Shown: in pieces, positions 1 through 64,000 of the stretch
Numbering within the stretch: position 1 is the first letter of the stretch
How the letters are laid out: each line of letters begins with the position of its first letter
Translations under genes and position numbers: made by a program
Virus record (IMG/VR): IMGVR_UViG_3300030110_003801
Location: 46,139-110,138 of that record
DNA from: a virus
Length of the DNA stretch: 64,000 nt
Reading direction: 5' to 3' (one strand)
The notes under the pieces: model-generated
Database searches by the model: none
What the model was told of the DNA's origin: nothing
Seen by the model: only the letters and a program-made list of their open reading frames with translations

Positions 1-185
1 GAGAGAAATCTTATAACAAGGTGGTCAATAAGATAAACTCTTTTGTCTCCTCTGATGCGATAAAAGAAGAGTCTGGAGCTTTACAACTTGACATTAAGTT
101 TTTAGAATTAGGAGAAGAAACTGAAGTTGAATTAAAACAAATGGTTAACAGCAGGTATTCTGCACTTAAAAAGCAAGGATTATGA
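1..185 (+). CDS. Partial hypothetical protein, C-terminal end only
   Basis: The reading frame is open from base 3 and ends at TGA 183-185; the start lies before the window. About 60 residues are visible, a charged helical tail ending in SALKKQGL. The stop overlaps the ATG of the next gene (ATGA), indicating translational coupling. In arm B the genes before the replication module are a YqaJ exonuclease and an annealing-type protein, so this could be the end of a recombination gene, but no motif in the visible part proves it. Confidence 0.6.
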   Translation, partial: EKSYNKVVNKINSFVSSDAIKEESGALQLDIKFLELGEETEVELKQMVNSRYSALKKQGL

Positions 186-703
186 GTAAAGATGACGTGA
201 TATTTGATGACGTACCAAACGAGAAAGAGCAAGTTAGAAACGAAATACTGCCGCCAAAGCTGAATTTTACAAAGGAAGGTCTTAAGGTACAAGCCCAGAC
301 ATATATTGAATCAATACTAAACAGTGGTGAGGATGATGTGCTGGATACTTATACTAGGGTTTGTGCTATACTTGAGTACGCTACCGTGGCGAAAAAGGAA
401 TTGACACCCCATGTAAAAGATGAAATAGAAAAACATGGCAAAGGAGGTACCGAGTACAACGGTATTAAGCTTGCTGTGTCAAATTCAGCTGACACACATA
501 GTTTCGATCATTACGATGGATGGGTTTCTCAAAAGAAAATTGTTGATGAAGAGACTCTTAAATTGAAAGAAATTGAATCAATAATGAAAAAAGCCCATGG
601 TACAGGTGGTGTTCTAGACGATGACACAGGAGAAATAATTCCAGGAAGTGTTATCAAGAAACACGGTGCAAGTTCGCCTCGTGCAACAATACCTAAATCA
701 TAA
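182..703 (+). CDS. Conserved phage protein of the recombination/replication module
   Basis: 173 aa, acidic N-terminus (MSKDDVIFDD), then a helical region and a C-terminal part with FDHYDGW, a run of charged residues (ETLKLKEIESIMKK) and a tail with DDTGEIIP and SSPRATIPKS. This end resembles the small uncharacterised phage proteins (charged helix, DxxGExxPP, Ser/Thr-rich tail) usually found next to RecT-like and YqaJ genes; that is family recollection, not a search result. Starts inside the stop of the upstream gene and lies 21 bases before the DUF4373-type gene. Function unknown. Confidence 0.7.
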   Translation: MSKDDVIFDDVPNEKEQVRNEILPPKLNFTKEGLKVQAQTYIESILNSGEDDVLDTYTRVCAILEYATVAKKELTPHVKDEIEKHGKGGTEYNGIKLAVSNSADTHSFDHYDGWVSQKKIVDEETLKLKEIESIMKKAHGTGGVLDDDTGEIIPGSVIKKHGASSPRATIPKS

Positions 704-724
704 CAATAATCACAACTACCAATA

Positions 725-1420
725 ATGAACAAGAGCAAAACGTACTGGTTTAGCCACGATATGAATGCTCACGAAGACTCAAAAATAAAAGCATTAATGA
801 GCATTTGGGGAGCAGAAGGTTACGGTTGGTACTGGATTATTGTTGAGGTTATGGCTCAACAGAAGGGATATAAGATTTCCACACAAAAGAAATATGACTT
901 CCCTTCTTTGGCCCTATCCCTACCAAACTGCAGTACTGAAAAATGCAAAGAATTTGTAGATGACTGTATAAATGAATTTGAACTTTTTAAATCTGACGGG
1001 AAAAATTTCTGGTCAACATCACTAATCGAAAGAATGACAAAACACGACATGGCAAGAGAAAGAGGTAAGAACGCAGCTGCCGCTAGATGGCAGAAGAGTA
1101 AAGACAAAAAAGAATCACAGGAGGATACAATCTTTCCAGAAATACAAAAAGAAATTGATCCTGCAAAAGTTAAATCAATACAAGTTTTACATAATCCTGA
1201 CTACTTTAATCTGTTTTGCAATCAACTTCTGGAATCTGAAAACTTTAAACATATAACACGAACACAACTAAAAAACAAAAGAGACGAATTAATTGACTAC
1301 TTAAACTCTAAAGGAAAAAAGTACAAAGATTATAGGTCGTTTTTCAGAGGATGTTTAAGACGAGACTTCCCAAACCCAGGGGAAATAGATTTAAAAACAG
1401 ATAGAAAAATGGTAATGTAA
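725..1420 (+). CDS. DUF4373 (Lin1244/Lin1753-like) phage replication protein
   Basis: 231 aa. Residues about 6-100 carry the typical YWFSHD...D.KI..L....G..GYG.YW.I.E.M pattern of the Lin1244/Lin1753-like N-terminal domain (DUF4373), a winged-helix-like domain in phage and conjugative-element replication initiators. A basic linker (RERGKNAAAARWQKSK) follows, then a C-terminal helical part with YKDYRSFFRGCLRRDFP. It ends one base before the primase-helicase start, so the two are probably co-translated and act together in origin opening or helicase loading. Arm B uses a different initiator type (46649-47494) at the same position, which is notable. Confidence 0.8.
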   Translation: MNKSKTYWFSHDMNAHEDSKIKALMSIWGAEGYGWYWIIVEVMAQQKGYKISTQKKYDFPSLALSLPNCSTEKCKEFVDDCINEFELFKSDGKNFWSTSLIERMTKHDMARERGKNAAAARWQKSKDKKESQEDTIFPEIQKEIDPAKVKSIQVLHNPDYFNLFCNQLLESENFKHITRTQLKNKRDELIDYLNSKGKKYKDYRSFFRGCLRRDFPNPGEIDLKTDRKMVM

Positions 1421-1421
1421 C

Positions 1422-3260
1422 ATGATACAAGACTTATATCAACTAGGAATCAATTTAAAAAGAACTTCAGGGCAAGAAAAAACAATATGTCCTAAATGTT
1501 CTCATACTAGAAAGCCTAAGAATCAAAAAGAGCCATGCTTGTCTGTAAATATAGATGAAGGTATATACAATTGCCATCATTGCGGATGGAATGGATCTGT
1601 ACAACAAAAAAATAAATACAAGAAGCCTTATAAAGAGTACATATTACCCAAGTACAACCCTACAGACTTGCCTGATAATGTTGTAATGGAGTTTCAGAAA
1701 AGAGGGATATCACCTTCAACACTTATGGCTAACAAAGTTACTTGTGAAAAGGTTTATATGCCTCAGAAACAAAAGGAAGTAACGTGTATAATATTTAACT
1801 ATTTCAGGAACGGGCAAATAGTAAACAAAAAATACAGGACAGCGGACAAGATGTTTAAGATGGAGTCTGGTGCTGAATTGATATTCTACAATATAGATAA
1901 CATCCAGGACAATCAGGTTGTAATATGTGAAGGTGAAATGGATGTGTTGGCTTTTTTTGAAGCAGGAATTCGATACGCTATCTCTGTTCCTAACGGTGCC
2001 AGTAAAGGCAACAACAATCTTCAATACCTAGATAACTGTGCATCATTTTTCGAAAACGGCATACCTAAAGAAATATATATAGCCACTGACGGTGATGAGC
2101 CAGGGACTAGATTAGGAAAAGAATTATCAAGAAGATTAGGCAGAGAGAGATGTAAGATTGTTAAATACCCTGATGGATGTAAGGATGCTAATGAGGTTCT
2201 TTTAAAACACGGAGAAGAAGGGGTGCTTAAGCTTATAACAGACGCTGAATTTTACCCTATAAAAGGTATTGTTCCTATGACTGAAATTAGAAAAGGAACT
2301 TTAGACTTGTTTAGAAATGGTGTAGCGAAGGGAGATGTTATTGGCTTGGAGTCAACATACGATGATGAACTAGGTCTTGATGATTTAGTTTCCTGGAAAA
2401 CAGGCTTAGTTTACACCTGGACAGGTATACCTACTCATGGTAAGTCATCCATGGTTAACCAGGTAGAGACTTTACTTGCTGTAAATTGTGGTTGGAAGTT
2501 TGGAATATACTCTCCAGAGCATTTACCAATACAGTTTTTAGCCTATAGGTATGCGGAAATAATTGTAGGCAAAGCCTTCTTTCACGGGAAAGGATTAAGA
2601 ATGAACGAAATGGAACTTGAGTCAGCATTAGATTTTATTGAGAAACATTTCTTTTTTATCAAACCAAAATCCGGGTCAATAATGCTTGATGAGTTAATCG
2701 ATCTTGGCAAACAGCTGGTTTTAAGACACGGAATAAAGGGCTTTACAATTGATCCATGGAATAAGATTAACCATCAATATGGAAAGTATGGTTCCGAAAC
2801 ACAGTACATCGAAAAGGCACTTAACAAGATTACAATGTTCAAACAAAACTTTGATGTTGCAGTTTTCTTAGTAGCACACCCAAGAAAAATGGACAAAGTA
2901 AAAGACAAAAACAGCCTGGACAATGGACAGTACGAGGTGCCGACTTTATACGATATCTCTGGGTCAAAATCTTGGTACGACATGACAGACGTAGGTATTG
3001 CTATATATCGGAATAGGGTGTTAAATATCACTACAGTATATATACAAAAAATAAAATGGAAACACTTAGGTGAAGAAGGTATGACAGATTTTAAATACAT
3101 CTCAAATTGTAGTAGATTTTATCCATGCAGTAAAGATGGGCAGAAAACACTGCAATTAAATGGGTCTTGGATTGACAAGGAACCTGAACAAACATCTTTT
3201 GAGGATGATTGGCTCAATGATGATGTTTTTAGAAAAAGCAGACCAGAAGTGCCTTTTTAA
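1422..3260 (+). CDS. Primase-helicase (zinc ribbon, TOPRIM, DnaB/gp4-like), copy A
   Basis: 612 aa. Zinc ribbon at the N-terminus (CPKC at 23-26, HHCGW near 53-57), TOPRIM fold around 160-240 with VVICEGEMDVLAFF and the acidic TDGDEPG, then a RecA-type helicase with Walker A GIPTHGKSS near 334-342, FTIDPWN as Walker B and LVAHPRKM as the following strand. This is the T7 gp4 layout: primer synthesis joined to a hexameric replicative helicase. The protein ends in PEVPF, resembling the tip of SSB tails. It is only distantly similar to the second copy at 47475-49388. A structured non-coding stretch starts right after the stop. Confidence 0.93.
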   Translation: MIQDLYQLGINLKRTSGQEKTICPKCSHTRKPKNQKEPCLSVNIDEGIYNCHHCGWNGSVQQKNKYKKPYKEYILPKYNPTDLPDNVVMEFQKRGISPSTLMANKVTCEKVYMPQKQKEVTCIIFNYFRNGQIVNKKYRTADKMFKMESGAELIFYNIDNIQDNQVVICEGEMDVLAFFEAGIRYAISVPNGASKGNNNLQYLDNCASFFENGIPKEIYIATDGDEPGTRLGKELSRRLGRERCKIVKYPDGCKDANEVLLKHGEEGVLKLITDAEFYPIKGIVPMTEIRKGTLDLFRNGVAKGDVIGLESTYDDELGLDDLVSWKTGLVYTWTGIPTHGKSSMVNQVETLLAVNCGWKFGIYSPEHLPIQFLAYRYAEIIVGKAFFHGKGLRMNEMELESALDFIEKHFFFIKPKSGSIMLDELIDLGKQLVLRHGIKGFTIDPWNKINHQYGKYGSETQYIEKALNKITMFKQNFDVAVFLVAHPRKMDKVKDKNSLDNGQYEVPTLYDISGSKSWYDMTDVGIAIYRNRVLNITTVYIQKIKWKHLGEEGMTDFKYISNCSRFYPCSKDGQKTLQLNGSWIDKEPEQTSFEDDWLNDDVFRKSRPEVPF

Positions 3261-3393
3261 CAAAGATCGTTCTTTGATAGAACAGGGGCAGAACTTTACA
3301 AGCTATTTTACTTTCAATGCTTTTAGCGTAGGAACTATTGCATATTCACTCCCAATAAGTCGAATAAGGAAATAGCTAGCCCCTGTTCATTTT
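3261..3393 (+). ncRNA. Candidate structured RNA 1 (hairpin plus 10-bp closing stem)
   Basis: Directly after the primase stop there is a hairpin CAAAGA/TCTTTG (3261-3276). Next GAACAGGGGC (3280-3289) is perfectly complementary to GCCCCTGTTC (3379-3388), and inside it AGCTATTT (3301-3308) pairs perfectly with AAATAGCT (3370-3377). A further small stem TATTG/CAATA lies near 3338-3358. The outer 3' strand is followed by ATTTTTAAA, so transcription may stop there. No convincing gene covers it; a frame running into it from 3160 overlaps the primase gene and is not credible. Could be a leader, a terminator of unusual size or an independent small RNA; the stems are seen, the role is not known. Confidence 0.55.
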
Positions 3394-3430
3394 TAAACAT
3401 TAAAAGTATAACCTTAAAAACTAAATATTT

Positions 3431-3580
3431 ATGGAAGAATTATTAGAAGAATATCTGGAAGAGCATGGACATTCAAAAGAAACATTTCAAGCTTTTATTG
3501 GAGAAGTTCAAGAAGCACTATTGTATCATGCTATCAAAATTGATGGAAGAATAATTTATGACGATAACAATTACGAGTAA
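3431..3580 (+). CDS. Small acidic protein, 49 aa
   Basis: ATG at 3431 after an A/T-rich leader (ctaaatattt), TAA at 3580. Strongly acidic start (MEELLEEYLEEHG), helical, ends in DDNNYE. No family recognised. Lies between structured RNA 1 and the small helix-turn-helix gene in the same direction. Confidence 0.55.
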   Translation: MEELLEEYLEEHGHSKETFQAFIGEVQEALLYHAIKIDGRIIYDDNNYE

Positions 3581-3613
3581 AAGAAGGAGAAAATTTATTA
3601 ACGACAAAATAAA

Positions 3614-3796
3614 ATGAAAGACAGATCAATAAATTGGCTTAAAAAAAACAAGCCCTTTCTTAATGTGAATATGATTGAGAAGGAATTACACATGCCTAAA
3701 AGTACTTTGCAAAAAGCACTGAGTGGTGTTAGAGAACTACCTGAAAACTGGCTAGCTTCCGTGAATAAATTCGTTCAAGAATTAAAAACATTTTAG
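3614..3796 (+). CDS. Small helix-turn-helix-like protein, short form, arm A
   Basis: 60 aa. Pattern WLKKNKPFL...IEKELHMPKSTLQKAL.G.R.LP.NW reads as one helix-turn-helix-like unit. It is clearly related to the 62-aa protein at 45735-45923 and to the C-terminal half of the next gene (3799-4128). Two bases separate it from that gene, and arm B holds the same two partners in reverse order. Probably DNA-binding, but no defined family was assigned. Confidence 0.65.
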   Translation: MKDRSINWLKKNKPFLNVNMIEKELHMPKSTLQKALSGVRELPENWLASVNKFVQELKTF

Positions 3797-3798
3797 TA

Positions 3799-4128
3799 AT
3801 GGACAGAGAAGTAAAAAAAAGAAAATCAGTTCATACATTTAGGTGGACAGATGAAACAGTTATAGATTTTGTGAAAGAAAACATTTCAATTGGAAGTATT
3901 AGCCATTTGTATTTAGTTAAAGCTATCGAAAACTTTAAAAACTCTGAACGCAACAAAGACATTGTTTGGATTAAAGAAAACAAAGAACTACTAAGCATTG
4001 CTGGTATTGAAAAGGCTGCTGGGCTACCTGAAACATCGTTACTAAAAGCCGTTAATGGAGGACAAAAATTTCCTAAGAAATGGGAGGCTAAATTAAATCA
4101 ATTTGTTAAGAAAATAAAATCAAAATAA
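3799..4128 (+). CDS. Helix-turn-helix-like protein, long form, arm A
   Basis: 109 aa. Basic N-terminus with HTFRWTDETVIDFVKE, then the same unit as its neighbour: WIKENKELLSIAGIEKAAGLPETSLLKAVNG...FPKKW. Homologous over its whole length to 45397-45732 (HTFVWTDELVLEF; GMPETTLLKAVNG; FPKKWEA). The pairing of a long and a short form in both early arms suggests they act together, perhaps as regulators; this is inference. A structured RNA candidate begins 14 bases after the stop. Confidence 0.65.
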   Translation: MDREVKKRKSVHTFRWTDETVIDFVKENISIGSISHLYLVKAIENFKNSERNKDIVWIKENKELLSIAGIEKAAGLPETSLLKAVNGGQKFPKKWEAKLNQFVKKIKSK

Positions 4129-4142
4129 CTTAATTAAAATAT

Positions 4143-4315
4143 AACTCTCCAGGCTAATGGATAAGCAAGTGAGTATTGGTAATCACTCCAGTTGAAAAAG
4201 AATAACAATCAGATTGTTATATCACAACACTTCCAAGAGTGTTAGTTTTGAAGTTAGATGGTACTGTGTCGTAGGATTACACTACTATCATTCCACTTGG
4301 AGGACTTGGAGAGTT
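4143..4315 (+). ncRNA. Candidate structured RNA 2 (multi-branched, about 173 nt)
   Basis: AACTCTCCA (4143-4151) pairs perfectly with TGGAGAGTT (4307-4315), followed by TTTTAA. Inside lie four separate stems: AGTGA/TCACT (4168-4187, 10-nt loop), ATAACAAT/ATTGTTAT (4202-4220, 3-nt loop), AACACTT/GAGTGTT (4226-4243, one G-U), and GATGGTACTGT against ACACTACTATC (4257-4289; 10 pairs with one mismatch). It fills exactly the gap between a stop at 4128 and a start at 4333, with no reading frame in it. It recalls a cloverleaf but lacks a T-arm and fits no tRNA rule. Sits upstream of a 77-aa gene and the P-II operon, so it could be a riboswitch-like leader or a free RNA. Confidence 0.6.
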
Positions 4316-4332
4316 TTTAAAACTGTAAATAA

Positions 4333-4566
4333 ATGGCAAAAACATACGTAACATTTGGAGGAGATCACGCTCACTCCGTAAACGGAAAAACATTAGACAA
4401 AGATACTGTGGCAGTATTTGAAGCAAAAGACAGTACCGAGGGCAGAGAAAAGGCTTTTAAATGTTTTGGGCCAAAATTTTGTTTTGAATACCATGACACC
4501 GAATGGGATGAAGATAAGATGAAATTCTTTCCAAAAGGGTATGTCAAACTAGACGTAAACCTATAA
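4333..4566 (+). CDS. Hypothetical protein, 77 aa
   Basis: 77 aa, acidic, starting MAKTYVTFGGDHAHSVNGK and ending with a tail rich in aromatic and charged residues (YHDTEWDEDKMKFFPKGY). It looks like a compact mixed alpha/beta protein. No family recognised. It lies between structured RNA 2 and the promoter of the P-II operon; the latter starts within a few bases of its stop. There is no counterpart at this place in arm B. Confidence 0.65.
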   Translation: MAKTYVTFGGDHAHSVNGKTLDKDTVAVFEAKDSTEGREKAFKCFGPKFCFEYHDTEWDEDKMKFFPKGYVKLDVNL

Positions 4567-4573
4567 TATAGTT

Positions 4574-4615
4574 TAACTTTGCATTTTTAATTTTTAACCA
4601 ATAAATAGATCGCTT
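4574..4615 (+). promoter_or_regulatory. Bacteroidetes-type promoter and leader of the P-II operon, copy A
   Basis: TAACTTTG at 4574-4581 fits the Bacteroidetes -7 box TAnnTTTG, with the ATG 35 bases further on. The leader holds a 19-nt sequence (4589-4607, starting AATTTTTAACC) that is identical before the second P-II gene (49406-49424). I see no clear -33 TTG element. Conservation of box and leader in both copies supports a real promoter for P-II, amt and porin. Confidence 0.6.
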
Positions 4616-4954
4616 ATGAAAAAGGTGGATTGTATCATCAGAAAAGCTCAATTTGATGAGGTGAAATCAGCTCTATTGGCAGTTAAGGTAACTTTTTTTA
4701 GTTACTGGGATTGTACAGGAGTTGGTAACGAGCAGCTCGATAGGAAGTATCGAGGTATTCCATATTCTACTTCTGAAATTCAGAGGAGGTATCTTTCAAT
4801 CGTCGTTAGTGACGAGTTTTTAGAAAGGACAATTAACGCTATTCTTGATTCTGCCTACACAGGCGAAGTCGGAGACGGCAAAATCTTTGTCAGCGATGTG
4901 CAAGAAGCATATCGAATCCGAACAAAAGAAAGAGGAAATCAAACACTTAATTGA
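4616..4954 (+). CDS. glnB: P-II nitrogen regulatory protein, copy A
   Basis: 112 aa, the usual P-II length. P-II proteins are trimers that sense ATP/ADP and 2-oxoglutarate and plug Amt channels through the T-loop. Seen here: T-loop Tyr50 (E. coli Tyr51) in YRGIPY, B-loop TGEVGDGKIFV (82-92), C-loop RIRT (100-103). Unusual: the T-loop base is one residue shorter than in E. coli GlnB (GVGNEQLDRK between G35 and Y45), so the 2-oxoglutarate ligand Gln39 is displaced or Glu, and the Lys58 position is Arg57. The gene stops 8 bases before the preferred amt start. 90 of 112 residues match copy B. Together with amt it is an auxiliary metabolic gene, likely acquired from a flavobacterial host. Confidence 0.95.
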   Translation: MKKVDCIIRKAQFDEVKSALLAVKVTFFSYWDCTGVGNEQLDRKYRGIPYSTSEIQRRYLSIVVSDEFLERTINAILDSAYTGEVGDGKIFVSDVQEAYRIRTKERGNQTLN

Positions 4955-4962
4955 AAGAAGAA

Positions 4963-6198
4963 ATGGAAATGTTAACAGTAAATAACCTGTGGATGATGGT
5001 CTGTACAGGTTTGGTGTTCTTTATGCACTTAGGATTTAGCTTGTTGGAGATAGGACTGACAAGACAAAAAAATACCATCAACATCCTATTCAAAAATATC
5101 TTCATTATTTGTATGGGACTTTTAGTCTACTACATAGGAGGATTTAATCTCATGTACCCTGGGTTTGAAGAGGGTAGCATGGGGATTATTAAATTCGCTG
5201 GTTTTGGGATAGCTTCACCAGAAAATGGTATGACTGCCGAGTACGCTTCAGGAGGTTATACTTGGTGGACAGATTTCTTGTTCCAGGGTATGTTTGCCGC
5301 AACAGCAGCAACTATTGTAAGTGGGGCTGTGGCAGAGCGTATCAAGCTAACAAGCTTCATGCTATTCAGTCTAATCTATGTAGGGCTTGTATACCCTATA
5401 GTAGGTAGCTGGAAGTGGGGAGGAGGATGGCTAGATGGCCTAGGATTCTACGACTTTGCAGGAAGTACATTAGTTCACTCTGTTGGCGGATGGGCAGCAT
5501 TAGTGGCTGTATGGCTGTTAGGCCCAAGGATTGGAAAGTATCTTAAAATAAACGGAAAGTCTTTCCCTATTTTAGGTCATAATATTCCTTTTGCTACGGC
5601 AGGAGTATTAATATTATGGCTTGGTTGGTTTGGATTTAACGGTGGTAGCGTATTAAGTGCTGACCCAGCGTTAACATCACTAACCTTAGTTACTACTTGT
5701 CTTGCAGCAGCTGCAGGTGGTTTTGGTGCCGCTATTACATCTTTAATTAAGGATAAAGCATTTGATTTAACAATGTTCCTTAATGGAATCTTGGGAGGAT
5801 TAGTCGCTATCACTGCAGGTGCCGATCAGATGAGTCCAAACGAATCTGTTGTAGTTGGGCTTATTGGAGGTATCATAGTAGTCCTTGCGGTTGCCTTGTT
5901 AGACAAGCTTAAATTAGATGATCCAGTAGGAGCCATCGCAGTACACCTTGGATGCGGAATCTGGGGTACTCTTGCAGTGGGTATCTTTGGAGAATTAGCT
6001 AGTGGTAGTCAATTCCTTACACAACTTATAGGGGTTTCTGTAATTGGAGCTTTCTGTCTGATTACTTCTTTTATAATACTATTCACCATTAAGAAAACTA
6101 TGGGGTTAAGAGTTAGTAAAAAAGAAGAGCTTGAAGGATTGGACAGCTCTGAGCATGGCATGCCTGCTTACTCTGACTTTCGTCTTAATGAACATTAA
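4963..6198 (+). CDS. amt: Ammonium transporter Amt, copy A
   Basis: 411 aa inner-membrane channel for ammonium. Conserved elements: FQGMFAATAATIVSGAVAER (107-126) with the gating Phe, Asp164 in YDFAG, twin pore histidines His172 (LVHSVGG) and His328 (AVHLGCG), signature GWFGFNGGS (221-229), and a full cytoplasmic tail GLRVS...EGLD..EHG (381-399) that P-II needs for docking. About 11 membrane segments and no cleavable signal peptide. The start is set at ATG 4963 because copy B begins at the same residue (MEMLTVNN); an in-frame TTG at 4951 overlaps the P-II stop and is less likely. By hand alignment 373 of 411 residues match copy B. All pore residues are intact, so it should work. Confidence 0.97.
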   Translation: MEMLTVNNLWMMVCTGLVFFMHLGFSLLEIGLTRQKNTINILFKNIFIICMGLLVYYIGGFNLMYPGFEEGSMGIIKFAGFGIASPENGMTAEYASGGYTWWTDFLFQGMFAATAATIVSGAVAERIKLTSFMLFSLIYVGLVYPIVGSWKWGGGWLDGLGFYDFAGSTLVHSVGGWAALVAVWLLGPRIGKYLKINGKSFPILGHNIPFATAGVLILWLGWFGFNGGSVLSADPALTSLTLVTTCLAAAAGGFGAAITSLIKDKAFDLTMFLNGILGGLVAITAGADQMSPNESVVVGLIGGIIVVLAVALLDKLKLDDPVGAIAVHLGCGIWGTLAVGIFGELASGSQFLTQLIGVSVIGAFCLITSFIILFTIKKTMGLRVSKKEELEGLDSSEHGMPAYSDFRLNEH

Positions 6199-6203
6199 TA
6201 ACC

Positions 6204-6222
6204 AGGGGGTGTTATGCCCCCT
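6204..6222 (+). promoter_or_regulatory. Intercistronic hairpin between amt and porin, copy A
   Basis: AGGGGG (6204-6209) pairs with CCCCCT (6217-6222) around a 7-nt loop, followed by TTAATTTT. It lies between the amt stop and the porin start. The second cassette has a hairpin of the same stem sequence at 51018-51036 with a different loop. Possible attenuator or mRNA-processing/stability element that sets porin level against Amt. Confidence 0.6.
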
Positions 6223-6237
6223 TTAATTTTACACAAA

Positions 6238-7230
6238 ATGAAAAAACTATTTACATTAATATTATTAGCTACTACAATACTATCTTACGGTCAGGATAGT
6301 TTAAAGTCAAACCTTTCTTTAGAAGGAAGTGTAGACGTTTACTACAGAAGAAACCTTAGTACAGCCAAAACAGATTTAGCACCAGCTACATCGTTTGCTA
6401 ACTTAAATGGTTTCAGTTTGGGTATGTTCAACCTTATTAGTTCTTACGATACAAAGAACACAGGTGTTGTGGCAGACCTAGTTTTTGGGCCTAGAGGAGA
6501 AGATGCTGTTTTCTTATCTACCGGGAGTTCTAACATCATTAATCAGCTTTATGTTTATTGGGATGTTAGTAATAGGATGACCTTAACAATGGGTAACTTT
6601 AACACCTTTCTTGGGTATGAAGTGATTAGCCCTTCGGGAAACTTTAATTACTCAACTTCTTACATGTTTTCTTATGGCCCTTTTTCTCATAGTGGTTTAA
6701 AAGCAGACATCGCTTTGTCTGATGACTTTACTGCCATGTTAGCTGTTTTAAACGCAACTGATGCAACGGATTTCAACCCGTCTAATTTCAGTACGCTAGG
6801 TGCTGTACTAGCATATAAGAGTACGTATTTAAACTTCTTGTTTGGAAAGCAAGATCCCGCATCTGAAGCTACATTTCAAATTGATTTGACAGGTGGTTAT
6901 AATTTGTCGAAAAAGTTTTACCTAGGGGTTAATTCAACGTACAATGATACTGATGGAAACGGCTTCTACGGAGCAGCTTTATACCCTCAATATTCTTTTG
7001 GTAAATTAACCGCAGGTTTGAGAGGTGAATACTTTGCTGAAACTGGAGACGGAGTTGGAGCAATTGGCCCAGATGCAAATGTTATAAACTTTACTACTAC
7101 TTTAGATTACGCTAAAGAGAATCTAAATCTAAAGTTAGAGTATAGATTAGACAAAGCCAGTGAGCAAGTATTTGAACAAAAGGATAACCTATCTAGTATT
7201 GTACTAGCAGCGGTTTATTCTTTTAATTAA
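6238..7230 (+). CDS. Outer-membrane beta-barrel porin (OmpL/bbp2-like), copy A
   Basis: 330 aa. Start at ATG 6238 gives a clean signal peptide (MKKLFTLILLATTILSYGQ) and matches copy B; a longer frame from 6214 would run through the hairpin. The mature part is a series of short alternating strands rich in Tyr, Gly and Asn (MGNFNTFLGYEVISP, YSTSYMFSYGPFSHSG) and ends in the aromatic strand AAVYSFN expected of an outer-membrane barrel. It resembles the OmpL-like porin family placed beside amt in Bacteroidetes. Likely role: let ammonium cross the outer membrane towards Amt. A phage-encoded porin could also alter host surface properties. Confidence 0.85.
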   Translation: MKKLFTLILLATTILSYGQDSLKSNLSLEGSVDVYYRRNLSTAKTDLAPATSFANLNGFSLGMFNLISSYDTKNTGVVADLVFGPRGEDAVFLSTGSSNIINQLYVYWDVSNRMTLTMGNFNTFLGYEVISPSGNFNYSTSYMFSYGPFSHSGLKADIALSDDFTAMLAVLNATDATDFNPSNFSTLGAVLAYKSTYLNFLFGKQDPASEATFQIDLTGGYNLSKKFYLGVNSTYNDTDGNGFYGAALYPQYSFGKLTAGLRGEYFAETGDGVGAIGPDANVINFTTTLDYAKENLNLKLEYRLDKASEQVFEQKDNLSSIVLAAVYSFN

Positions 7231-7232
7231 AA

Positions 7233-7301
7233 ATGTGCTTTATAGAAGATTACATTGATGATTTAGCCATAGATTCAATCATTGATAGCAATTTAGATTA
7301 A
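7233..7301 (+). CDS. Possible leader-size peptide, 22 aa
   Basis: ATG 7233 to TAA 7301 encodes an acidic 22-residue peptide (starts MCFIEDYIDD) between the porin stop and the operon terminator. It might be translated with the operon or be chance; no homologue was seen in copy B, where a 59-aa gene takes this place. Confidence 0.3.
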   Translation: MCFIEDYIDDLAIDSIIDSNLD

Positions 7302-7307
7302 TTAAGA

Positions 7308-7334
7308 CTCCCTCATTAATTGAGGGGGTTTTTT
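7308..7334 (+). terminator. Rho-independent terminator of the P-II/amt/porin operon, copy A
   Basis: CTCCCTCA (7308-7315), 5-nt loop, TGAGGGGG (7321-7328), then six T. An 8-bp stem with a G-U pair; it closes the nitrogen operon. No such terminator follows copy B. Confidence 0.85.
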
Positions 7335-7347
7335 AAACAACATAAAA

Positions 7348-7632
7348 ATGAGTGACGTAATAACTTCTGAAGAACTATCTGCTGTAAGACAATTAGGGTA
7401 TTATGACAATGTAACTTACTGTGAAGTATTTAATTGGTTTAGAGAAAAATGGGGATATGTTGCATGGATTGAACAGTCCGGGAAAGAGTATGGTTATAAG
7501 ATTTACGCTAATGGAGTTTACCATAGACCAAAGGATACAACTAGATACCCATATTGCAAAAGCCATGAAGAGGCACAGGTTAAACTTTTAGAGGAATTGG
7601 TTGCAGTCATAAAAGAAAAAGAGAAATGTTAG
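7348..7632 (+). CDS. Conserved hypothetical protein after the nitrogen cassette, arm A
   Basis: 94 aa. Core pattern VFNWFREKWGYVAWIEQS...YGYKIYANG...RPKDTTRYPYCKSHEEAQ. The 93-aa protein at 52213-52494 shares it (WFRKELGYTSWIEQS; YKIYSMG; RPKGYDLKYPHCKTYEQA), so the synteny of both arms reaches past the porin. Looks like a small phage domain that recurs next to early genes; function unknown. Confidence 0.7.
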   Translation: MSDVITSEELSAVRQLGYYDNVTYCEVFNWFREKWGYVAWIEQSGKEYGYKIYANGVYHRPKDTTRYPYCKSHEEAQVKLLEELVAVIKEKEKC

Positions 7633-7868
7633 AGCAAATTATAGAGCAATATTATGAGGATGAATTCTTAAAAGCGGATGGGTTTGATGACGCTGTAATT
7701 GGTGTCGAAGAAAACGAAATGAGGTTAATATACTCTGTAGCAAAATGTATTGAAATACTAAAGATAGAGATGACAGAAGAGGATGCTTTAGAGCATTTTA
7801 CTTACAATGTGAGCGGCTCTTATGTTGGTGAAAAAACTCCTATCTGGTGTTGGGACACTTTTGTATAA
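7626..7868 (+). CDS. Hypothetical protein, 80 aa
   Basis: Starts in the last codons of the previous gene (overlap 7 bases). Acidic throughout (YYEDEFLKADGFDD; EEDALEHF) and ends with VGEKTPIWCWDTFV. No family recognised; its overlap with the preceding gene suggests coupled translation. Confidence 0.6.
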   Translation: MLEQIIEQYYEDEFLKADGFDDAVIGVEENEMRLIYSVAKCIEILKIEMTEEDALEHFTYNVSGSYVGEKTPIWCWDTFV

Positions 7869-7887
7869 CAAAGTTAAACTTATAAAA

Positions 7888-8079
7888 ATGACACAAGAAA
7901 AAGCTAATGAGGTTTTCGAAACAGGACTTGGACAACAATTTTCGAGTTTTTACGCAACCTCTGATGACCAAGTGTTTATTAGATACAATGAAGCAGTAGC
8001 TCACACTAATGACATGATAAATGCAGTTGGTGGACAAGAATATGTTGATACAGAAATAACTGAATGGTTTCCTAAATAA
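7888..8079 (+). CDS. Hypothetical protein, 63 aa
   Basis: The start is placed at ATG 7888 (MTQEKANEVF), after an A-rich leader; a longer frame from 7822 would overlap the upstream gene by 47 bases with a hydrophobic stretch that looks untypical. The product is acidic with one predicted helical pair. Function unknown. Confidence 0.55.
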   Translation: MTQEKANEVFETGLGQQFSSFYATSDDQVFIRYNEAVAHTNDMINAVGGQEYVDTEITEWFPK

Positions 8080-8112
8080 TTGCGTACAATATTAAAAATA
8101 AATACTGTAACG

Positions 8113-8307
8113 ATGGAAGAAAAAATAGTTGAAATATTATTTAAGACAATTTTAACTAATACCGAAGTAAACCAATGCACCAAAGAGTTATTGGATTTAT
8201 TTAGTGTTAGGATTTCGTTTGTTTTAAAAAAATTTGAAGAAGAAATTGAAGGTGCTGAAATAGATGAGATTAAATCAAGATTAAAAGATTTAATAAATGA
8301 ATACTAA
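8113..8307 (+). CDS. Hypothetical helical protein, 64 aa
   Basis: Start set at ATG 8113 (MEEKIVEIL) rather than the upstream TTG at 8080, which would directly abut the previous stop. Leu/Ile/Glu/Lys-rich and probably all helical, with a Lys/Glu-rich second half. Its end overlaps the next start by 11 bases. Unknown function. Confidence 0.5.
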   Translation: MEEKIVEILFKTILTNTEVNQCTKELLDLFSVRISFVLKKFEEEIEGAEIDEIKSRLKDLINEY

Positions 8308-8569
8308 CGCCCTTGTAAACGAGCTTGAGCGACTACCGAAGGTTGCTTTTACAATAATGTTAAAATTTATAGAAATGGGAAAAGAGAAAGACGAATTATT
8401 CAAACACTTACGTGACAAGACAGATGAAGCGTATCTGCTAAATCAAATACTAAACAACTATAAAAATCTTGTTTCAGAAATAGAGTTGGCAACAGAGCAA
8501 AACAATTTTGTTCAAGTCAGGAACCTTCTAGCAAAGCGTAAAATAGAGAAACACAAGTACGAATTATAA
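8297..8569 (+). CDS. Hypothetical helical protein, 90 aa
   Basis: Overlaps the previous gene by 11 bases. Predicted as a helical protein (ELERLPKVAFTIMLKFIEMG; EIELATEQNNFVQVRNLLAKRK). No recognised domain. Confidence 0.55.
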   Translation: MNTNALVNELERLPKVAFTIMLKFIEMGKEKDELFKHLRDKTDEAYLLNQILNNYKNLVSEIELATEQNNFVQVRNLLAKRKIEKHKYEL

Positions 8570-8583
8570 ACAACCTGAAAGAT

Positions 8584-8946
8584 ATGAATATCGTAAAAGA
8601 TGGAATCGTAGACTCTTTCAGGACGTTAAAAGACAATACCTGTAAGATCGTAATACAAACTGGAGAAATGTCTGCTGAAGACGCTGCCACACTATATAAG
8701 ATGGCTAACAATTATATTAAGTTTCACTTGTCTGACAACGAAATAAACTCGGAACAGATAAAGGCATTACAAGAAACTAAGATAGATGCGGAAGAGTTAG
8801 TTAATGGTAAAACAAAAAGGCAAAGGATGCGTAATATTCTTTATATTGCTTGGGAAAGTAAAGGGAAGCCAATGGAGAGTTTTGATGATTTTTATAACAT
8901 CGAAATGGAAAGAATGATATCTAGAATGAAGATGCTATATCTTTAA
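8584..8946 (+). CDS. Hypothetical protein, 120 aa
   Basis: Starts MNIVKDGIVDSFRTL; has a helical middle with a Lys/Arg cluster (NGKTKRQRMRNILYIAWESKGKP) and a Met-rich end (MERMISRMKMLYL). The basic patch might bind nucleic acid. No family assigned. Confidence 0.6.
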   Translation: MNIVKDGIVDSFRTLKDNTCKIVIQTGEMSAEDAATLYKMANNYIKFHLSDNEINSEQIKALQETKIDAEELVNGKTKRQRMRNILYIAWESKGKPMESFDDFYNIEMERMISRMKMLYL

Positions 8947-8984
8947 TTTCTGTATATTTATTACACACTAACAAAAAGAACATT

Positions 8985-9269
8985 ATGTCTGAAAGAGGGA
9001 AAGCCGCTTTAAGAAAACTAAACTTAAGTGGATATAATAAGCCAAAAAGAACACCTAGTCATCCCAAAAAATCTCACGTCGTAGTTGCAAAAGAAGGAGA
9101 TAAAACTAAAGTTATAAGGTTTGGACAGCAAGGTGTAAGCGGTGCGGGGAAAAACCCTAAGAGCGAAAAAGAAAAAGCTAGAAAAAAATCATTTAAGGCA
9201 AGACACGCAAAGAACATACGAAAAGGTAAGATGTCTGCTGCATATTGGGCTGACAAAGTAAAGTGGTAA
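8985..9269 (+). CDS. Conserved small basic phage protein
   Basis: 94 aa, very basic. The block FKARHAKNIRKGKMSAAYWADKVKW is, in two parts, a recurring signature of small proteins in marine and other tailed phages, with VVVAKEGDKTKVIRFGQQG before it. A TATATTTA sequence about 30 bases upstream resembles a weak -7 box. Its stop overlaps the next start (TAATG). Function is not known; charge suggests DNA or RNA contact. Confidence 0.75.
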   Translation: MSERGKAALRKLNLSGYNKPKRTPSHPKKSHVVVAKEGDKTKVIRFGQQGVSGAGKNPKSEKEKARKKSFKARHAKNIRKGKMSAAYWADKVKW

Positions 9270-9664
9270 TGCAAGATTCAGTATTTAGTCAACAAGATTA
9301 CATAAACGATTTAGAGAAAAAATACCCTCATAGAATGATTCGTCTAAGCAAGTGGACTGTCCATGAGCAACACGTTGGGCGTGGGAGACCAAAGTCAAAA
9401 GAAAACCTTAAACCTACTGTTGCTGTGTTAAAAAACGTACTTGTGGTTGGTCATGATCGAATTAAGATAATGCAGAATAAAGCGTTCTTAAACAGGGCAT
9501 ACAAAGAAAGGTATGGGAAGGATAAATATCAATCTAAATTAGAGCAAAACACATTAAAAATAATTAAGATAGAATTTGTAAAAACATTATCTTTATCTCA
9601 AGCACCAGAGTACATGAGTAAAGATGAGCTACAACAGCTGGAAAGGAGGAAAGAAAAAGAATAA
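9269..9664 (+). CDS. Hypothetical basic protein, 131 aa
   Basis: Start chosen at ATG 9269, overlapping the stop of the upstream gene (TAATG); an in-frame GTG at 9263 is less likely. N-terminus has WTVHEQHVGRGRPKSKENLKP, the rest is Lys-rich and helical, ending LERRKEKE. It overlaps the next gene by 41 bases. Unknown function. Confidence 0.6.
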   Translation: MQDSVFSQQDYINDLEKKYPHRMIRLSKWTVHEQHVGRGRPKSKENLKPTVAVLKNVLVVGHDRIKIMQNKAFLNRAYKERYGKDKYQSKLEQNTLKIIKIEFVKTLSLSQAPEYMSKDELQQLERRKEKE

Positions 9665-10037
9665 ATACAATGCAAAGAAAGTATTGTTTGATGGTGTTTT
9701 ATTCGATTCAAAAAGAGAATTAAGGATGTATCAAATGTTTAAAACGCATAACATCCCTTTTGAAATGCAATATAAGGTTATTCTCTCTCCAGGTTTTAAA
9801 GATGCCACTAATACAACTGTAAGGCAGATTTACATGAAGGTTGATTTTGTTGTTCCGTATAATGATATTAAGCTTTACATCGATACAAAAGGTGTAGTAA
9901 CACCTGATGCAAACAATAAATTTAAACTTCTTAAATACAAGATCTATCAAGAAGGAAATAAAGATTTGGTTTTTCTACCTAACACCAATAAAAAGGTAGA
10001 CGATTTAGTAATTAAAATAAGTAACAATTTAATTTAG
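9624..10037 (+). CDS. DUF1064-type phage nuclease-like protein
   Basis: 137 aa. Opens with KYNAKKVLFDGVLFDSKREL (residues about 13-32) and later has VDFVVPYNDIKLYIDTKGV followed by FKLLKYKIY. This is the pattern of DUF1064, a predicted PD-(D/E)XK-like endonuclease with active residues Glu (in SKREL), Asp (VDF) and the D-T-K triad. Such genes occur in phage replication or recombination regions and may resolve branched DNA. Starts inside the upstream gene and ends 5 bases before the SSB-tailed gene. Confidence 0.75.
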   Translation: MSYNSWKGGKKKNKYNAKKVLFDGVLFDSKRELRMYQMFKTHNIPFEMQYKVILSPGFKDATNTTVRQIYMKVDFVVPYNDIKLYIDTKGVVTPDANNKFKLLKYKIYQEGNKDLVFLPNTNKKVDDLVIKISNNLI

Positions 10038-10042
10038 TAATT

Positions 10043-10324
10043 ATGGCACATGAGAAAGATGAACCAATGCAGTTCATAATGTTTGAGAACAGAGAAAAGA
10101 CAGGAAATCAACCAGACTACACAGGACATATTATCTTGGGAGACGGAACCAAAATGAGGTTAGCAGGATGGATGAAAGAGTGGAGCAAGAATGGTAAGTC
10201 AGGAAAGTTTGTTGCAGGGAAGATGAGTGAGTTTGAGACTGAAGAGCAACGCAGACAAAAGCAAGAAGACGTACAAGCCGCACAACCTGCTTCTGCCACT
10301 GATTCTGATGATCTCCCGTTCTAA
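10043..10324 (+). CDS. Single-strand-binding-like protein with SSB tail, arm A
   Basis: 93 aa. A short beta-rich body (GHIILGDGTKMRLAGWMKEW) resembling DUF736-like or OB-type domains, a Gln/Ala linker, then an acidic end SDDLPF. That end is the classical C-terminal tip of bacterial SSB, which recruits repair and replication proteins. Arm B encodes a different 104-aa protein with the same tip (46182-46496). A perfect terminator follows. Probable single-strand-binding or SSB-mimic function, inferred from the tail and position. Confidence 0.6.
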   Translation: MAHEKDEPMQFIMFENREKTGNQPDYTGHIILGDGTKMRLAGWMKEWSKNGKSGKFVAGKMSEFETEEQRRQKQEDVQAAQPASATDSDDLPF

Positions 10325-10346
10325 AACAAAGGTAGACACTAGACTT

Positions 10347-10370
10347 AAAGAGGAGAAATCCTCTTTTTTT
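10347..10370 (+). terminator. Rho-independent terminator
   Basis: AAAGAGGA (10347-10354), GAAA loop, TCCTCTTT (10359-10366), then more T. Perfect 8-bp stem closing the small-gene run that ends at 10324. Confidence 0.9.
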
Positions 10371-10409
10371 ATGTCTTTATTTAAGAAAGCCATCTCTTGG
10401 TTTTTTTAT

Positions 10410-10417
10410 TATATTTG
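10410..10417 (+). promoter_or_regulatory. Possible -7 box (TATATTTG)
   Basis: TATATTTG matches TAnnTTTG and sits between the terminator at 10347-10370 and the ATG at 10434. The distance to the start is short (16 bases) and no well-spaced -33 element is visible, so the transcript would have a minimal leader. Confidence 0.4.
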
Positions 10418-10433
10418 TTTAAAGACGTAGTAA

Positions 10434-10688
10434 ATGAGCAAGTTTGTCACACTGAGAATAACTGATGAGAACGGAAAGGTGCTGGAGCCAGAGAGATGGA
10501 ATACAACAGAGATATCTCATTACAGAAGATGGAAGATGCGTGATAGTGACAAAGATTTGACTGCGGTGTTTTTAAGAGAACCGGAAAAAGACGGAAGGAA
10601 GAAGAGAAAACTAATTGTAGACAACACCGTAGAAGAGTTAGATATACAAACAGGAGTAAATGGCAAACGAGAAAGAGTTTTGGGTTGA
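10434..10688 (+). CDS. Hypothetical charged protein, 84 aa
   Basis: Highly charged (RITDENGKVLEPERW; REPEKDGRKKRKLIVD). First gene after a terminator and a possible -7 box, so it may start a new transcript with the following helix-turn-helix gene, which it overlaps by 29 bases. No family recognised. Confidence 0.6.
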   Translation: MSKFVTLRITDENGKVLEPERWNTTEISHYRRWKMRDSDKDLTAVFLREPEKDGRKKRKLIVDNTVEELDIQTGVNGKRERVLG

Positions 10689-10899
10689 GGCAAACATTAA
10701 CGAAATGCCTCAGTTGCTTAAACTGATTAGAGAAGAGCACCTAAAAATGACACCTATGCAATTGTCTAGGGCAATATACATCAAGGTAGACACTATAGAG
10801 AAAAGTGAAAAGGGGGCGACATCACACGCTCATACTGTATTAAAAAAGACTTGTGAGAAATTTGGTTTGAAATACAATATTCTTATAAGCAAAACTTAA
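10660..10899 (+). CDS. Small XRE/Cro-like helix-turn-helix protein
   Basis: 79 aa. Residues about 33-60 (MTPMQLSRAIYIKVDTIEKSEKG) show the XRE pattern of two helices around a turn, with a preceding hydrophobic helix LLKLIREEHLK and following LKKTCEKFGL. Likely DNA-binding regulator. It overlaps the upstream gene. Its targets are unknown. Confidence 0.65.
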   Translation: MANEKEFWVEANINEMPQLLKLIREEHLKMTPMQLSRAIYIKVDTIEKSEKGATSHAHTVLKKTCEKFGLKYNILISKT

Positions 10900-10904
10900 T
10901 TATT

Positions 10905-11210
10905 ATGTACATAGATAACGGAGCAACGGTAGATGCGACATGGACTAAAGCTATAGCATGGAGCAGCGACAACACCAACTGGAATACATTAAACAAGAAT
11001 GGTCTTTCAGTTCATCACAACATTGTAAACAAGAATATCGCTTCCCCTTTAGTTAAGAGAAGCACTTCTTTTCTTATCACTATCAAAAAAGGTGAAGATG
11101 AATTATTACAGTTTGACATACAGGATGTAGTAGGAAAAGGAACTTGGGCTGCAACAGCTGCAGGATTACAGGTTGCAGTTGATGACATTAGTAATTGGAT
11201 ATCTAATTAA
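10905..11210 (+). CDS. Hypothetical beta-rich protein, 101 aa
   Basis: Trp- and Asn-rich (DATWTKAIAWSSDNTNWNTL) with alternating strands and a short helix at the end (GLQVAVDDISNWIS). It resembles small virion or baseplate-type proteins more than an enzyme, but no family was recognised. Starts 5 bases after the helix-turn-helix gene. Confidence 0.6.
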   Translation: MYIDNGATVDATWTKAIAWSSDNTNWNTLNKNGLSVHHNIVNKNIASPLVKRSTSFLITIKKGEDELLQFDIQDVVGKGTWAATAAGLQVAVDDISNWISN

Positions 11211-11215
11211 ATATT

Positions 11216-11461
11216 ATGGCTAAATTTAAAAACCTCAAAATGGAGCCTGCTAAGAATGGCTTCATTATCAAGTACGATTGTTACGAAAAATCATCTATGG
11301 ATTCTTACGATGGTGAAAAATACATTGGAGAAAAAAAGGAAGTTTACGAAGGAGCAAGTGAAGCGGTTAGTAGACTAATGGAATTGTACGAAGATCCGAA
11401 CAATTATGAAGGTGGTTCATTAGATAACTACAATCAAAAAAATCAGACTTACAAGTCATAA
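11216..11461 (+). CDS. Hypothetical protein, 81 aa
   Basis: Tyr-rich strands and acidic loops (IIKYDCYEKSSMDSYDGEKY). Starts 5 bases after the previous stop, so co-transcribed with it. Function unknown. Confidence 0.6.
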   Translation: MAKFKNLKMEPAKNGFIIKYDCYEKSSMDSYDGEKYIGEKKEVYEGASEAVSRLMELYEDPNNYEGGSLDNYNQKNQTYKS

Positions 11462-11484
11462 AAATAACTAAAGAGTAAAGAGTA

Positions 11485-11823
11485 ATGAGTGAACTTATAT
11501 TGTTTTTGTTTGCCACTGCAGGTGGTACGTTTATAGTAACATATTCTAGCCTATTTAAAGGTGTCAGAGATTTTATATCATTAGATGATGAAACATGGGA
11601 GAAGGTAGAAACTCCTGAATTCAAGCCAACTAAAAAACAAAGGATTCAATACTTCTTTGGTCAGTTAGTAAACTGTCCTTTGTGTTTTGGATTCTGGATG
11701 GGTATAGTAATGTATTTTTTTATGGGTATCGAATTTACTTGTCTTCAATCTACAGGTAAATTATTTGCATACGCATGTGCTGGATCTGGAGCTTCTTTTC
11801 TATTTTATAGAATTGCTAAATAA
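11485..11823 (+). CDS. DUF1360-like membrane protein
   Basis: 112 aa with about three hydrophobic segments (ILFLFATAGGTFIVTY; FWMGIVMYFFMG; AYACAGSGASFLFY). The motif VNCPLCFGFW after the first cytoplasmic loop matches the DUF1360 pattern of a Cys-Pro-x-Cys pair before a membrane helix. It is the last gene of early arm A and overlaps, tail to tail, the convergent spanin-like gene by 24 bases. A holin-like role is possible but unproven. Confidence 0.55.
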   Translation: MSELILFLFATAGGTFIVTYSSLFKGVRDFISLDDETWEKVETPEFKPTKKQRIQYFFGQLVNCPLCFGFWMGIVMYFFMGIEFTCLQSTGKLFAYACAGSGASFLFYRIAK

Positions 11824-12450
11824 TACACCGAGAACAAAGCCTGCTCCAAGCTTAGTATACCACTTTTCATGTGGTTTCTTTCTTGGTGTTATTGTGTATG
11901 ACTGAAGCCCGCTAGAAACGACATATGGGTTAGAGTTGTCAACTACAACAACATATTGTTTTGACTTATACCACTTCTCTCTCTTGTCGGCTACAATAAA
12001 GGTTTGATTGTTTGGTATAGATATTCTATCAAAGGAAAGTTTTTTGTCCGTTAGAAGCCCTGTAATCGAGTAATTAGAGCTGTCTACATTGAATGCGTAA
12101 CTAAACTCATCACAAGGAAGGATAATTTCGTGCTCCACTTCTACTGAATCTATTCTTACTGTGTTCTTGTACTTTACAATTACTTTAGGTTTCTTTAGTT
12201 TTAATCTCTTCAAATCCCCCTTAAGTCCATCCACATTCTCCAAGGCAACTTTTAAGTTTAATTTTAAAGATTTATTGTAATCGACAAGCTCCCCCTCTCT
12301 GTCAGAGTATCTCAGTATTGTATCCTGGTAATTGTTTATAGCAGTTGCTTGTTCGTACATCTTTGATTTGTTCTTGCACGAATCTACGCCTAGCATAATC
12401 AATACAATTAATAATGCCAAGATTATAACTTCTCTAATACGCTTTCCCAT
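11800..12450 (-). CDS. Spanin-like membrane-anchored coiled-coil protein
   Basis: 216 aa from ATG 12450 (MGKRIREVIILALLIVLIMLG); an upstream GTG at 12486 would add 12 residues but lies in a separate tiny frame. One N-terminal membrane helix, a coiled coil (YNKSLKLNLKVALENVDGLKGDLKRL), then a beta-rich periplasmic part with PKVIVKYKNTVRIDSVEVEHE. That design fits an inner-membrane spanin or a related phage lysis protein. It is the last gene of the lysis group and overlaps the convergent DUF1360-like gene. Confidence 0.55.
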   Translation of the reverse strand: MGKRIREVIILALLIVLIMLGVDSCKNKSKMYEQATAINNYQDTILRYSDREGELVDYNKSLKLNLKVALENVDGLKGDLKRLKLKKPKVIVKYKNTVRIDSVEVEHEIILPCDEFSYAFNVDSSNYSITGLLTDKKLSFDRISIPNNQTFIVADKREKWYKSKQYVVVVDNSNPYVVSSGLQSYTITPRKKPHEKWYTKLGAGFVLGVLFSNSIK

Positions 12451-12511
12451 ACGGCTTTGGTCTTGGCCTTGGTCTGCTTCCACCACAATTGCAACCTCCT
12501 CCTTTAAACAT
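12434..12511 (-). CDS. Possible tiny Gly/Cys/Pro/Arg protein, 25 aa
   Basis: ATG 12511 to TAG 12434 encodes MFKGGGCNCGG followed by a run of Arg-Pro pairs and PYGKAY. It overlaps the holin stop upstream and the spanin-like start downstream. The composition is unusual and not expected by chance, but it is short and untested. Confidence 0.4.
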   Translation of the reverse strand: MFKGGGCNCGGSRPRPRPKPYGKAY

Positions 12512-12737
12512 TTTCATCTTTTTCAGCTTTACTTGATGGTTTCCAGGATTCCCCAAAAACATAAACATAAACAGGTGTGTTCAGCATAGACAACCCAGTA
12601 CCTACTGATACCGGATCATTATCTTTTATGACTAATATTGAGAACATTAATGCATTCACAATAAATGCAAAAACGCTAAACCAAAACCTCTTACTTTTTG
12701 TTAGTTTTTTTGGTAGCTTTCTTTTTGACTGCTCCAT
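12504..12737 (-). CDS. Candidate holin, 77 aa
   Basis: Very basic N-terminus (KRKLPKKLTKSKRFW), then two hydrophobic segments (FSVFAFIVNALMFSILVI; SMLNTPVYVYVFG) joined by a short polar loop and an acidic tail. This is the size and layout of a class II holin. It overlaps the 3' end of the amidase gene, typical for lysis cassettes. Confidence 0.6.
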   Translation of the reverse strand: MEQSKRKLPKKLTKSKRFWFSVFAFIVNALMFSILVIKDNDPVSVGTGLSMLNTPVYVYVFGESWKPSSKAEKDENV

Positions 12738-13464
12738 TCGATTGAGTTTTTAACTTTATCGATGTCTTTTTTTCGACACTCCTTTTCTTTGCAGGAGATG
12801 AAGTCTTTTTCTTTTCACCCTTAATCATAGAGATTAACTCTGGTTGTGGATGACAGTCTGATTTGTCTGCTCTATACGATGTGTGTGAATAGATTCCGCT
12901 AACGCCATTTAAAGCATCTTTAGATACATCCCACATATCTTCTTTGTACTCAAAAGGTATATCGTACTTTTTAGTCAGATACTCTAACACATCCTTTAAC
13001 GCAGCTATCTGCTTATCTGTGTACTTTTCGTAGTACTTATACCCTCTATACTTCTCCTTGTATGATACAACAGATTTAGCAGGCACTTCGTTACCATAAA
13101 CTGTAATGTACTTACTACCCTTTTTCTCTAAACCTCCGTAAGAGTCTAGCTCAATAGCAATGCTTTTTTGATTTAGCTCTAAATTGCTTTTGGTAGTTTT
13201 TTGCTCAAGTATGAATCCTCTCTTAATACCTAAATGATGAGCATAATACTTTGTTGAAAAACACTGATGTATATCACCCTTTCTGTCGATAATCAAAGAT
13301 GTAGCAACTCTAGCTTCAGAAGCTTTCCAGTGGTTAACATCACCATTAATTCCGTGTCCTGATACAGTATGATGGATTACAATCTGATTCTTTTCCACAA
13401 CAGATCTATAGTATTGATCATCAGGAAAAGATACTTGATTTATTTTGCTAATATCTAAGGCCAT
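12691..13464 (-). CDS. N-acetylmuramoyl-L-alanine amidase endolysin (Amidase_2)
   Basis: 257 aa. Cleaves the amide bond between muramic acid and peptide stem. Zinc-binding pattern: His31/His32 in VIHHTVSG, His194 in IYSHTSY and Cys204 in DCHPQPEL, with YYAHHLG (about 74-79) in the substrate groove; SLIIDRKGDIHQ is the usual central strand. The last 40 residues are a Lys-rich tail (KKTSIKLK, KKKATKKTNKK) that may bind the cell wall or membrane. No signal peptide, so release needs the neighbouring holin candidate, whose gene it overlaps. Confidence 0.9.
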   Translation of the reverse strand: MALDISKINQVSFPDDQYYRSVVEKNQIVIHHTVSGHGINGDVNHWKASEARVATSLIIDRKGDIHQCFSTKYYAHHLGIKRGFILEQKTTKSNLELNQKSIAIELDSYGGLEKKGSKYITVYGNEVPAKSVVSYKEKYRGYKYYEKYTDKQIAALKDVLEYLTKKYDIPFEYKEDMWDVSKDALNGVSGIYSHTSYRADKSDCHPQPELISMIKGEKKKTSSPAKKRSVEKKTSIKLKTQSNGAVKKKATKKTNKK

Positions 13465-13466
13465 AA

Positions 13467-13874
13467 TTAAGCTTCTTGTAGTTCTTTACTAGAGGAAACA
13501 ATGTAGTCGAAGAAGATGTATAGGTTTTTAACGCCTTTCATTTTAGGCATATCCTTTTCAATATCCTTCATGTCTATTTGGTAGAAACTTAATTCTACTT
13601 CCATTTCCATTAACTCATTTCTATCCGCATGAAAATCAGGTACAGAAGTTTCTGGTATAATATCCTTACCTTCTTCGTTAGTTTCCTTGTACTTTTCTTG
13701 AATATTTTTAATACCCTCATCAATAATCTTTCCTTGATTAATTAATGTCTGCCTGTTGTTAGCTAGGGTGTACCATGTCTTTGGTCTTAGATTTACACCG
13801 TTGTCACATAGAGCGTTTAAGCACTCTGCCAATCCAATTACTTCGATGTTTTTCATTCGTAACACTTTCTTCAT
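13467..13874 (-). CDS. DUF1617-like phage protein
   Basis: 135 aa. Sequence layout LAECLNALCDNGVNL..KTWYTLANNRQTL...IIDEGIKNIQEKY, then an insert and NELMEMEVELSFYQIDM, which resembles DUF1617, a helical family found near tail and lysis genes of phages. Starts at ATG 13874; an internal ATG at 13856 is also possible. Two bases separate it from the amidase. Function unknown. Confidence 0.5.
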   Translation of the reverse strand: MKKVLRMKNIEVIGLAECLNALCDNGVNLRPKTWYTLANNRQTLINQGKIIDEGIKNIQEKYKETNEEGKDIIPETSVPDFHADRNELMEMEVELSFYQIDMKDIEKDMPKMKGVKNLYIFFDYIVSSSKELQEA

Positions 13875-13911
13875 TTCTCTTTACTTTTTGTTTGTTATAA
13901 ATATATGAATT

Positions 13912-14031
13912 TTATTTATACTTTTTACTAGACCCCTTCTTGGTTCCTTGGCTTCCCTTTCTAGTTCCGTAGTTTACCTTTTTAGATGATGAACTACCTT
14001 TCTCTGATGTTTTTCTACTTCCGTATCTCAT
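13912..14031 (-). CDS. Small Ser/Lys/Gly-rich protein, 39 aa
   Basis: ATG 14031, TAA ending at 13912. Composition MRYGSRKTSEKGSSSSKK, low complexity and basic. A 43-aa protein of similar flavour with YGSGSS lies at 54252-54383. They may be small virion-associated or DNA-contacting proteins. Not assignable to a family. Confidence 0.5.
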   Translation of the reverse strand: MRYGSRKTSEKGSSSSKKVNYGTRKGSQGTKKGSSKKYK

Positions 14032-14032
14032 A

Positions 14033-14413
14033 TTAACAAGAGTTGTTATTGTTTTTAGATTTTGCGGACATTGCTTTCATAAATCCTTCTATGTTTGCTA
14101 TCCCGATTGCAATGCTTCCTACCTCTTTTTCTAAACCTGATATTTTGTTTTCTAACTTTGAATACGCCTCGCTATGGTTCTGTCTCAAGCTATTGATTTG
14201 TCTTTCTGAATCTGCCATATGAGTATTTAGTTTCTCTTTTAGCTCACTGTATAGTTTTGCATTCATAGCTGTTTTATTTTTCAGAGTACTCCATATTCCT
14301 ACTAGCAAACCAACGAAAACAACAAGCTCTGCTACAACCATTATAGGTAAACTCATATCGGTTACGGATACATCGCTAGATACATTTGTTACAGTGAGTA
14401 AAATAAACCCCAT
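14033..14413 (-). CDS. Membrane-anchored coiled-coil protein (holin- or spanin-like)
   Basis: 126 aa. Hydrophobic segment PIMVVAELVVFVGLLVGIW (about 23-41) followed by a long coiled coil (LYSELKEKLNTHMADSERQINSLRQ...LENKISGLEKEV). The Asn-rich end is NNNNSC. Layout suits a lysis-associated or tail-membrane protein. The gene abuts the 39-aa frame and follows fibre genes in transcription order. Confidence 0.55.
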   Translation of the reverse strand: MGFILLTVTNVSSDVSVTDMSLPIMVVAELVVFVGLLVGIWSTLKNKTAMNAKLYSELKEKLNTHMADSERQINSLRQNHSEAYSKLENKISGLEKEVGSIAIGIANIEGFMKAMSAKSKNNNNSC

Positions 14414-14506
14414 TTTATTGATTTTGCTAAAAATAATTGTTTATAACATTACTACCAAGTAAACGGGTTTGTATTTTTCTACGTCACAAATATTGTTTAT
14501 GTTATA

Positions 14507-15157
14507 CTATACAACAATAATCCTTCTGCTACTACTCGATAAACCTTTTATTTCTATTCTATCTAGCGTTAAGTTACCAGTTGTAGCGGTTGCTCTTAAA
14601 TCTATCGTTCCAGCACTGTGTCCAGCATCAGCAGATATAGCACCCGTTGCTACCTGCCTGTTTGTGTTGTGCGTAGTAAAAGTTCGAGTAGTTCCGTCAG
14701 GTATCTGTTGAGTAAGAATAACATTTACACAACACGAAGTAATCATGATCAATGAATCTTCTTCAACGGTTAAATTTTGCGTATGAGGTGTTGCTGTCCC
14801 TCCTGTTTTTGCAGACGCTCCTACTCCTCCTGAGTCAGTAAAACTTCTAGCGTGTATAGATATTGGATTCCATACAGAATTATTGAAACTAATTACAATG
14901 TCGTTAGCCCCTGTTGGAGGGTCTTCTAAATAATAGAAAGCCATTCTTTGACTTAAACCTCCTCTGTTAATAGTGTACAGTTGCGTCATTGCTTGTCCAC
15001 CATACGTACAGCCTGAATAACTACGTGCGTTACTCATAGTAAGTTGAACAACTAAAAGCCTATCGTTTCCTGTATTTTGAGTATGAGAAATAGTGTGACT
15101 ACTAGCCCCTGGTGTTGGGTTCCCATTTGTTGTATTTCCCTTAGTAGGAGCCGCCAT
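14507..15157 (-). CDS. Virion beta-sandwich protein, probably fibre or decoration
   Basis: 216 aa, Thr/Ser/Gly/Asn-rich, almost wholly beta (LLVVQLTMSNARSYSG; MAFYYLEDPPTGANDIVISF; NPISIHARSF). The pattern of ThrxGxTxxxHTxNL and GxGxxTIDL strands is common in appendages of marine phages that carry Ig-like sandwich domains. It is the last of the fibre-region genes transcribed towards lysis. Exact role unproven. Confidence 0.6.
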   Translation of the reverse strand: MAAPTKGNTTNGNPTPGASSHTISHTQNTGNDRLLVVQLTMSNARSYSGCTYGGQAMTQLYTINRGGLSQRMAFYYLEDPPTGANDIVISFNNSVWNPISIHARSFTDSGGVGASAKTGGTATPHTQNLTVEEDSLIMITSCCVNVILTQQIPDGTTRTFTTHNTNRQVATGAISADAGHSAGTIDLRATATTGNLTLDRIEIKGLSSSSRRIIVV

Positions 15158-15158
15158 A

Positions 15159-15437
15159 TTATAAATCGTTTATATCTGTGATTTTGCTAAGACCTAAACC
15201 ATTAATAGTATCCACCTCTACTCTTGCTTCATACACAAATGGAGTAGTAGTAAAAAAAACATTTATTGATACTTCACCTTTCTGTATTTTTGTTCTTCGC
15301 TCTGCTAGAAACCCACCTAATGTAATATCATACTGTTCGTTAATAGAGTCTACTATTGACGAGCTAGTTGTGTACCCAACATCTGTATGCTTAAGACCCT
15401 CCCCTTCTAATTCTATTTTTCTAATTATAGTCTTCAT
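15159..15437 (-). CDS. Small structural-region protein, 92 aa
   Basis: Beta-rich with VGYTTSSSIVDSINEQYDITLGGF and SINVFFTTTPFVYEARVEVD. One base separates it from each neighbour. Likely a virion component next to the fibre proteins, by context only. Confidence 0.55.
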   Translation of the reverse strand: MKTIIRKIELEGEGLKHTDVGYTTSSSIVDSINEQYDITLGGFLAERRTKIQKGEVSINVFFTTTPFVYEARVEVDTINGLGLSKITDINDL

Positions 15438-15438
15438 T

Positions 15439-15822
15439 TTAGTCCTCTGTATATCTTATGTTTACCACTGTTGTTTGTGGTGTTGCCACTGTCCCAATAT
15501 CTAAAATTATCCAACTGTCAGCTGGTATTGTTGCATCTGTTGATATGTCTACAGCTGCTTCAGTTGTAGTTGTTAGCGTAGTAGATGCTCCTATTGCTGT
15601 AGGAGAAGTGTTGGCTAAGTCAGTATCATGGTATAATCTAATATCAACATCTCCTGTATCCATTAGTGCTCCTTTAGCTTCTACAATAGTAATTGCTACA
15701 TCTGTTCTAAATATAGGAATGTAATCTGCATCTGCTGGAGCTTCAAGAACTATTGTTTTAGTAAGAGATGGGCGTACTCCACCTATTACTTTTGCAGGGT
15801 TTATATTTGGTGTTGCACTCAT
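15439..15822 (-). CDS. Beta-rich structural protein, 127 aa
   Basis: Starts MSATPNINPAKVIGGVRPS; then alternating beta strands rich in Thr, Ala and Asp (TIVEAKGALMDTGDVDIRLYHDTD; TTVVNIRYTED), as in phage fibre heads or accessory capsid proteins. No catalytic motif. Co-directional and nearly contiguous with its neighbours. Confidence 0.55.
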   Translation of the reverse strand: MSATPNINPAKVIGGVRPSLTKTIVLEAPADADYIPIFRTDVAITIVEAKGALMDTGDVDIRLYHDTDLANTSPTAIGASTTLTTTTEAAVDISTDATIPADSWIILDIGTVATPQTTVVNIRYTED

Positions 15823-15825
15823 ATC

Positions 15826-15996
15826 TTAATTATTTTGTTGTTCTAACCATTCTGTATATTCTGCAGGTGGTGTATCGTACCACTTCCAACCATCTTTTTC
15901 TATTTTATTATCAACAGATAAAGTAACTCCATCAGGAAATGAAATCTTATTCCCTGTGTGCCACTCATTAAAATCTTCTTCGTATTTATAAAACAT
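15826..15996 (-). CDS. Small hypothetical protein, 56 aa
   Basis: Start set at ATG 15996 (MFYKYEEDFNEW) after an A-rich leader; a longer frame from 16026 would overlap the fibre gene stop. Trp/Tyr/Glu-rich with WKWYDTPPAEYTEWLEQQ at the end, a pattern often seen in fibre-assembly chaperone-like proteins next to tail fibres. This role is an inference from composition and position. Confidence 0.5.
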   Translation of the reverse strand: MFYKYEEDFNEWHTGNKISFPDGVTLSVDNKIEKDGWKWYDTPPAEYTEWLEQQNN

Positions 15997-16007
15997 AATC
16001 TTTTTAA

Positions 16008-17723
16008 TTAACTTACTACTGTCCAACCTTTATTAGTGGCTATTAATAAATCACTTGCAGTTAAATCTGCTGAGCCTGGATTTTTGTCTACATAAATTGT
16101 TTGTGAACCATTTGCCGTTCCTAAGTTATTAAATACTGTTACTAGTTCAGCTTGAGCCATACTACAATTTTGATAGCTATGTCTTGAGGTTATTCCTGTG
16201 ACTAATGATTCTCTTATATTATTTGCCGATAGTGCAAATTGATACCCATTAGGATATGTAGTAACCCCACTTAAATCATAAGCAGGAATTGTAGCCACAT
16301 TTACTGCACCTGAAAACATCGCCCTGCAACTCGTTAAAGTTCCAGCAATAGGTGGTGCAACTTCTAACCCTTTACAATAAGCAAATGTATTATAAGTATC
16401 TGTAATATTCCCTGTGTTGTTTAAAGTAGGAAAATCCTCCAATAGATAACAATAAGCAAATAAACCTTTAATTGTTGTAACATTAGTACAGTCAAAAGAT
16501 GCAGGAGTTTTTTTCAACTTAGTACAATTCTGAAATACCTCTGTTAAGTTTGTGGCATTTGATGTAACATTAAGAAAACTTGCATCTGTTAAATAACTTC
16601 CTTCAAACATTGATTCAAAATTTTGTGTGCTTGATGTGTCTACCCAAGTAAAATCACATTGAGTTTTTATTGCTGAAAAACACCATAGAAAACTAGTGAC
16701 CCCTGATGTGTCAAATGGCTTTATTTCTTTTATATTAACACAATTCCTAAATGTATAACTCATAGTAGTAAGAACACCTGTGCCTGCTGTAATGTTTACT
16801 ACTTCCAAATCGCTACAGCCGTCAAAACAAAGGTGCATACCTGTTACATTTGGTAAACTAGCGTCAAATGTTTTAAGTCTTGTATTGGAATATGTTGCTG
16901 TCATATTTGTAATACCACTATAATTAGATATGGGATTATTATTTAAACTCCTACAAGTGTTAAATGTATATGTCAAATTAGTTGAAGATGAAACATCCAT
17001 TGGTGGTATATAATCTATTGAAAAACAATTATAGTACATGTATGTAACATTAGTAGCACTACTTGTGTCTAATGGAGGCACTTCTAATAAAGAGTAGCAA
17101 TTTTGAAAAACATTAGCAAAATTTGTAACTGCCGATGTATTCCATTGATTAATCTTTTTTAAATTATTACAACTTGTGAAGCAATTGCTTACGTTTGATA
17201 GGTTTGGTGCTGTTCCTACATATTCAAATTCTTCTAAGGCAATCCAAGTCCACATACCTAAGTTCATGTGTGTAAAAGCTGTACCTGCTATTTTAACACT
17301 TAAAACATTTCCATTTCCAAAACCTCTATATACATCGTTTGAATGAGCATAAGGTGAAGATGGTCTAATGAATTGTGTTAAAGTAGAACCTCCTTGAGCT
17401 GTAACAGTTAGTATTACTTGCCTATAGCCTCCGCTTGTTAATGAACTTGAGGGAGCATTTGCCCAATCATAGTCATGCTCCGCATCCGTGTTATCTGCGT
17501 GAGTGGTTACAGTAGTTCCATCACCCCAATCTACTTGGTAGTCACCTCTAAATTTAAAAATAATAAAGTTACTTCCTTTCTCATAAACTTTAACAAGCAT
17601 GTGAACTTTCTCGTCTCCTTGACTTAAATCGGGCATGTCCAACCACTCAGTCGGTCTTGTCCAAGTTTGTCTTGGAGTTGGAGTTGTTGAAATTATCCTT
17701 TGTTTACTTAATATTACCGGCAT
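16008..17723 (-). CDS. Tail fibre/receptor-binding protein with BspA (DUF285) repeats
   Basis: 571 aa. Near residue 55 FRGDYQVDWGDGTTV is a PKD-like strand. From about 170 to 520 a repeat of roughly 23-26 residues occurs over ten times, each with an N-x-Cys or similar turn and VTN/ATN/STN segments followed by MYYNC, FNTC, FRNC or FAYC. This is the surface protein 26-residue repeat (DUF285, BspA-like leucine-rich) used for binding host surfaces. The end (AELVTVFNNLGTANG..TIYVDKNPG) is a common cap of such proteins. Probably the host-recognition protein. Confidence 0.75.
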   Translation of the reverse strand: MPVILSKQRIISTTPTPRQTWTRPTEWLDMPDLSQGDEKVHMLVKVYEKGSNFIIFKFRGDYQVDWGDGTTVTTHADNTDAEHDYDWANAPSSSLTSGGYRQVILTVTAQGGSTLTQFIRPSSPYAHSNDVYRGFGNGNVLSVKIAGTAFTHMNLGMWTWIALEEFEYVGTAPNLSNVSNCFTSCNNLKKINQWNTSAVTNFANVFQNCYSLLEVPPLDTSSATNVTYMYYNCFSIDYIPPMDVSSSTNLTYTFNTCRSLNNNPISNYSGITNMTATYSNTRLKTFDASLPNVTGMHLCFDGCSDLEVVNITAGTGVLTTMSYTFRNCVNIKEIKPFDTSGVTSFLWCFSAIKTQCDFTWVDTSSTQNFESMFEGSYLTDASFLNVTSNATNLTEVFQNCTKLKKTPASFDCTNVTTIKGLFAYCYLLEDFPTLNNTGNITDTYNTFAYCKGLEVAPPIAGTLTSCRAMFSGAVNVATIPAYDLSGVTTYPNGYQFALSANNIRESLVTGITSRHSYQNCSMAQAELVTVFNNLGTANGSQTIYVDKNPGSADLTASDLLIATNKGWTVVS

Positions 17724-17727
17724 AATT

Positions 17728-18231
17728 TTATCCTCTAATTAATCTTATCCAAACATTATCATCCACTGCTGTAAACCAATAGTTAGCGTTGACATGTGCT
17801 TGACCTTGATACGTTCCTGTTATTGACGCTCCTGTATAAACTCCATTTACATCCCAATTAGAAGTTGTTTCCAACAAAGTTGCTGTTGCTCCCGCTGATA
17901 AATACTGTTCAACTATTGGAATTTCTGATACTGAACCTGCACCTGCTTGATTACCCAATAAAGCTGCTTGAGTGGTATCTTGCATCTTGTCGTATGTAAC
18001 AGCATCAGCTTGTATTGTTACTGCACCCGCATTAGTAATTGCAGTGTCTCCACTCATAGCTACTGATTGAGCAGCGTTTGAAGCGTCTCCTACATATATC
18101 TCTCCGTCATTTAAAGCGGGAGTCGTCGAGGATAGCTGTGCAGAGGGGACCTTGCCTGTACCATCAAGTTGAGCAACACCATTAGCAACCCCTTTTTCAA
18201 TTTTAGAAATATACCTTCCTATCTTTTTCAT
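17728..18231 (-). CDS. Tail fibre protein with GVAQLDGTGKVPSAQL motif
   Basis: 167 aa. GVAQLDGTGKVPSAQLS near residues 17-33 is a hallmark of phage tail-fibre repeats that form trimeric stems. The remainder is beta-rich with a C-terminal YWFTAVDDNVWIRLI strand. Lies between the BspA-type fibre and a structural protein, consistent with a stem or connector segment. Confidence 0.7.
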   Translation of the reverse strand: MKKIGRYISKIEKGVANGVAQLDGTGKVPSAQLSSTTPALNDGEIYVGDASNAAQSVAMSGDTAITNAGAVTIQADAVTYDKMQDTTQAALLGNQAGAGSVSEIPIVEQYLSAGATATLLETTSNWDVNGVYTGASITGTYQGQAHVNANYWFTAVDDNVWIRLIRG

Positions 18232-18242
18232 AAAAATGTATT

Positions 18243-18656
18243 TTAAGATGTAATAACAGTAACCCTAGCGTTTCCATTTACAGAAGCCCAAGTCCCATGA
18301 ACAACACCATTGTATTTATCTATAACAACAGCTTCTTGAGGGTCTAGGCTAATAGTAAAACTTGAAGATGTAGCTGCGGTTCCAAACTTAACATACAGTA
18401 CAGCAGTGCTATCGTTTTGAATCACACCCTCGATTCTTCCGCTAGCAGACGCTAACAGCTCTACAGAAGATGTGCTAGAAGCTACACTACTAACAACGCT
18501 TGTTGAACCACTTCCACCTCCTGAGCTTGAGTTGTATGGTTCCCCATCTGTTCCTACAAGGAGTACAGGCTTAACTCTGCTTAACTCCATTCCTTTGTTT
18601 TGCGCTACTGTGTTTTTACTCGGGTCTAACCAAGACTTTGAACTGTATGTTGACAT
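18243..18656 (-). CDS. Structural protein of the conserved decoration/fibre-head type
   Basis: 137 aa. Contains a Ser/Gly linker (SSSGGGSGSTSVVSS), then NDSTAVLYVKFGTAATSSSFTISL and NGVVHGTWASVNGNARVTVIT. This strand order with an FGT turn and GxW/GxARVT end recurs in small virion proteins of marine phages. Probably surface-exposed; exact place unknown. Confidence 0.6.
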   Translation of the reverse strand: MSTYSSKSWLDPSKNTVAQNKGMELSRVKPVLLVGTDGEPYNSSSGGGSGSTSVVSSVASSTSSVELLASASGRIEGVIQNDSTAVLYVKFGTAATSSSFTISLDPQEAVVIDKYNGVVHGTWASVNGNARVTVITS

Positions 18657-18668
18657 GTTAAAAATTTT

Positions 18669-19379
18669 TTATACTTCTTCTATTCTACTTAATATCGCCT
18701 CTCTCAAGGTGTCGTCTGATGCGATTTTCGCAATAGACTTAGGTTCGCTATTGCCTAAAGATACTTTAGTCTTGTTGAGGTTTGCCTCAAACAAAAATCC
18801 TTTCTTTAGTATAACTCCTTTATTTAGTGCCTCCTTAAAAACAGCAGTGTTTGCAATTTCAGGAGTATCTGCTTTATCGTTAAAATCTCTATACTGTAGC
18901 CTAGCATATTCCAAAACTGTAGCATGCTGAACCTCCGGGTCTTCATCAAAACAACCAACGTATAGAGCCATTTGTTTTAGTTTATCTCCTGTGCCATAAA
19001 GCTCAAGAGCATAATTTTCTGCTTTATTTCTTTCTTTAGTTTCCTCTATCGCTACCTTAGCGTCTCTCTTAAGGTTGTATTCGTAAAACATTCCCTCTCT
19101 ATCACAGATAGGACTTCCTTTACAATACGGAGAGTTTTTAAGGAACTCAACAAAACTTCTTCCTTCAACATCTTTTTTGTTTAAAGGAATGGTAATCATT
19201 CTTTTACCGGCAGGAAATTTTATTAATGCAAGGACATCCCTACCGTCTCTTTTGTCCACAACTAGCTTTTGTTCTTCGCCATTTTCGTCGTTATATTTAG
19301 CAGTAAATTGCCATAACGCTGTTCTTGGCTCGTGCAATACAAATTTTGCAAATCTTTTCTTAATCTTTCTTTGTGACAT
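18669..19379 (-). CDS. Head-proximal virion protein of unknown function
   Basis: 236 aa. Opens with a basic stretch (MSQRKIKKRFAKFV), then beta-rich (LWQFTAKYNDENGEEQKLVVD) and a helical end (TLREAILSRIEEV). It is the first gene transcribed after the major capsid protein terminator. The position after the capsid gene is that of head-completion or tail-connector proteins; no family was recognised. Confidence 0.6.
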   Translation of the reverse strand: MSQRKIKKRFAKFVLHEPRTALWQFTAKYNDENGEEQKLVVDKRDGRDVLALIKFPAGKRMITIPLNKKDVEGRSFVEFLKNSPYCKGSPICDREGMFYEYNLKRDAKVAIEETKERNKAENYALELYGTGDKLKQMALYVGCFDEDPEVQHATVLEYARLQYRDFNDKADTPEIANTAVFKEALNKGVILKKGFLFEANLNKTKVSLGNSEPKSIAKIASDDTLREAILSRIEEV

Positions 19380-19412
19380 TTCTTATTTTTTTTTGTGTTT
19401 CTTATTATTACT

Positions 19413-19443
19413 TAAAAAAGAGGGAGAGCAGAACCCTCCCCCC
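19413..19443 (-). terminator. Terminator after the major capsid gene
   Basis: On the minus strand GGGAGGG and CTCCC/CCCTC arms flank a TTCTGCT loop and are followed by TCTTTTTT. A strong terminator straight after the capsid gene is common and limits read-through into distal genes. Confidence 0.7.
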
Positions 19444-19460
19444 TAACAATTATGGAAAAA

Positions 19461-20876
19461 TTATGCACTAATAGAGTAAAGCGCTCCGTGCTGATTTAAG
19501 TTTCTAACACAAACAGCGATGTCTGACAACATGTGAGTTGCAACACCATCTTTTCCGTTAGCTACCTTAGCAGTATCGCCCATCATTCCGTCTTCATACT
19601 TATACATGAACTTTCTTTGCTGACCATCAAGCTCCTTGTACTTAAGAGAAATTAATTTATTTCCTCTTTGAGAACCAAGGTTTAGCCACAATGAGAAGTT
19701 AGAATAATTGATTTTAGTTGCTGTAGGGTCACCTGTGTGAGGTAAAGTTTGAGCATCATCAAACGTTGGGTAGTGTACAAAGTGAATTGTACAATCCATA
19801 AATTTGTATGCGTTTAATGAAATACCAACCATGTTTGCGCTTCCAAAAGAACCATAGTTAATAGCTCCTCCTGTATGGTACTCCTTTAATGCAGCGTGTG
19901 CATCAGACAAAAACTCCATTCCACAGAAAACAACATACTCAGTTGCAGGAGAAGAAATTCTCAATGCAGTAATGTGAGCCTGAATAGCAGCTTCATTAAC
20001 ACCACCTGCATACTGAGAAGTAATACCTCCACTTGCTTTAAGGATTGCAGTAACAATACCCTCAGTAGTTTGAGTATCAGTTCCACTTGCAGAAAGATGC
20101 TCGAACATAATAGTGTTCTCTCTATCTCTAGCGAACTCATCCATTTCGATTAACTCTTGCTCGTAAGCCCAAGATTTACCACCGTTTAAGTAAGTTCTGT
20201 TAGTAAGTGCTTTACCTGAAATGTAAGTAGAACGTCTTGTAACCTGTAATTGGTTGTATCTTTCGTTCGGTAAGTAAAGACGACCTTGTGGTGCGTCAGA
20301 GTACTCTCCGAAAACACTTCCGATATGTCCAATTTGGTCTCCGTTAGCAATATCTTCAACCCCTGATGGGTTAATGTTAGTTGAGCCTACCGAAGCATCA
20401 TAATTAACTTTAGTTATGGTAATAGTCTGAACACCACCTGCTTCAGCAACATTAGTAACTCTAAAAGAAGTACCTGTTTCACTTCTAACAGTATCTCCTA
20501 CTAGGAAGTAACCATCTCCGGCAGCCGCTGCTGTGAAGTCTGTTGAAACAGTAACAGAGGCTGCATTAGCTCCTGATAAAGTACTAATTTCAGTAATTGT
20601 TGCTCCTAAACGAGTTCTGTCCATTTCAGACCAAGAAAATACATCTTGTCCGATTCCTTCGTATCTACCAATTCTCTCAAGGATAGCAGTAGCTAAATAC
20701 TGAGGATACTGATAAGATAAAAAGTCTGAATGCTCAGGCTCTAAAATACCTGATGCGAAAATATAACCACCTTCTCCTCTACCGATTCTTACGTCAGCAG
20801 CTTGAGAGGTTGATTTTGCCGCTTTACCTGTTGATATAGCGTCAATTTGTCCTTGACTTGGATTTCCAAATGCCAT
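19461..20876 (-). CDS. Major capsid protein
   Basis: 471 aa. Assigned from place (after portal and an acidic scaffold-like gene), length and composition: Gly/Ala/Thr-rich with an N-terminal AFGNPSQGQIDAISTGK, a segment FASGILEPEHSDFLSYQYPQ, loops with VGDTVRSETGTSFRV, and VVFCGMEFLSDAHAAL in the core. Such proteins form the HK97-fold icosahedral shell. It stands alone with a strong terminator, consistent with high expression. I cannot tell from sequence which podovirus lineage (P22-like, crAss-like or other) it belongs to. Confidence 0.75.
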   Translation of the reverse strand: MAFGNPSQGQIDAISTGKAAKSTSQAADVRIGRGEGGYIFASGILEPEHSDFLSYQYPQYLATAILERIGRYEGIGQDVFSWSEMDRTRLGATITEISTLSGANAASVTVSTDFTAAAAGDGYFLVGDTVRSETGTSFRVTNVAEAGGVQTITITKVNYDASVGSTNINPSGVEDIANGDQIGHIGSVFGEYSDAPQGRLYLPNERYNQLQVTRRSTYISGKALTNRTYLNGGKSWAYEQELIEMDEFARDRENTIMFEHLSASGTDTQTTEGIVTAILKASGGITSQYAGGVNEAAIQAHITALRISSPATEYVVFCGMEFLSDAHAALKEYHTGGAINYGSFGSANMVGISLNAYKFMDCTIHFVHYPTFDDAQTLPHTGDPTATKINYSNFSLWLNLGSQRGNKLISLKYKELDGQQRKFMYKYEDGMMGDTAKVANGKDGVATHMLSDIAVCVRNLNQHGALYSISA

Positions 20877-20900
20877 GATTAAAAAATTTTAATTAATAAA

Positions 20901-22076
20901 TTATTTTGGACCACCCTTTTTCAAATCGTTGAAATAATCTCCAAACGCTGTGGTCTCTTTTTTCGTTGGAGCTACAAACTGTCCGTTATTACTTCTTACC
21001 TGTGGATTAGAAGCTTCATCGAAGACTTCTTTTTTCCCCTTATTAGTGGCTCTTGAAATATTAACTTTCATTATCTCTTTTATGTTCGACAACAGATAGG
21101 CGTTTTCAACCATGCGTTTATGGTCAGGCTTGCCGTCTGTGTAAAACAAGTTTTTCATAAAGTTTCCGGTAGTGAGTTCATCATATAAACTCTTCTTCTT
21201 TCCTGATGTCAACTTAACTCCATAAAGAGAGTCAATAGAATCTAAAGAAGAACGAATCTTAGCATCAGTGTCGATTTTTTTCTTAGCAGCGTCCTGTCTA
21301 ATCTTGTCCATCGCCTGTTGTTGCTCTTGATTGAGTTGGGTTCTAATTTGGTCAGCTTGGAGCCTTTTTTGTACAGGGTCCATATCTGCCATATACTTAT
21401 TCATGTTTTCAACATCATCACCAAAAACAGGTTTAAGTTGAATAGCGGCTATTAGCTCGTCGTCTCCAACTAAACTCCAATCGGTTTGGCTTAATCCTAA
21501 AAATTCTTGATAATCCCCACCGTTCTTAGCGATTTCGTTAGCTTGAGCAAGTCTTTCATCTGCAAACTGAGGTTCCTTAGAAAGTTCTTCAACCTTCTGC
21601 TTGTACTCCTCGTTTTGCTGACGAATAGTTTCAAACTCCTTAACAATGTCTCCCTCTCTTCCTGATTCTATTCCTAAAGCTTTGCTTAAAGTTGAATAGT
21701 CAACCGAGGAGGTTTCTTCGTTAGTAGTTGTAGCGCCCTCGCTGTCGTCATCCCACCAATTTTTTTCTTCAATACCGTCAGAACTTCCACTATCATCAGA
21801 CTCCTCATTTTGAGAATTATTGTCCTCGATAGAATTTTCAGCGTTGCTGTTATCTAATTCTTGAGTGGATTCTTCGTTCTTTGGCTGTTCTTGAGCCTCT
21901 TGTGTTTCTTGTGTTTCTTGAGGTTCTTGCGAACTAGCTTCTGAAGTTTCTTGGTTACTTGACTGCTCTTCTTGAGCTGAGGTTTCTTGTGATTGCGTTT
22001 CTTGTGAAGCGTTTGACTCAACATTGGAGCCTTGCTTTGCAAGCATATCCGCAATCGGATTTTCACTTTGTTCCAT
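20901..22076 (-). CDS. Scaffold-like protein with acidic Gln/Glu/Ser-rich N-terminus
   Basis: 391 aa. The first 130 residues are low complexity (ETQSQET, QEPQETQETQEAQEQ, DDNSQNEESDD), the centre is a long coiled-coil region (RQQNEEYKQKVEELSKE; LQADQIRTQLNQEQQQAMDKI), and the end is basic. That fits a scaffolding protein that guides capsid assembly and is lost later. It lies 24 bases before the capsid gene in transcription order. Confidence 0.75.
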   Translation of the reverse strand: MEQSENPIADMLAKQGSNVESNASQETQSQETSAQEEQSSNQETSEASSQEPQETQETQEAQEQPKNEESTQELDNSNAENSIEDNNSQNEESDDSGSSDGIEEKNWWDDDSEGATTTNEETSSVDYSTLSKALGIESGREGDIVKEFETIRQQNEEYKQKVEELSKEPQFADERLAQANEIAKNGGDYQEFLGLSQTDWSLVGDDELIAAIQLKPVFGDDVENMNKYMADMDPVQKRLQADQIRTQLNQEQQQAMDKIRQDAAKKKIDTDAKIRSSLDSIDSLYGVKLTSGKKKSLYDELTTGNFMKNLFYTDGKPDHKRMVENAYLLSNIKEIMKVNISRATNKGKKEVFDEASNPQVRSNNGQFVAPTKKETTAFGDYFNDLKKGGPK

Positions 22077-22120
22077 TATTATCCGTTTTAAATATACAAA
22101 TTATTACTTATGCGTTGCAA

Positions 22121-22405
22121 CTATTTTTTGTTTCTTTTAGCCTTCTGACGCTCTATGTAAGCGTTAGCGGACCTCATACTCTTACTTGGTTGTTGAGCAA
22201 CATGTGTTATTATTGACACTTGCTCTTTTGGTTGACCAACATTAGCTTTTGGGTCTGCCGAAACAGATTTAGTTGCTTTCTTTTTAATTGCTTTCTTAAC
22301 TCCTGCCGCCACACCTTTAGATGTATCTACAGTTTCTCCACCAACTTTAATAGTTGATTTTTTCTTACTTGTTACTTTCTTTTTAGTTGTTGCTTTCTTT
22401 TCCAT
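22121..22405 (-). CDS. Lys-rich small protein, 94 aa
   Basis: Starts MEKKATTKKKVTSKKKSTIK and continues with AGVKKAIKKKATKSV. Strongly basic with low complexity. One of three consecutive Lys-rich genes between portal and scaffold. Possible DNA-condensing or core protein; role unproven. Confidence 0.65.
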   Translation of the reverse strand: MEKKATTKKKVTSKKKSTIKVGGETVDTSKGVAAGVKKAIKKKATKSVSADPKANVGQPKEQVSIITHVAQQPSKSMRSANAYIERQKAKRNKK

Positions 22406-22424
22406 TTTACTTATTATTTATTGA

Positions 22425-23033
22425 CTATTTCTTTTTCTTCTTTAATCTATTTGGTCTTTTAGTTCCGAAAGCAGCTCCTTTGATATTTGCTTTCATACGG
22501 TCTTTATATTTAGTAACGTCAAGTCCTTTTTTAGTAATCTTATCTCCTATTCTGTGAGTTTTCTCATTAGTATAAGATTCACTTATCTCGTTATGAGACT
22601 TACTTGCAAACATTTTTGTATCAGTACCACCGTACTTACCCTTAACTTTTTTAGTCTTCCATTTAGCGTCAAAATAAGCATCATTCCTTGCTTTTTCTAA
22701 CTGCTTATCAGTCATTTTTAATGCTTTCTCTTCAGCGGTTTGAGTGGTGTACCTCTTACCGTTGTACATGAAGGTCTTCTTCCCGCTTTTCCTAGCTGTA
22801 GAAAAGGCATTTCTGAAAGTTTGTTTCTTAATTACAGGCTTCTTAGCTACAACCTTCTTAGCCTTAGCTACAACCTTCTTAGCCTTAGCTACAGGCTTCT
22901 TAGCTACAGGCTTCTTAGCTACAGGCTTCTTAGCTACAACCTTCTTAGCCTTAGCTACAACCTTCTTAGCTACAACCTTCTTGGTTGTGGTTTTTTTCTT
23001 TTCAGGTTTTTTATAATTAACTCCTCCGGGCAT
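22425..23033 (-). CDS. Histone H1-like Lys/Ala/Val repeat protein
   Basis: 202 aa. Residues about 15-70 are a near-perfect run of KKVVAKA/KKPVAK units, giving a direct DNA repeat at roughly 22845-22985. The rest is a charged globular part (FSTARKSGKKTFMYNGKRYTTQ; KSHNEISESY) similar to structural small proteins. The repeat resembles the tail of H1-like or HU-like nucleoid proteins of bacteria. Could pack phage DNA in the head or bind host DNA. Confidence 0.7.
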   Translation of the reverse strand: MPGGVNYKKPEKKKTTTKKVVAKKVVAKAKKVVAKKPVAKKPVAKKPVAKAKKVVAKAKKVVAKKPVIKKQTFRNAFSTARKSGKKTFMYNGKRYTTQTAEEKALKMTDKQLEKARNDAYFDAKWKTKKVKGKYGGTDTKMFASKSHNEISESYTNEKTHRIGDKITKKGLDVTKYKDRMKANIKGAAFGTKRPNRLKKKKK

Positions 23034-23067
23034 AGCTTATCGTTTTTTAATTATTGCTTTTTTCTTA

Positions 23068-23670
23068 CTATTTATTTCCTGTTTTTTTCTTTTTAGCTCT
23101 AGCTTTTGCTTCAGCCATTCTCTTCTTTTTCAAAGCCTCTTGATAAGTCGTCCTAGTAGTATTTCCTACAAAATTAGTTCTTGTTGACTTTACCCCTGTT
23201 TTACTTGGTCCCGGAATTTTATTGTTAGCAGCAGCAGCCCTTTTCTTAGCAATCTGTTGTTTTTGAGCTACAGTCTTTTTTGGTTTAGGCTTGTCAGGTT
23301 GGGATACTTTATATTTTTTAGCTTCAGTAACAGCTTTCTTTTTAGCTTTGGCTTTAGCTTCAGCCATTTTCTTCTTTTTCAAAGCCTCTTGATAAGATGC
23401 TCTTGTCCGATGTCCTCTTACCCCTGTTTTACTTGGTCCCGGTATTTTATTGTCAGAAGCAGCAGCTCTTTTTTTAGCTATTTGTTTTTTTTGGGCTACA
23501 GTTTTTGTTGTAGATTTTTGTTTTGTACCCATCTCGTTCTTCTTCTGCTTTGACTTAATAGCTTTCTGTTTGTCTCTCAAAGCTTTTTTCTTAGCCTCTT
23601 CTCTTTTCTTGGCTTCTCTTTTTTTTGCTAGCGCTTTCCTTTTAGCGGCTACTGTTTTTGGGTCCGGCAT
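23068..23670 (-). CDS. Lys/Ala-rich protein with internal duplication
   Basis: 200 aa. A unit of about 80 residues occurs twice: TVAQKKQIAKKRAAAS.NKIPGPSKTGV...TRASYQEALKKKKMAEAKA and TVAQKQQIAKKRAAAANNKIPGPSKTGV...TTYQEALKKKRMAEAKA. N-terminus and spacer are almost pure Lys/Ala/Arg/Glu. Third of the basic cluster, separated from the portal gene by a few bases. Likely a head-internal DNA-contact protein. Confidence 0.7.
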   Translation of the reverse strand: MPDPKTVAAKRKALAKKREAKKREEAKKKALRDKQKAIKSKQKKNEMGTKQKSTTKTVAQKKQIAKKRAAASDNKIPGPSKTGVRGHRTRASYQEALKKKKMAEAKAKAKKKAVTEAKKYKVSQPDKPKPKKTVAQKQQIAKKRAAAANNKIPGPSKTGVKSTRTNFVGNTTRTTYQEALKKKRMAEAKARAKKKKTGNK

Positions 23671-23674
23671 AATG

Positions 23675-25798
23675 TTATCCTTTTAAACGTTCTTTTAATA
23701 CAGTCTCTTTCATCCTGTTTTGATGACCTTGTTCAGAGCTTTGTGCAAGTCTCTGACCTTTCATTTGTTCTTCAGCCATTTTCATTTGCTGTTGTTGTTG
23801 CATCATTTGCTGTTGGCTTTGCGCCCTTGCCTGCTCTTGCTGTTGCATAGCTTGCATTTCAGCTCCCTGTCGTTCCTTATTTCTCTTATCTATAATTCTC
23901 TTTAACTTTCTTATTGCATAATCTACGTCTTTAGAATCTCTTATAAAGTCTAAAGCATCAGATATATTTATTTCTTTAGTTTGGATAGCCGCAGTTAGCA
24001 TTTCTTGGAACTGCCTAGCTTCACTTAACATAGGAGGAATGACCTCTATGAAAACACCATAATCGTTTAGGTGTAGGTCAATATCACTGTTAAGAAAATC
24101 TACAGCCGAATCCCCAATTATAGGAGCAAAAATATCCTTGTCGTGTCCGTAAGTTATCTTTACAAGACCCGCAAGATTATTCATTATCTCTTCGCTAAAA
24201 GCGTTAAAAGCAGAGAACATTGGCTCTGTAGATGTTTGTGAAGACATTATTGCCGACTGCGTAACACCTACGGCTTGTGAGGCGGGAGTGTTACCCATTC
24301 TTTCAGCATTAATACCCGAAACCTCATTCATCTCTTCGTCAATCATTCGGCTAAAAGTAATGTACTGACCAATAGATTGAGAAAGAGTCATGTCAAACTC
24401 ATTAAAAGCTTGACCGGGCGAATGAATTCCATCCTTTTTAGAATTGTAAACACCTATACCTGAAGTCTTTAGGTAATAAAGTACTTCTTCTATATTCCAC
24501 CCTTCAGGAATCTGAGAGATGTCATACATAAATCCTTTAGAGCCTGCTCTGTTCATAGCTAACTGCATGTTATACAGAGCTATATTCTTGAACTTTTGAA
24601 GACCCTTCATTAGGTCAACTTTAGACACGCTTTTGTTATTGGTAAAACCATGACAAAGCGAGGAGTAGGAGGATTTTGTGTCGTATATATCATCGACACT
24701 TCTTGGCATATTCTCCCTAAAACCAAAATTCCGCACCACGCAACCTCCTATAAGAGAACCCTTTCTCCAAGCTTTAATATCCTTTTGGACACAATCTTTT
24801 CCTTTGTAGTTATCTTTAACCTTTTTATAGTGTTCGTTTCCGAATTTATCTACTGACTTTTTACGCTTAAGCCTCTTAGTATCAAGCCATTCTGCGTGAA
24901 AAACCAATACCTTCATGTCACTGCCCGATCCGGTGACATATTCTAAGGTTGTTTCAGAGCTATTGTTCAAAAAGTTATTGACTTCGCTTGAGCCTACGTT
25001 TTGTATCTCTTCAACTTCTTTTTTAGTAAGGTTATATATTTGTTTAGCGTCTGCTAATGGAATGTATTGTATCTCTCCGAATCGAGTGCTGTCTGAAAGG
25101 AAATCATCTTTACAGCTTTCATCAAAGACCATGTATCTTGGGTCAATTCTTCTGTATGTTGGTAGTCCGTTTATTATTTCTGTTTTAACAAAACACCTAC
25201 CTGTTATGATTAAATCTTTGTAAACGTCTAACCTAACCATTTCCCACTTGTACTTCCTGATTAAGTATCTTAAAGCCGCCTCCATAACTAATTCCGACTT
25301 CCCTTTGTACTCGGTAGCCATAAAATCATCAAGCTCCTCTTCAGTCTCAGGCAGGTTTTCCACGGGAGCAGTAGGCAAACCCGAAGCAAACTCTAACTCT
25401 TCCAAGTCTTCTTTAATATGAATTTTACCTAGCTTTTGATTTCTTATTTTTAGCTTTTCAGCTATAGCGTCTTTATTTATAGCTTTAGCTTGCACTTGAA
25501 ATCCTTTGGCACTTAACTCGCCAATAAGGGTATCTACTTTAACTCTAATCTTGTTGTAATTAATCCAAATAGCAGGAAGAGTGTCGCCATTGTCGGATTC
25601 TTGTAGGAAGTTTACTTCTTCAGTGGTTTGGGTTCCATCATAAAAATCATAAGACTCTTGCATAGTCCTATAAGAGAACTCATAACGCCCATCTACAGCG
25701 TCGTTAATAATCCCTTTGATAAAATCTTTGTGCCACTGCTCGTCTTTCTTTGAGTCAGGTAAAGATAAATCAGGGTACCCGTCTGAGAATCTACCCAT
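23675..25798 (-). CDS. Portal protein
   Basis: 707 aa, the usual size of podovirus (P22-type) portals. N-terminal helices (DKKDEQWHKDFIKGIINDAV), a segment around SYDFYDGTQTTEEV, a wing and stem region with INYNKIRVKVDTLIGELSAKG, and a long Gln/Met-rich C-terminal barrel helix (MQAMQQQEQARAQSQQQM). Assigned from size, that layout and its place between terminase and scaffold genes. It forms the dodecameric DNA gate. Confidence 0.8.
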   Translation of the reverse strand: MGRFSDGYPDLSLPDSKKDEQWHKDFIKGIINDAVDGRYEFSYRTMQESYDFYDGTQTTEEVNFLQESDNGDTLPAIWINYNKIRVKVDTLIGELSAKGFQVQAKAINKDAIAEKLKIRNQKLGKIHIKEDLEELEFASGLPTAPVENLPETEEELDDFMATEYKGKSELVMEAALRYLIRKYKWEMVRLDVYKDLIITGRCFVKTEIINGLPTYRRIDPRYMVFDESCKDDFLSDSTRFGEIQYIPLADAKQIYNLTKKEVEEIQNVGSSEVNNFLNNSSETTLEYVTGSGSDMKVLVFHAEWLDTKRLKRKKSVDKFGNEHYKKVKDNYKGKDCVQKDIKAWRKGSLIGGCVVRNFGFRENMPRSVDDIYDTKSSYSSLCHGFTNNKSVSKVDLMKGLQKFKNIALYNMQLAMNRAGSKGFMYDISQIPEGWNIEEVLYYLKTSGIGVYNSKKDGIHSPGQAFNEFDMTLSQSIGQYITFSRMIDEEMNEVSGINAERMGNTPASQAVGVTQSAIMSSQTSTEPMFSAFNAFSEEIMNNLAGLVKITYGHDKDIFAPIIGDSAVDFLNSDIDLHLNDYGVFIEVIPPMLSEARQFQEMLTAAIQTKEINISDALDFIRDSKDVDYAIRKLKRIIDKRNKERQGAEMQAMQQQEQARAQSQQQMMQQQQQMKMAEEQMKGQRLAQSSEQGHQNRMKETVLKERLKG

Positions 25799-25856
25799 TA
25801 TGTAAAAGCCTTTTCAAGTGAGGAATTTCAAAAAAGAAATTCGTTACAATATACAA

Positions 25857-27752
25857 TTACTTTTTAACTCTAACAAGTCTGCCGTTTATTTTCCTAATTC
25901 TAGTCTTAGGAAGCGCCCTAGCTATCTCTTCTTTAGAAAAATTCTTTTGGTAAGAATCCTCTAAAGACACTAATAGCCAACCAAATGCGATAGCACGGTC
26001 AGTATTGCTTTCTCCGTATACGAGAAATTCTTCAAGTAGTTCCTTGTCGGGTATTAAATCACAAAAATCATCTGTGTAATGATTGATGCACCTCTCCATT
26101 TCTCTTGTAGATTGAACGGTTTTTCTTACTCCTAATTGTTTAGACTGTATCTTATTAAGCTTATTTATTGCAACAGGCTCAGGCTTAAGTAGGTACAAGT
26201 ACCCTGTGTCTTCATAATACTTAATCATTCCAAACCTGTTATTCTCTATGAGTATCTTTGGGGAGTTGTAATACAGCAAAGCCATAATGGACTGTTCGTA
26301 GTAATCATTGACTCTTTCAGGTCTATCAGTATATCCAAAAACTATCTTTGGAGGTCTTGTTCCTTTTTGATGGGAGCCAATATACATAGATAACTTAGAC
26401 GCTCCTTTCTGAACAAAGTCATGGTCTGCGGGGTCACAACCTGCCTCATACTCCAAAGAAGAGTTTGGCTCTTCATAGATAATACACTGACCTGATTTAT
26501 CGTAATGACTGTTTGGTTCAAAGACAACTTTAGGTTCGCTTTGATTACCCCACCTAAACCTTCCTATCTTACTGAAAGAATCTTTTTCTTCCAAAGAACT
26601 AAGTTGTTGGGAAATCTTAATCATGTTACCGATTCCTGTACCGCCTTTAGATATAAAAGCCTCTTCAGCCCACAATGGATACTGTTGCTTAAACTCTAAA
26701 AGTTTTTTGGCGTTATCAAGCTTGGCAAGTTTAACTCTTTCTTTAAGAATCCATTTAACTGCGCCTTTAATATCGTCGTTTCCGTCTTTTTGAGACATAA
26801 GACCTGCCCAACCCGGAAAGAAGAATCTGACTAAATCGTATATCTCATAATTCTTCCAAAACTCTTTTTGACCTACTCCAACTTTTGTTTGCTCTCCTGC
26901 TGTACCAAATAAAACAGGAATACCAACTCTTTTCGTTTCCTCCATAAGCGTGGGGACTCCCATAGACCAAATGGTTTCTATATTGGAAATCTTACCTACC
27001 TCATCAACAACCATCTTACCTATCTGCTCTCCCTCAAAGCAAGAGTCCGTTGGAGCTTTACAATAGATTTCAGATTCGTTTCCGGATAAAGTCCTTTGCC
27101 CTAAAGCGTCCTCGTCCTTTCTAGCAAGTACAAACGTTTCCTGTGTTTTAGAAGAGAATGGGTGTTTTAAGAATGTTGGTAGCCGTTCATACATCTGATA
27201 AACCTTAGTCATCAAATCTTTGGCTGACGTTTCATCTTTAGATGTCATTCCAACTCTAAAGCCTTCTTTGAACAAAGCATCGTGTAAAGAATCAGCGGCT
27301 TGTTTCCAAGAGTAACCTCCTCGCCTTCTCTTAACGCAAATAATACCTTGTCCTTGATTGTATTCACCCCACTCACAGCTTTCTAGTATATGATACCAAA
27401 TAATATCGCTAACCCTAAAATCCGGTCTAATGAATCCTCCTGAAATGTTTTTTATAGAGCAGAAATGGTAATAGAAGTACATCTTACCCGGAATACCATC
27501 GTGTCCTTGCTCACACCTACGAAGAAGTTCAAATTCCCACTTTTTTTTAAGCAGGTCGTTAGAGAATTTTATTTGAACACCCTTGCTATCGTAGAATTTA
27601 TTGTTATTCCAATGTCTTTTGTAAAGACCTTTAGTCCAACGAGGAAAATATTTTTCGGCTTCATTAACGTAATTGTCAATGTCCTCTTCAGATTTTATTT
27701 TTGGCAGGTCGTAGTACTGATACTTCCAACCTTTATCAACTTGAAAGTTCAT
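25857..27752 (-). CDS. terL: Terminase large subunit
   Basis: 631 aa. ATPase: an atypical Walker A in CVKRRRGGYSWKQA (about 140-153, Gly-Gly-Tyr-Ser instead of GKS/T) and Walker B KMVVDEVG near 247. Nuclease part: GCDPADHD near 437, ILIENNRFG around 500 and FCDLIPD near 560 carry the acidic residues of an RNase H fold. Packages DNA through the portal. The start overlaps the upstream 180-aa gene by 17 bases. The unusual P-loop is known in several large terminase lineages, but I could not confirm which one. Confidence 0.9.
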   Translation of the reverse strand: MNFQVDKGWKYQYYDLPKIKSEEDIDNYVNEAEKYFPRWTKGLYKRHWNNNKFYDSKGVQIKFSNDLLKKKWEFELLRRCEQGHDGIPGKMYFYYHFCSIKNISGGFIRPDFRVSDIIWYHILESCEWGEYNQGQGIICVKRRRGGYSWKQAADSLHDALFKEGFRVGMTSKDETSAKDLMTKVYQMYERLPTFLKHPFSSKTQETFVLARKDEDALGQRTLSGNESEIYCKAPTDSCFEGEQIGKMVVDEVGKISNIETIWSMGVPTLMEETKRVGIPVLFGTAGEQTKVGVGQKEFWKNYEIYDLVRFFFPGWAGLMSQKDGNDDIKGAVKWILKERVKLAKLDNAKKLLEFKQQYPLWAEEAFISKGGTGIGNMIKISQQLSSLEEKDSFSKIGRFRWGNQSEPKVVFEPNSHYDKSGQCIIYEEPNSSLEYEAGCDPADHDFVQKGASKLSMYIGSHQKGTRPPKIVFGYTDRPERVNDYYEQSIMALLYYNSPKILIENNRFGMIKYYEDTGYLYLLKPEPVAINKLNKIQSKQLGVRKTVQSTREMERCINHYTDDFCDLIPDKELLEEFLVYGESNTDRAIAFGWLLVSLEDSYQKNFSKEEIARALPKTRIRKINGRLVRVKK

Positions 27753-28278
27753 CTTTCATTTTTTTAGTTTCCATATACAGCTCTAAGGCTGTTTTTGGCG
27801 TTCCTTCTTCGTCTGATTCAAACTTCTCTCTGTATCCGACTATTTCCTCTAACTCTTTTATTCTCTTTGCGTGAGACGGCATTTTATCGAAAACCTTTAT
27901 CGCCCTATCCTCTTCTCTGTCTGTCTTGTTCTTTTTCTTTAACTGCTCCCTCCACTCATCCATTTGTGCCTTCATAGCAATAAGGGACTCCATATCCTCA
28001 TCATACTGAATCTCTACATACTTAGATATCCCTTTTTTAAGGACATTTTTGTGCCTGCTAAAGAAAGTGCCTATAGTGGATTTGTTTATGTACTCTAAAG
28101 AAATTAGAACTTGCTCCTTCCTTTGTTCAAATGGAAGACGTGAGTAAGGAGAGAAGTAGTCGTACATCAAAACTATGTACTTCATAACCTTGTCGCTACA
28201 ACTCTTAAACTCAGGTATAGCGTCAATACTGTCGTTTACCTCTCTTATTTTTTTTCCGTGAACTACTTTGAATATCAT
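27736..28278 (-). CDS. Hypothetical protein preceding terminase, possible small subunit
   Basis: 180 aa, helical and charged (MKAQMDEWREQLKKKNKTDREED; MPSHAKRIKELEEIVGYREK). It overlaps terL by 17 bases, the place where small terminase subunits often lie, but has no clear DNA-binding helix-turn-helix. It might instead be a Bacteroidetes phage protein of unknown role. Confidence 0.5.
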   Translation of the reverse strand: MIFKVVHGKKIREVNDSIDAIPEFKSCSDKVMKYIVLMYDYFSPYSRLPFEQRKEQVLISLEYINKSTIGTFFSRHKNVLKKGISKYVEIQYDEDMESLIAMKAQMDEWREQLKKKNKTDREEDRAIKVFDKMPSHAKRIKELEEIVGYREKFESDEEGTPKTALELYMETKKMKDELSS

Positions 28279-28571
28279 TTCTTAACCGTATGGAACATTT
28301 GTTTAGACCAAGACCAAGCAATATCTAGCTTACAGATATTTATGATTGCGTAAACAATAACCATTGGAAGAATAGGTGTTAGCAAAAACCAAAAAACCCT
28401 TTTAGCTTTCTTTGTTGGAATGCTATCGTAGAAATATTTTAATCTCTTCGGTAGAGATAGAGAAAGGAATTTTCTTTTTTCATCATTTAATTGATAAATT
28501 TTTTCCTGTCTGATTTGGTCTTCACCCTTGGTAGCCATTCTAGCTAACGCTCTTGCTTGTTTTCTTTCCAT
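28275..28571 (-). CDS. Single-pass membrane protein, 98 aa
   Basis: Basic N-terminal half (MERKQARALARMATKGEDQIRQEK) and one hydrophobic stretch (VFWFLLTPILPMVIVYAIINI) near residues 59-79, followed by a short tail. Overlaps the downstream 180-aa gene by 4 bases. No family assigned. Confidence 0.55.
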   Translation of the reverse strand: MERKQARALARMATKGEDQIRQEKIYQLNDEKRKFLSLSLPKRLKYFYDSIPTKKAKRVFWFLLTPILPMVIVYAIINICKLDIAWSWSKQMFHTVKK

Positions 28572-28598
28572 TTGTTTCTTGTTTTATAGTCCTTAGAC

Positions 28599-28856
28599 TT
28601 ACTTCATTGACTTTTTGCCTCTACACTTCCACTTTTTTCTTGATAGAGCGTTAGCGCAAGGCGGTTTTTTACACTTCTTAATCTTAGCAGACCTAGCACA
28701 GTAAGCATCACCTTTCGCAGTTCCGGGACGAATTCTATCTCCACCGCTTTTAGCTTTACCTGCTTGACCATAAGAAACTTTTCTTGTTCTTCCTGATTTA
28801 GTCTTAACTACTTTTACAAATCTCTTACCTTTTGCAGGTTTTTTCTTGGTAGCCAT
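28599..28856 (-). CDS. Basic Cys-containing phage protein (DUF6321-like)
   Basis: 85 aa with a Lys-rich start and the segment KGDAYCARSAKIKKC..PPCANALSRKKWKCRGKKS. That motif, four Cys within a basic context, recurs in many marine tailed phages (remembered as DUF6321). Possibly a small metal-binding, DNA-contacting protein. Found just upstream of terminase-region genes. Confidence 0.6.
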   Translation of the reverse strand: MATKKKPAKGKRFVKVVKTKSGRTRKVSYGQAGKAKSGGDRIRPGTAKGDAYCARSAKIKKCKKPPCANALSRKKWKCRGKKSMK

Positions 28857-28859
28857 AAG

Positions 28860-29177
28860 TTATTTTTTAGTTGTACGTTTTCGTTTTCTTACAGTGCTAT
28901 TCTTTCCATTCCTAGCCCTGTTCTTACTTGCTTTTTCCATACCTCTAAATCCCTTACCACCTGACTTATGGGAGGCGTCTAATCCGTCTTTATTTCCATA
29001 AGTACCATTTTTCCTGTTAAAGGCATTCGCTTCAACTCGTTTCTTAACTGCCGACCTTTTCTTGTTGTACCTCTTATCGTACTCGGCTTTCTTTTTTCTA
29101 GCTTCAGGATTAGCAGCGTAATATCTTGCACTCTTCGACTGCCCCGTTCTCTTACCTGCTAATGTATTCCTTGCCAT
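28860..29177 (-). CDS. Basic low-complexity protein, 105 aa
   Basis: Arg/Lys/Gly/Asn-rich: AGKRTGQSKSARYYAANPEARKKK, NAFNRKNGTYGNKDGLDASH, then a highly basic end (RKRKRTTKK). The AANPEARKKKAEYDK segment resembles short DNA-contact motifs of phage homing or HNH-associated proteins. Three bases separate it from the previous gene. Function unknown. Confidence 0.6.
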   Translation of the reverse strand: MARNTLAGKRTGQSKSARYYAANPEARKKKAEYDKRYNKKRSAVKKRVEANAFNRKNGTYGNKDGLDASHKSGGKGFRGMEKASKNRARNGKNSTVRKRKRTTKK

Positions 29178-29183
29178 AATGAT

Positions 29184-29408
29184 TTATTTTACGCCACAAG
29201 ATAAGGATTTATCCTTTTCCTTGGTAAGATATACCGTAGGCATATCGTAAACTCTTTCGGCTTTTCTAACTTTATAGCCTTTATCAAAGTGAGTATCTAG
29301 GAAAAAAACAAAATCTTCTATCTTACGAAAAACAATCCTCATAGTCATATCCCGACCATCGGGGTGTACTACGTTGATTATTCTTCTTTTATATTTGCTC
29401 TTAGACAT
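29184..29408 (-). CDS. Small basic protein, 74 aa
   Basis: Start placed at ATG 29408 (MSKSKYKRRIINV); a longer frame from 29429 adds seven residues. Beta-rich (TMRIVFRKIEDFVFFLDTHF; MPTVYLTKEKD). No family recognised. Confidence 0.55.
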   Translation of the reverse strand: MSKSKYKRRIINVVHPDGRDMTMRIVFRKIEDFVFFLDTHFDKGYKVRKAERVYDMPTVYLTKEKDKSLSCGVK

Positions 29409-29442
29409 ATCAATTAACTTAATATACAAAAATTGTTATTTA

Positions 29443-29685
29443 CTAATCCACAATTTCTTGGTTAAAATCACGTAACTTTTCTAAGTCATCTTCAGCAACA
29501 TCTTCTTGTTTAGGAATATCTACCCAACCAATAGCATTTTCTTCTTTACTAAAAAGCAACGCTTTTTTTTTGCTCACGTCTATAAGGGTTATAACGACCC
29601 CAACGTTAATAAGGTTCACTATATCCGACAGTTTTACCTCGTCTGTCCACCTGACAGCTCCCGAAACATAATTAATTATATACAT
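29443..29685 (-). CDS. Hypothetical protein, 80 aa
   Basis: Begins MYIINYVSGAVRWTDEVKL, a beta-rich body, and an acidic end (PKQEDVAEDDLEKLRDFNQEIVD). Two bases from the GroES-like gene. Unknown function. Confidence 0.55.
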   Translation of the reverse strand: MYIINYVSGAVRWTDEVKLSDIVNLINVGVVITLIDVSKKKALLFSKEENAIGWVDIPKQEDVAEDDLEKLRDFNQEIVD

Positions 29686-29687
29686 CT

Positions 29688-30119
29688 TTACTTGTTTAAT
29701 GGTCCTAATGTTGTTGAATTGACTTCTACCTTAGCCTCTGTAGCAACAAAATCTTCAGGCTTGGCTCCATCTCTATAAACACCGAGAATCCAATTTTGGA
29801 AAATCTGTGCATACTCTTTCGTGTTCCCCTTATCATCTTTCATAATCAAAGGGTATCCTGTTTGCTGACCCAAGATTACAAAATCCCCGGGACGCACATT
29901 CACACACTCAGGACCGACTTTTAACACCTCATACGCTAAATCGTCCTCTGTGATAGACCTAGCTCCTTTTTTAGCCTCTTCAGGAATCAATATACCCGAA
30001 TCAGTAACGTCCTTAACTTCGTGCATCTTAACTACAATCCCGTCGTGAAGAGGGTGGTAGCTGTCTAGTGTTTGGTTATAGCCATTGTGCTTAATACCAA
30101 CTAATGAATACTTACTCAT
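29688..30119 (-). CDS. groES: GroES-like co-chaperonin
   Basis: 143 aa. PLHDGIVVKMHEVKDVTDSGILIPEEAKKG (about 23-52) reproduces the start of GroES/Cpn10 with its mobile loop, followed by YEVLKVGP...VRPGDFVILGQQTG and the terminal WILGVY strand. Longer than GroES (about 95 aa) with extra N- and C-terminal parts, like phage versions such as T4 gp31. It probably replaces the host co-chaperonin to help GroEL fold the capsid protein. Transcribed ahead of the packaging genes. Confidence 0.8.
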   Translation of the reverse strand: MSKYSLVGIKHNGYNQTLDSYHPLHDGIVVKMHEVKDVTDSGILIPEEAKKGARSITEDDLAYEVLKVGPECVNVRPGDFVILGQQTGYPLIMKDDKGNTKEYAQIFQNWILGVYRDGAKPEDFVATEAKVEVNSTTLGPLNK

Positions 30120-30143
30120 ATCTATTTATTTAAAATTTACTTA

Positions 30144-30299
30144 CTAAAACGGAAGGTCCTCTAACAACATTTTAACATCGTGCGCTAAATCCCTCTCGTA
30201 ACTCGTTGCATCTCCAACCTCTACCAAATCATCAAACCCAACTGTTGGCGGTTCAACTTTATCGGCATTTGGTCTGTATATAACTATCAAATTCTCCAT
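30144..30299 (-). CDS. Small protein with SSB-type PF tail, 51 aa
   Basis: ATG 30299, TAG ending at 30144. Acidic, with a possible small beta body (MENLIVIYRPNADK) and a final LLEDLPF, which matches the C-terminal tip of SSB and of four other proteins here. Too short to hold an OB fold; it could bind SSB-interacting host proteins. Confidence 0.55.
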   Translation of the reverse strand: MENLIVIYRPNADKVEPPTVGFDDLVEVGDATSYERDLAHDVKMLLEDLPF

Positions 30300-30336
30300 A
30301 TCTTAACTAGATGCGGCAGCATCTCGACGCAAATTT

Positions 30337-30591
30337 TTAACCCCTCTTAAGGTACAAATTATCCAATCCATCACCCTTATCAGGGTCTATCCAATAAACA
30401 CGGTCGTTCTTCTTAGTGTCCATGAACAGCTTTGCTACCAAATTCTTAACTCTGTGCATCTTGCCCGACAAATTTACAAAACGGCTATCTGTAGTAAGGA
30501 CTTTTCCATGCTTATTCCTTATCCTACCCAAAGAAGACACCCAATACGTACCATAGGGTATCCACACCTCAACCTTCGTTATATCTATCAT
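30337..30591 (-). CDS. Degenerate NUMOD4/HNH homing-endonuclease-like protein
   Basis: 84 aa. The layout VSSLGRIRNKHGKVL, RVKNLVAKLFM and IDPDKGDGLDNLYL parallels NUMOD4 plus HNH enzymes (V.NLGRV..., VHRLVA..F, HIDG.K.NN...NLEW), but the HNH histidines are missing: the place of NHIDG reads YWIDP. So the cutting site is lost although the DNA-binding part is retained; it may serve as a regulator, or be a relic. First minus-strand gene after the control region. Confidence 0.55.
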   Translation of the reverse strand: MIDITKVEVWIPYGTYWVSSLGRIRNKHGKVLTTDSRFVNLSGKMHRVKNLVAKLFMDTKKNDRVYWIDPDKGDGLDNLYLKRG

Positions 30592-31310
30592 TTCGGCAAA
30601 ATTTAGAAAACTATAACTGTAAATAAGAGACCCTTATAGCATTTCTATTTACACTAAGTTAAAAATTATTCACACTAAACCCAAAATATAGCGGTTTTTT
30701 CTCAATATCCACCCCAAACACCCCATAAGTACCCCTCTTTTTGAAGCGCCACCCCTTTCGCATACAGGGCATTTCTAAGACATCTTTATCTCAAACATGT
30801 ACTACGACAACCAAATCGACTAGAAGTAAGCAGGGCAGGGTTTTAGAATAAATCTCACGAGGGGGGTAATAATATTTATTATTTGCATTGGCGCGCGAAT
30901 CGAAAGGCGGTGGGGTGTTTTTCAGCTCAAAATTGGGTCCCATTAAAAAAATGTTTCCTCAATACCCTAATGTTTACAATACTTTGCGGAGTATAACAAT
31001 ACAAAACGTTTCCATAATAGTGATAGTAATATAGTACTCAATAACCGTATTTCTATTTAACATAATAAGTATTATAAGAAACGGCTTTTTAACATAACCC
31101 TTTGAAAACTAGGCAATTAATCAAAATTGTTTATCAATTAAGCCGAAAACCTAAACAAATTGACCGTTTTTTTTAATCTGTTTTTATTTCGCTTCAGTTA
31201 GGTTATCATTTTTTAACCCTTTATTTGTTGCCCACCAAAAACGGAAATTTCAAAACGTGTTGTTTCTTGCTTCTTATTCTCTTAATAGGTTAATAGTGTT
31301 TTATTGTGTG

Positions 31311-31388
31311 AAACGGTAACGGAAACGGAAACGAAAAACAGGAGCTAAAACAAGAGCTAAAACAGGAGCTAAAAACAGGAGCTAAAAA
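31311..31388. repeat. Tandem short repeats: AACGGA units and four AGGAGCTAAAA units
   Basis: 31311-31333 holds consecutive AACGGT, AACGGA, AAACGGA, AAACGA units. 31338-31388 holds four adjacent copies of C(A)AGGAGCTAAAA(A), with the second copy changed to AAGAGCT. They lie in the gene-free region and may be binding sites or slippage products. Confidence 0.7.
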
Positions 31389-31616
31389 GCCCATAAATAA
31401 AAAAAATGATATATAAAAGAAAAACGTAAAAAAAAATATCAATTTTGCGCCTAATCGATTAACTAAGTTTTTTAATACTAGGATAAGCAAGAGTTAAAAA
31501 AAGTGCGTTAAAATGGCTTAAAATGAGTTTTAGATATTTTTACAAATTTTGTCATGTTAATTTTTTTTATTATACGCATGCGGGCGTTTCTATATTAAAA
31601 AAAGGTATTTTGCTCT

Positions 31617-31817
31617 TAACTACTTGATAATCAATAACTTGCAAATAACCAATAAAGCTAACTAATTGATTTATAGTAAGTTAGCATTTCACCACTATCA
31701 TCAAAAAAAACGTTTCCCCTTGTAACTACTTGAAAAACAGACAGTTAACCAACTAAAAAATTTAACCAAAAAAAAAGTGAAAAAAAATTAAAAAAAATTT
31801 TACTTGTAACTAATTGA
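31617..31817 (+). repeat. Four iteron-like direct repeats TAACTA(A/C)TTGA
   Basis: Copies at 31617-31627, 31659-31669, 31723-31733 and 31807-31817, all in the same orientation and set 42, 64 and 84 bases apart. A reverse element (CAAGTAGTTA) occurs at about 31822-31831. Repeats like these in an A/T-rich gene-free region resemble initiator binding sites of an origin; this has not been shown. Confidence 0.5.
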
Positions 31818-31936
31818 AAAACAAGTAGTTATAAATAAGAAGTAAAAAAAAATGATGGAAACGAAAAAAAAGTTTTGTTTTATCGAAAGTAATGACGTAG
31901 ATTTGTAGAAGACAAAAACATATAACCCCAATGAAA

Positions 31937-32424
31937 CCGACCTACAGGTCGGGAAGGTAAAATATATACATATACGAGATAACGAGAAGCTGTGCTTCTT
32001 CAGGACTGCTGTGAGTAAGCCCGAAATTCGAACCCCATACGGGGGTTATCGGACGGTAGGATATACTGCTCACGGAATGAAACTTCGATGCTACGATTAA
32101 TTTTGTAGGGGGGAAACCCGTATTCGATTCCGTAATCTTTAGGCGTGGAAGCTAGAGGACAACCCTTGGCAACACGTAACCGAAACAAGCGAAGCGTTGT
32201 AATGGACAGGATACGTGTATCCAAACCAACACGACGGTACGTGGGCTGTAACAAGTGTGCCTGTATGGGACAGGGCAATTTACGGCGTATAAATGAGGCG
32301 ACACACAAGGACTTTTAATGAGCTTTGGAGGAGGCTGTGGGACACTTGTGTCCTGTTAAAAAAGTGGTAACTCTTTACGTAGGTGAATACGTTTTGAGAG
32401 ACGGTTCGATTCCGTCGGTCTCAC
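31937..32424 (+). ncRNA. Candidate large structured RNA with T-arm-like 3' end
   Basis: About 490 bases, visibly richer in G and C than their flanks, without a credible gene. Stems seen: CCGACC/GGTCGG (31937-31952), AGAAGC/GCTTCT (31985-31999), AACCCC/GGGGTT (about 32024-32048), ACGGAAT (32072-32078) against ATTCCGT (32127-32133) with a GGG-GAAA-CCC tetraloop hairpin inside, GGATAC/GTATCC (near 32210), CCTGT/ACAGG (near 32264), GGACAC/GTGTCC (near 32340) and GACGG-TTCGATT-CCGTC (32400-32416). The last is a perfect tRNA T-arm, but the rest of a tRNA is missing. Phage-borne ornate large RNAs (GOLLD, ROOL) lie next to tRNAs in this way; family membership is a guess. Confidence 0.5.
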
Positions 32425-32447
32425 TAAACCATTAAATTTTATCAATT

Positions 32448-32906
32448 ATGAAGATTTCAGTAGAAATTTCGCAAGATGCTACGGTACGTAGTATGGAATT
32501 TGATATTCCAAAAACTGAGCTTAAGGCTCAAATCAATGCAGTATCTGACAGTTTAGCGTCGTACATTCACAAGCGTGTGAAAAGTGCGAAGTCGCAAAAC
32601 AAACATTATTTGAAGGCTAACAAGCCATTGAGTATTCGTATTCAAGCAGGTACGAAAGTAGTATTTAATTCTAAAAAGTTGGATTGTTTAGACGCGCTAG
32701 GCTTCGAGTTGAAGTTTAATAGTCTACGCACACCCCAACAAATCCAAAACCTCAGTCGAAAGTTAAAGTTTGCTATGGACGAATTCTGTACGGACTTCCG
32801 TATTGTAGACTTCGGTGATGACGTACTGGATTCCGTGGAGAGAACTATTGACGCTATGGACGTTCAATGGCTTAAGGAGTATTTAGCACAAAAGGAAGCA
32901 AAGTAG
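32448..32906 (+). CDS. Hypothetical protein, first gene of early arm B
   Basis: 152 aa. Beta strand at the start (MKISVEISQDATVRSMEFDIPK), then helices and a further beta segment; two stretches rich in Lys (HKRVKSAKSQNKHY). No family recognised. It follows the structured RNA by 24 bases and precedes the tRNA, and being the first arm-B gene it may act early in infection. Confidence 0.65.
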   Translation: MKISVEISQDATVRSMEFDIPKTELKAQINAVSDSLASYIHKRVKSAKSQNKHYLKANKPLSIRIQAGTKVVFNSKKLDCLDALGFELKFNSLRTPQQIQNLSRKLKFAMDEFCTDFRIVDFGDDVLDSVERTIDAMDVQWLKEYLAQKEAK

Positions 32907-32957
32907 GGAGGCGACAAGCCAAAGTTTCAAGGGGAGGGCGTATGCTCTCCTCTAAAA

Positions 32958-33029
32958 GCCCCATTCGTCTAATGGTTAGGACGCACGGGTTTCATCCGTG
33001 AAATAGGAGTTCGAATCTTCTATGGGGTA
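32958..33029 (+). tRNA. tRNA-Glu (anticodon TTC)
   Basis: Full cloverleaf: acceptor GCCCCAT/ATGGGGT (first pair G-U), D-arm GTCT...GGAC, anticodon stem CACGG/CCGTG with loop GTTTCAT (anticodon TTC at 32991-32993), T-arm AGGAG-TTCGAAT-CTTCT with one G-U pair. No CCA is encoded. It sits between two early genes, just after the structured RNA region; the phage is rich in GAA codons, which it would serve. Confidence 0.88.
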
Positions 33030-33044
33030 CTAAATTTATATACT

Positions 33045-33473
33045 ATGCTAACAAGTGATGTCTTCGACTTGAATGAGTCGAGCTTTAAAGGGCGTACGGC
33101 TATGCAATATTTGTATGGTACGCCAAACGGTAACGTACGAGTGGTATTCTCGGACGGTATCAGAAACGATAGACGTGTGTCGTCGCATTTCAAAACTCCT
33201 GTCAAGTACCTTAGTCATAAAGGCTTGGGAACGTGCGACACGTTCACTACCATCAAGGGTGGCAAGTCTGCAAAATTCGATAGGCTTGTTATTAAATTTG
33301 AAAAGGCGCAGTTAAAAGTTCCTAAAGGATACGTTGAATACATACAACGCCCCGAAGTTTACGACTTTGATGTACTAGAGGACTTTGGTATTAATCGTAA
33401 GGATGTAGGCGAATATTTGGGAGTCGGCAAAGTTCACAAAAAGAAAAAATTAATAATTTGTAAAGCAATTTAA
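33045..33473 (+). CDS. Hypothetical protein, 142 aa
   Basis: Begins MLTSDVFDLNESSFKGRT, with beta strands (GNVRVVFSDG) and basic loops, and an end with GEYLGVGKVHKKKKLIICKAI. It lies right after the tRNA-Glu. No family recognised; composition suggests a globular alpha/beta protein. Confidence 0.6.
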   Translation: MLTSDVFDLNESSFKGRTAMQYLYGTPNGNVRVVFSDGIRNDRRVSSHFKTPVKYLSHKGLGTCDTFTTIKGGKSAKFDRLVIKFEKAQLKVPKGYVEYIQRPEVYDFDVLEDFGINRKDVGEYLGVGKVHKKKKLIICKAI

Positions 33474-33478
33474 TAGAT

Positions 33479-33784
33479 ATGGAGAATTTGTTTAAAGATG
33501 TAGAAAAAATTATAGACAAGTCTTATGAAACGTCCATATTTAGTGTTTGTGGGTTAATAAGACGTTTTTGGCGCACCAATTATAACACAGAAGACTTGAA
33601 GGTTGCCTATAAATACTTTGATGAAACAGTACAAGATATTGATAAATCAATGTACACTTTAGGAGTAAATAGTTCGGTAACAAACAACAACACCGTTTAC
33701 CTACACCTAGTCAATATTAGAGAGTTTTATGTTGAATTGGCTAAGGGTATACGAGAGGAATTAAAAAGAAGGGATAACCTATGA
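33479..33784 (+). CDS. Hypothetical helical protein, 101 aa
   Basis: Starts MENLFKDVEKIIDKSYE and continues as amphipathic helices (YKYFDETVQDIDKSMYTL), ending in KGIREELKRRDNL. The stop overlaps the next ATG (ATGA). Unknown function. Confidence 0.6.
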   Translation: MENLFKDVEKIIDKSYETSIFSVCGLIRRFWRTNYNTEDLKVAYKYFDETVQDIDKSMYTLGVNSSVTNNNTVYLHLVNIREFYVELAKGIREELKRRDNL

Positions 33785-33909
33785 CTAAATTTAGAATAGT
33801 AGACAGGCAAGCCAACACGTTAGGTTACGTGATGGCAGAAACAGAATGGCACGCCCGAGCATTAGGATTCGGATTGTGGTCGCAAACATTTAAAGCAATA
33901 AAACAATGA
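33781..33909 (+). CDS. Small protein, 42 aa
   Basis: ATG 33781 overlaps the preceding stop (ATGA) and its own TGA at 33907-33909 overlaps the next ATG. Sequence begins MTKFRIVDRQANTLGYVMAE. Two flanking coupled overlaps make it a likely gene. No family. Confidence 0.6.
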   Translation: MTKFRIVDRQANTLGYVMAETEWHARALGFGLWSQTFKAIKQ

Positions 33910-34121
33910 CAAAGTTAGCAATGACGCATTACCTAGATACGCATAACAGACGTATAGTTAAGACAATGAATCAAGAAGGTACGAAATGGTGGATACAAAT
34001 GGATGACGGCTCAGCAGAGCAATGTCCTAAGTTTATGGTTAAACTCTTTGAGTCTAGCCAAAGGATAAAATTGCTCACTAAGATTGGGCATTGGGAAAGT
34101 TTAAGAGGAGTGTTTTTATAA
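33906..34121 (+). CDS. Small hypothetical protein, 71 aa
   Basis: Basic N-terminus with HYLDTHNRRIVKTMNQEG, Trp-rich middle (TKWWIQMDDGSAEQ). Starts in the stop codon of the upstream 42-aa gene. Unknown function. Confidence 0.6.
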   Translation: MTKLAMTHYLDTHNRRIVKTMNQEGTKWWIQMDDGSAEQCPKFMVKLFESSQRIKLLTKIGHWESLRGVFL

Positions 34122-34136
34122 ATCAAATAAATAGTT

Positions 34137-34292
34137 ATGGCAAAACAAATGACGTTTAACCAAATTAAACAAAGGTTAAACGAGTTAAGAAACGAATACG
34201 AGGAACTACATAAAAAAGGTGTAGCAATAGTGCGTAGGCGTATGGAATTAGAACAAGAACTTAAAGAAATAGAACAATCAATAGATAAATAG
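34137..34292 (+). CDS. Small coiled-coil protein, 51 aa
   Basis: ATG 34137, TAG 34290-34292. Highly charged and helical: NQIKQRLNELRNEYEELHKKG, ending LKEIEQSIDK; heptad-like Leu/Ile spacing suggests a coiled coil. Two bases before the next gene. No family. Confidence 0.55.
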   Translation: MAKQMTFNQIKQRLNELRNEYEELHKKGVAIVRRRMELEQELKEIEQSIDK

Positions 34293-34294
34293 TT

Positions 34295-34696
34295 ATGAAT
34301 ATAATTGACTTAGAAGACGTACAGAGGTACGAAAGGGAAATCCTGTTAGCCCTAGATGAGCATGCTAACATGTTTAAATTAATAGGTAGTAGTGGTAAAT
34401 GGGGAGGCGTAAACGAAACGCCTAGGTATTACAATATCCACGACTTAGAAGACAACATGCTTCAGTTTAGAAGTACACAAAAGCATGGACTTGGGTTTAG
34501 TATCCCATTAAAGGGAGACGACATAAGAGATGACAATGAACTTTTGGATTATTCCGACATTTGGGAGTGGTTCAAAAAGTTGAGGACTAACTTTCTCATT
34601 GACTACCACCCTACAATAGACGCAGGGTATCCGTACTTTGAGGATTTTGATTATTCATTACGGCTCAAAAAATCAGGAGCGATTAGATTATTTTAA
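34295..34696 (+). CDS. Hypothetical protein, 133 aa
   Basis: Acidic N-terminal half (IIDLEDVQRYEREILLALDEH) and a Trp/Phe-rich middle (DIWEWFKKLRTNFLIDYHP). No catalytic motif or family recognised. Confidence 0.6.
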   Translation: MNIIDLEDVQRYEREILLALDEHANMFKLIGSSGKWGGVNETPRYYNIHDLEDNMLQFRSTQKHGLGFSIPLKGDDIRDDNELLDYSDIWEWFKKLRTNFLIDYHPTIDAGYPYFEDFDYSLRLKKSGAIRLF

Positions 34697-34717
34697 ATTA
34701 AAACAATTATTATTATT

Positions 34718-35353
34718 ATGGAATCAAGGAGACACGTTGATTACAGATTCAGAAATGAATCAGAAATGGTCGCTACATTAGGCGAGAATTGGAGAGATAA
34801 AATTAGGTTTGGTTGGTGTCCCGACATGGACAACCTACTTGGTAAGCATTTTTGCACACTAGATATAACCTTAGCAAACGATTCTTACGACTCAGACAAG
34901 ATAGCGTATGTGAAGGGGGGAGAGAGGCAATATACTATTTCCTATGGCATGCTAGTACATGAGCAATCAGGAGGGCGTAAGATTATTCTAGCTCCTATTA
35001 CAAAAGAGAGTATGCTGAAGCATAAGGACACTAGGAATTACTTGAAGGGAAGCGTCAATGGTTTAGAGTTTCTTGTAGTTGGCTCTGACTCAGAGATTCA
35101 TCTAGTAAATAAGAAGATAACTCTTACGATTAATCCGATAGATTTCACCATCACCATAATCGACTACCTTGACAAAACAAAGGAGGAGATACAAAGTGTA
35201 AATGATATCTTTAAGGAATTATTTACAGAGAGAGCTGAATTGGTTGATGGCACGTTCTTAGAAACAGACAAGTACACATGTGTGTACGAGGATACCGTTA
35301 CTAAATTTAATTACGCTTCAATGAAGCATAATGAAGACAAAACATTCTTTTAA
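34718..35353 (+). CDS. Hypothetical protein, 211 aa
   Basis: Mixed alpha/beta, containing FGWCPDMDNLLGKHFCTLDIT and later beta strands (KKITLTINPIDFTITIIDYL). Starts after the leader AAACAATTATTATTATT. It directly precedes the SCM-motif repeat protein, so they may work together. Function unknown. Confidence 0.6.
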   Translation: MESRRHVDYRFRNESEMVATLGENWRDKIRFGWCPDMDNLLGKHFCTLDITLANDSYDSDKIAYVKGGERQYTISYGMLVHEQSGGRKIILAPITKESMLKHKDTRNYLKGSVNGLEFLVVGSDSEIHLVNKKITLTINPIDFTITIIDYLDKTKEEIQSVNDIFKELFTERAELVDGTFLETDKYTCVYEDTVTKFNYASMKHNEDKTFF

Positions 35354-35362
35354 TTATATACA

Positions 35363-35375
35363 AAACCGTGAATTA
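35363..35375 (+). promoter_or_regulatory. Shared leader motif AAACCGTGAATTA
   Basis: The 13-mer lies right before the ATG of the 538-aa gene. The same sequence occurs at 39456-39468 before the related 571-aa gene, and a 12-mer of it occurs in reverse at 46550-46561 upstream of the second replication module. It may be a protein-binding or translation-control site. Confidence 0.4.
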
Positions 35376-35377
35376 AC

Positions 35378-36994
35378 ATGAGTACATTTATTGGACAGGA
35401 GAATACGTTCTCCTTTGGCGAACCTTTGTTACACGCCTTGATGAGTATGCAATCGTCTTGTAAGATTGCGAGAACTTTAACTAGCAAACAGTTTCCTTTG
35501 GATGCTGTTGTTGTGTTTGATGGACACTACGACGCAGATAAGGACGGCAAGATATTGTTTGCCAAACAAGTTGGGGATACAACCCAACAAATGAAGCCCG
35601 GCAAGTTCTTACGCAGGGTGTTTCCTACTATTACGAAATACTGTAGCGACCAAGACATCGAGAGGTTTGTGAATCTGTTAAAGTCTAAGATGTGTAATGG
35701 AGACATCGAGATATGGGAGGGAGACGACATAGTTAGGTCTTACAAACGTGAGAACCATTACTCAGATAGCGGACCGCTTGGGTGTTCATGTATGAATAAC
35801 AAGTCATACACAAGTGCCTACACTAGCTCTTCAAACAAAAGCCTACACCCAAAGGTGGCTTGTGTTATGAAAGATGGAAAGATTGCAGGCAAGTCCCTTA
35901 TATGGGACAATGTAGAGGTTTACATGGATGGCGAATGGCAGACACGTAAAGTAATGGATAGGATATACACTGTTGAGGACAAGTATATACAAGCTGTAGC
36001 CGAGTGGGGATTTATGAACGGGTACATTGTTCGTGATGAACGGAACTACGACGAGCGTATGAAATTCTACTTTGACCTATCAGACTTCAATACGAGAAAT
36101 TACAGACACCTTTCCATGAGGGTTGACTCAGCCCTGTTTAGTGAGGCTGACTATTTCCCTTATACTGATACGTTCCACTTCGATGACGACTGCTACATAA
36201 CTAATGATGACGATGGTTGTTATGAACGTTCTTACTGCTCTACGGGTGGTGGCTCTTCTGAGTATGAAGATGAGGATTATGTTACCCTAGCTTGTGGCGA
36301 AAGAGTACATCAAGACGATGCTACATGGGTTGAAGATAGAGGTGAGTACTATTGCAACGATGACGTTACATGGGTAGGAGATTACGCTTACCACTACGAC
36401 GATGTTGTTGAAGATGTTGATGGAGATTACATACACAATGACAATGCCGTAGAGACATACTTTGGAGATACCGTACATGAAGACCGTATCGCTTCAACCG
36501 ATTGTTCAGACGCATACAACTACATAGATGAAGATGTTGACAATGGTAGAGTTGTAATGGCTACAGCAGGAGAATACGAAGATGGTTACATACTAGCAGA
36601 TGATTCTGTTGAGTTGGGAGATGGCACGCTTGTACATACTGACGACGATGTTGTTAAGGCAACACTCGGAAAATACGAGGATGAGTACATACTCTTGTCT
36701 GATTCCGTTGAGATAGCAGATGATAACATTGTACATGATGACGACAGCACCGTTATAGCAACGGCAGGTATGTACGAGGGAGAGTTTATCCTTGAAGATG
36801 ATTCTGTTGAGTTGGCAGACGACATCGTACATACTGACGACGACACTGTTACTGCAACATGGGGAGAGAATGATGGGCTAGATATATTAGAGACTTTATC
36901 CGTAACGATAGACGGACATATCATGCACGAAGATGAGGAAGATGACTACATCGCAGAAAAACAAGAGAGAGAAGAGAATGAAGAGAATGAATAA
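35378..36994 (+). CDS. Acidic repeat protein with SCM motif, paralogue 1
   Basis: 538 aa. N-terminal half shares a core with the 571-aa protein at 39468-41183: LGCSCMNN (SCM motif), KVACVMKDGKIAGKSLIWDNV and VMDRIYTVEDKYIQAVAEWGFMNGY. The second half is very acidic and holds repeats of about 35 residues: a TAGEYEDGYILADDSVEL unit, then HTDDDVV, each ending with VHxDDD. The acid load could mimic DNA or bind cations; the core family is known to me only as uncharacterised phage proteins. Near it stand the metallopeptidases, so an association is possible. Confidence 0.6.
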   Translation: MSTFIGQENTFSFGEPLLHALMSMQSSCKIARTLTSKQFPLDAVVVFDGHYDADKDGKILFAKQVGDTTQQMKPGKFLRRVFPTITKYCSDQDIERFVNLLKSKMCNGDIEIWEGDDIVRSYKRENHYSDSGPLGCSCMNNKSYTSAYTSSSNKSLHPKVACVMKDGKIAGKSLIWDNVEVYMDGEWQTRKVMDRIYTVEDKYIQAVAEWGFMNGYIVRDERNYDERMKFYFDLSDFNTRNYRHLSMRVDSALFSEADYFPYTDTFHFDDDCYITNDDDGCYERSYCSTGGGSSEYEDEDYVTLACGERVHQDDATWVEDRGEYYCNDDVTWVGDYAYHYDDVVEDVDGDYIHNDNAVETYFGDTVHEDRIASTDCSDAYNYIDEDVDNGRVVMATAGEYEDGYILADDSVELGDGTLVHTDDDVVKATLGKYEDEYILLSDSVEIADDNIVHDDDSTVIATAGMYEGEFILEDDSVELADDIVHTDDDTVTATWGENDGLDILETLSVTIDGHIMHEDEEDDYIAEKQEREENEENE

Positions 36995-37014
36995 ATATAA
37001 ATCACTGTCAACAA

Positions 37015-37254
37015 ATGAAAAAATCACATTATGAACCACCTCAAGAGATTACTGATGTTTATGGAAATAGTATTCTTATACTACATTTTATCGGCAATAT
37101 GTACTTTGTCTACCCTAACAAACAGGCTTATATCAGCCATAAAAAGGACAAAATAATAGAGGCAGAGTATTTTATAGTCTACCAACACGTCCTACCAAAA
37201 CTTAGGACTTTAAGTGTTGTTAATTATCAAATTATTAAAAGTAAATACCAATGA
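37015..37254 (+). CDS. Hypothetical protein, 79 aa
   Basis: Begins MKKSHYEPPQEITDVYGN; beta-rich with aromatic residues (HFIGNMYFVYPNKQAYISH). It overlaps the next gene by 4 bases. No family recognised. Confidence 0.55.
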   Translation: MKKSHYEPPQEITDVYGNSILILHFIGNMYFVYPNKQAYISHKKDKIIEAEYFIVYQHVLPKLRTLSVVNYQIIKSKYQ

Positions 37255-37625
37255 AAAAGTTACAAATTACACAGCGTATGCACGAGAATTGGACGACCAA
37301 TTCCGGAGACGAGATTATACAAGGGAGGTTTTATGTTGTAATAGACAGGAAGCCAAACAAGATTAAACTAGCGGGTTTTGAGAACCATTGGGCATTGGAG
37401 AACAGGTTTTCTATAGCCAATAAACAGGTGCAAGAAAAACTAACAGCTTTAATAAATAGTTTTGACGACCTGCAAAACTTTAGCCCAAGCGATACCAACA
37501 CGTCAGCTAGTAAAATACAAAGAGTTTGGGGATTGTCTGACGAATCTATGGCAAGTCTTTACGAGTGCATAAACTACATAAAGGATACAAAAGAACAGGC
37601 TTTAATAGTTTGGGCAACATCGTAG
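37251..37625 (+). CDS. Hypothetical protein, 124 aa
   Basis: Starts with a basic patch (MKKLQITQRMHENWTT), then a region with WALENRFSIANKQVQEKL and a helical end (ESMASLYECINYIKDTKEQALIVW). Overlap of four bases with the previous gene (ATGA). Unknown function. Confidence 0.6.
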   Translation: MKKLQITQRMHENWTTNSGDEIIQGRFYVVIDRKPNKIKLAGFENHWALENRFSIANKQVQEKLTALINSFDDLQNFSPSDTNTSASKIQRVWGLSDESMASLYECINYIKDTKEQALIVWATS

Positions 37626-37629
37626 TGTT

Positions 37630-38163
37630 ATGACATACGGAGATATAAGTTTTGTTGCAAGCAAAATATGCGACGAGTTTGACATGCCCTTACAAGATGT
37701 ACTTCACAAAAGAAGTAGAAAGCATCAAATAGTAAGGGCTTTTGTTTCCTACTATGGTATCATGCACACAGACCTAAAGTATAAAGACTTTAATGTTAAG
37801 TTAGGTGAAGTGTTTACAGATGGTACTGTGAGGCGACAAGAGAAAACAGGTAAGAAACTTTACAGAGAGTACTTTCGATTGAAGTACTTTAATTGGTACA
37901 CGAGTAGTATGTTGCATTTGGATTGGTTCTTTAAACAGGAAGCGTCTAAATACTACGAGAAAGAAATGAAGTTAGGGCGAGGTATTCTACCCCCTAAATA
38001 CCCATACAACGACGAGCCTATTGGCATAGTCAATGATTCGGGAGAAACTATAGTTACAAGCTATAAGAGAAACAAGGTCAAGTCTACTTACCCAAGTGGT
38101 CTTGGCGTACACAAAAGAACAGCGTCTAGGAAATACCTAGAACAAATTAAATTAAAAAAGTAA
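37630..38163 (+). CDS. Hypothetical protein with DnaA-like helix motif
   Basis: 177 aa. VLHKRSRKHQIVRAFVSYYG near residues 24-43 recalls the domain IV signature of DnaA (K.R..EIV.AR), but the rest is unrelated and aromatic/basic (REYFRLKYFNWYTSSMLHLDWFF). It may be a DNA-binding protein. The stop overlaps the ATG of the first metallopeptidase (TAATG), which suggests joint expression. Confidence 0.5.
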   Translation: MTYGDISFVASKICDEFDMPLQDVLHKRSRKHQIVRAFVSYYGIMHTDLKYKDFNVKLGEVFTDGTVRRQEKTGKKLYREYFRLKYFNWYTSSMLHLDWFFKQEASKYYEKEMKLGRGILPPKYPYNDEPIGIVNDSGETIVTSYKRNKVKSTYPSGLGVHKRTASRKYLEQIKLKK

Positions 38164-39449
38164 TGCTTATGAAAAAGATTAACTCAGAATACTTGAGAGA
38201 AGTATTAAGCGTAAACACATGCTCCAATAGAGAGGAGCAAATGGTTGCTTTCCTTACGCATCAACTATCTGTTTGGGCATCAAACGCAGTAGTCGAACAC
38301 ACTAAGGACGGCAACATATTAGTAACAAAAAAGCAAACAGATTTCACAGGCTACCTTCCCTGTGTTGTAGCTCACATGGATACAGTACACGACATATACC
38401 CGGGCTTTAAAGTTCGTGAGGTAGATGGTAAACTGTTTGCTGTTCAGAACTATGGAAAGAAAAACGTATCTAAGGCGGGTATTGGGGGAGACGACAAGGT
38501 TGGCGTATTCATAGCCCTAGAAATGCTTAAGACGTTTGACAATATAAAGGTTGCCTTCTTTACTAACGAAGAGATTGGCTGTATTGGTAGTAATGCGGTG
38601 GACTTAGATTGGTTCAATGATACAGCTTTCGTACTACAGGGCGATCGGAGGGGTAACAACGAGATTATTTATTCAGACATGAATGGCGTTGTAGCTTCAG
38701 ACGAGTTTATAAATGACACAAAGCCAATAGCTACCAAACACGGCTATGTATTTAGCGACCAAGGTTCTTACACTGACGCAACTACAATGTCGAGTAACGG
38801 GCTGTGTGTATCAGCATACAACATTGCTTGTGGTTACTACAGTGCGCACACTATTGACGAGTACGTAGTAATATCAGATGTAGAAAAATCTTTGAATCTG
38901 TTTGTTGACATCATTCAACACCTTACCGTTGACAGCAACAAGCAGTACTTACACGAAAACAAGCAAGACTATTACACCAATGGATACTATGACGATTGGT
39001 ATGGAGGGTACTACAATGATAACTTTTCATCATCAGTAGACACAGGGACATCAGTAGTTAAGTTGCCCCTAAAACAAGCAGAGAGAGATTTCCTAAAAGA
39101 TACGTATGGAGATTGCGTGAATCATTGTTCAGATGAAGAGCTTATAAATTGGTATAGCGACGACATTGAATTGATGCGAATCGACAACGGAGAGGATGTT
39201 ATAGAATCTGTAAACACCGAGGATGTAGACGGCTTTAAAATAGAAGGTGGGTTCTTTATATATGGAAACCACAAAGTACACTTACCTAGCGAAATAAAAT
39301 GCTGTGTGTGTAGTGGTGGTAAAGCAATCAAGTACTTAGAGGAAGAGCCAAAGAGCCAAGCAGATTATCAATTAGAATACGTGTGTCAGTCTTGTGGAGA
39401 GATACTTGTTGACGAGTACACACTAATGGATTACTTAGACGAATTATAA
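38163..39449 (+). CDS. M20-type zinc metallopeptidase with C-terminal zinc ribbon
   Basis: 428 aa. Metal ligands of the M20/M42-type exopeptidase fold all appear in order: His71 and Asp73 (AHMDTVH), Asp110/Asp111 (GIGGDDKVGVF), Glu136/Glu137 (TNEEIGCIG), Asp161 (LQGDRRG) and His229 (YYSAHTIDEY). So it is likely active and splits small peptides or amides. The end carries CCVCSGG and VCQSCGEIL, a Cys4 zinc ribbon not usual in the family. It starts in the stop of the preceding gene. Another metallopeptidase follows at 41186-42184. Possible role: release amino acids for virion synthesis; this is inference. Confidence 0.8.
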   Translation: MLMKKINSEYLREVLSVNTCSNREEQMVAFLTHQLSVWASNAVVEHTKDGNILVTKKQTDFTGYLPCVVAHMDTVHDIYPGFKVREVDGKLFAVQNYGKKNVSKAGIGGDDKVGVFIALEMLKTFDNIKVAFFTNEEIGCIGSNAVDLDWFNDTAFVLQGDRRGNNEIIYSDMNGVVASDEFINDTKPIATKHGYVFSDQGSYTDATTMSSNGLCVSAYNIACGYYSAHTIDEYVVISDVEKSLNLFVDIIQHLTVDSNKQYLHENKQDYYTNGYYDDWYGGYYNDNFSSSVDTGTSVVKLPLKQAERDFLKDTYGDCVNHCSDEELINWYSDDIELMRIDNGEDVIESVNTEDVDGFKIEGGFFIYGNHKVHLPSEIKCCVCSGGKAIKYLEEEPKSQADYQLEYVCQSCGEILVDEYTLMDYLDEL

Positions 39450-39467
39450 AACATAAAACCGTGAATT

Positions 39468-41183
39468 ATGAGAATAGAAATTTCAGAAGACTTAAAAGAA
39501 AAACTTAAGTCACTAGACAACAACGTTGTAAAACTTCTGTTTTGCAATAACAAAAAAGAATTTTTAGCACCCAATCCTGTAGTTATAATTAAATCCTATG
39601 TAGATGAGTCAGGAAACAACAACGATGGATATGTTACCATAATTAAAGAAGACAATAGGTCTGCCAACATGAAACTATCAAGAATCTTTAAGCATGTTTT
39701 CAATAAGGATTTTTACAGTAATTTACTATCATCAGATATCGAACAAGCTAACAACGATTTTGTTTCTTTGTGTGCTACACACGTCTTTAAAGTTGTTAGT
39801 AATGTTAGACTGTTTTACGAAGAGTCGTCATACTATGGTTATGGTACATCTATTCAAGACGACAGGACAGGTACTCTTTGGAAGTCTTGTATGCGAAACA
39901 ATATGCACAACTGTGGACAGTTTTTTGAGTGCAACCCGTCTATAAAACTACTTGTTAAGCTAAAAAACGACAAGGTTGTTGGTAGGGCGTTGCTTTGGCA
40001 GAGGGTTTTGTGTAACGACACAGGAAAAGAGTTTGACTTCATGGACAGAATATACACCGTTTATGACCACGATGTAAAAGCGTTTAAAGATTGGGCGCAA
40101 GATAATGGTTATTGCCGAAAAGAATTTCAAACGTATGAAGACCTAGTTGATTTTATTGATGAAAAAGGAAGTCATTTTAAGGTTCGTAACGCTTCTGTAG
40201 ATATAAAAAACTATGACCCATACGACTACACAGATGAAAGAGGCATACCCTACTTCGATACGTTTATGTATGTAAATAACAATAATACCTTGTCTAACTA
40301 CATAAACAAACACTCTGCTTTTGAAGCTAGAGACCCCGAAGGTCATAAGACTATTTTAGAAACAGCAGATTACAAGAAGTCGGGGGTTTACATGAACACT
40401 CAATTTATGAGATACATTGATTCTACTAATCGTTGGGTATTAGAAAACGAATCTGTATGGGTACCAAGCGCATCTTGTTATGAAGAGATAGAAAACGTTA
40501 CGCACCTTGATGGAGAGGCGTACAGAACAAAAGATATTAAGTTTTCTAACATATACAAAAAAGACATACCTATAATTAATGGAGCTTTTTACTGTGAAGC
40601 GTCAGAGTCTTGGTTGCTTAGTAAGGACGGTGTACACGTAGGAGATAGGTTCATTTGGAAGGAAGCCGCACGTTGGTCTCACGCACAACAATGCTACATA
40701 GAAGGCATAAAATCCCAAAACATACACTTTCTTGCTAACAAAACAAACGACGTTATAGAGAAAAATTTGTATGTAGAATTAAGAAAAAAGTATATAAACT
40801 TTAGGATAACAACTGAGTTTATTCACGACATACTTAACTTCTCTTTTGGCAAGGTAATACCATTCAATACCGAAATGGCTTTAAACAAACACGCTAGGCA
40901 CTTGTTTTTTCCACCATTATTTTTCTTGAGAGGGCTTCAAGACCTACATAATTGTAGCCCTAGCTTTTTTGATAAGTGCTATAAGCGTGAATCGTTTGAT
41001 AATTCAGACTACCATAAAGAATCTTTTAGAGAAGACCTTGGTTGGATAAAAAAGTCATCCGAAATAATTGACAAGAATAATACAATACTTTATTTGTTTA
41101 TGGACTTAGCTAATAACAGAGGGTTTCAAGTTGAGAACGCAGATGAGTTGTATAAAGAAAGTAATAACATTTTAATTAAATAA
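39468..41183 (+). CDS. SCM-motif protein, paralogue 2
   Basis: 571 aa. Shares its core with the 538-aa protein: LWKSCMRNNMHNCGQFFECNP, KLLVKLKNDKVVGRALLWQ and DFMDRIYTVYDHDVKAFKDWAQDNGY. It lacks the acidic repeats and instead ends in an alpha-helical domain of about 150 residues (HFLANKTNDVIEKNLYVEL). Starts at an ATG overlapping the shared AAACCGTGAATTA leader. It lies between the two metallopeptidases. Function unknown; the alternation of paralogues suggests a functional pair duplicated once. Confidence 0.6.
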   Translation: MRIEISEDLKEKLKSLDNNVVKLLFCNNKKEFLAPNPVVIIKSYVDESGNNNDGYVTIIKEDNRSANMKLSRIFKHVFNKDFYSNLLSSDIEQANNDFVSLCATHVFKVVSNVRLFYEESSYYGYGTSIQDDRTGTLWKSCMRNNMHNCGQFFECNPSIKLLVKLKNDKVVGRALLWQRVLCNDTGKEFDFMDRIYTVYDHDVKAFKDWAQDNGYCRKEFQTYEDLVDFIDEKGSHFKVRNASVDIKNYDPYDYTDERGIPYFDTFMYVNNNNTLSNYINKHSAFEARDPEGHKTILETADYKKSGVYMNTQFMRYIDSTNRWVLENESVWVPSASCYEEIENVTHLDGEAYRTKDIKFSNIYKKDIPIINGAFYCEASESWLLSKDGVHVGDRFIWKEAARWSHAQQCYIEGIKSQNIHFLANKTNDVIEKNLYVELRKKYINFRITTEFIHDILNFSFGKVIPFNTEMALNKHARHLFFPPLFFLRGLQDLHNCSPSFFDKCYKRESFDNSDYHKESFREDLGWIKKSSEIIDKNNTILYLFMDLANNRGFQVENADELYKESNNILIK

Positions 41184-41185
41184 TT

Positions 41186-42184
41186 ATGAATTTAGAATCA
41201 CACAAAAGAAAAGAACTACAGATACTTTTTGAATTGTTCAAAATAAACTCTCCTTCGGGAAAAGAACAAGCAGTAAAAAAGTACGTGAAAAACATTTGCA
41301 AGATGTTTAAAATAAATTGCAAGACAGATAAAAAAGGAAATCTATACCTTAAAAAGGGTAGAGGAGTTAGACCTTGTTTGGCGGCTCACTTAGATACCGT
41401 GTTTACAGACAAGCCTATCATTACACCTGTTGTTGTAAACAGCACTACTATAATTGGTTACGACACTAAAGGTAATGAGCAATGTGGCTTAGGCGCAGAC
41501 GATAAGGTTGGAGTGTTCATTGTGCTTAGAGCTATGCTTAAGTACAAGAACATCAAAGCTGTTTTGACGGTTGAAGAGGAGACGGGTTGCCTTGGAGCTA
41601 AAGAAATAAATTTAGATTTCTTTCAAGATGTCGCATACGTATTACAGGCAGACAGGAAAGGGTATGGAGATTTTGTAACGATAGCTTCAAACTCAAGATA
41701 CTCAGACATAGTTTTATGTAGTAAAGAGTTTGAAGATGGGTGTAAACCTATTATATCCAAGTATGGCTTTAAGCAAACAGATGGCGGTTCAACAGATGTT
41801 GTTATGTTCAAGGAATTAGGTATGGATATATCTGTCGTCAATATGTCTTGTGGATACTATGACGCACACGAAGAGACAGAATACATCAACCCTGAAGAGG
41901 TGCTAAACACACTGAAGATGACCTTTGATGTTATAGATAACTTACCCTTAAAAAGGTATACGCACAAAGCAACACTTAAGAAAACTACCTACAGTTATAA
42001 TGGGTATTCAAGCAAGGCTTCATGGGGTACTTCATCATGGGGTAAATCAAGCGGAAACTACAAAAGCTCAAAGGCTAGTAGTGCTAAAAGAAATACGTGG
42101 ACGAACTACCACAGCCTTCAGCAGATATCAAACACTATGAACTCAAAAGTTTCAAGACCAATACCAAAATCACTCCCTTTTTAA
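41186..42184 (+). CDS. M20-type metallopeptidase with PF tail
   Basis: 332 aa. Conserved ligands: His68 and Asp70 (AAHLDTVF), Asp105/106 (GLGADDKVGVF), Glu130-132 (TVEEETGCLG), Asp156 (LQADRKG) and His228 (YYDAHEETEY). Without the family lid domain, and shorter than the first copy. After about residue 260 there is a Ser/Lys/Gly-rich extension (YNGYSSKASWGTSSWGKSS) ending in PKSLPF, which resembles an SSB tail tip. It is separated by two bases from the SCM paralogue. Confidence 0.8.
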   Translation: MNLESHKRKELQILFELFKINSPSGKEQAVKKYVKNICKMFKINCKTDKKGNLYLKKGRGVRPCLAAHLDTVFTDKPIITPVVVNSTTIIGYDTKGNEQCGLGADDKVGVFIVLRAMLKYKNIKAVLTVEEETGCLGAKEINLDFFQDVAYVLQADRKGYGDFVTIASNSRYSDIVLCSKEFEDGCKPIISKYGFKQTDGGSTDVVMFKELGMDISVVNMSCGYYDAHEETEYINPEEVLNTLKMTFDVIDNLPLKRYTHKATLKKTTYSYNGYSSKASWGTSSWGKSSGNYKSSKASSAKRNTWTNYHSLQQISNTMNSKVSRPIPKSLPF

Positions 42185-42227
42185 TGCGATAAAGTGATAA
42201 AAAATGTTTAACTTTAAACAAAAAACA

Positions 42228-42467
42228 ATGGAACAAATCAATTACGAAAAACTTAGGAAGGCTTTTGATAACCTTCCTAAAGACTATGCAAAATTAGTTC
42301 AAGAAAAAATACCTAATGTGTCTAGTTCAAGGATACACAACATAAGAGCTTTGGCTTATAATGTAGATGAAAAAACATATAAGCCGGGTTCAAAAACTAT
42401 TAATGTTTTTATTGAGCTATTGAGAATATCAGAAGAGTACAAAAAGAATATGGATTTATTAAAATAA
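42228..42467 (+). CDS. Hypothetical helical protein, 79 aa
   Basis: Start set at ATG 42228 (MEQINYEKLRKAF); a frame from 42204 adds eight residues. Helical, with VQEKIPNVSSSRIHNIRALAYN, a possible small DNA-binding unit similar to a helix-turn-helix. Five bases before the candidate annealing protein. No family assigned. Confidence 0.55.
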   Translation: MEQINYEKLRKAFDNLPKDYAKLVQEKIPNVSSSRIHNIRALAYNVDEKTYKPGSKTINVFIELLRISEEYKKNMDLLK

Positions 42468-42472
42468 TTATT

Positions 42473-42967
42473 ATGTCAAAAGTAGAAGTATTAAGAAGAT
42501 TACATAAAGATTTCAACCTAGATAAGAGCGACTTCTTTACATCAAAACAAGGATTTACTATCATCGTCCGTAGTGGTATAGAAAAAATACAATACAAGCT
42601 CGGTCTAAAAGTTGAGTTTGAAGTTATATCCTGTGAAAAGGATTTCTGTTGCATTAAAGCAGTAGGTATTGCTCCCGACAGGATACCCATTCAAACTTTT
42701 GGTTCGGCTATACATAGCGAATACGTTGACATCAAAAAGAAAAACAAGGCAGGTAAAGAGTACATGTCTAAAGAGCTAAAGGGTTCTACAAACTCTTATT
42801 ACGTTATGGAGATAGCAGAGAAGAGGGCGTTAGCTAGAGTAACTCTTAAAATGGCAGACCTGTATCAATTCAATGTATTTTCTGAAGATGAGAATCCACA
42901 AGAAATGGGAGCCGCCCAAGGTGCTGTATTAGACAAATCGAGTTCAGCAGTAGCTCAAGCGTTTTAA
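42473..42967 (+). CDS. Candidate single-strand annealing-type recombination protein
   Basis: 164 aa. Mixed alpha/beta body (GFTIIVRSGIEKIQYKLGLKVEFEVIS) and a helix YYVMEIAEKRALARVTLKMADLY, similar to the E-A-E-x-R-A-x-x-R segment of Rad52-like and RecT-neighbour proteins, with an acidic SEDENPQE end. It is followed by HNH and YqaJ genes, the usual layout of a phage recombination pair. The annealing function is inferred from position and that motif only. Confidence 0.5.
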   Translation: MSKVEVLRRLHKDFNLDKSDFFTSKQGFTIIVRSGIEKIQYKLGLKVEFEVISCEKDFCCIKAVGIAPDRIPIQTFGSAIHSEYVDIKKKNKAGKEYMSKELKGSTNSYYVMEIAEKRALARVTLKMADLYQFNVFSEDENPQEMGAAQGAVLDKSSSAVAQAF

Positions 42968-42968
42968 A

Positions 42969-43289
42969 ATGGGAAAGCAAAAAGATTTATTCTTGAAAAT
43001 ATGGAAGACAAGAGAAAGAGTGTGTGTCTTGTGTGGTCAGCATTTAGGCATAGAACCAAGAGCGCACTACTTCTCTCATGTGTTATCAAAAGGTGCTTAT
43101 CCTTACTACAAGCTAAACCCTGATAACATAGTGCTAAAGTGTATTCCTTGTCACACCTTATGGGAGACGGGAAGTACAGAAAAGAAAAAAGGACACCGTG
43201 AATTAATTAAGTTAAAAGAGAAGTTAAAAAGAAAGTATTATGAAGACACTAACAAACTGTCGTCAAGCAAAAAAGATAAGCTATTCTGA
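42969..43289 (+). CDS. HNH-type endonuclease-like protein
   Basis: 106 aa. Zinc-binding CVLCGQ near the N-terminus, central AHYFSHVLSKGAYPYYKLNPDNIVLKC and CHTLW, giving a Cys-x2-Cys, His, Asn, Cys-x2-Cys-His pattern of HNH nucleases. Basic end (KKKGHRELIKLKEKLKRKYY). Overlaps the next gene by 50 bases. Probably a recombination or packaging endonuclease. Confidence 0.65.
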   Translation: MGKQKDLFLKIWKTRERVCVLCGQHLGIEPRAHYFSHVLSKGAYPYYKLNPDNIVLKCIPCHTLWETGSTEKKKGHRELIKLKEKLKRKYYEDTNKLSSSKKDKLF

Positions 43290-43989
43290 CATTAAAGAAG
43301 ATAACTTAATAACCCTTTTTGGTCTTGTTTTTAAAGTAATCAAAAAAGAAATAGACCTTACTGAACGGGAGTCGCTTTGGTGTTTATCACCTGTTGGTCA
43401 TTTAGGTGACAAGCTAGAGCTAAATAATGTTTTCAACAAAGACACCGTAGAGTGTAAAAACAACGCTTGGTTTTACAGAGTTCTTACTAAGCCTGACGAC
43501 GAGTTCTATGTAGGCATAAACACCGAATACTCAGTAGACTGTGCAATGTCTGAAATAGACAGACATGGAAGGGTTTGGTTCAAAAAAAGACGGGATTTAA
43601 AAAGAGCTATAAATGACTCTGTTGACTTGGTAAATAAAGAATACGTGCCTAAGTCTGTTTATTTCGGATATCTTTTAAGAGAGGTTAATAGCGACAAAAA
43701 AAACGCCTTATCTAACATTATAAAAGATGCGTTTAAAAAACACTACAAATGTCGTAAAGTAAAAATAGTTATAGATTGTGGTAGGTGGGAATACTCAGAA
43801 GCGCACATGAACATCAATGTTTTTTGTGACACTAGAACATCAAAAGTGTTAACCCTATCTATACCTATATCTGTAAAGGAAGATTATTTAAGTATCGCTT
43901 CTGACGAAAAGCTAACCTCTTTAGCATTAACTGAATTATTAAAAATTTTATTAAACAACTCAATATCAAATTTAGAAAACCATGTATAA
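43240..43989 (+). CDS. Hypothetical protein, 249 aa
   Basis: Starts inside the HNH gene. Beta-rich N-terminal half (LITLFGLVFKVIKKEIDLTER) and a helical end (LALTELLKILLNNSISNLENHV) overlapping the YqaJ start. Two Cys-containing loops (SLWCLSPVGH; VIDCGRWEY) may bind metal. No family recognised; located in a recombination operon. Confidence 0.6.
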   Translation: MKTLTNCRQAKKISYSDIKEDNLITLFGLVFKVIKKEIDLTERESLWCLSPVGHLGDKLELNNVFNKDTVECKNNAWFYRVLTKPDDEFYVGINTEYSVDCAMSEIDRHGRVWFKKRRDLKRAINDSVDLVNKEYVPKSVYFGYLLREVNSDKKNALSNIIKDAFKKHYKCRKVKIVIDCGRWEYSEAHMNINVFCDTRTSKVLTLSIPISVKEDYLSIASDEKLTSLALTELLKILLNNSISNLENHV

Positions 43990-44974
43990 AATTGACATTA
44001 ACAAATTAAATCCAAACATAAACGTTACGGACGTTTCAGATTGGTCAAAGCAAAAATGGATTTCTCATCGTGTAAACGCCCTAGGTTGTTCCGACTTAGG
44101 TACTGCTTTAGGGTTTAACCCTTGGTCTGAACCCGCTATTTTGTTTGCGCAAAAAGTAGGTATAATTCCTACAGGAACGGAAGACAATATGGCTATGTTT
44201 ATGGGTAGAGTAATGGAGCCTGTTATAGCAAACCTTTGGAAACATTGGGACATTAACGAACCCGATTGGTCAGAGTGTTCAAAAAACCTAGAATCAGGTA
44301 TAGTCAAGAGAGAGCTTTATACTCCTAGTGTTTATGTTACTAACCCAAAGTATCCTTACTTAATGGGTGGTCCTGACGGTTTATTTATGCACGAAGGAAA
44401 ATTAGCTGTTCTTGAAATCAAGACAATATCAAAGTATTCTGCCGACCAATACGAGTCCGGTATACCAACGTCTTACATATTTCAGATACACGGATACATG
44501 ATGTTATTCGATGCTGACTATGCAGAGATAGCGTTACTACAAGACGGTAGGGAATTAACTGTAGTTCCTTTTAACAGAGACGAAAGGATTGTAAAGATAA
44601 TAGAAGAGCAGTGTTCTAGGTTTTGGCAAAACATCCTTGTTGCTAGAGAGTTCTATCTTGACCAAAAAGACATTTCTCACTTAGAGCCTGAGCCAACCGA
44701 CACTAAAGTTTATGAGCAATTCTTACTTGATAGGTTTAAAGCTCAAGACGACTTAGAGGTTCCGTGTAGTAAGTCTGCTCAGTTTTGGATAGACAAGTTT
44801 ATATCGTTTAGAAATAAGGAGAATGAAGCTGTAAACAGAAAGAGGTTTTACTCTAATAAGATAAAGTATTTTATGGGTGAGGCGACAAAGATTACAGACA
44901 TCGACGGTGCTAATGTAACTTGGAGAGCAACACGAGACGGTAAAAGCAGAAGATTTAACGCTAGAGAAATATAA
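43982..44974 (+). CDS. YqaJ-type (lambda exonuclease-like) recombinase nuclease
   Basis: 330 aa. N-terminal WISHRVNALGCSDLGTALGFNPW with the serine-aspartate pair of the YqaJ family; PD-(D/E)XK site made of Glu79 (GRVMEPVI), Asp132 (GGPDGL) and Glu145-x-Lys147 (LEIKT), followed by Gln168 (FQIHGYM). Digests one strand of double-stranded ends to feed a single-strand annealing protein. Overlaps the previous gene by 8 bases. Arm A probably has a corresponding module outside the window. Confidence 0.9.
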   Translation: MYKIDINKLNPNINVTDVSDWSKQKWISHRVNALGCSDLGTALGFNPWSEPAILFAQKVGIIPTGTEDNMAMFMGRVMEPVIANLWKHWDINEPDWSECSKNLESGIVKRELYTPSVYVTNPKYPYLMGGPDGLFMHEGKLAVLEIKTISKYSADQYESGIPTSYIFQIHGYMMLFDADYAEIALLQDGRELTVVPFNRDERIVKIIEEQCSRFWQNILVAREFYLDQKDISHLEPEPTDTKVYEQFLLDRFKAQDDLEVPCSKSAQFWIDKFISFRNKENEAVNRKRFYSNKIKYFMGEATKITDIDGANVTWRATRDGKSRRFNAREI

Positions 44975-44980
44975 CAACAA

Positions 44981-45391
44981 ATGATTGACCTTAAAAATCA
45001 AATAGATTGGCTAGAGCATCAAACCTCTTACTTTAAAAAGCAGGCTAAAACAGGCAATATACAATCTAAAATTGATATTTATGAATCAATATTGGAGACG
45101 GTTAAAGGTGTCTATAAAAACGACACCACTGTCATCCAATCATTTGTAATACCAATTACGCTAGAACCTGTTGTTAAAATGCCTAAAGGTAAAATAGTAG
45201 GAGTAAGTTGTTATAAAGATAAAGAGTTATACGTAACTGTAATGTTCGATAACAAAGACGACTTAATAGATAAAATGTTTTACGTTATACCTGACGGAAC
45301 AAAGATGAAAGATACGTCTAGCATTGGAGAGTTTTACGGAACTTTTCACGTAGATAAATTGGTTCACGTTTTTGAAAAATTATTTAATTAA
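44981..45391 (+). CDS. Hypothetical protein, 136 aa
   Basis: Begins with a coiled-coil helix (NQIDWLEHQTSYFKKQAKT), then strands (ITLEPVVKMPKGKIVGVSCYKD; LYVTVMFDNKDDL). Six bases after the YqaJ gene. No family recognised. Confidence 0.6.
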   Translation: MIDLKNQIDWLEHQTSYFKKQAKTGNIQSKIDIYESILETVKGVYKNDTTVIQSFVIPITLEPVVKMPKGKIVGVSCYKDKELYVTVMFDNKDDLIDKMFYVIPDGTKMKDTSSIGEFYGTFHVDKLVHVFEKLFN

Positions 45392-45396
45392 AAATT

Positions 45397-45732
45397 ATGG
45401 AAAAAAGAACAAGAAGGTCTAGGCATACATTTGTTTGGACAGATGAATTAGTTTTAGAGTTTGCAAAAATATCCATGAAGGGACCTTATGGTTCTTATAA
45501 AGGGTGTAAGTCTACTGAGCAAAAATTGATTAGATTTAAAGAGGTAGAACATAACAAGAATCTTGTTTGGGTAAAAGAAAACAAAGACTTTCTTAGCATA
45601 GCTCGTATAGAAAAAGACATTGGAATGCCTGAAACAACATTACTTAAAGCGGTTAATGGTATCCAACACTTCCCTAAAAAATGGGAGGCGGATTTAGATG
45701 ATTTTGTTAGAAAATTTAGAAAGAAATATTAA
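45397..45732 (+). CDS. Helix-turn-helix-like protein, long form, arm B
   Basis: 111 aa. Basic start MEKRTRRSRHTFVWTDELVLEF, then WVKENKDFLSIARIEKDIGMPETTLLKAVNG and HFPKKWEADLDDFV. Homologue of 3799-4128 over its whole length. Two bases precede the short-form partner, whereas in arm A the short form comes first. Probable small DNA-binding regulator. Confidence 0.65.
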   Translation: MEKRTRRSRHTFVWTDELVLEFAKISMKGPYGSYKGCKSTEQKLIRFKEVEHNKNLVWVKENKDFLSIARIEKDIGMPETTLLKAVNGIQHFPKKWEADLDDFVRKFRKKY

Positions 45733-45734
45733 AG

Positions 45735-45923
45735 ATGGAAAACACGAAAAAGCAATTAATTGAATGGCTAAAGGAGAACAAGAAAATTCTCCATATTAGG
45801 AACATAGAAAAAAGAATAGGAATACCCGACAGCACAATAGGAAAGGCGTTGTTAGGTACTAGGAATTTACCCGACAAATGGGTAGAGCCTTTAGAAAAAT
45901 TTAGAACAACATTTAATACTTAA
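45735..45923 (+). CDS. Helix-turn-helix-like protein, short form, arm B
   Basis: 62 aa. LIEWLKENKKILHIRNIEKRIGIPDSTIGKALLGTRNLPDKW. Same unit as 3614-3796 and the C-terminal half of the long forms. The family appears four times in this window, pairwise in both early arms. Confidence 0.65.
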   Translation: MENTKKQLIEWLKENKKILHIRNIEKRIGIPDSTIGKALLGTRNLPDKWVEPLEKFRTTFNT

Positions 45924-45929
45924 AAAAAA

Positions 45930-46121
45930 ATGAACCCAAGAGAATTTCAAGAAACACTCTATACAGAGATGAGAAACGCATTAGAATCGAACCCTTCAAA
46001 AATATCAAACAAGTCATTTTTGTGGCTATTAAAAGCAACTAGGGTTATGTTCCCTAATGACCAAGAATTTGGTAGGGAAGTGTCGAAACTTTTAAACATT
46101 CACGTAATACAAAAGAGCTAA
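45930..46121 (+). CDS. Small hypothetical protein, 63 aa
   Basis: Starts after AAAAAAAA at 45930 (MNPREFQETLYTEM). Helical, with FLWLLKATRVMFPNDQEFGRE near the end. The promoter-like TATATTTG of the next gene starts 9 bases after its stop. Unknown function. Confidence 0.6.
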   Translation: MNPREFQETLYTEMRNALESNPSKISNKSFLWLLKATRVMFPNDQEFGREVSKLLNIHVIQKS

Positions 46122-46129
46122 CTTTTTTG

Positions 46130-46137
46130 TATATTTG
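46130..46137 (+). promoter_or_regulatory. Bacteroidetes-type -7 box before the SSB-like gene
   Basis: TATATTTG at 46130-46137 matches TAnnTTTG; the ATG lies 45 bases downstream after an A/T-rich leader. It may start the transcript of the second replication module. No well-spaced -33 element was seen. Confidence 0.5.
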
Positions 46138-46181
46138 TGTCTATATTATTTGTATTTATTTAATTTAAAATTTGTTTTATT

Positions 46182-46496
46182 ATGGCTGAAAAAGAAGCTA
46201 AGCAGAGAATCGGAAGTGTTCAAACAGTACTAGGTAAGTTTGGACCATTTAAGAAAATTTCGTTAAACCTCAGTAACATGGGGAAAGTCTTTAAAAAAGA
46301 CGGAAAACATTACCTAAAACTTGATGAGGTAGAGGGGTTTAATCCTTGGACTAACGCTGATGGAGAAACAATCTACTTCTTGAATTTGCTTATGAATAGT
46401 TATGAGACTATTTCTACTGACAACTTCAAACCAAGTACTGAGTCTAGTAACTCAACAAGAAAGCAAGAAACAGTAAATGATGACTTGCCTTTCTAA
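46182..46496 (+). CDS. Single-strand-binding-like protein with SSB tail, arm B
   Basis: 104 aa. Starts MAEKEAKQRIGSVQTVLGKFGPFKK; a beta-rich body (KISLNLSNMGKVFKKDGKHYLKL) suits an OB-type or DUF736-like protein; a Ser/Thr-rich linker precedes the end NDDLPF, the SSB tip. It is unrelated in body to the 93-aa protein of arm A but has the same tail and the same place near the primase gene. Likely binds single-stranded DNA and recruits host or phage replication proteins. Confidence 0.6.
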   Translation: MAEKEAKQRIGSVQTVLGKFGPFKKISLNLSNMGKVFKKDGKHYLKLDEVEGFNPWTNADGETIYFLNLLMNSYETISTDNFKPSTESSNSTRKQETVNDDLPF

Positions 46497-46505
46497 TAAT
46501 AATAT

Positions 46506-46520
46506 GTATCTTTAAGATAC
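46506..46520. promoter_or_regulatory. Perfect palindrome, possible operator
   Basis: GTATCTT and AAGATAC arms of 7 bp around one T. It lies 10 bases after the SSB-like stop and before the terminator, in the gap of about 150 bases upstream of the replication initiator gene. It could be an operator or a small hairpin. Confidence 0.4.
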
Positions 46521-46564
46521 GAAATGCTTATTTTGCTACTCTGCAAAATTAATTCACGGTTAAG

Positions 46565-46593
46565 AACGCTTCTTTTTTAAGGAGCGTTTTTTT
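46565..46593 (+). terminator. Rho-independent terminator
   Basis: ACGCTTC (46566-46572), 8-nt loop, GGAGCGT (46581-46587, one G-U pair), then TTTTTT. Lies between the SSB-like gene and the initiator gene, so the two may be separately transcribed. Confidence 0.8.
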
Positions 46594-46648
46594 ATTCTAA
46601 AAACTTTTGCATATTTTAGTAGGAACGTGAATTTTTAAATCAATCTTA

Positions 46649-47494
46649 ATGGCAATTATTCGTAACCACAAGAACAAGGACTACACTGTTATGTCCAATA
46701 ACCACTTGAACAACAACGAGTTAACTTTAAAAGCAAAAGGATTACTTTCTTTTATGCTTAGTAAACCTGACAGTTGGGACTTCTCTGTAAGAGGGTTGTC
46801 GGCTCAACTAAAAGAGGGTAAAGACTGCGTTGCTAGGGCTATAAATGAACTTATAAAACACAGATACGTAGTTCGTGAACAAGAAGTAAGTGATGAAAGT
46901 TTTAAGTTTAGTAAAATTATATACCACGTATACGAAAACCCGTGTCCGGGAAATCGGGATACGGTAAAACCGGATACGGTAAACCGTCCACAAGTAAATA
47001 CTAAAGAAGTAAATACTGAAGAAGTAAATACTAAAAAAGAGAAAAATAATATAAAAGAAATTCAAGAAGTTATTTCTTATCTCAACGACACCGTTGGTAA
47101 ATCGTTTAAGGCAGACTCAAGGAACTCTTTAAGCTTGATTAACGCAAGACTAAAGGATTACTCTGTTGATGATTTAAAGAAGGTTATTAAGTACAAATCA
47201 CAACAATGGTTGAAGGACAAGATTATGTCTCCTTACTTAAGACCGTCTACTTTATTTAACGCTACTAAGTTTGAGAATTATATTAATGAAATTCCTAAAG
47301 ACTTTAGCGTGAAGCGTCAAAAGAAAAATAAGTACACAGCTTGGTCTTTAGAGCCTGAAACAATACCATTTGAATTAATGGACGATTGGTTTGGAATGAC
47401 TTACGACCAAATGGTAAAGGAAAAAGGAACTGTTACAACCGAGAATTTAATTATAAGTAAACTAATGGAAGAGAATGCAAAAGGAAACATTTGA
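46649..47494 (+). CDS. Replication initiator-like protein with Phg_2220_C domain
   Basis: 281 aa. N-terminal winged-helix part (NHLNNNELTLKAKGLLSFMLS; WDFSVRGLSAQLKEGKD) and from about residue 130 the conserved phage C-terminal domain (Phg_2220_C): IQEVISYLNDTVGKSFKADS...LIKARL-type helix and YLRPSTLFNATKFENYIN. Linker repeats EVNTEEVNTKK between the domains. DnaD/primosomal type proteins of this design start replication. It overlaps the primase-helicase start by 20 bases. Arm A carries a different initiator type, DUF4373, in the matching place. Confidence 0.85.
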   Translation: MAIIRNHKNKDYTVMSNNHLNNNELTLKAKGLLSFMLSKPDSWDFSVRGLSAQLKEGKDCVARAINELIKHRYVVREQEVSDESFKFSKIIYHVYENPCPGNRDTVKPDTVNRPQVNTKEVNTEEVNTKKEKNNIKEIQEVISYLNDTVGKSFKADSRNSLSLINARLKDYSVDDLKKVIKYKSQQWLKDKIMSPYLRPSTLFNATKFENYINEIPKDFSVKRQKKNKYTAWSLEPETIPFELMDDWFGMTYDQMVKEKGTVTTENLIISKLMEENAKGNI

Positions 47495-49388
47495 TTGGTC
47501 TTTGATTGACCAAAGTAAATTAAGAAATTTTAATGGGGAAAACTCTACAACATGTCCTATCTGTAGCCACACTAGAAAGAAAAAAGGAATTAAGTGTTTG
47601 TCGGTAAATACCGCAAAAGGGTTAGCGAAGTGTAATCATTGTGGCTCTGTATCTTTTGACCCTAACAAGAGGGACGACAAAAAAGACGACAGGATGCAAT
47701 TAAGGACTTACAAAACTCCCGATAAAAATAATATAACAGGGCTACCTGACGAGATAGTAAATTGGTTTTCAAAAGAAAGAGGTATCGAACAAAGAACTTT
47801 AGTTCATTTTGGAATAGGCAAGTCTATACAATGGTTTCCTCAAACAGGAAAAGAAAATATTTGCGTAGCCTTTCCTTACTACAATGGAGACAAGTTGATA
47901 AACTGTAAATACAGGACAAGAGAAAAACATTTTAAACTTACCTCTCAAGCTAAACTCATATTGTATGGACTAAACAACATTAAAGATATTGATGTAGGTA
48001 TAATCGTGGAGGGTGAGATTGATGCTTTAGCCGTATGGCAAGCAGGATACCCTAATGTTGTTTCCGTTCCAAATGGAGTGTCAGGACTAAGCGATTCAGA
48101 AAAAGAAATGTTTAAAGAAACAGGTAAGTTTGATTCAGATAGACCTGTTAACTTGGAGTATATTGACAACTCTTACGATGACATTAAGCACGTAAAAAAA
48201 TGGATAATTTGGACAGACACAGACCTACCCGGTCTTAAACTAAGGGATGAGCTAATAAGGAGGTTTGGTCAAGACGATTGCATGATTGTCAATTCAGGCG
48301 ATTTAAAGGACGCAAATCAAGTCCTTATAGAGAAAGGTTCACTAGAGGTAGAAAGATTGATTCAGAACGCAAGAGAAGTTCAAATAGAGGGTGTTGTTGA
48401 TGTTGATGTCAGACGTGATTATATAAAAAATTTAATTGAGTACGGTATTGAAAAGGGATTGGAAACTCCATTGAGAGGATTCAATAAACATTACAGACCG
48501 AAGTTAGGAGAGTTAGATACTATAGTGGGAGTCGCCAACCACGGTAAATCGTATTACGCTTTGTGGTATGCTGTTTGGACGGCTATGGAATACAGTTGGA
48601 AATGGGCGTTGTACATGCCCGAAAATGCTCCCGCCTCACGAATAGATAAAACTCTAATAGAGATACTAGTAGGAAAATCTTTTGAAAGCATAAAATTAAG
48701 TGAAGCTGACGCTGCTATAAATTGGATTCATAAATACTTTGTTGTTGTGGATTATCAAGATAAGGTGGTGTCAATGGATGATGTTCTGATTACTTTTAAA
48801 TCAGCAGTTAAGAGGCACGGTGTTAATGGTTTCATCGTGGACCCTCTTAACGATTTGTATCACGACTATACTAAAGGAAGTATAGACCAATACTATCAAG
48901 CTATGTTGTCTAATGTGAGACGGTTTAAAAAAGCTACTAACACAAAGTTTCTTTTAACCGTACATCCTCATACTCACGCAACAAGAGAAAAAGAGCAACA
49001 TAATGAGCAAGGAGAAAGACCAAGGGTTATTGAACTACCTGACGCTACGGGTGGTAATATTTTTCATAACAGGACTGATAATGGTATTAGTGTATATCGT
49101 AACGTTTGGAGCGATAACCCTGAATATTATCTTACATCTGAGATACATGTTCAAAAGATTAAGTTCCAAGATGAGGTCGGGAGACCAACTCCAAGACAAA
49201 GACCTATAAAGCTAAAATTTGACCCCGCAACGAGACGATTTAAAGACGAGGACGGTGTAGATGTTCTGAAAGGAAAGTTTGAAAATAAAATCTACGAACC
49301 TCAACAACTTTTGTCAGACAAAGGAGATGTTGATTGGCTAAAAGGCTCCTCTCTTAAAGGTAAAAATAAAGACGATTTACCTTTTTAA
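47475..49388 (+). CDS. Primase-helicase (zinc ribbon, TOPRIM, DnaB/gp4-like), copy B
   Basis: 637 aa. Zinc ribbon CPICSHTRKKK...CNHCG (about 22-52), TOPRIM with GIIVEGEIDALAVWQAG and WTDTDLPG, Walker A GVANHGKSY near 350, FIVDPLNDL as Walker B and LLTVHPHTH after it. It has the same architecture as 1422-3260 but differs at most positions, so the copies are old paralogues or came from different phages. It ends in KDDLPF, again an SSB-type tip, a feature not expected in gp4-like enzymes. The P-II promoter lies within the next 40 bases. Confidence 0.93.
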   Translation: MQKETFDWSLIDQSKLRNFNGENSTTCPICSHTRKKKGIKCLSVNTAKGLAKCNHCGSVSFDPNKRDDKKDDRMQLRTYKTPDKNNITGLPDEIVNWFSKERGIEQRTLVHFGIGKSIQWFPQTGKENICVAFPYYNGDKLINCKYRTREKHFKLTSQAKLILYGLNNIKDIDVGIIVEGEIDALAVWQAGYPNVVSVPNGVSGLSDSEKEMFKETGKFDSDRPVNLEYIDNSYDDIKHVKKWIIWTDTDLPGLKLRDELIRRFGQDDCMIVNSGDLKDANQVLIEKGSLEVERLIQNAREVQIEGVVDVDVRRDYIKNLIEYGIEKGLETPLRGFNKHYRPKLGELDTIVGVANHGKSYYALWYAVWTAMEYSWKWALYMPENAPASRIDKTLIEILVGKSFESIKLSEADAAINWIHKYFVVVDYQDKVVSMDDVLITFKSAVKRHGVNGFIVDPLNDLYHDYTKGSIDQYYQAMLSNVRRFKKATNTKFLLTVHPHTHATREKEQHNEQGERPRVIELPDATGGNIFHNRTDNGISVYRNVWSDNPEYYLTSEIHVQKIKFQDEVGRPTPRQRPIKLKFDPATRRFKDEDGVDVLKGKFENKIYEPQQLLSDKGDVDWLKGSSLKGKNKDDLPF

Positions 49389-49392
49389 AACA

Positions 49393-49430
49393 TATATTTG
49401 TAATCAATTTTTAACCAATAAATAATCGCT
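49393..49430 (+). promoter_or_regulatory. Bacteroidetes-type promoter and leader of the P-II operon, copy B
   Basis: TATATTTG at 49393-49400 fits TAnnTTTG; the ATG is 31 bases downstream. A 19-nt leader at 49406-49424 is identical to 4589-4607. No obvious -33 element. It follows the primase-helicase stop by only four bases, so an independent promoter inside the replication operon seems to be maintained. Confidence 0.6.
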
Positions 49431-49769
49431 ATGAAAAAAGTGGAAGCAATTATCAGGAAGAGTGTCTTCGCTGATGTTAAAACCGCACTCATGGACGTTA
49501 AGGTAACTTTTTTTAGTTATTGGGACGTAACCGGAGTCGGTAATGAAAAGCTCGATATGCGTTATCGAGAAATTGAGTATAGTACTTCTGATATACAACG
49601 GAGGTATTTAAGTATCATTGTGTCAGATGAGTTTTTAGACAGGACTGTTAAAGCCATACTAGACTCTGCTTATACAGGAGATATTGGAGACGGCAAAATC
49701 TTTGTCAGCGATGTGCAAGAAGCATATCGAATCCGAACAAAAGAAAGAGGAAACCAAACTTTAAACTAA
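49431..49769 (+). CDS. glnB: P-II nitrogen regulatory protein, copy B
   Basis: 112 aa. Keeps Tyr50 (YREIEY), B-loop TGDIGDGKIFV and C-loop RIRT. Like copy A it has a T-loop base one residue shorter than E. coli GlnB and Arg at the Lys58 position; in addition Gly47 of YRG is replaced by Glu, giving YREIEY, a change at a conserved T-loop site. Its 3' end (49686-49753) is identical in DNA to copy A over 68 bases while the rest has drifted. Whether it still plugs Amt or responds to 2-oxoglutarate is open. Confidence 0.95.
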   Translation: MKKVEAIIRKSVFADVKTALMDVKVTFFSYWDVTGVGNEKLDMRYREIEYSTSDIQRRYLSIIVSDEFLDRTVKAILDSAYTGDIGDGKIFVSDVQEAYRIRTKERGNQTLN

Positions 49770-49776
49770 AAGAGAG

Positions 49777-51012
49777 ATGGAAATGTTAACTGTAAACAAC
49801 GTGTGGATGATGGTCTGCACAGGATTGGTGTTCTTTATGCACCTTGGCTTTTCTTTCTTAGAGATTGGATTAACTCGCCAAAAAAACACTATCAACATCT
49901 TGTTCAAGAATATCTTCATCATCTGTATGGGACTTCTTGTTTACTACATTGGTGGTTTTAATTTAATGTACCCCGGATTTGAAGAAGGGGACTTAGGTAT
50001 TCTTAAGTTCGCAGGATTCGGAATCGAGGCTCCTGCAAATGGAATGACTGCCGAGTATGCTTCAGGAGGATATACTTGGTGGACAGACTTCTTGTTCCAA
50101 GGTATGTTCGCAGCAACAGCAGCAACTATTGTAAGTGGAGCTGTGGCTGAACGTATCAAACTAACTAGCTTTATGCTTTTTAGTATTATTTACGTAGGTC
50201 TAGTTTACCCAATAGTAGGCTCTTGGAAATGGGGAGGAGGATTTCTTGACAAATTAGGATTCTACGACTTTGCCGGAAGTACTCTTGTTCACTCAGTAGG
50301 TGGATGGGCAGCACTAGTATCTGTATGGTTATTAGGTCCTAGAATCGGAAAGTATCTTAAAGTAAACGGAAAGTCTTTCCCTATTTTAGGACACAACATC
50401 CCCTTTGCTACAGCAGGAGTATTAATCTTGTGGCTAGGTTGGTTTGGATTTAACGGTGGTTCAGTACTTAGTGCAGACCCTGCGTTAACCTCTTTAACTC
50501 TTGTCACCACTTGCCTTGCGGCAGCAGCAGGAGGCTTTGGAGCTGCTATTACATCTTATCTTAAGAATAAGACATTAGATTTAACTATGTTTCTTAATGG
50601 AATTTTAGGAGGTCTAGTTGCTATTACGGCAGGTGCTGACCAAATGTCTCCAAATGAATCTGTTGTAGTTGGACTTATAGGAGGTATTATAGTCGTGTTT
50701 GTCGTTTCTCTTTTAGACAAGGCTAAACTAGACGACCCTGTAGGAGCAATAGCAGTACATTTAGGTTGTGGAATATGGGGAACATTAGCGGTAGGTATTT
50801 TTGGAAACCTAGCTAGTGTGAGCCAATTCATATCACAATTCTTTGGAGTTGTAACAATAGCGGGATTCTGTCTAGTAACTTCTTTTATAATTCTGTTTAC
50901 CATTAAAAAAACTATGGGACTTAGAGTTAGCAAAAGTGAAGAGCTAGAAGGACTAGATAGTTCAGAACATGGAATGTCATCTTATCCCGACTTCCGACTT
51001 AATCAACATTAA
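49777..51012 (+). CDS. amt: Ammonium transporter Amt, copy B
   Basis: 411 aa. All elements named for copy A are kept: gating FQGMFAATAATIVSG, YDFAG Asp, both pore His (LVHSVGG; AVHLGCG), GWFGFNGGS and the C-terminal EGLDSSEHG tail. 38 differences by hand, mostly in loops (EEGDLGILKF, GGFLDKLGF) and near FGNLASVSQF. Seven bases from the P-II stop. A second complete, probably active channel in one phage is unusual. Confidence 0.97.
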   Translation: MEMLTVNNVWMMVCTGLVFFMHLGFSFLEIGLTRQKNTINILFKNIFIICMGLLVYYIGGFNLMYPGFEEGDLGILKFAGFGIEAPANGMTAEYASGGYTWWTDFLFQGMFAATAATIVSGAVAERIKLTSFMLFSIIYVGLVYPIVGSWKWGGGFLDKLGFYDFAGSTLVHSVGGWAALVSVWLLGPRIGKYLKVNGKSFPILGHNIPFATAGVLILWLGWFGFNGGSVLSADPALTSLTLVTTCLAAAAGGFGAAITSYLKNKTLDLTMFLNGILGGLVAITAGADQMSPNESVVVGLIGGIIVVFVVSLLDKAKLDDPVGAIAVHLGCGIWGTLAVGIFGNLASVSQFISQFFGVVTIAGFCLVTSFIILFTIKKTMGLRVSKSEELEGLDSSEHGMSSYPDFRLNQH

Positions 51013-51017
51013 AAATC

Positions 51018-51036
51018 AGGGGGCTAAACACCCCCT
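51018..51036 (+). promoter_or_regulatory. Intercistronic hairpin between amt and porin, copy B
   Basis: AGGGGG (51018-51023) and CCCCCT (51031-51036) around a 7-nt loop, followed by TTAATATTT. The stem equals that of copy A although the loop differs, so the structure rather than the sequence of the loop appears to be kept. Confidence 0.6.
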
Positions 51037-51051
51037 TTAATATTTCATAAA

Positions 51052-52029
51052 ATGAAAAAGATATTTACAATTTTATTGGCACTAAGTGCATCACTTATTA
51101 CAGCTCAAGATAGCTTGAAATCAAACCTTTCATTAGAAGGAAGCGCTGATATTTATTACAGAAAAAACCTTAGTACAAACAGCACAGGTGTTGCTCCTGC
51201 TACATCTTTTGCTAACCTAAATGGTTTTAGCTTAGGTATGTTTAATCTTATCGGTTCTTATGACACTAAGAATACAGGATTTGTAGCCGACTTAGTATTT
51301 GGACCTAGAGGAGAAGATGCTGTTTTCTTATCGTCAGGAAACTCTAGCATTGTCAATCAGCTTTACGCTTATTGGGATGTAAGCGATAACCTAACTTTAA
51401 CAATGGGTAACTTCAATACCTTCTTAGGCTATGAGGTTATTAGCCCCGCAGGAAACTTTAACTACTCAACTTCTTACATGTTTAGTTATGGTCCATTCTC
51501 CCATAGTGGTCTGAAAGCCGACTTCAACCTATCTGAAGATTTTACAGGTATGGTTGCTGTCTTAAATGCTACCGATGAAACAGAGTTTAACTCCACCAAC
51601 TACAATACGCTAGGTGGTCAGTTGGCTTACAAGAGTACGTACTTAAATGCTATATACGGTAAGCAAGACTCAAGCTCTGAGGCTACTTTTCAAATTGACT
51701 TGACAGCAGGTTATGACTTGTCAGAAAAGTTCTATCTTGGAGTGAACACTACATACAATGAAACAGAAGGTAGTGGTTTTTACGGGGTAGCCTTATATCC
51801 TCAATATGCAATTCGCAAATTGACAACAGGATTAAGAACAGAGTATTTTAGCGAGTTTACTTCTTCCGGAAATACAGACGTTATCGGATTAACAGCTACG
51901 CTTGATTATTCAGTAGAGAATTTAAACCTAAAATTAGAGTATAGGCTTGATAAGGCTGATGATAAAATCTTTGAAACAAAGGATAATTTATCTAGCATAG
52001 TTCTAGCAGCGGTATATTCTTTTAATTAA
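51052..52029 (+). CDS. Outer-membrane beta-barrel porin (OmpL/bbp2-like), copy B
   Basis: 325 aa. Signal peptide MKKIFTILLALSASLITAQ; the mature part begins DSLKSNLSLEGSADIYYRKN and keeps MGNFNTFLGYEVISP and SYMFSYGPFSHSGLK. It ends AAVYSFN like copy A. The copies diverge more in the middle and near the end (FTSSGNTDVIG against GDGVGAIGPDAN) than the Amt proteins do, as expected for surface loops. No terminator follows, so the transcript may run on into the small downstream genes. Confidence 0.85.
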   Translation: MKKIFTILLALSASLITAQDSLKSNLSLEGSADIYYRKNLSTNSTGVAPATSFANLNGFSLGMFNLIGSYDTKNTGFVADLVFGPRGEDAVFLSSGNSSIVNQLYAYWDVSDNLTLTMGNFNTFLGYEVISPAGNFNYSTSYMFSYGPFSHSGLKADFNLSEDFTGMVAVLNATDETEFNSTNYNTLGGQLAYKSTYLNAIYGKQDSSSEATFQIDLTAGYDLSEKFYLGVNTTYNETEGSGFYGVALYPQYAIRKLTTGLRTEYFSEFTSSGNTDVIGLTATLDYSVENLNLKLEYRLDKADDKIFETKDNLSSIVLAAVYSFN

Positions 52030-52036
52030 TCCAAGA

Positions 52037-52216
52037 ATGCAGGAAATAGAAGAAATAACAGAAGGGTGGTATTTATGCCTTAGAAACGGCAAAGAACTAC
52101 AAATGTATAACGACGGTAATGGTACATGGCACTTATCAGCTCATCACACAGACGATGTAGTGTTCAGTAGAATAGCTAAAAATCCTGACGTGGTATTGAA
52201 AAAAATATCAAAATGA
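52037..52216 (+). CDS. Small hypothetical protein, 59 aa
   Basis: ATG 52037, TGA 52214-52216 overlapping the next ATG. Acidic start MQEIEEITEGWYLCLRNGKE, Trp/His-rich middle (GTWHLSAHHTDDVVF). Absent from the matching place in arm A. No family recognised. Confidence 0.6.
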   Translation: MQEIEEITEGWYLCLRNGKELQMYNDGNGTWHLSAHHTDDVVFSRIAKNPDVVLKKISK

Positions 52217-52494
52217 TAAAGGATTTAGTACCCGTTAAGTTTATTCCAAAAATTAGAAGGTTGGGTTACATAGGTTGCCCAACCTTTTATAGAGTATCTA
52301 AGTGGTTTAGAAAAGAGCTAGGATATACATCTTGGATTGAACAGTCAGAAGATACATACATATATAAGATATACTCTATGGGTTCCTTTAGAAGACCTAA
52401 AGGATACGATTTAAAATATCCACACTGTAAAACCTACGAACAAGCAGAAAAAGAACTTATACGTGAATTAATTAAAATAGCAGAGAAAGTATAA
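52213..52494 (+). CDS. Conserved hypothetical protein after the nitrogen cassette, arm B
   Basis: 93 aa. VSKWFRKELGYTSWIEQS...YIYKIYSMG...RRPKGYDLKYPHCKTYEQAEKEL. Homologue of 7348-7632, so both arms share order P-II, amt, porin, this gene. Starts in the stop of the previous gene. Function unknown. Confidence 0.7.
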   Translation: MIKDLVPVKFIPKIRRLGYIGCPTFYRVSKWFRKELGYTSWIEQSEDTYIYKIYSMGSFRRPKGYDLKYPHCKTYEQAEKELIRELIKIAEKV

Positions 52495-52496
52495 AC

Positions 52497-52976
52497 ATGA
52501 AAAAATTAGCAGTTGAAACCCCAAGGGGAAAGCATTTTTTAAAAATACAACAAGACACACTCAAAAGACTTTGTGATTCATACAACATGAAGAACTTAGA
52601 AATGAAGCATAAAGATGCAAGAATTGATGGTGTGTTGGGAACTCAAGACAATAAAGCCGTGTGTGTTTATGAGTTCAAATCAAGGTCTAAAGATATAGGC
52701 TACTACAAAAAAAACGGACTTTTTATTTCTCAATATAAAATCAAAATGGGTACTAAGTATTCTGCCCTTTTTGGAGTGCCTCTTGTGTTCTATTTTTATT
52801 TATACGAACAAGACGAAATGTACAGCATAATAATGTCTGACGACAGAGGCAAAATAATAATAGACCTTCCAAAACCTGTTTACAAAACAACTCAGTATAA
52901 CTGTAATAGAGAAGATGTAAAGCAAGATTTAGTTGTCTACTTACCCGTGGATAAATTCAAACTTTTAAAATTATAA
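52497..52976 (+). CDS. PD-(D/E)XK nuclease-like protein
   Basis: 159 aa. Around residues 40-65 DARIDGVLGTQDNKAVCVYEFKSRSKDIG has Asp, then Glu-x-Lys in the spacing of a PD-(D/E)XK nuclease core, with SQYKIKMGT and a further helical part. Such genes act as Holliday-junction resolvases or restriction-type enzymes. It follows the 93-aa gene by two bases. Assignment is from the motif alone. Confidence 0.6.
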   Translation: MKKLAVETPRGKHFLKIQQDTLKRLCDSYNMKNLEMKHKDARIDGVLGTQDNKAVCVYEFKSRSKDIGYYKKNGLFISQYKIKMGTKYSALFGVPLVFYFYLYEQDEMYSIIMSDDRGKIIIDLPKPVYKTTQYNCNREDVKQDLVVYLPVDKFKLLKL

Positions 52977-52978
52977 GC

Positions 52979-53206
52979 ATGGACTACGCAAAAGGAAACG
53001 GAGATTACAGACCGTTCAAGTTTACATTTGAAGACGGTCTTATTATTGAAATAATTCACGATGTTCACAAGCACGGATTAAGCATATTAGAATTATTTGA
53101 AGAGTGGTATAGCATAACTGAAGAAAGAACTGTAGAAAGCTTTTGTGAATATATAATGACACAACATAAGAAATGTTTGGCTTTCCCAAAAGCAACTTTA
53201 ACTTAA
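52979..53206 (+). CDS. Hypothetical protein, 75 aa
   Basis: Begins MDYAKGNGDYRPFKFTFEDG, helical later part (LSILELFEEWYSITEERTVE), ending in a short Ala/Thr tail. Two bases after the nuclease-like gene. No family recognised. Confidence 0.6.
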   Translation: MDYAKGNGDYRPFKFTFEDGLIIEIIHDVHKHGLSILELFEEWYSITEERTVESFCEYIMTQHKKCLAFPKATLT

Positions 53207-53213
53207 ATAAATT

Positions 53214-53465
53214 ATGGAAAAATTAAAACAATTAGGGTTTGAAATAATAGTAACCCCTTGGAAAGAAACTTTGTGGCAATTAAAAGAGGACGACTTCTTT
53301 TTGTGTTACAATGAAAAAACAAAACGATTAGACTTATCTCAAGTAGAAGATGATTACTTAATGTTTAAGAGTGTAAAAATTCAGAACGTTTCTATCGAGA
53401 AATTAAAGACTCTTATTTCAATACTTAAACAAGATGAAAGACAACGGACAGTTCAAGAAGGGTGA
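53214..53465 (+). CDS. Hypothetical protein, 83 aa
   Basis: Mixed alpha/beta (LKQLGFEIIVTPWKETLWQLKEDDF), acidic middle, ending in a helix (KLKTLISILKQDERQRTVQEG). Overlaps the HNH gene by 32 bases. Unknown function. Confidence 0.55.
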   Translation: MEKLKQLGFEIIVTPWKETLWQLKEDDFFLCYNEKTKRLDLSQVEDDYLMFKSVKIQNVSIEKLKTLISILKQDERQRTVQEG

Positions 53466-53790
53466 TGAACCTTGGAACAAGAATATGAAAGGCATTCACT
53501 TGTCGCCTCACAGCGAGTTCAAGTCAGGTGAACAACACACAGGTAAAAACCACCCCTCTTGGAAAGGAGGTGTACAGAAAATAAAAGACGACTGTACTTA
53601 TTTGTGGAAAGACAGTAATGTAAGAGTAAGAAGACCCCGGTCGGTGTATGAAGAAAATTTTGGTCCAATACCTCAAGGATATGTTATTAGACATATAGAT
53701 GGAGATAAGAACAACGACCACCCTTCAAACCTACAGGCAATTAGTAGAGCAGAAAACATGAAACTAAACAGTAATAAAAATGGAAAATAA
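53434..53790 (+). CDS. HNH homing endonuclease (NUMOD3-type)
   Basis: 118 aa. Two short NUMOD3-like units near the start (FKKGDEPWNKNMKG; FKSGEQHTGKNHPSWKGG), then the HNH core FGPIPQGYVIRHIDGDKNNDHPSNLQAIS with the intact HIDGD and NNDHPSN parts. A self-splicing intron is not visible around it, so it is likely a free-standing homing endonuclease of the phage. The 30337-30591 protein is a degenerate relative. Confidence 0.8.
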   Translation: MKDNGQFKKGDEPWNKNMKGIHLSPHSEFKSGEQHTGKNHPSWKGGVQKIKDDCTYLWKDSNVRVRRPRSVYEENFGPIPQGYVIRHIDGDKNNDHPSNLQAISRAENMKLNSNKNGK

Positions 53791-54067
53791 CATAAGATTT
53801 GAAGCTACAGAAAGCTTAAGAATGTCAAACAGTTTTGGAACTGTAAGAGAAGAAGAAAACATCAAGCTAGATGTTAGTATAAACATAAAAGACGAAAAAG
53901 GAAGTTTTGAAATTTATGACATCAAAACAGGAGGAGAAGATTGGTACGCTGAAGGAGGTCTATGGTTTAAAGGAAAAGACTTAGTTGATTATGACGGAGT
54001 TTTTGCACTTCCTAAATGTATAGAGTCAAAACTAACTGAATTAGAATACAACCTAGACAACTTATAA
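53780..54067 (+). CDS. Hypothetical protein, 95 aa
   Basis: Overlaps the HNH gene by 11 bases. Beta-rich and acidic (NIKLDVSINIKDEKGSFEIYDIKTGGEDWYAEGG). Ends NLDNL. No family recognised. Confidence 0.55.
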   Translation: MENNIRFEATESLRMSNSFGTVREEENIKLDVSINIKDEKGSFEIYDIKTGGEDWYAEGGLWFKGKDLVDYDGVFALPKCIESKLTELEYNLDNL

Positions 54068-54070
54068 GAT

Positions 54071-54205
54071 ATGAAACCATTTTGGAAAAAACCCAAGTTT
54101 GTGATTTGGCACATCAAAAACGACTTATTAATACAAGCAGTACTAAACTGTATTTTACTATTGTTTATAATAGTAATATGGATTTATTGTGAAAGCATTA
54201 GATAG
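54071..54205 (+). CDS. Small membrane protein, 44 aa
   Basis: ATG 54071, TAG 54203-54205. Basic start (MKPFWKKPKFVIW) and one hydrophobic helix (AVLNCILLLFIIVIWIYC). Last gene of early arm B. Possibly holin-like or a membrane modifier; no more can be said. Confidence 0.55.
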   Translation: MKPFWKKPKFVIWHIKNDLLIQAVLNCILLLFIIVIWIYCESIR

Positions 54206-54209
54206 ACCA

Positions 54210-54227
54210 AAGGGGCATAAGCCCCTT
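54210..54227. terminator. Convergent hairpin between early arm B and late arm 2
   Basis: AAGGGGC and GCCCCTT arms (7 bp) with an ATAA loop. It is symmetric and followed by T-rich sequence on the plus strand and by TTTGG on the minus strand; it probably serves as a two-way terminator where the arms meet. Confidence 0.6.
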
Positions 54228-54251
54228 ATAATCTTCTAGTCGTCTAGTACT

Positions 54252-54383
54252 TTACTTAGACAACTTTCCTCTAGGGATTTGCTTAACAACAGGAGTAGAG
54301 CAACCTTTTCCTTTAATGTGTTGCGACTTTCCTATTGACCCTTTAGGACCAACATTTGAGCTTCCGCTTCCGTACTTTGCCAT
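54252..54383 (-). CDS. Small Gly/Ser/Lys-rich protein, 43 aa
   Basis: ATG 54383, TAA ending at 54252. MAKYGSGSSNVGPKGSIGKSQHIKGKG and a short basic end with one Cys. Low complexity, similar to the 39-aa protein at 13912-14031. Position after the big virion gene suggests a small virion protein. Confidence 0.5.
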   Translation of the reverse strand: MAKYGSGSSNVGPKGSIGKSQHIKGKGCSTPVVKQIPRGKLSK

Positions 54384-54408
54384 TGGATATAGTTTTAAGT
54401 TATACAAT

Positions 54409-54430
54409 TAAAAATAAGGATTTTCCTTAT
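54409..54430 (-). terminator. Terminator-like hairpin after the 2393-aa gene
   Basis: ATAAGGA/TCCTTAT arms (54414-54430) with a 3-nt loop; on the minus strand the stem is followed by TTTTTA. It lies 16 bases after the stop of the large virion gene. Confidence 0.6.
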
Positions 54431-54445
54431 TACATTCAAGCGTTA

Positions 54446-57400
54446 TTATCTTTCAATAGGAGCAGTGTATTCTTCAACAGTTCCATTCATTATATGATAT
54501 ATAGTCTTGTTTCTAAATCTTAATTTTTTAAAATTCTGAAATAATTCTTGTTGACTTACACCTGTATTTAAAGCCGCCCTATACGACCTAGAAAATCGTT
54601 CATAAGCCTCCTTCAATTTCTTATTAACTTGCTCCTCACTACCTTCTCCGTCTTCCCGTCCAAGAGAATAAGCCATGTCAATATCTGCTTTAAAGTCTCT
54701 AGCCCTAAAGTACACAGACGTTTTTGGTTTTACAGTATATGCTCTAAAACCAAATAAACTCCCGTTAACATCTGCAACGCTAGGTCCTCTTTTGTAATCA
54801 CTATCCTCATCATCAGCAAAAGCTTTTTCCATGTCTTGCGCCCACTTAACATATCCGTTTCTGTATATTAAGTTGTACCCAAACACACCTAAGTCCGTCA
54901 TTTTACCTAAAGGAGTATCAGCCTCATTATAAATTCTTCTATCCTTTGTTCCGGGCTTAACGTTATACGCAAAACCATAAGCAAGTTGACCTGCAAAAGA
55001 GTTGCTTATGAAAGGTTCTGCAAAAGTACTAGCCCCTTCTTTAAACCCGTCATTGAAAATAGCTTTAACTATCTCTTTTCCAAAACCAAATGAGTCATAT
55101 CGAGACAAGTCAAGATACCTCATATCTCCATCTTCTCCATCTTCAGGCGCTCCAAGAAATACCCAATTAGTATGTCTTGACCAATCAGCAGCAAGTTCTC
55201 TGTAGTCATCCTCTTCCTCTTCATCAATGTTCAACAAAGCTGCACTTGCGCTTGTAGCCGAAAGAAAGGCTGCATTAGCAATTAAATACCCCGACATTCT
55301 TCTAATCCCTATTTTTTTAATACCGGGATTAGGACTTGCCATTTCAGCAATAGCCTGAATAGGTATATTAATCATACAACGTATAGACTCAGCAGGGAAA
55401 GCAACAAAAGTACCAAATAAAGGAACTCTTCTTAAAGCCTGAACTATACCCGGTAACTTACTGTAAGTAGGCACAACGTTAGTAGATATCTTAGAGGCAG
55501 TGTCTACTATTGTGTTATAGTTGTCTGTCTTAATAAACTCGTCCCATGCTTTTGCGTGGTCTCCATTGTTATCTTTTACTAATTTTTGAAATAATGGGTC
55601 TGCTCTCGTGTATGAGTTTATTTCGGAAACAGCCATCATAAACTTAGGTAAATCATCACCCATAGCATAAATCCATTGATGAGCTTTTTTAAATCCTTGA
55701 ATACCTCCACCTATAATCTGTGTGGTTTTTGATGCGGCTCCAAACTTATCTATAAGCTTAGAAGTGATAGACTCAGGATTACCCGAAACCACCATAGCTT
55801 TAAACGCAGCCTGAAGCTCTTTTAATTGAACAGATTGGTCAATAACACCATTTTCTATAAGTTTTTTATAAAGCCAAGCTGTGTGATTTGTTTCAGGGCT
55901 AACTCCTGCGTTGGCAAAAGAACCTCCTTTGGTTGCTATTTTCACAAAATCCATCATGCTGTAAGAGGCGGCACCACCACCACGACCCTTAGAAAAAACA
56001 TTAAAAATATTTCCATTGTATACAGATACTAAAGACGCAGAGGCTAGGTTAGCAACAATAGAACCCGGAGAAAAAACTGTTTTTGAAAGTTTAGCTGCGG
56101 CATTTAACCTAGTTAGTAGTCTTAAAATATTGTGGCTAGTATTACCGTTACTTGCCGCTTCAAGCCTATGAAACTCACTTAAAACTGATGCCATTTCAGG
56201 AGTAGTGTAAAGCTTATATTTATTAGGTCCTTCTCTAAGACCTGTTGCTTCATTAATGTTTTGCCCTTTACCTAAAGGATTATTTGTATAATTTGAAGAA
56301 GAAGGAACTTCAACCGTTAACCTTCCTTTTTTTCTTGTGCTAAAAACTCCTGCTTTTATACCCGCATCCCTAACTGCCTCTAACATCTTATGATTTTCAA
56401 TCATTTCTGTTAATTTAGTAGTTGTGTTTATAAAGTTAAAAGAAGGGTTTTTGATTTCTCCTAACAAAGCTTTTATTTCAGGAGCTATCTCAAAATCAGA
56501 TTTTTTTAAGTTGTCGTACTCTTTTTGAAGCTCTGCTGCTTTAGCCGAATCCCCTTTTAATTTAGCTTTATCTATAGCGTCTTTTAATTCTTTTTGTTTT
56601 TTCTTAAACTTTTTTGTTTTTAAAGGAGCTTTGAATACGCTAGTGTCTATACCGCCAAAAGTTTTATTCGTAACAATAACACCCGACCTTTTAGGATTCA
56701 TTATTAATTTATCTATAACTCCTCTTGCGTCTTCATTACTTATACCTTGAGCCATAACGTAAGAAACAGCAGCGTCGTAAACTTTTTTATCTACAGTGTT
56801 AACCCAATCTTTGTTCATGTGAACAGAGTATCTAGTGTTTAGATACACTCCTAGGTTTTCTTGAATAACACCTTTCATTGACTCGGTAACAGCTCCTGAG
56901 TCTATTAACTCCTTAGACAAGCTGTCTATCGTTTGTCTCATTTCTCCAACAACGTCAAAAAGCTCGCTACTAGGCATATCCTTTAACACCTTTAAGGCAT
57001 CAGTATCACCCCTTAAAGCGTTATTAACAACTTCTAAGTCTGAATTAGAAGGTACTCTTCCATACGTTTTTCTAAGTATCTTTTCAAAGTTTTTTTGAAT
57101 CCCCGATATTTGATTCATTCTATTTTTTATGGTGTTCATTCGTTTTTCACCAAGTTCATGCACAAAGTCAGGAGCAAGCTTCTTATTAGTTAGAAGGTTT
57201 CTAAATTGGTCAGCCCACCATCTTTTTGATGTAACTCTATCTATAACACCTTCAATACCTGTAGACTGAATCCTGTTATATCCAACATTCTGCTCAAGAG
57301 CGTCAGCAAGGAATTGAACTCCATCAGCAGTACTTACAACAGGTATTCCTGACTTTTTAGCGTCAGCCGCAGCGGTAGGAGATGACGAGTGTGTAGGAGG

Positions 57401-60400
57401 AGGATTAAGACCGTTTATAACGTTGTTTGTTATTCGGATATTGTTAGCGGCAGAAAATGCTTTTTGAAGTTTTTCTGCAACATCATTATCTGAAATTGTT
57501 TCATTTACAGCTTCAGAAAAAGCTTCTTGAGAAACCTCAACAGAAGCCGCAGTAGCAGCTACTCTCTCTAAAGCAAAAACAGCAGCGCTTTCTTTCATTT
57601 GCTCGTCAGCCTGACTTTGCACGTCTGATTCAGACACGTTAACTAAAACATCACCAACCTGACCAATAACCTCTTTATCTTGAAGAGATTCTCTAGCCAT
57701 ATTTACAGCATACTCGGGCGTAAAATTACCGTCATTAACTGTTTGAGCTAACTCTGCATCTGCTTCAGGAATTCCTTCAAATGAATAAACCCCGTCTTTT
57801 TTATATTTAAAATAGCTTTCGTTTCCTTTAGTTATTTTTGGAGCAACATTACTTATACCTCTAATTATACCCTCTTTTTCAACTTCAGAAAAAACGTTTA
57901 AGCCTTTTTCATCGTTAAACACAAGGTTAAAAACATTTTCTCTTAAGGACTTTGAGTTGCCTATTTCCGAATCTGAAGCATACCTTAAATTGTTTTCTTT
58001 TATAGCGTTAGCAATATCAATAACATCTTGAGCAACTTTCTTTTCTTCTGCTGTGTATTTTCTTGTGAGACCGCCTTTTTTATCATTTAAGATGTCTCTT
58101 GCTTGTTTTATAGTTTTGTTTGCCTCTGACTTTACCCTTTTTTTATCCTTTAATGCAGTTACAGTGTTTCCAAGCAAAGACATAATCTTTGAAGCTTGTT
58201 CGGCTGAGTAACCTTTTTGTAAAATATCATTAAACAAACTTTCTCCGTCTTCATCAAGAACGTTTTTCAAGTCTATTTCCCCATCAGAAGTTGATTTTGT
58301 GTACTCAACATATTTATTACCCGACTCATTAGCTATCTCCTCTACCTGCTCATCTGATAATTGGTCATAAACACTTCTAATATCTTGTATTTTTTTAGAG
58401 TCATTATCATATCTAGCTTGATGTATTTCTTCTACTGAAAAATCTCTTTGACCTGAAGCCTCCGCCTCTGAATCCGCTAATGCGGAACTCATAGCTTCAG
58501 ACATATTAGTGTTATAATCCGCAACAAATTGATTTAAAATAGACTTTTGAGCCGAACTAAGCTCTCTTCTAAGTTTAGCAACCTTTTTGGAATAAGCATC
58601 ACCAACGTTTGTATCAGCAACACCAAAACTAGCTCCTAAAATAAATGATGAAACAGTAAGTTTTAACGCTTCGTCAGCATCTCCATAAGTAGCTTTAAAT
58701 TGTTCCCAAAAAGGCTCGTTGTTGTTTTGCCACATTTGAGCTATTTGTTGAAAATTCTCTTCCCCTACTTCACCAATACCTTTACCACCCATTCTACGAA
58801 GGGTTGCTCCGTGTTTAGATATAAGCTTAAATACATCATCAGCTTTGTCCCCAAAAAGGTTTTTAATTACGCCACCAACAGACTCCATTTTTGGCAACAT
58901 TTTACTAAGTAGTTTTTCACCAAAATAACCAAACAGACCTGTACCAAAGTTTAACTCATCCATATCTTTAGGGAATATGGTTCCGGCTACTTGATAAGTA
59001 AGACCTGTTTCAATCATTCCCGCCCCTATGGTAGAAGTACCTGCTCTAGTAAGAATTCTTTTAAAGAAATTTTGTTTAGAAAGTTTTTCTGCAAAAGCAG
59101 GAGACTTCATAAGCCTCTTCATCGCTTTCCTTTTTGTGTTAGAAATCCTTACTAACCGATTACCCCACGAAGTACCTTTAAGAATGGCTTTAGAACCTTT
59201 ACCCCCGGCTATTATGTCAACCATTATACCCAAGCTGTTACCCACAGCGTCTTGCCAAAATTCTGCATCATCTAATCCTGCCGATTTAAACTCTTGTTTT
59301 TCAAAGTCATAAACCTTGCTCATCTGTTCTTGAACACCTTCAGGCATTACATTAATGTCAGAAACATCAGCTTCCCTCGCAAGACTCATAACTTCTCTAG
59401 CGTCTTGAAAATCAGTGCCTAAACCAAGAGAAATTGCAGGCTGTACAGCTCTTGCGACAGTGGTAGCTACATTTGTTACAGCACGAGAAGGTCTTTCTAA
59501 ATTGCTTTGAGGGATTACATCTAAAGAGTTAAAGTTTAAAAGAGCTAAGTCAGAGTAGTCCCTTAAAACCCTACCAATATCTCTCATTATTTGGTCTTCT
59601 TCTTCACCGGGGAAAAACGCCTCGCTAAAGGTGTCAAAAAACATAGCGCCTCCTTTAAACAAATCAAAACCTTCAGGGTCTCCTTCCCCTTCCTCCAAGT
59701 AAGGATACCTTCTGTCCATCCAATCTTTAAATTGAGCGTACTTGACATGCCACAAGTAGTTGAATCTTTCTGCGTTATTTAAACCTTCAGGAAAATCTCT
59801 GTCTTCAAAATAAGTTAATTCGTTAAGTTTTTGAGTAGCCTCTTCTCTTCTTATTTCGTCAGGCTTTGCAAAAACAGTCTCTTCCTTTGTGCTTTTTATA
59901 TAAGCCTTGTTTAAATAATTGTAGGCATCTAATTTTTTTGTGTCAGGTTTACGTGAATCGCCTTCCGTTGTAGAGCCTTGACCCATTTGGGAATAAATAT
60001 CCTCTGTATACTTAGTAGATTCTGTTAAAAGCTCATAAACCTCTTTTATGTCTTTATTTCTCTCTGTTTCTAAATTTTCTGTGTAGTCGGTTAGGTCAAT
60101 TCTTCCTTCTTTATCTATTAAACCTTTTTTCTTTAACCGGTCTATTAATGGATAAAAATACGCATCTCCTTCTCCTAAATTGTGAGATGCGGATATAATA
60201 TCGCTTGTAGTCGTGCTTAATTCCTGAAGAGATAATTTTTCTCTTTCATAAGAACTCATATCCTCCCTACTAAACGAAACATCACCTTCTTCCGCTATAG
60301 CGTTAATAATCTCAATAGGAACATCTTCTCCATCAACCAACTTTACGGCTTTAGCCAACACAGCAGACTCTACACGCCCCTCGTCTAAAGCTTTTTTAAA

Positions 60401-61627
60401 CAAAGGAAGAGTACCTCCAATTTCTTTATACCTTTCAAATCTTAAGTCTGTTATTTTCTTTTCGTTTTCAGCAAGCTCTCTTTTATACACAGAAACTTGT
60501 CTTTCGTATTCTGCATCTAAATACTTTGTGTCTTCTGAGCTTTCATCATCCGGGTTAACATCACCTTTTGTTGTTTCTAGTAAATAACCACCCTTCCTTT
60601 TTTGATAAGCGTCTTCATATATTTGAATGTCTTCTTTTATCCTTCTGTTTTCGGACATAAGACGAGATTCTAGCAACCTACTAGGGTCATCTTTGTAATA
60701 GGTTTCAGAAAATGCAGCGTTTTGGTCATTAAGAAACGATTTGGTTCCATTCAAATAGTTACTTTTGTCGGTAATATATCCACGCTCTTTCGCTTTTTTA
60801 ATAATGCCTCCTGACCAATAATTAAAAGATTTTACGGCTAATGAAGGGTCTGTAACAAAATCAGACTTTAACTTTTCTTGAAAATACCTTTCAGCCCTAT
60901 TCTTTCCCGAGTAAAGCTTATCTATTTCTTTTAGTTTTTCAACTGACTCAAAATTGTTTGCTTTTGCAACCTTTTCAAGCTCTTCTTGAGACATTCCGTC
61001 TAGGTTGAAAAAACTTTTTTCTCCCTCAGCCAAAAGCTCTTGATATCTAGCATCTGTTGATTTTAAAAGCTCCTCATGGGTCTTCATGTTCTCATATACA
61101 GAGTCTTCAAAAAGTTCATCATCGTCTTTAAGAATCCTATGACCCGACTCGTCAAAAGAGCTATCATTTTCTAAGTAATCATCATCAGGCATCGGGTTTA
61201 AAACACTCTCAAAATCAGAATATGTTCCTAAATCAAAGTTATCTTTTAACGCATTATAAAGGTTAAGCCTTTCTTTTTTACCTCGTAAAGCGTCTAAATA
61301 CGAATCATAGTCGCCTAAATCATATTTACCTTTTGCAGCGTCATATAGATTTTTCGCAGCATCCGTATTTAAATCCTCTAAATTAGCCCTCTTGTTTTCT
61401 ATACTGTCAATATCAAGACCTTCTTGCTCCTTGAGCTGTTCTTCAGGCTGTTCTTCAGGCTGTTCTTCAGTTTGCTCTTCAGGCTGTTCTTCAGTTTGCT
61501 CTTCAGTTTGCTCTTCAGTCTGTCCTTTTAGTTGCTCAACTAACTCCTCTACTGATATATTGTTTTCTTCTGCATACTTTAAAAGCTCTTCTTGAGACAT
61601 TCCGTCTAAAATACCCGTTTGTATCAT
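54446..61627 (-). CDS. Giant internal virion/ejection-type protein, 2393 aa
   Basis: N-terminal MSQEELLKYAEENNISVEEL with a related unit near residue 210 (GMSQEELEKVAKANNF), a low-complexity stretch of (T/P)EEQ units, and two copies of a motif like LYDAAKGKYDLGDYDSYLDAL / LYNALKDNFDLGTYSDFESVL. Then long helical regions, one with TFGGIDTSVFKAPLKTK, and a C-terminal part with several hydrophobic helices (RRMSGYLIANAAFLSATSASAALL). Such huge proteins in podoviruses sit in the head and are ejected with DNA; some are polyvalent with enzymatic domains. No catalytic motif is obvious by eye. It occurs with the 731-aa protein in late arm 2. Confidence 0.75.
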   Translation of the reverse strand: MIQTGILDGMSQEELLKYAEENNISVEELVEQLKGQTEEQTEEQTEEQPEEQTEEQPEEQPEEQLKEQEGLDIDSIENKRANLEDLNTDAAKNLYDAAKGKYDLGDYDSYLDALRGKKERLNLYNALKDNFDLGTYSDFESVLNPMPDDDYLENDSSFDESGHRILKDDDELFEDSVYENMKTHEELLKSTDARYQELLAEGEKSFFNLDGMSQEELEKVAKANNFESVEKLKEIDKLYSGKNRAERYFQEKLKSDFVTDPSLAVKSFNYWSGGIIKKAKERGYITDKSNYLNGTKSFLNDQNAAFSETYYKDDPSRLLESRLMSENRRIKEDIQIYEDAYQKRKGGYLLETTKGDVNPDDESSEDTKYLDAEYERQVSVYKRELAENEKKITDLRFERYKEIGGTLPLFKKALDEGRVESAVLAKAVKLVDGEDVPIEIINAIAEEGDVSFSREDMSSYEREKLSLQELSTTTSDIISASHNLGEGDAYFYPLIDRLKKKGLIDKEGRIDLTDYTENLETERNKDIKEVYELLTESTKYTEDIYSQMGQGSTTEGDSRKPDTKKLDAYNYLNKAYIKSTKEETVFAKPDEIRREEATQKLNELTYFEDRDFPEGLNNAERFNYLWHVKYAQFKDWMDRRYPYLEEGEGDPEGFDLFKGGAMFFDTFSEAFFPGEEEDQIMRDIGRVLRDYSDLALLNFNSLDVIPQSNLERPSRAVTNVATTVARAVQPAISLGLGTDFQDAREVMSLAREADVSDINVMPEGVQEQMSKVYDFEKQEFKSAGLDDAEFWQDAVGNSLGIMVDIIAGGKGSKAILKGTSWGNRLVRISNTKRKAMKRLMKSPAFAEKLSKQNFFKRILTRAGTSTIGAGMIETGLTYQVAGTIFPKDMDELNFGTGLFGYFGEKLLSKMLPKMESVGGVIKNLFGDKADDVFKLISKHGATLRRMGGKGIGEVGEENFQQIAQMWQNNNEPFWEQFKATYGDADEALKLTVSSFILGASFGVADTNVGDAYSKKVAKLRRELSSAQKSILNQFVADYNTNMSEAMSSALADSEAEASGQRDFSVEEIHQARYDNDSKKIQDIRSVYDQLSDEQVEEIANESGNKYVEYTKSTSDGEIDLKNVLDEDGESLFNDILQKGYSAEQASKIMSLLGNTVTALKDKKRVKSEANKTIKQARDILNDKKGGLTRKYTAEEKKVAQDVIDIANAIKENNLRYASDSEIGNSKSLRENVFNLVFNDEKGLNVFSEVEKEGIIRGISNVAPKITKGNESYFKYKKDGVYSFEGIPEADAELAQTVNDGNFTPEYAVNMARESLQDKEVIGQVGDVLVNVSESDVQSQADEQMKESAAVFALERVAATAASVEVSQEAFSEAVNETISDNDVAEKLQKAFSAANNIRITNNVINGLNPPPTHSSSPTAAADAKKSGIPVVSTADGVQFLADALEQNVGYNRIQSTGIEGVIDRVTSKRWWADQFRNLLTNKKLAPDFVHELGEKRMNTIKNRMNQISGIQKNFEKILRKTYGRVPSNSDLEVVNNALRGDTDALKVLKDMPSSELFDVVGEMRQTIDSLSKELIDSGAVTESMKGVIQENLGVYLNTRYSVHMNKDWVNTVDKKVYDAAVSYVMAQGISNEDARGVIDKLIMNPKRSGVIVTNKTFGGIDTSVFKAPLKTKKFKKKQKELKDAIDKAKLKGDSAKAAELQKEYDNLKKSDFEIAPEIKALLGEIKNPSFNFINTTTKLTEMIENHKMLEAVRDAGIKAGVFSTRKKGRLTVEVPSSSNYTNNPLGKGQNINEATGLREGPNKYKLYTTPEMASVLSEFHRLEAASNGNTSHNILRLLTRLNAAAKLSKTVFSPGSIVANLASASLVSVYNGNIFNVFSKGRGGGAASYSMMDFVKIATKGGSFANAGVSPETNHTAWLYKKLIENGVIDQSVQLKELQAAFKAMVVSGNPESITSKLIDKFGAASKTTQIIGGGIQGFKKAHQWIYAMGDDLPKFMMAVSEINSYTRADPLFQKLVKDNNGDHAKAWDEFIKTDNYNTIVDTASKISTNVVPTYSKLPGIVQALRRVPLFGTFVAFPAESIRCMINIPIQAIAEMASPNPGIKKIGIRRMSGYLIANAAFLSATSASAALLNIDEEEEDDYRELAADWSRHTNWVFLGAPEDGEDGDMRYLDLSRYDSFGFGKEIVKAIFNDGFKEGASTFAEPFISNSFAGQLAYGFAYNVKPGTKDRRIYNEADTPLGKMTDLGVFGYNLIYRNGYVKWAQDMEKAFADDEDSDYKRGPSVADVNGSLFGFRAYTVKPKTSVYFRARDFKADIDMAYSLGREDGEGSEEQVNKKLKEAYERFSRSYRAALNTGVSQQELFQNFKKLRFRNKTIYHIMNGTVEEYTAPIER

Positions 61628-61640
61628 TTTTTACTGTTGC

Positions 61641-63836
61641 TTATTTTTGTTTTTTTTGTTTACCAAATCCTTCAACCGCTGTACCATCTCCTGCTTCATC
61701 TTCTGCTTCATCTCCTGTACCACTGCCTCCCCCGGCAACTGTTTGCGAAGTTTTAAACTCTCTCAATAATTGATTGATGTTTTTATAAGGTAAATTAGAT
61801 TTTTTATATTTTTCGTTTATCGTATTAACTTTTCGAGCAGATTCTACAACATTTTTAGTGTTTTCCAAAATCTTTGCTGATTGCAAAAATGCTACAACTT
61901 CGACATCGCTAATTGCTATTGTATTGTTACCGCTAAAAATTTCTCTCCACTTTCTGTCACCACCAACAAGTTTAGAAAGTTTATCTCTTGTTATTGCATT
62001 GTCGTCATCTACATCTTTCAAAACTTCTCCTTCAGGACTGTACACTAAATCCCAATTTTCATCGTTACCGTCACTCTCTGACTTAAATAGATATATTGAA
62101 CCTAAAGCTCTTAAATCGGCATTGTCACTATTACTTAAATCAAAAAACATGTGCTGCCTACCATCTTCAATATCTTCTTGCTCATAATTATCATAAAAGA
62201 AATCTGTGTATTGGTCCCAATCTTGAGGATTTTGTAGTTTATCCTGTAGGTTCTCGTACATTTGACTATAATTACCATTAGCAGCCATTAAAAATGCGTT
62301 GTATTCTTTGTTAAGCTTCTTATACTGACCTCCTAGTATCTTATCAGGGTTATAATCACCTGTGGTTGTGAGCCACCCGCCCTTAAGACCTAAATCAATA
62401 ATAGCATCTCCATCAACAAGCTTTCCGTTATATTCTGTTAATACATTTAAGAATGACTTCATTCCTCCAATGACATCAGAACCGCTAGCAGTTACCTCTG
62501 TCATCTTGCTCATATCCATTCCTTCACCCGTAATTTCACCTGAGCTTGATTGAGTTGTCCAATGAACCTTTATCACAGGAGTTTTGTCTCCAAATTTCTT
62601 TGTGAATGCTGCTTTTTTAAGTTTCAACTCTGCAAGTCTTGCCTCTTCCTTTGAGGTATCGCCTTCATTTCCATCGATTTTAGCATTAAGTTCTGTGATA
62701 TTTTCTTCAAGCGTAGAATAGTTGACCCATTCTTGAGGAGAAAGACCTTCAAACCCTAACATTTCAAGCTTATCTATAGTTTTATTTTTTCCGTACTTCA
62801 AGCCTTGGAAATTTCTATTATAAAGCTTACCGTCTACAGGGTCAAGCTCATAAGAAGCTTTATTAGCAAAAGCATTAGCTGTCATAACAACAATGTCAGC
62901 GGCTTGTCGCATTTTCTTGAAATTCTTGTAGTAATCTTTAGACCATTTATCTTTGTCTAAATCAAGTTTTTTCTTGTCTAATTCAAGTCTTTTCTGAACA
63001 TTTCCGTTGTACAAAGGACGTTTTAGAGACTCTAAATGTTCTGCATACTTTAAGGCTACGTCTGTGTTATTGTTCTCAGAGTTCCATTTAATAATTTCCT
63101 CTAAGTTAGCTCTCATTTGGTCATAACGCTCTTTAGTAGCTTTATATGCGCTATAATCCGTATACCCGTCTGTCTTAACAGAACTATTAAACTTCTCAAT
63201 AGATTTAACTTCGTCAGGAACAAGGTCTTGAAACTGAAGAGGTTCTTTTTTAGGTAGTAAAGGTCTATAACCTTTTTCGGCTCCCATTTTTCTTGCTTCA
63301 TAACCCTGCTTTAGATTGTCTGCCAAATACATAGTCTCTGTGTAGAGCTTGTTGTAGTAGTTTGATAAATTCCTTTGGTCTTCACTATCAGGGTCAGGGC
63401 TTTTTATGTTTATTCCGTTGGAGGCGGCAAATGAAGCTATATCGTTAAGCTTTTTAACGCTATCGTAATAAACATCCGTGTATCCCTCAACATCCTCTAA
63501 ATTCTCTTCAGGCGCTACAATTTCAGGTTCTATAGGTCCTGTAGGAGCGTCCATATCTGAAGCTCCTCCAACAGGGCTAAAAGCCGGAGCTGCATCAGGA
63601 GACATATAGTTTACTCCTTGCAAATAAGCGGCTCCTCCTGCCTCTGTTCCGATGTCCGGACTCATGCCTTCTGCATACGTCGCTAAAATATCGTCTTCAT
63701 TAGGCTGAATAACCCTACCATCTGAATAATCTTGTGCAAATTGACGTTTTTTTTGCTCTAATTCTGCGGCTCTTGTTTGTGCATTCAAAAGCTCTATAGC
63801 CATCCTTCTTTGAGTCTGCTCTTCTCTTGTTGCCAT
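61641..63836 (-). CDS. Large virion protein preceding the giant protein, 731 aa
   Basis: 731 aa. Alpha-helical and charged (LELDKKKLDLDKDKWSKDYYKNFKKM), with an acidic N-terminal linker (EPEIVAPEENLEDVEGY) and a low-complexity GGGSGTGDEAEDEAGDG end. Thirteen bases separate it from the giant gene. By position and size it may be the second internal virion or tail-hub protein. No family recognised. Confidence 0.65.
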   Translation of the reverse strand: MATREEQTQRRMAIELLNAQTRAAELEQKKRQFAQDYSDGRVIQPNEDDILATYAEGMSPDIGTEAGGAAYLQGVNYMSPDAAPAFSPVGGASDMDAPTGPIEPEIVAPEENLEDVEGYTDVYYDSVKKLNDIASFAASNGINIKSPDPDSEDQRNLSNYYNKLYTETMYLADNLKQGYEARKMGAEKGYRPLLPKKEPLQFQDLVPDEVKSIEKFNSSVKTDGYTDYSAYKATKERYDQMRANLEEIIKWNSENNNTDVALKYAEHLESLKRPLYNGNVQKRLELDKKKLDLDKDKWSKDYYKNFKKMRQAADIVVMTANAFANKASYELDPVDGKLYNRNFQGLKYGKNKTIDKLEMLGFEGLSPQEWVNYSTLEENITELNAKIDGNEGDTSKEEARLAELKLKKAAFTKKFGDKTPVIKVHWTTQSSSGEITGEGMDMSKMTEVTASGSDVIGGMKSFLNVLTEYNGKLVDGDAIIDLGLKGGWLTTTGDYNPDKILGGQYKKLNKEYNAFLMAANGNYSQMYENLQDKLQNPQDWDQYTDFFYDNYEQEDIEDGRQHMFFDLSNSDNADLRALGSIYLFKSESDGNDENWDLVYSPEGEVLKDVDDDNAITRDKLSKLVGGDRKWREIFSGNNTIAISDVEVVAFLQSAKILENTKNVVESARKVNTINEKYKKSNLPYKNINQLLREFKTSQTVAGGGSGTGDEAEDEAGDGTAVEGFGKQKKQK

Positions 63837-63851
63837 AGTTTATTTTATTTT

Positions 63852-64000
63852 TTAGTACCTACCGTGCTTGAATTTGTCGTTAGTCCCATCAATATCGTTC
63901 ATGTCAAGTCCATAGTAAGGCGGATAACTGTTAGCTTTTTCTTGCTCTCTTTTTTCTTCTTGAGACATAACAGGTTGAGACATGTATGGACTTAATGGGT
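63852..64000 (-). CDS. Partial hypothetical protein, C-terminal end only
   Basis: TAA at 63852-63854; the frame remains open to the window end. Visible part reads SPYMSQPVMSQEEKREQEKAN followed by YPPYYGLDMNDIDG and ends KFKHGRY. Polar, Gln/Glu/Met-rich. Likely one more virion gene in late arm 2. Confidence 0.6.
   Translation of the reverse strand, partial: PLSPYMSQPVMSQEEKREQEKANSYPPYYGLDMNDIDGTNDKFKHGRY

Follow-up and report, generated by a model that had tools for sequence, protein, structure and literature searches.

A GC-rich region at the head of an operon in a crAss-related phage: a probable non-coding RNA with part of a tRNA at its end

The locus and its neighbourhood

The window studied here is a stretch of 64,000 nucleotides, corresponding to bases 46139-110138 of a viral source record of 128,733 bp. 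Its large terminase shows ~21-25% identity to those of Crassvirales and other phages and also matches phrog_6681, and the window phage is a crAss-related virus of bacteria. The closest relative found by the terminase search, L002, has a terminase 95% identical to that of the window, and its alignment to the window stops near 31140, before the region of interest. In the window the structural and groES genes run leftward and the other genes rightward, and the two are separated by an AT-rich noncoding stretch (26.5% GC over 31000-31936), after which a region of about 490 bases comes as the first item on the rightward side. Within this AT-rich divergent intergenic region, repeats of the AGGAGCTAAAA type are observed at 31323-31390, where the GC skew changes its sign, and these are possibly a replication origin or sites for a regulator.

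The region on the rightward side (31932-32424, + strand, 47% GC) is probably a non-coding RNA at the start of the operon, ending in a piece of tRNA. The original prediction had pointed to nearly 500 bases free of genes, and in fact neither strand carries a plausible gene over 31932-32424. The longest ORF there has 102 aa, lies on the minus strand with a TTG start, and gives no match in Pfam and no tblastn match in phages; a coding reading was dropped as the ORFs of the region have no relatives. The predicted richness in G/C was borne out as well, with 47.3% over 31937-32424 against 36.3% in the window and 26.5% in the stretch just upstream, a value at least as high as that of every other sampled 488-nt stretch in the 64 kb. 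Downstream, an ORF of 152 aa belonging to no known family (32448-32906, + strand) starts 24 nt past the RNA region, and no + strand terminator was found between the two. It is followed by a tRNA-Glu(UUC) gene (32958-33030, + strand), the only tRNA found in the whole 128 kb record, and A-CTAAA comes after this tRNA as well as after the RNA region. The predicted position next to a tRNA holds in a loose sense only, as the tRNA-Glu lies 534 nt downstream with the 152-aa ORF in between.

Upstream of the region, a script scan for the Bacteroidetes-type promoter consensus detected TTTG-N20-TAGATTTG (a TAnnTTTG box) at 31874-31905 on the + strand, about 540 nt before the start codon of the 152-aa ORF. 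By chance the pattern is expected ~0.006 times in any 100 nt of one strand at this composition, and it is not enriched window-wide (4 found against 2.95 expected), so that only the position of this match speaks for it.

As regards folding, the minimum free energy (MFE) of the region is -151 kcal/mol against -138 +/- 5.6 for shuffled sequences (z -2.3), and none of the 100 shuffles is as good, while local 120-nt windows within the region have a mean z of -0.97, where the background averages -0.51. At least eight stems had been proposed; these are in themselves not clearly beyond chance, as the local z stays near background. Several hairpins can be read on the + strand. CCGACC-UACA-GGUCGG at the 5' end (31938-31953) and GGAUA-CGUG-UAUCC (32209-32222) both appear in the MFE and centroid structures, a possible AACCCC/GGGGUU hairpin (32031-32047) is absent from the MFE structure, and the expected GAAA tetraloop is present as GGG-GAAA-CCC at 32110-32119. 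It is followed at 32123-32133 by a second copy of TTCGATTCCGT (family D6), the T-loop sequence of the T-arm at the 3' end. Direct searches found no sequence homologue of the window RNA, so that it has no covariation of its own; single-protein searches with the 152-aa ORF, a 538-aa ORF and the peptidase were equally unsuccessful, and so was a terminase search of genome contigs.

The T-arm and the 3' end of the region

The 3' part of the region contains a perfect T-arm, GACGG-UUCGAUU-CCGUC (32400-32416, + strand), with the consensus loop of tRNAs. The claim of a T-arm outside a regular tRNA is exactly right at these coordinates, since default ARAGORN and Rfam both leave it uncalled. Chance alone would give 0.13 matches to the strict pattern in 64 kb, and 3 are present in the window, the other two being in the tRNA-Glu and in an A/T-rich sequence at 8506.

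What surrounds the T-arm is less clear-cut. A candidate tRNA-like domain spans 32330-32424 (+ strand) and matches the tRNA-Sec model with 18.7 bits and an E-value of 0.54. Its acceptor would join GAGGCUG (32331-32337) with CGGUCUC (32416-32422) in 7 of 7 pairs, followed by a hairpin at 32340-32353, UGGUA at 32365-32369, a hairpin at 32377-32392 and the T-arm; when folded alone, 32330-32424 takes a multi-arm form with z -2.2. By our estimate, ~0.4 acceptor partners as good as that at 32331 are expected in the region by chance. Alternatively the T-arm may be extended by 5 pairs of UGAGA with UCUCA across a 2-nt bulge (32395-32423, + strand), and 27% of the flank shuffles are equally stable. Both candidate acceptor pairings are within chance, and the idea that the window forms one continuous minihelix hairpin was dropped, the flank pairing not being significant.

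Known RNA families were searched with Rfam at the gathering threshold and then among all matches with E-values up to 10; for the RNA region the former gave none and the latter none that convinces. The relation to GOLLD or ROOL suggested in the original prediction found no covariance-model match at either level, nor did the tmRNA and group I/II intron models match, and the GOLLD/ROOL and intron identities were dropped for lack of a match. A tRNA cloverleaf in the region is accepted neither by RF00005 nor by default ARAGORN, which calls only the tRNA-Glu in the window.

Syntenic relatives and anticodon-less minihelices

An alignment of two peptidase paralogues of the window (38163 and 41186) led to 14 IMG/VR loci, most of them with an ORF related to the acidic one of 538 aa, and five of whose records carry a terminase related to that of the window. 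In L058, L059, L066, L067 and L069, leftward genes are followed by a rightward short ORF and ~550-780 nt devoid of long genes; by eye, a groEL-like gene stands among the leftward genes of L066, L067 and L069. Moreover in L066 and L067, the divergent gene layout, the acidic ORF and the peptidase come in an order like that of the window, apart from a short basic ORF ahead of the RNA that is missing from the window. A comparison with relatives, as originally proposed, thus gave a noncoding stretch at a like place in L066, L067 and L069 and no sequence homologue. The phages are distant, their RNAs cannot be aligned to that of the window, and the leader RNAs of L066 and L067 have no blastn match to it.

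The noncoding stretch of L066 and L067 is very probably a structured RNA. The two align across it, their RNAalifold consensus energy is -177.4 against -115.8 +/- 6.7 for column-shuffled alignments, and 9 compensatory pairs are observed against 1.55 in such alignments (0 of 100 shuffles), both of which point to structure in this pair. In L093, which was considered as a structural twin of the window RNA, the GC is raised but no folding signal is found, and it was set aside.

At its 3' end, the stretch of L066, L067 and L069 terminates in GGUAGGU-AUGGUA-...-GGGG-UUCGAUU-CCCC-(G/A)CCUACC-A, that is, an acceptor stem, the D-loop core AUGGUA and a T-arm, while the anticodon arm is absent. A search pattern built from these minihelices matched 12 IMG/VR stretches, including the seeds and two duplicate pairs. 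Each match builds its acceptor stem from a sequence of its own, except L094, which lies inside a tRNA cluster and fits the minihelix poorly; the acceptor of L087 is limited to 5 pairs. Over the six distinct minihelices that were not seeds, 94% of the cells pair and 21 double changes are counted, compared with 6.5 after shuffling (0 of 500 shuffles); the linker and the T-loop are set by the search pattern and are hence not evidence, so that the stems are what counts. The paired positions covary across unrelated phages. The minihelices, composed of an acceptor, an AUGG(U) linker and a T-arm, lie at 8186-8227 in L066, 8432-8472 in L067, 7795-7835 in L069, 5237-5280 in L086, 3664-3707 in L090, 5362-5405 (-) in L092, 7000-7044 in L093, 7326-7369 in L096 and 75021-75063 (-) in NC_055902.1 (cr131_1). 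The last is one of the records outside the training of the minihelix model in which full-length elements were detected, and its element lies unannotated, with a tRNA-Leu on one side and a CDS on the other; weaker matches of the model occur elsewhere, some of them ordinary tRNAs. As the minihelices of L087, L090 and L092 lie between or beside ordinary genes, the element is not tied to large RNAs. It recurs in intergenic positions in crAss-like phages. The lack of a common acceptor sequence argues for a role in processing or structure rather than for charging by a single synthetase. ARAGORN makes no call on the minihelices tested, and Rfam gives no hit on any of those scanned. In the open-access literature on phage minihelices, anticodon-less tRNA-like elements and phage RNAs cut by RNase P we found nothing on point, and two crAss papers screened by keyword mention tRNAs and suppressors, and no such minihelix elements.

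Two other tRNA-like elements were observed along the way. In the crAss-like L131 (NC_055892.1), a 58-nt element on the reverse strand (1500-1557) scores 44.9 bits with the Rfam tRNA model; its anticodon arm appears to be absent, and it is possibly a link between tRNAs and minihelices. In L063 and L064, an element at about 6139-6267 has the acceptor, D-arm and T-arm intact with a long unusual region in place of the anticodon arm, and ARAGORN does not call it.

Compared with these, the window has, like the R1/R2 minihelices (L066, L086, L090, L092, L093, L096, NC_055902.1), a T-arm with a UUCGAUU loop ahead of an ORF, and in both an A and then a C come after the stem. With L066, L067 and L069 it has in common the operon position, a gene-free stretch of raised GC and an ORF that starts 24 nt later. 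Unlike the minihelices, it has neither the AUGGUA linker nor a proven 7-bp acceptor beside the T-arm, and the R1 model fits only its T-arm half (18.6 bits, model positions 16-35), the match ending at the T-arm. With the linker absent and the acceptors within chance, the window RNA was not filed as a member, and its link to the minihelices is one of position and T-arm.

The short ORF and the RNA behave as a cassette in the relatives. Between L066 and L069, several flanking stretches are about 89-94% identical, no match is seen across the ORF and RNA, and the similarity returns at the minihelix; nor do L058 and L059 match across their ORF and noncoding stretch. The cassette is in fact wholly different between L066 (6797-8178) and L069 (6375-7787), and likewise between L058 and L059 (about 2479-5143), the flanks being 72-96% identical. 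It gives the impression of having been exchanged or of evolving very fast, as a hypervariable or swapped module of the early region would.

A leader RNA with a processing end and its rivals

The reading we prefer, with a probability of about 0.5, is that of a 5' leader non-coding RNA of ~490 nt whose tRNA-like 3' end is cut from the mRNA by RNase P and RNase Z. The RNA would be the leader of the rightward operon, transcription presumably starting just past the promoter match at 31874-31905. It would fold into several helices, for which the window itself gives weak support and the L066/L067 RNA gives covariation if it is a counterpart. The 3' end would be a tRNA-like element built on the observed T-arm, with its remaining parts conjectural, and the host's RNase P and RNase Z may recognise it, cutting 5' and 3' of it respectively, and thereby free the RNA from the mRNA of the 152-aa ORF; the tRNA-Glu, one gene further, would likewise be cut by tRNA enzymes. 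The released RNA may be stable and have a role of its own, and the exchange of the corresponding cassette between close relatives would suggest one in host interaction rather than housekeeping. Minimal helices of acceptor and T-arm are substrates of RNase P. The originally predicted structured RNA with a tRNA-like end that guides processing appears to fit the evidence, mainly because the syntenic covarying RNA ends in a minihelix whose stems covary, and we propose that the window RNA works like the RNAs bounded by minihelices.

The same region may also be a plain structured 5' untranslated leader that is never released and tunes the stability or translation of the 152-aa ORF, the T-arm being a protective or regulatory hairpin. 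The ORF 24 nt away, the missing terminator and the ~540 nt that separate the start codon from the promoter match agree with this; it leaves unexplained why a near-consensus tRNA T-arm lies exactly at the end and why a minihelix stands at the corresponding place in relatives, and we regard it as possible but unlikely. Rather improbable is a decayed tRNA gene at 32330-32424, a functionless relic after unrelated noncoding DNA. The nearby tRNA gene and the 95-nt stretch with its 7/7 acceptor pairs, perfect T-arm and weak tRNA-Sec match are in its favour, but a decaying gene would not keep only its T-arm intact, the high GC across all 490 nt stays unexplained, and loosened tRNA calls are equally frequent in shuffles. 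In fact ARAGORN at the 80% threshold proposes both a tRNA-Thr at 32330-32424 and a tmRNA at 31932-32424, and in shuffled bodies keeping the real T-arm a + strand call is obtained in 63% (tRNA) and 43% (tmRNA), for which reason these calls were given no weight and both readings were dropped. The tmRNA would be a divergent one-piece molecule with an internal tag and with TGAAACC (31932) paired to a GGTCTCA at its 3' end. Permuted tmRNA genes do occur in other crAss-like records. Apart from the shuffles, it is opposed by the failure of default ARAGORN and the Rfam tmRNA models; no tag with a typical hydrophobic end was found, and ARAGORN proposes only an atypical ETSEAL under "tag not identified". 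We hold such a tmRNA very improbable.

An isolated tRNA 3' end in a phage frequently turns out to be an attP core; on this reading the T-arm with the acceptor end could duplicate the 3' terminus of a tRNA gene in the host and serve for integration. No integrase was identified, and since the contigs of 84,980 species genomes nowhere contain the 21-nt end GGTTCGATTCCGTCGGTCTCA, this reading was dropped as highly improbable. A divergent GOLLD or ROOL RNA is credited just as little. GOLLD and ROOL are frequently found close to tRNA islands (PMC12286853), and the window RNA resembles them as a candidate large, GC-richer phage RNA with a tRNA in the neighbourhood; unlike them it matches no model (E up to 10), it is shorter than GOLLD, and it has a single tRNA in 128 kb in place of an island.

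Returning to the leader RNA with a processed tRNA-like end, its proposed mechanism equals that of MALAT1 and NEAT1, long non-coding RNAs whose 3' ends are cut at a tRNA-like element by tRNA enzymes. MALAT1/mascRNA and NEAT1/menRNA are described as the only long non-coding RNAs matured in this way (PMC12941219). They differ in being mammalian and without homology to the window RNA, for which cleavage is a proposal. With tmRNA (RF00023, RF04321) the window RNA has in common the length and the T-arm at a tRNA-like end, and it differs in having no model match and no credible tag. More tentatively, minihelices in Crassvirales and their relatives might be RNase P/Z cut sites that punctuate operons and end large exchanged non-coding RNAs, that of the window included; the window RNA might then, on equally tentative grounds, be a phage counterpart of MALAT1/mascRNA processing. 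If RNase P and RNase Z cut the minihelices, the tRNA machinery would punctuate phage mRNA and non-coding RNA as in mitochondria. The roles of large phage RNAs such as GOLLD and ROOL are an open problem, and a structured leader RNA bounded by a minihelix would suggest a testable rule to locate their ends, as well as a way to find more of them through minihelices that tRNA programs miss.

Besides, several observations were made aside from the RNA region. Permuted tmRNA genes (RF04321) are found in the crAss-like records L141 (1474-1842) and L143 (1483-1687), with the proposed tags GNNFVTDYTAIGA and GNINVNDYTKLAA. Among phage records, L027 has a match to the RAGATH-1 hammerhead ribozyme at 2202-2265 (-), and L141 a match to the RAGATH-22 RNA at 852-1018. 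In the window itself, two paralogous sets can be seen by eye at 4616-7230 and 49431-52029, each apparently encoding a regulator of the PII type together with an ammonium transporter and a secreted protein of 325-338 aa; one of the ammonium-transporter-like genes matches phrog_33847, and the two sets are possibly a duplicated nitrogen-uptake module.
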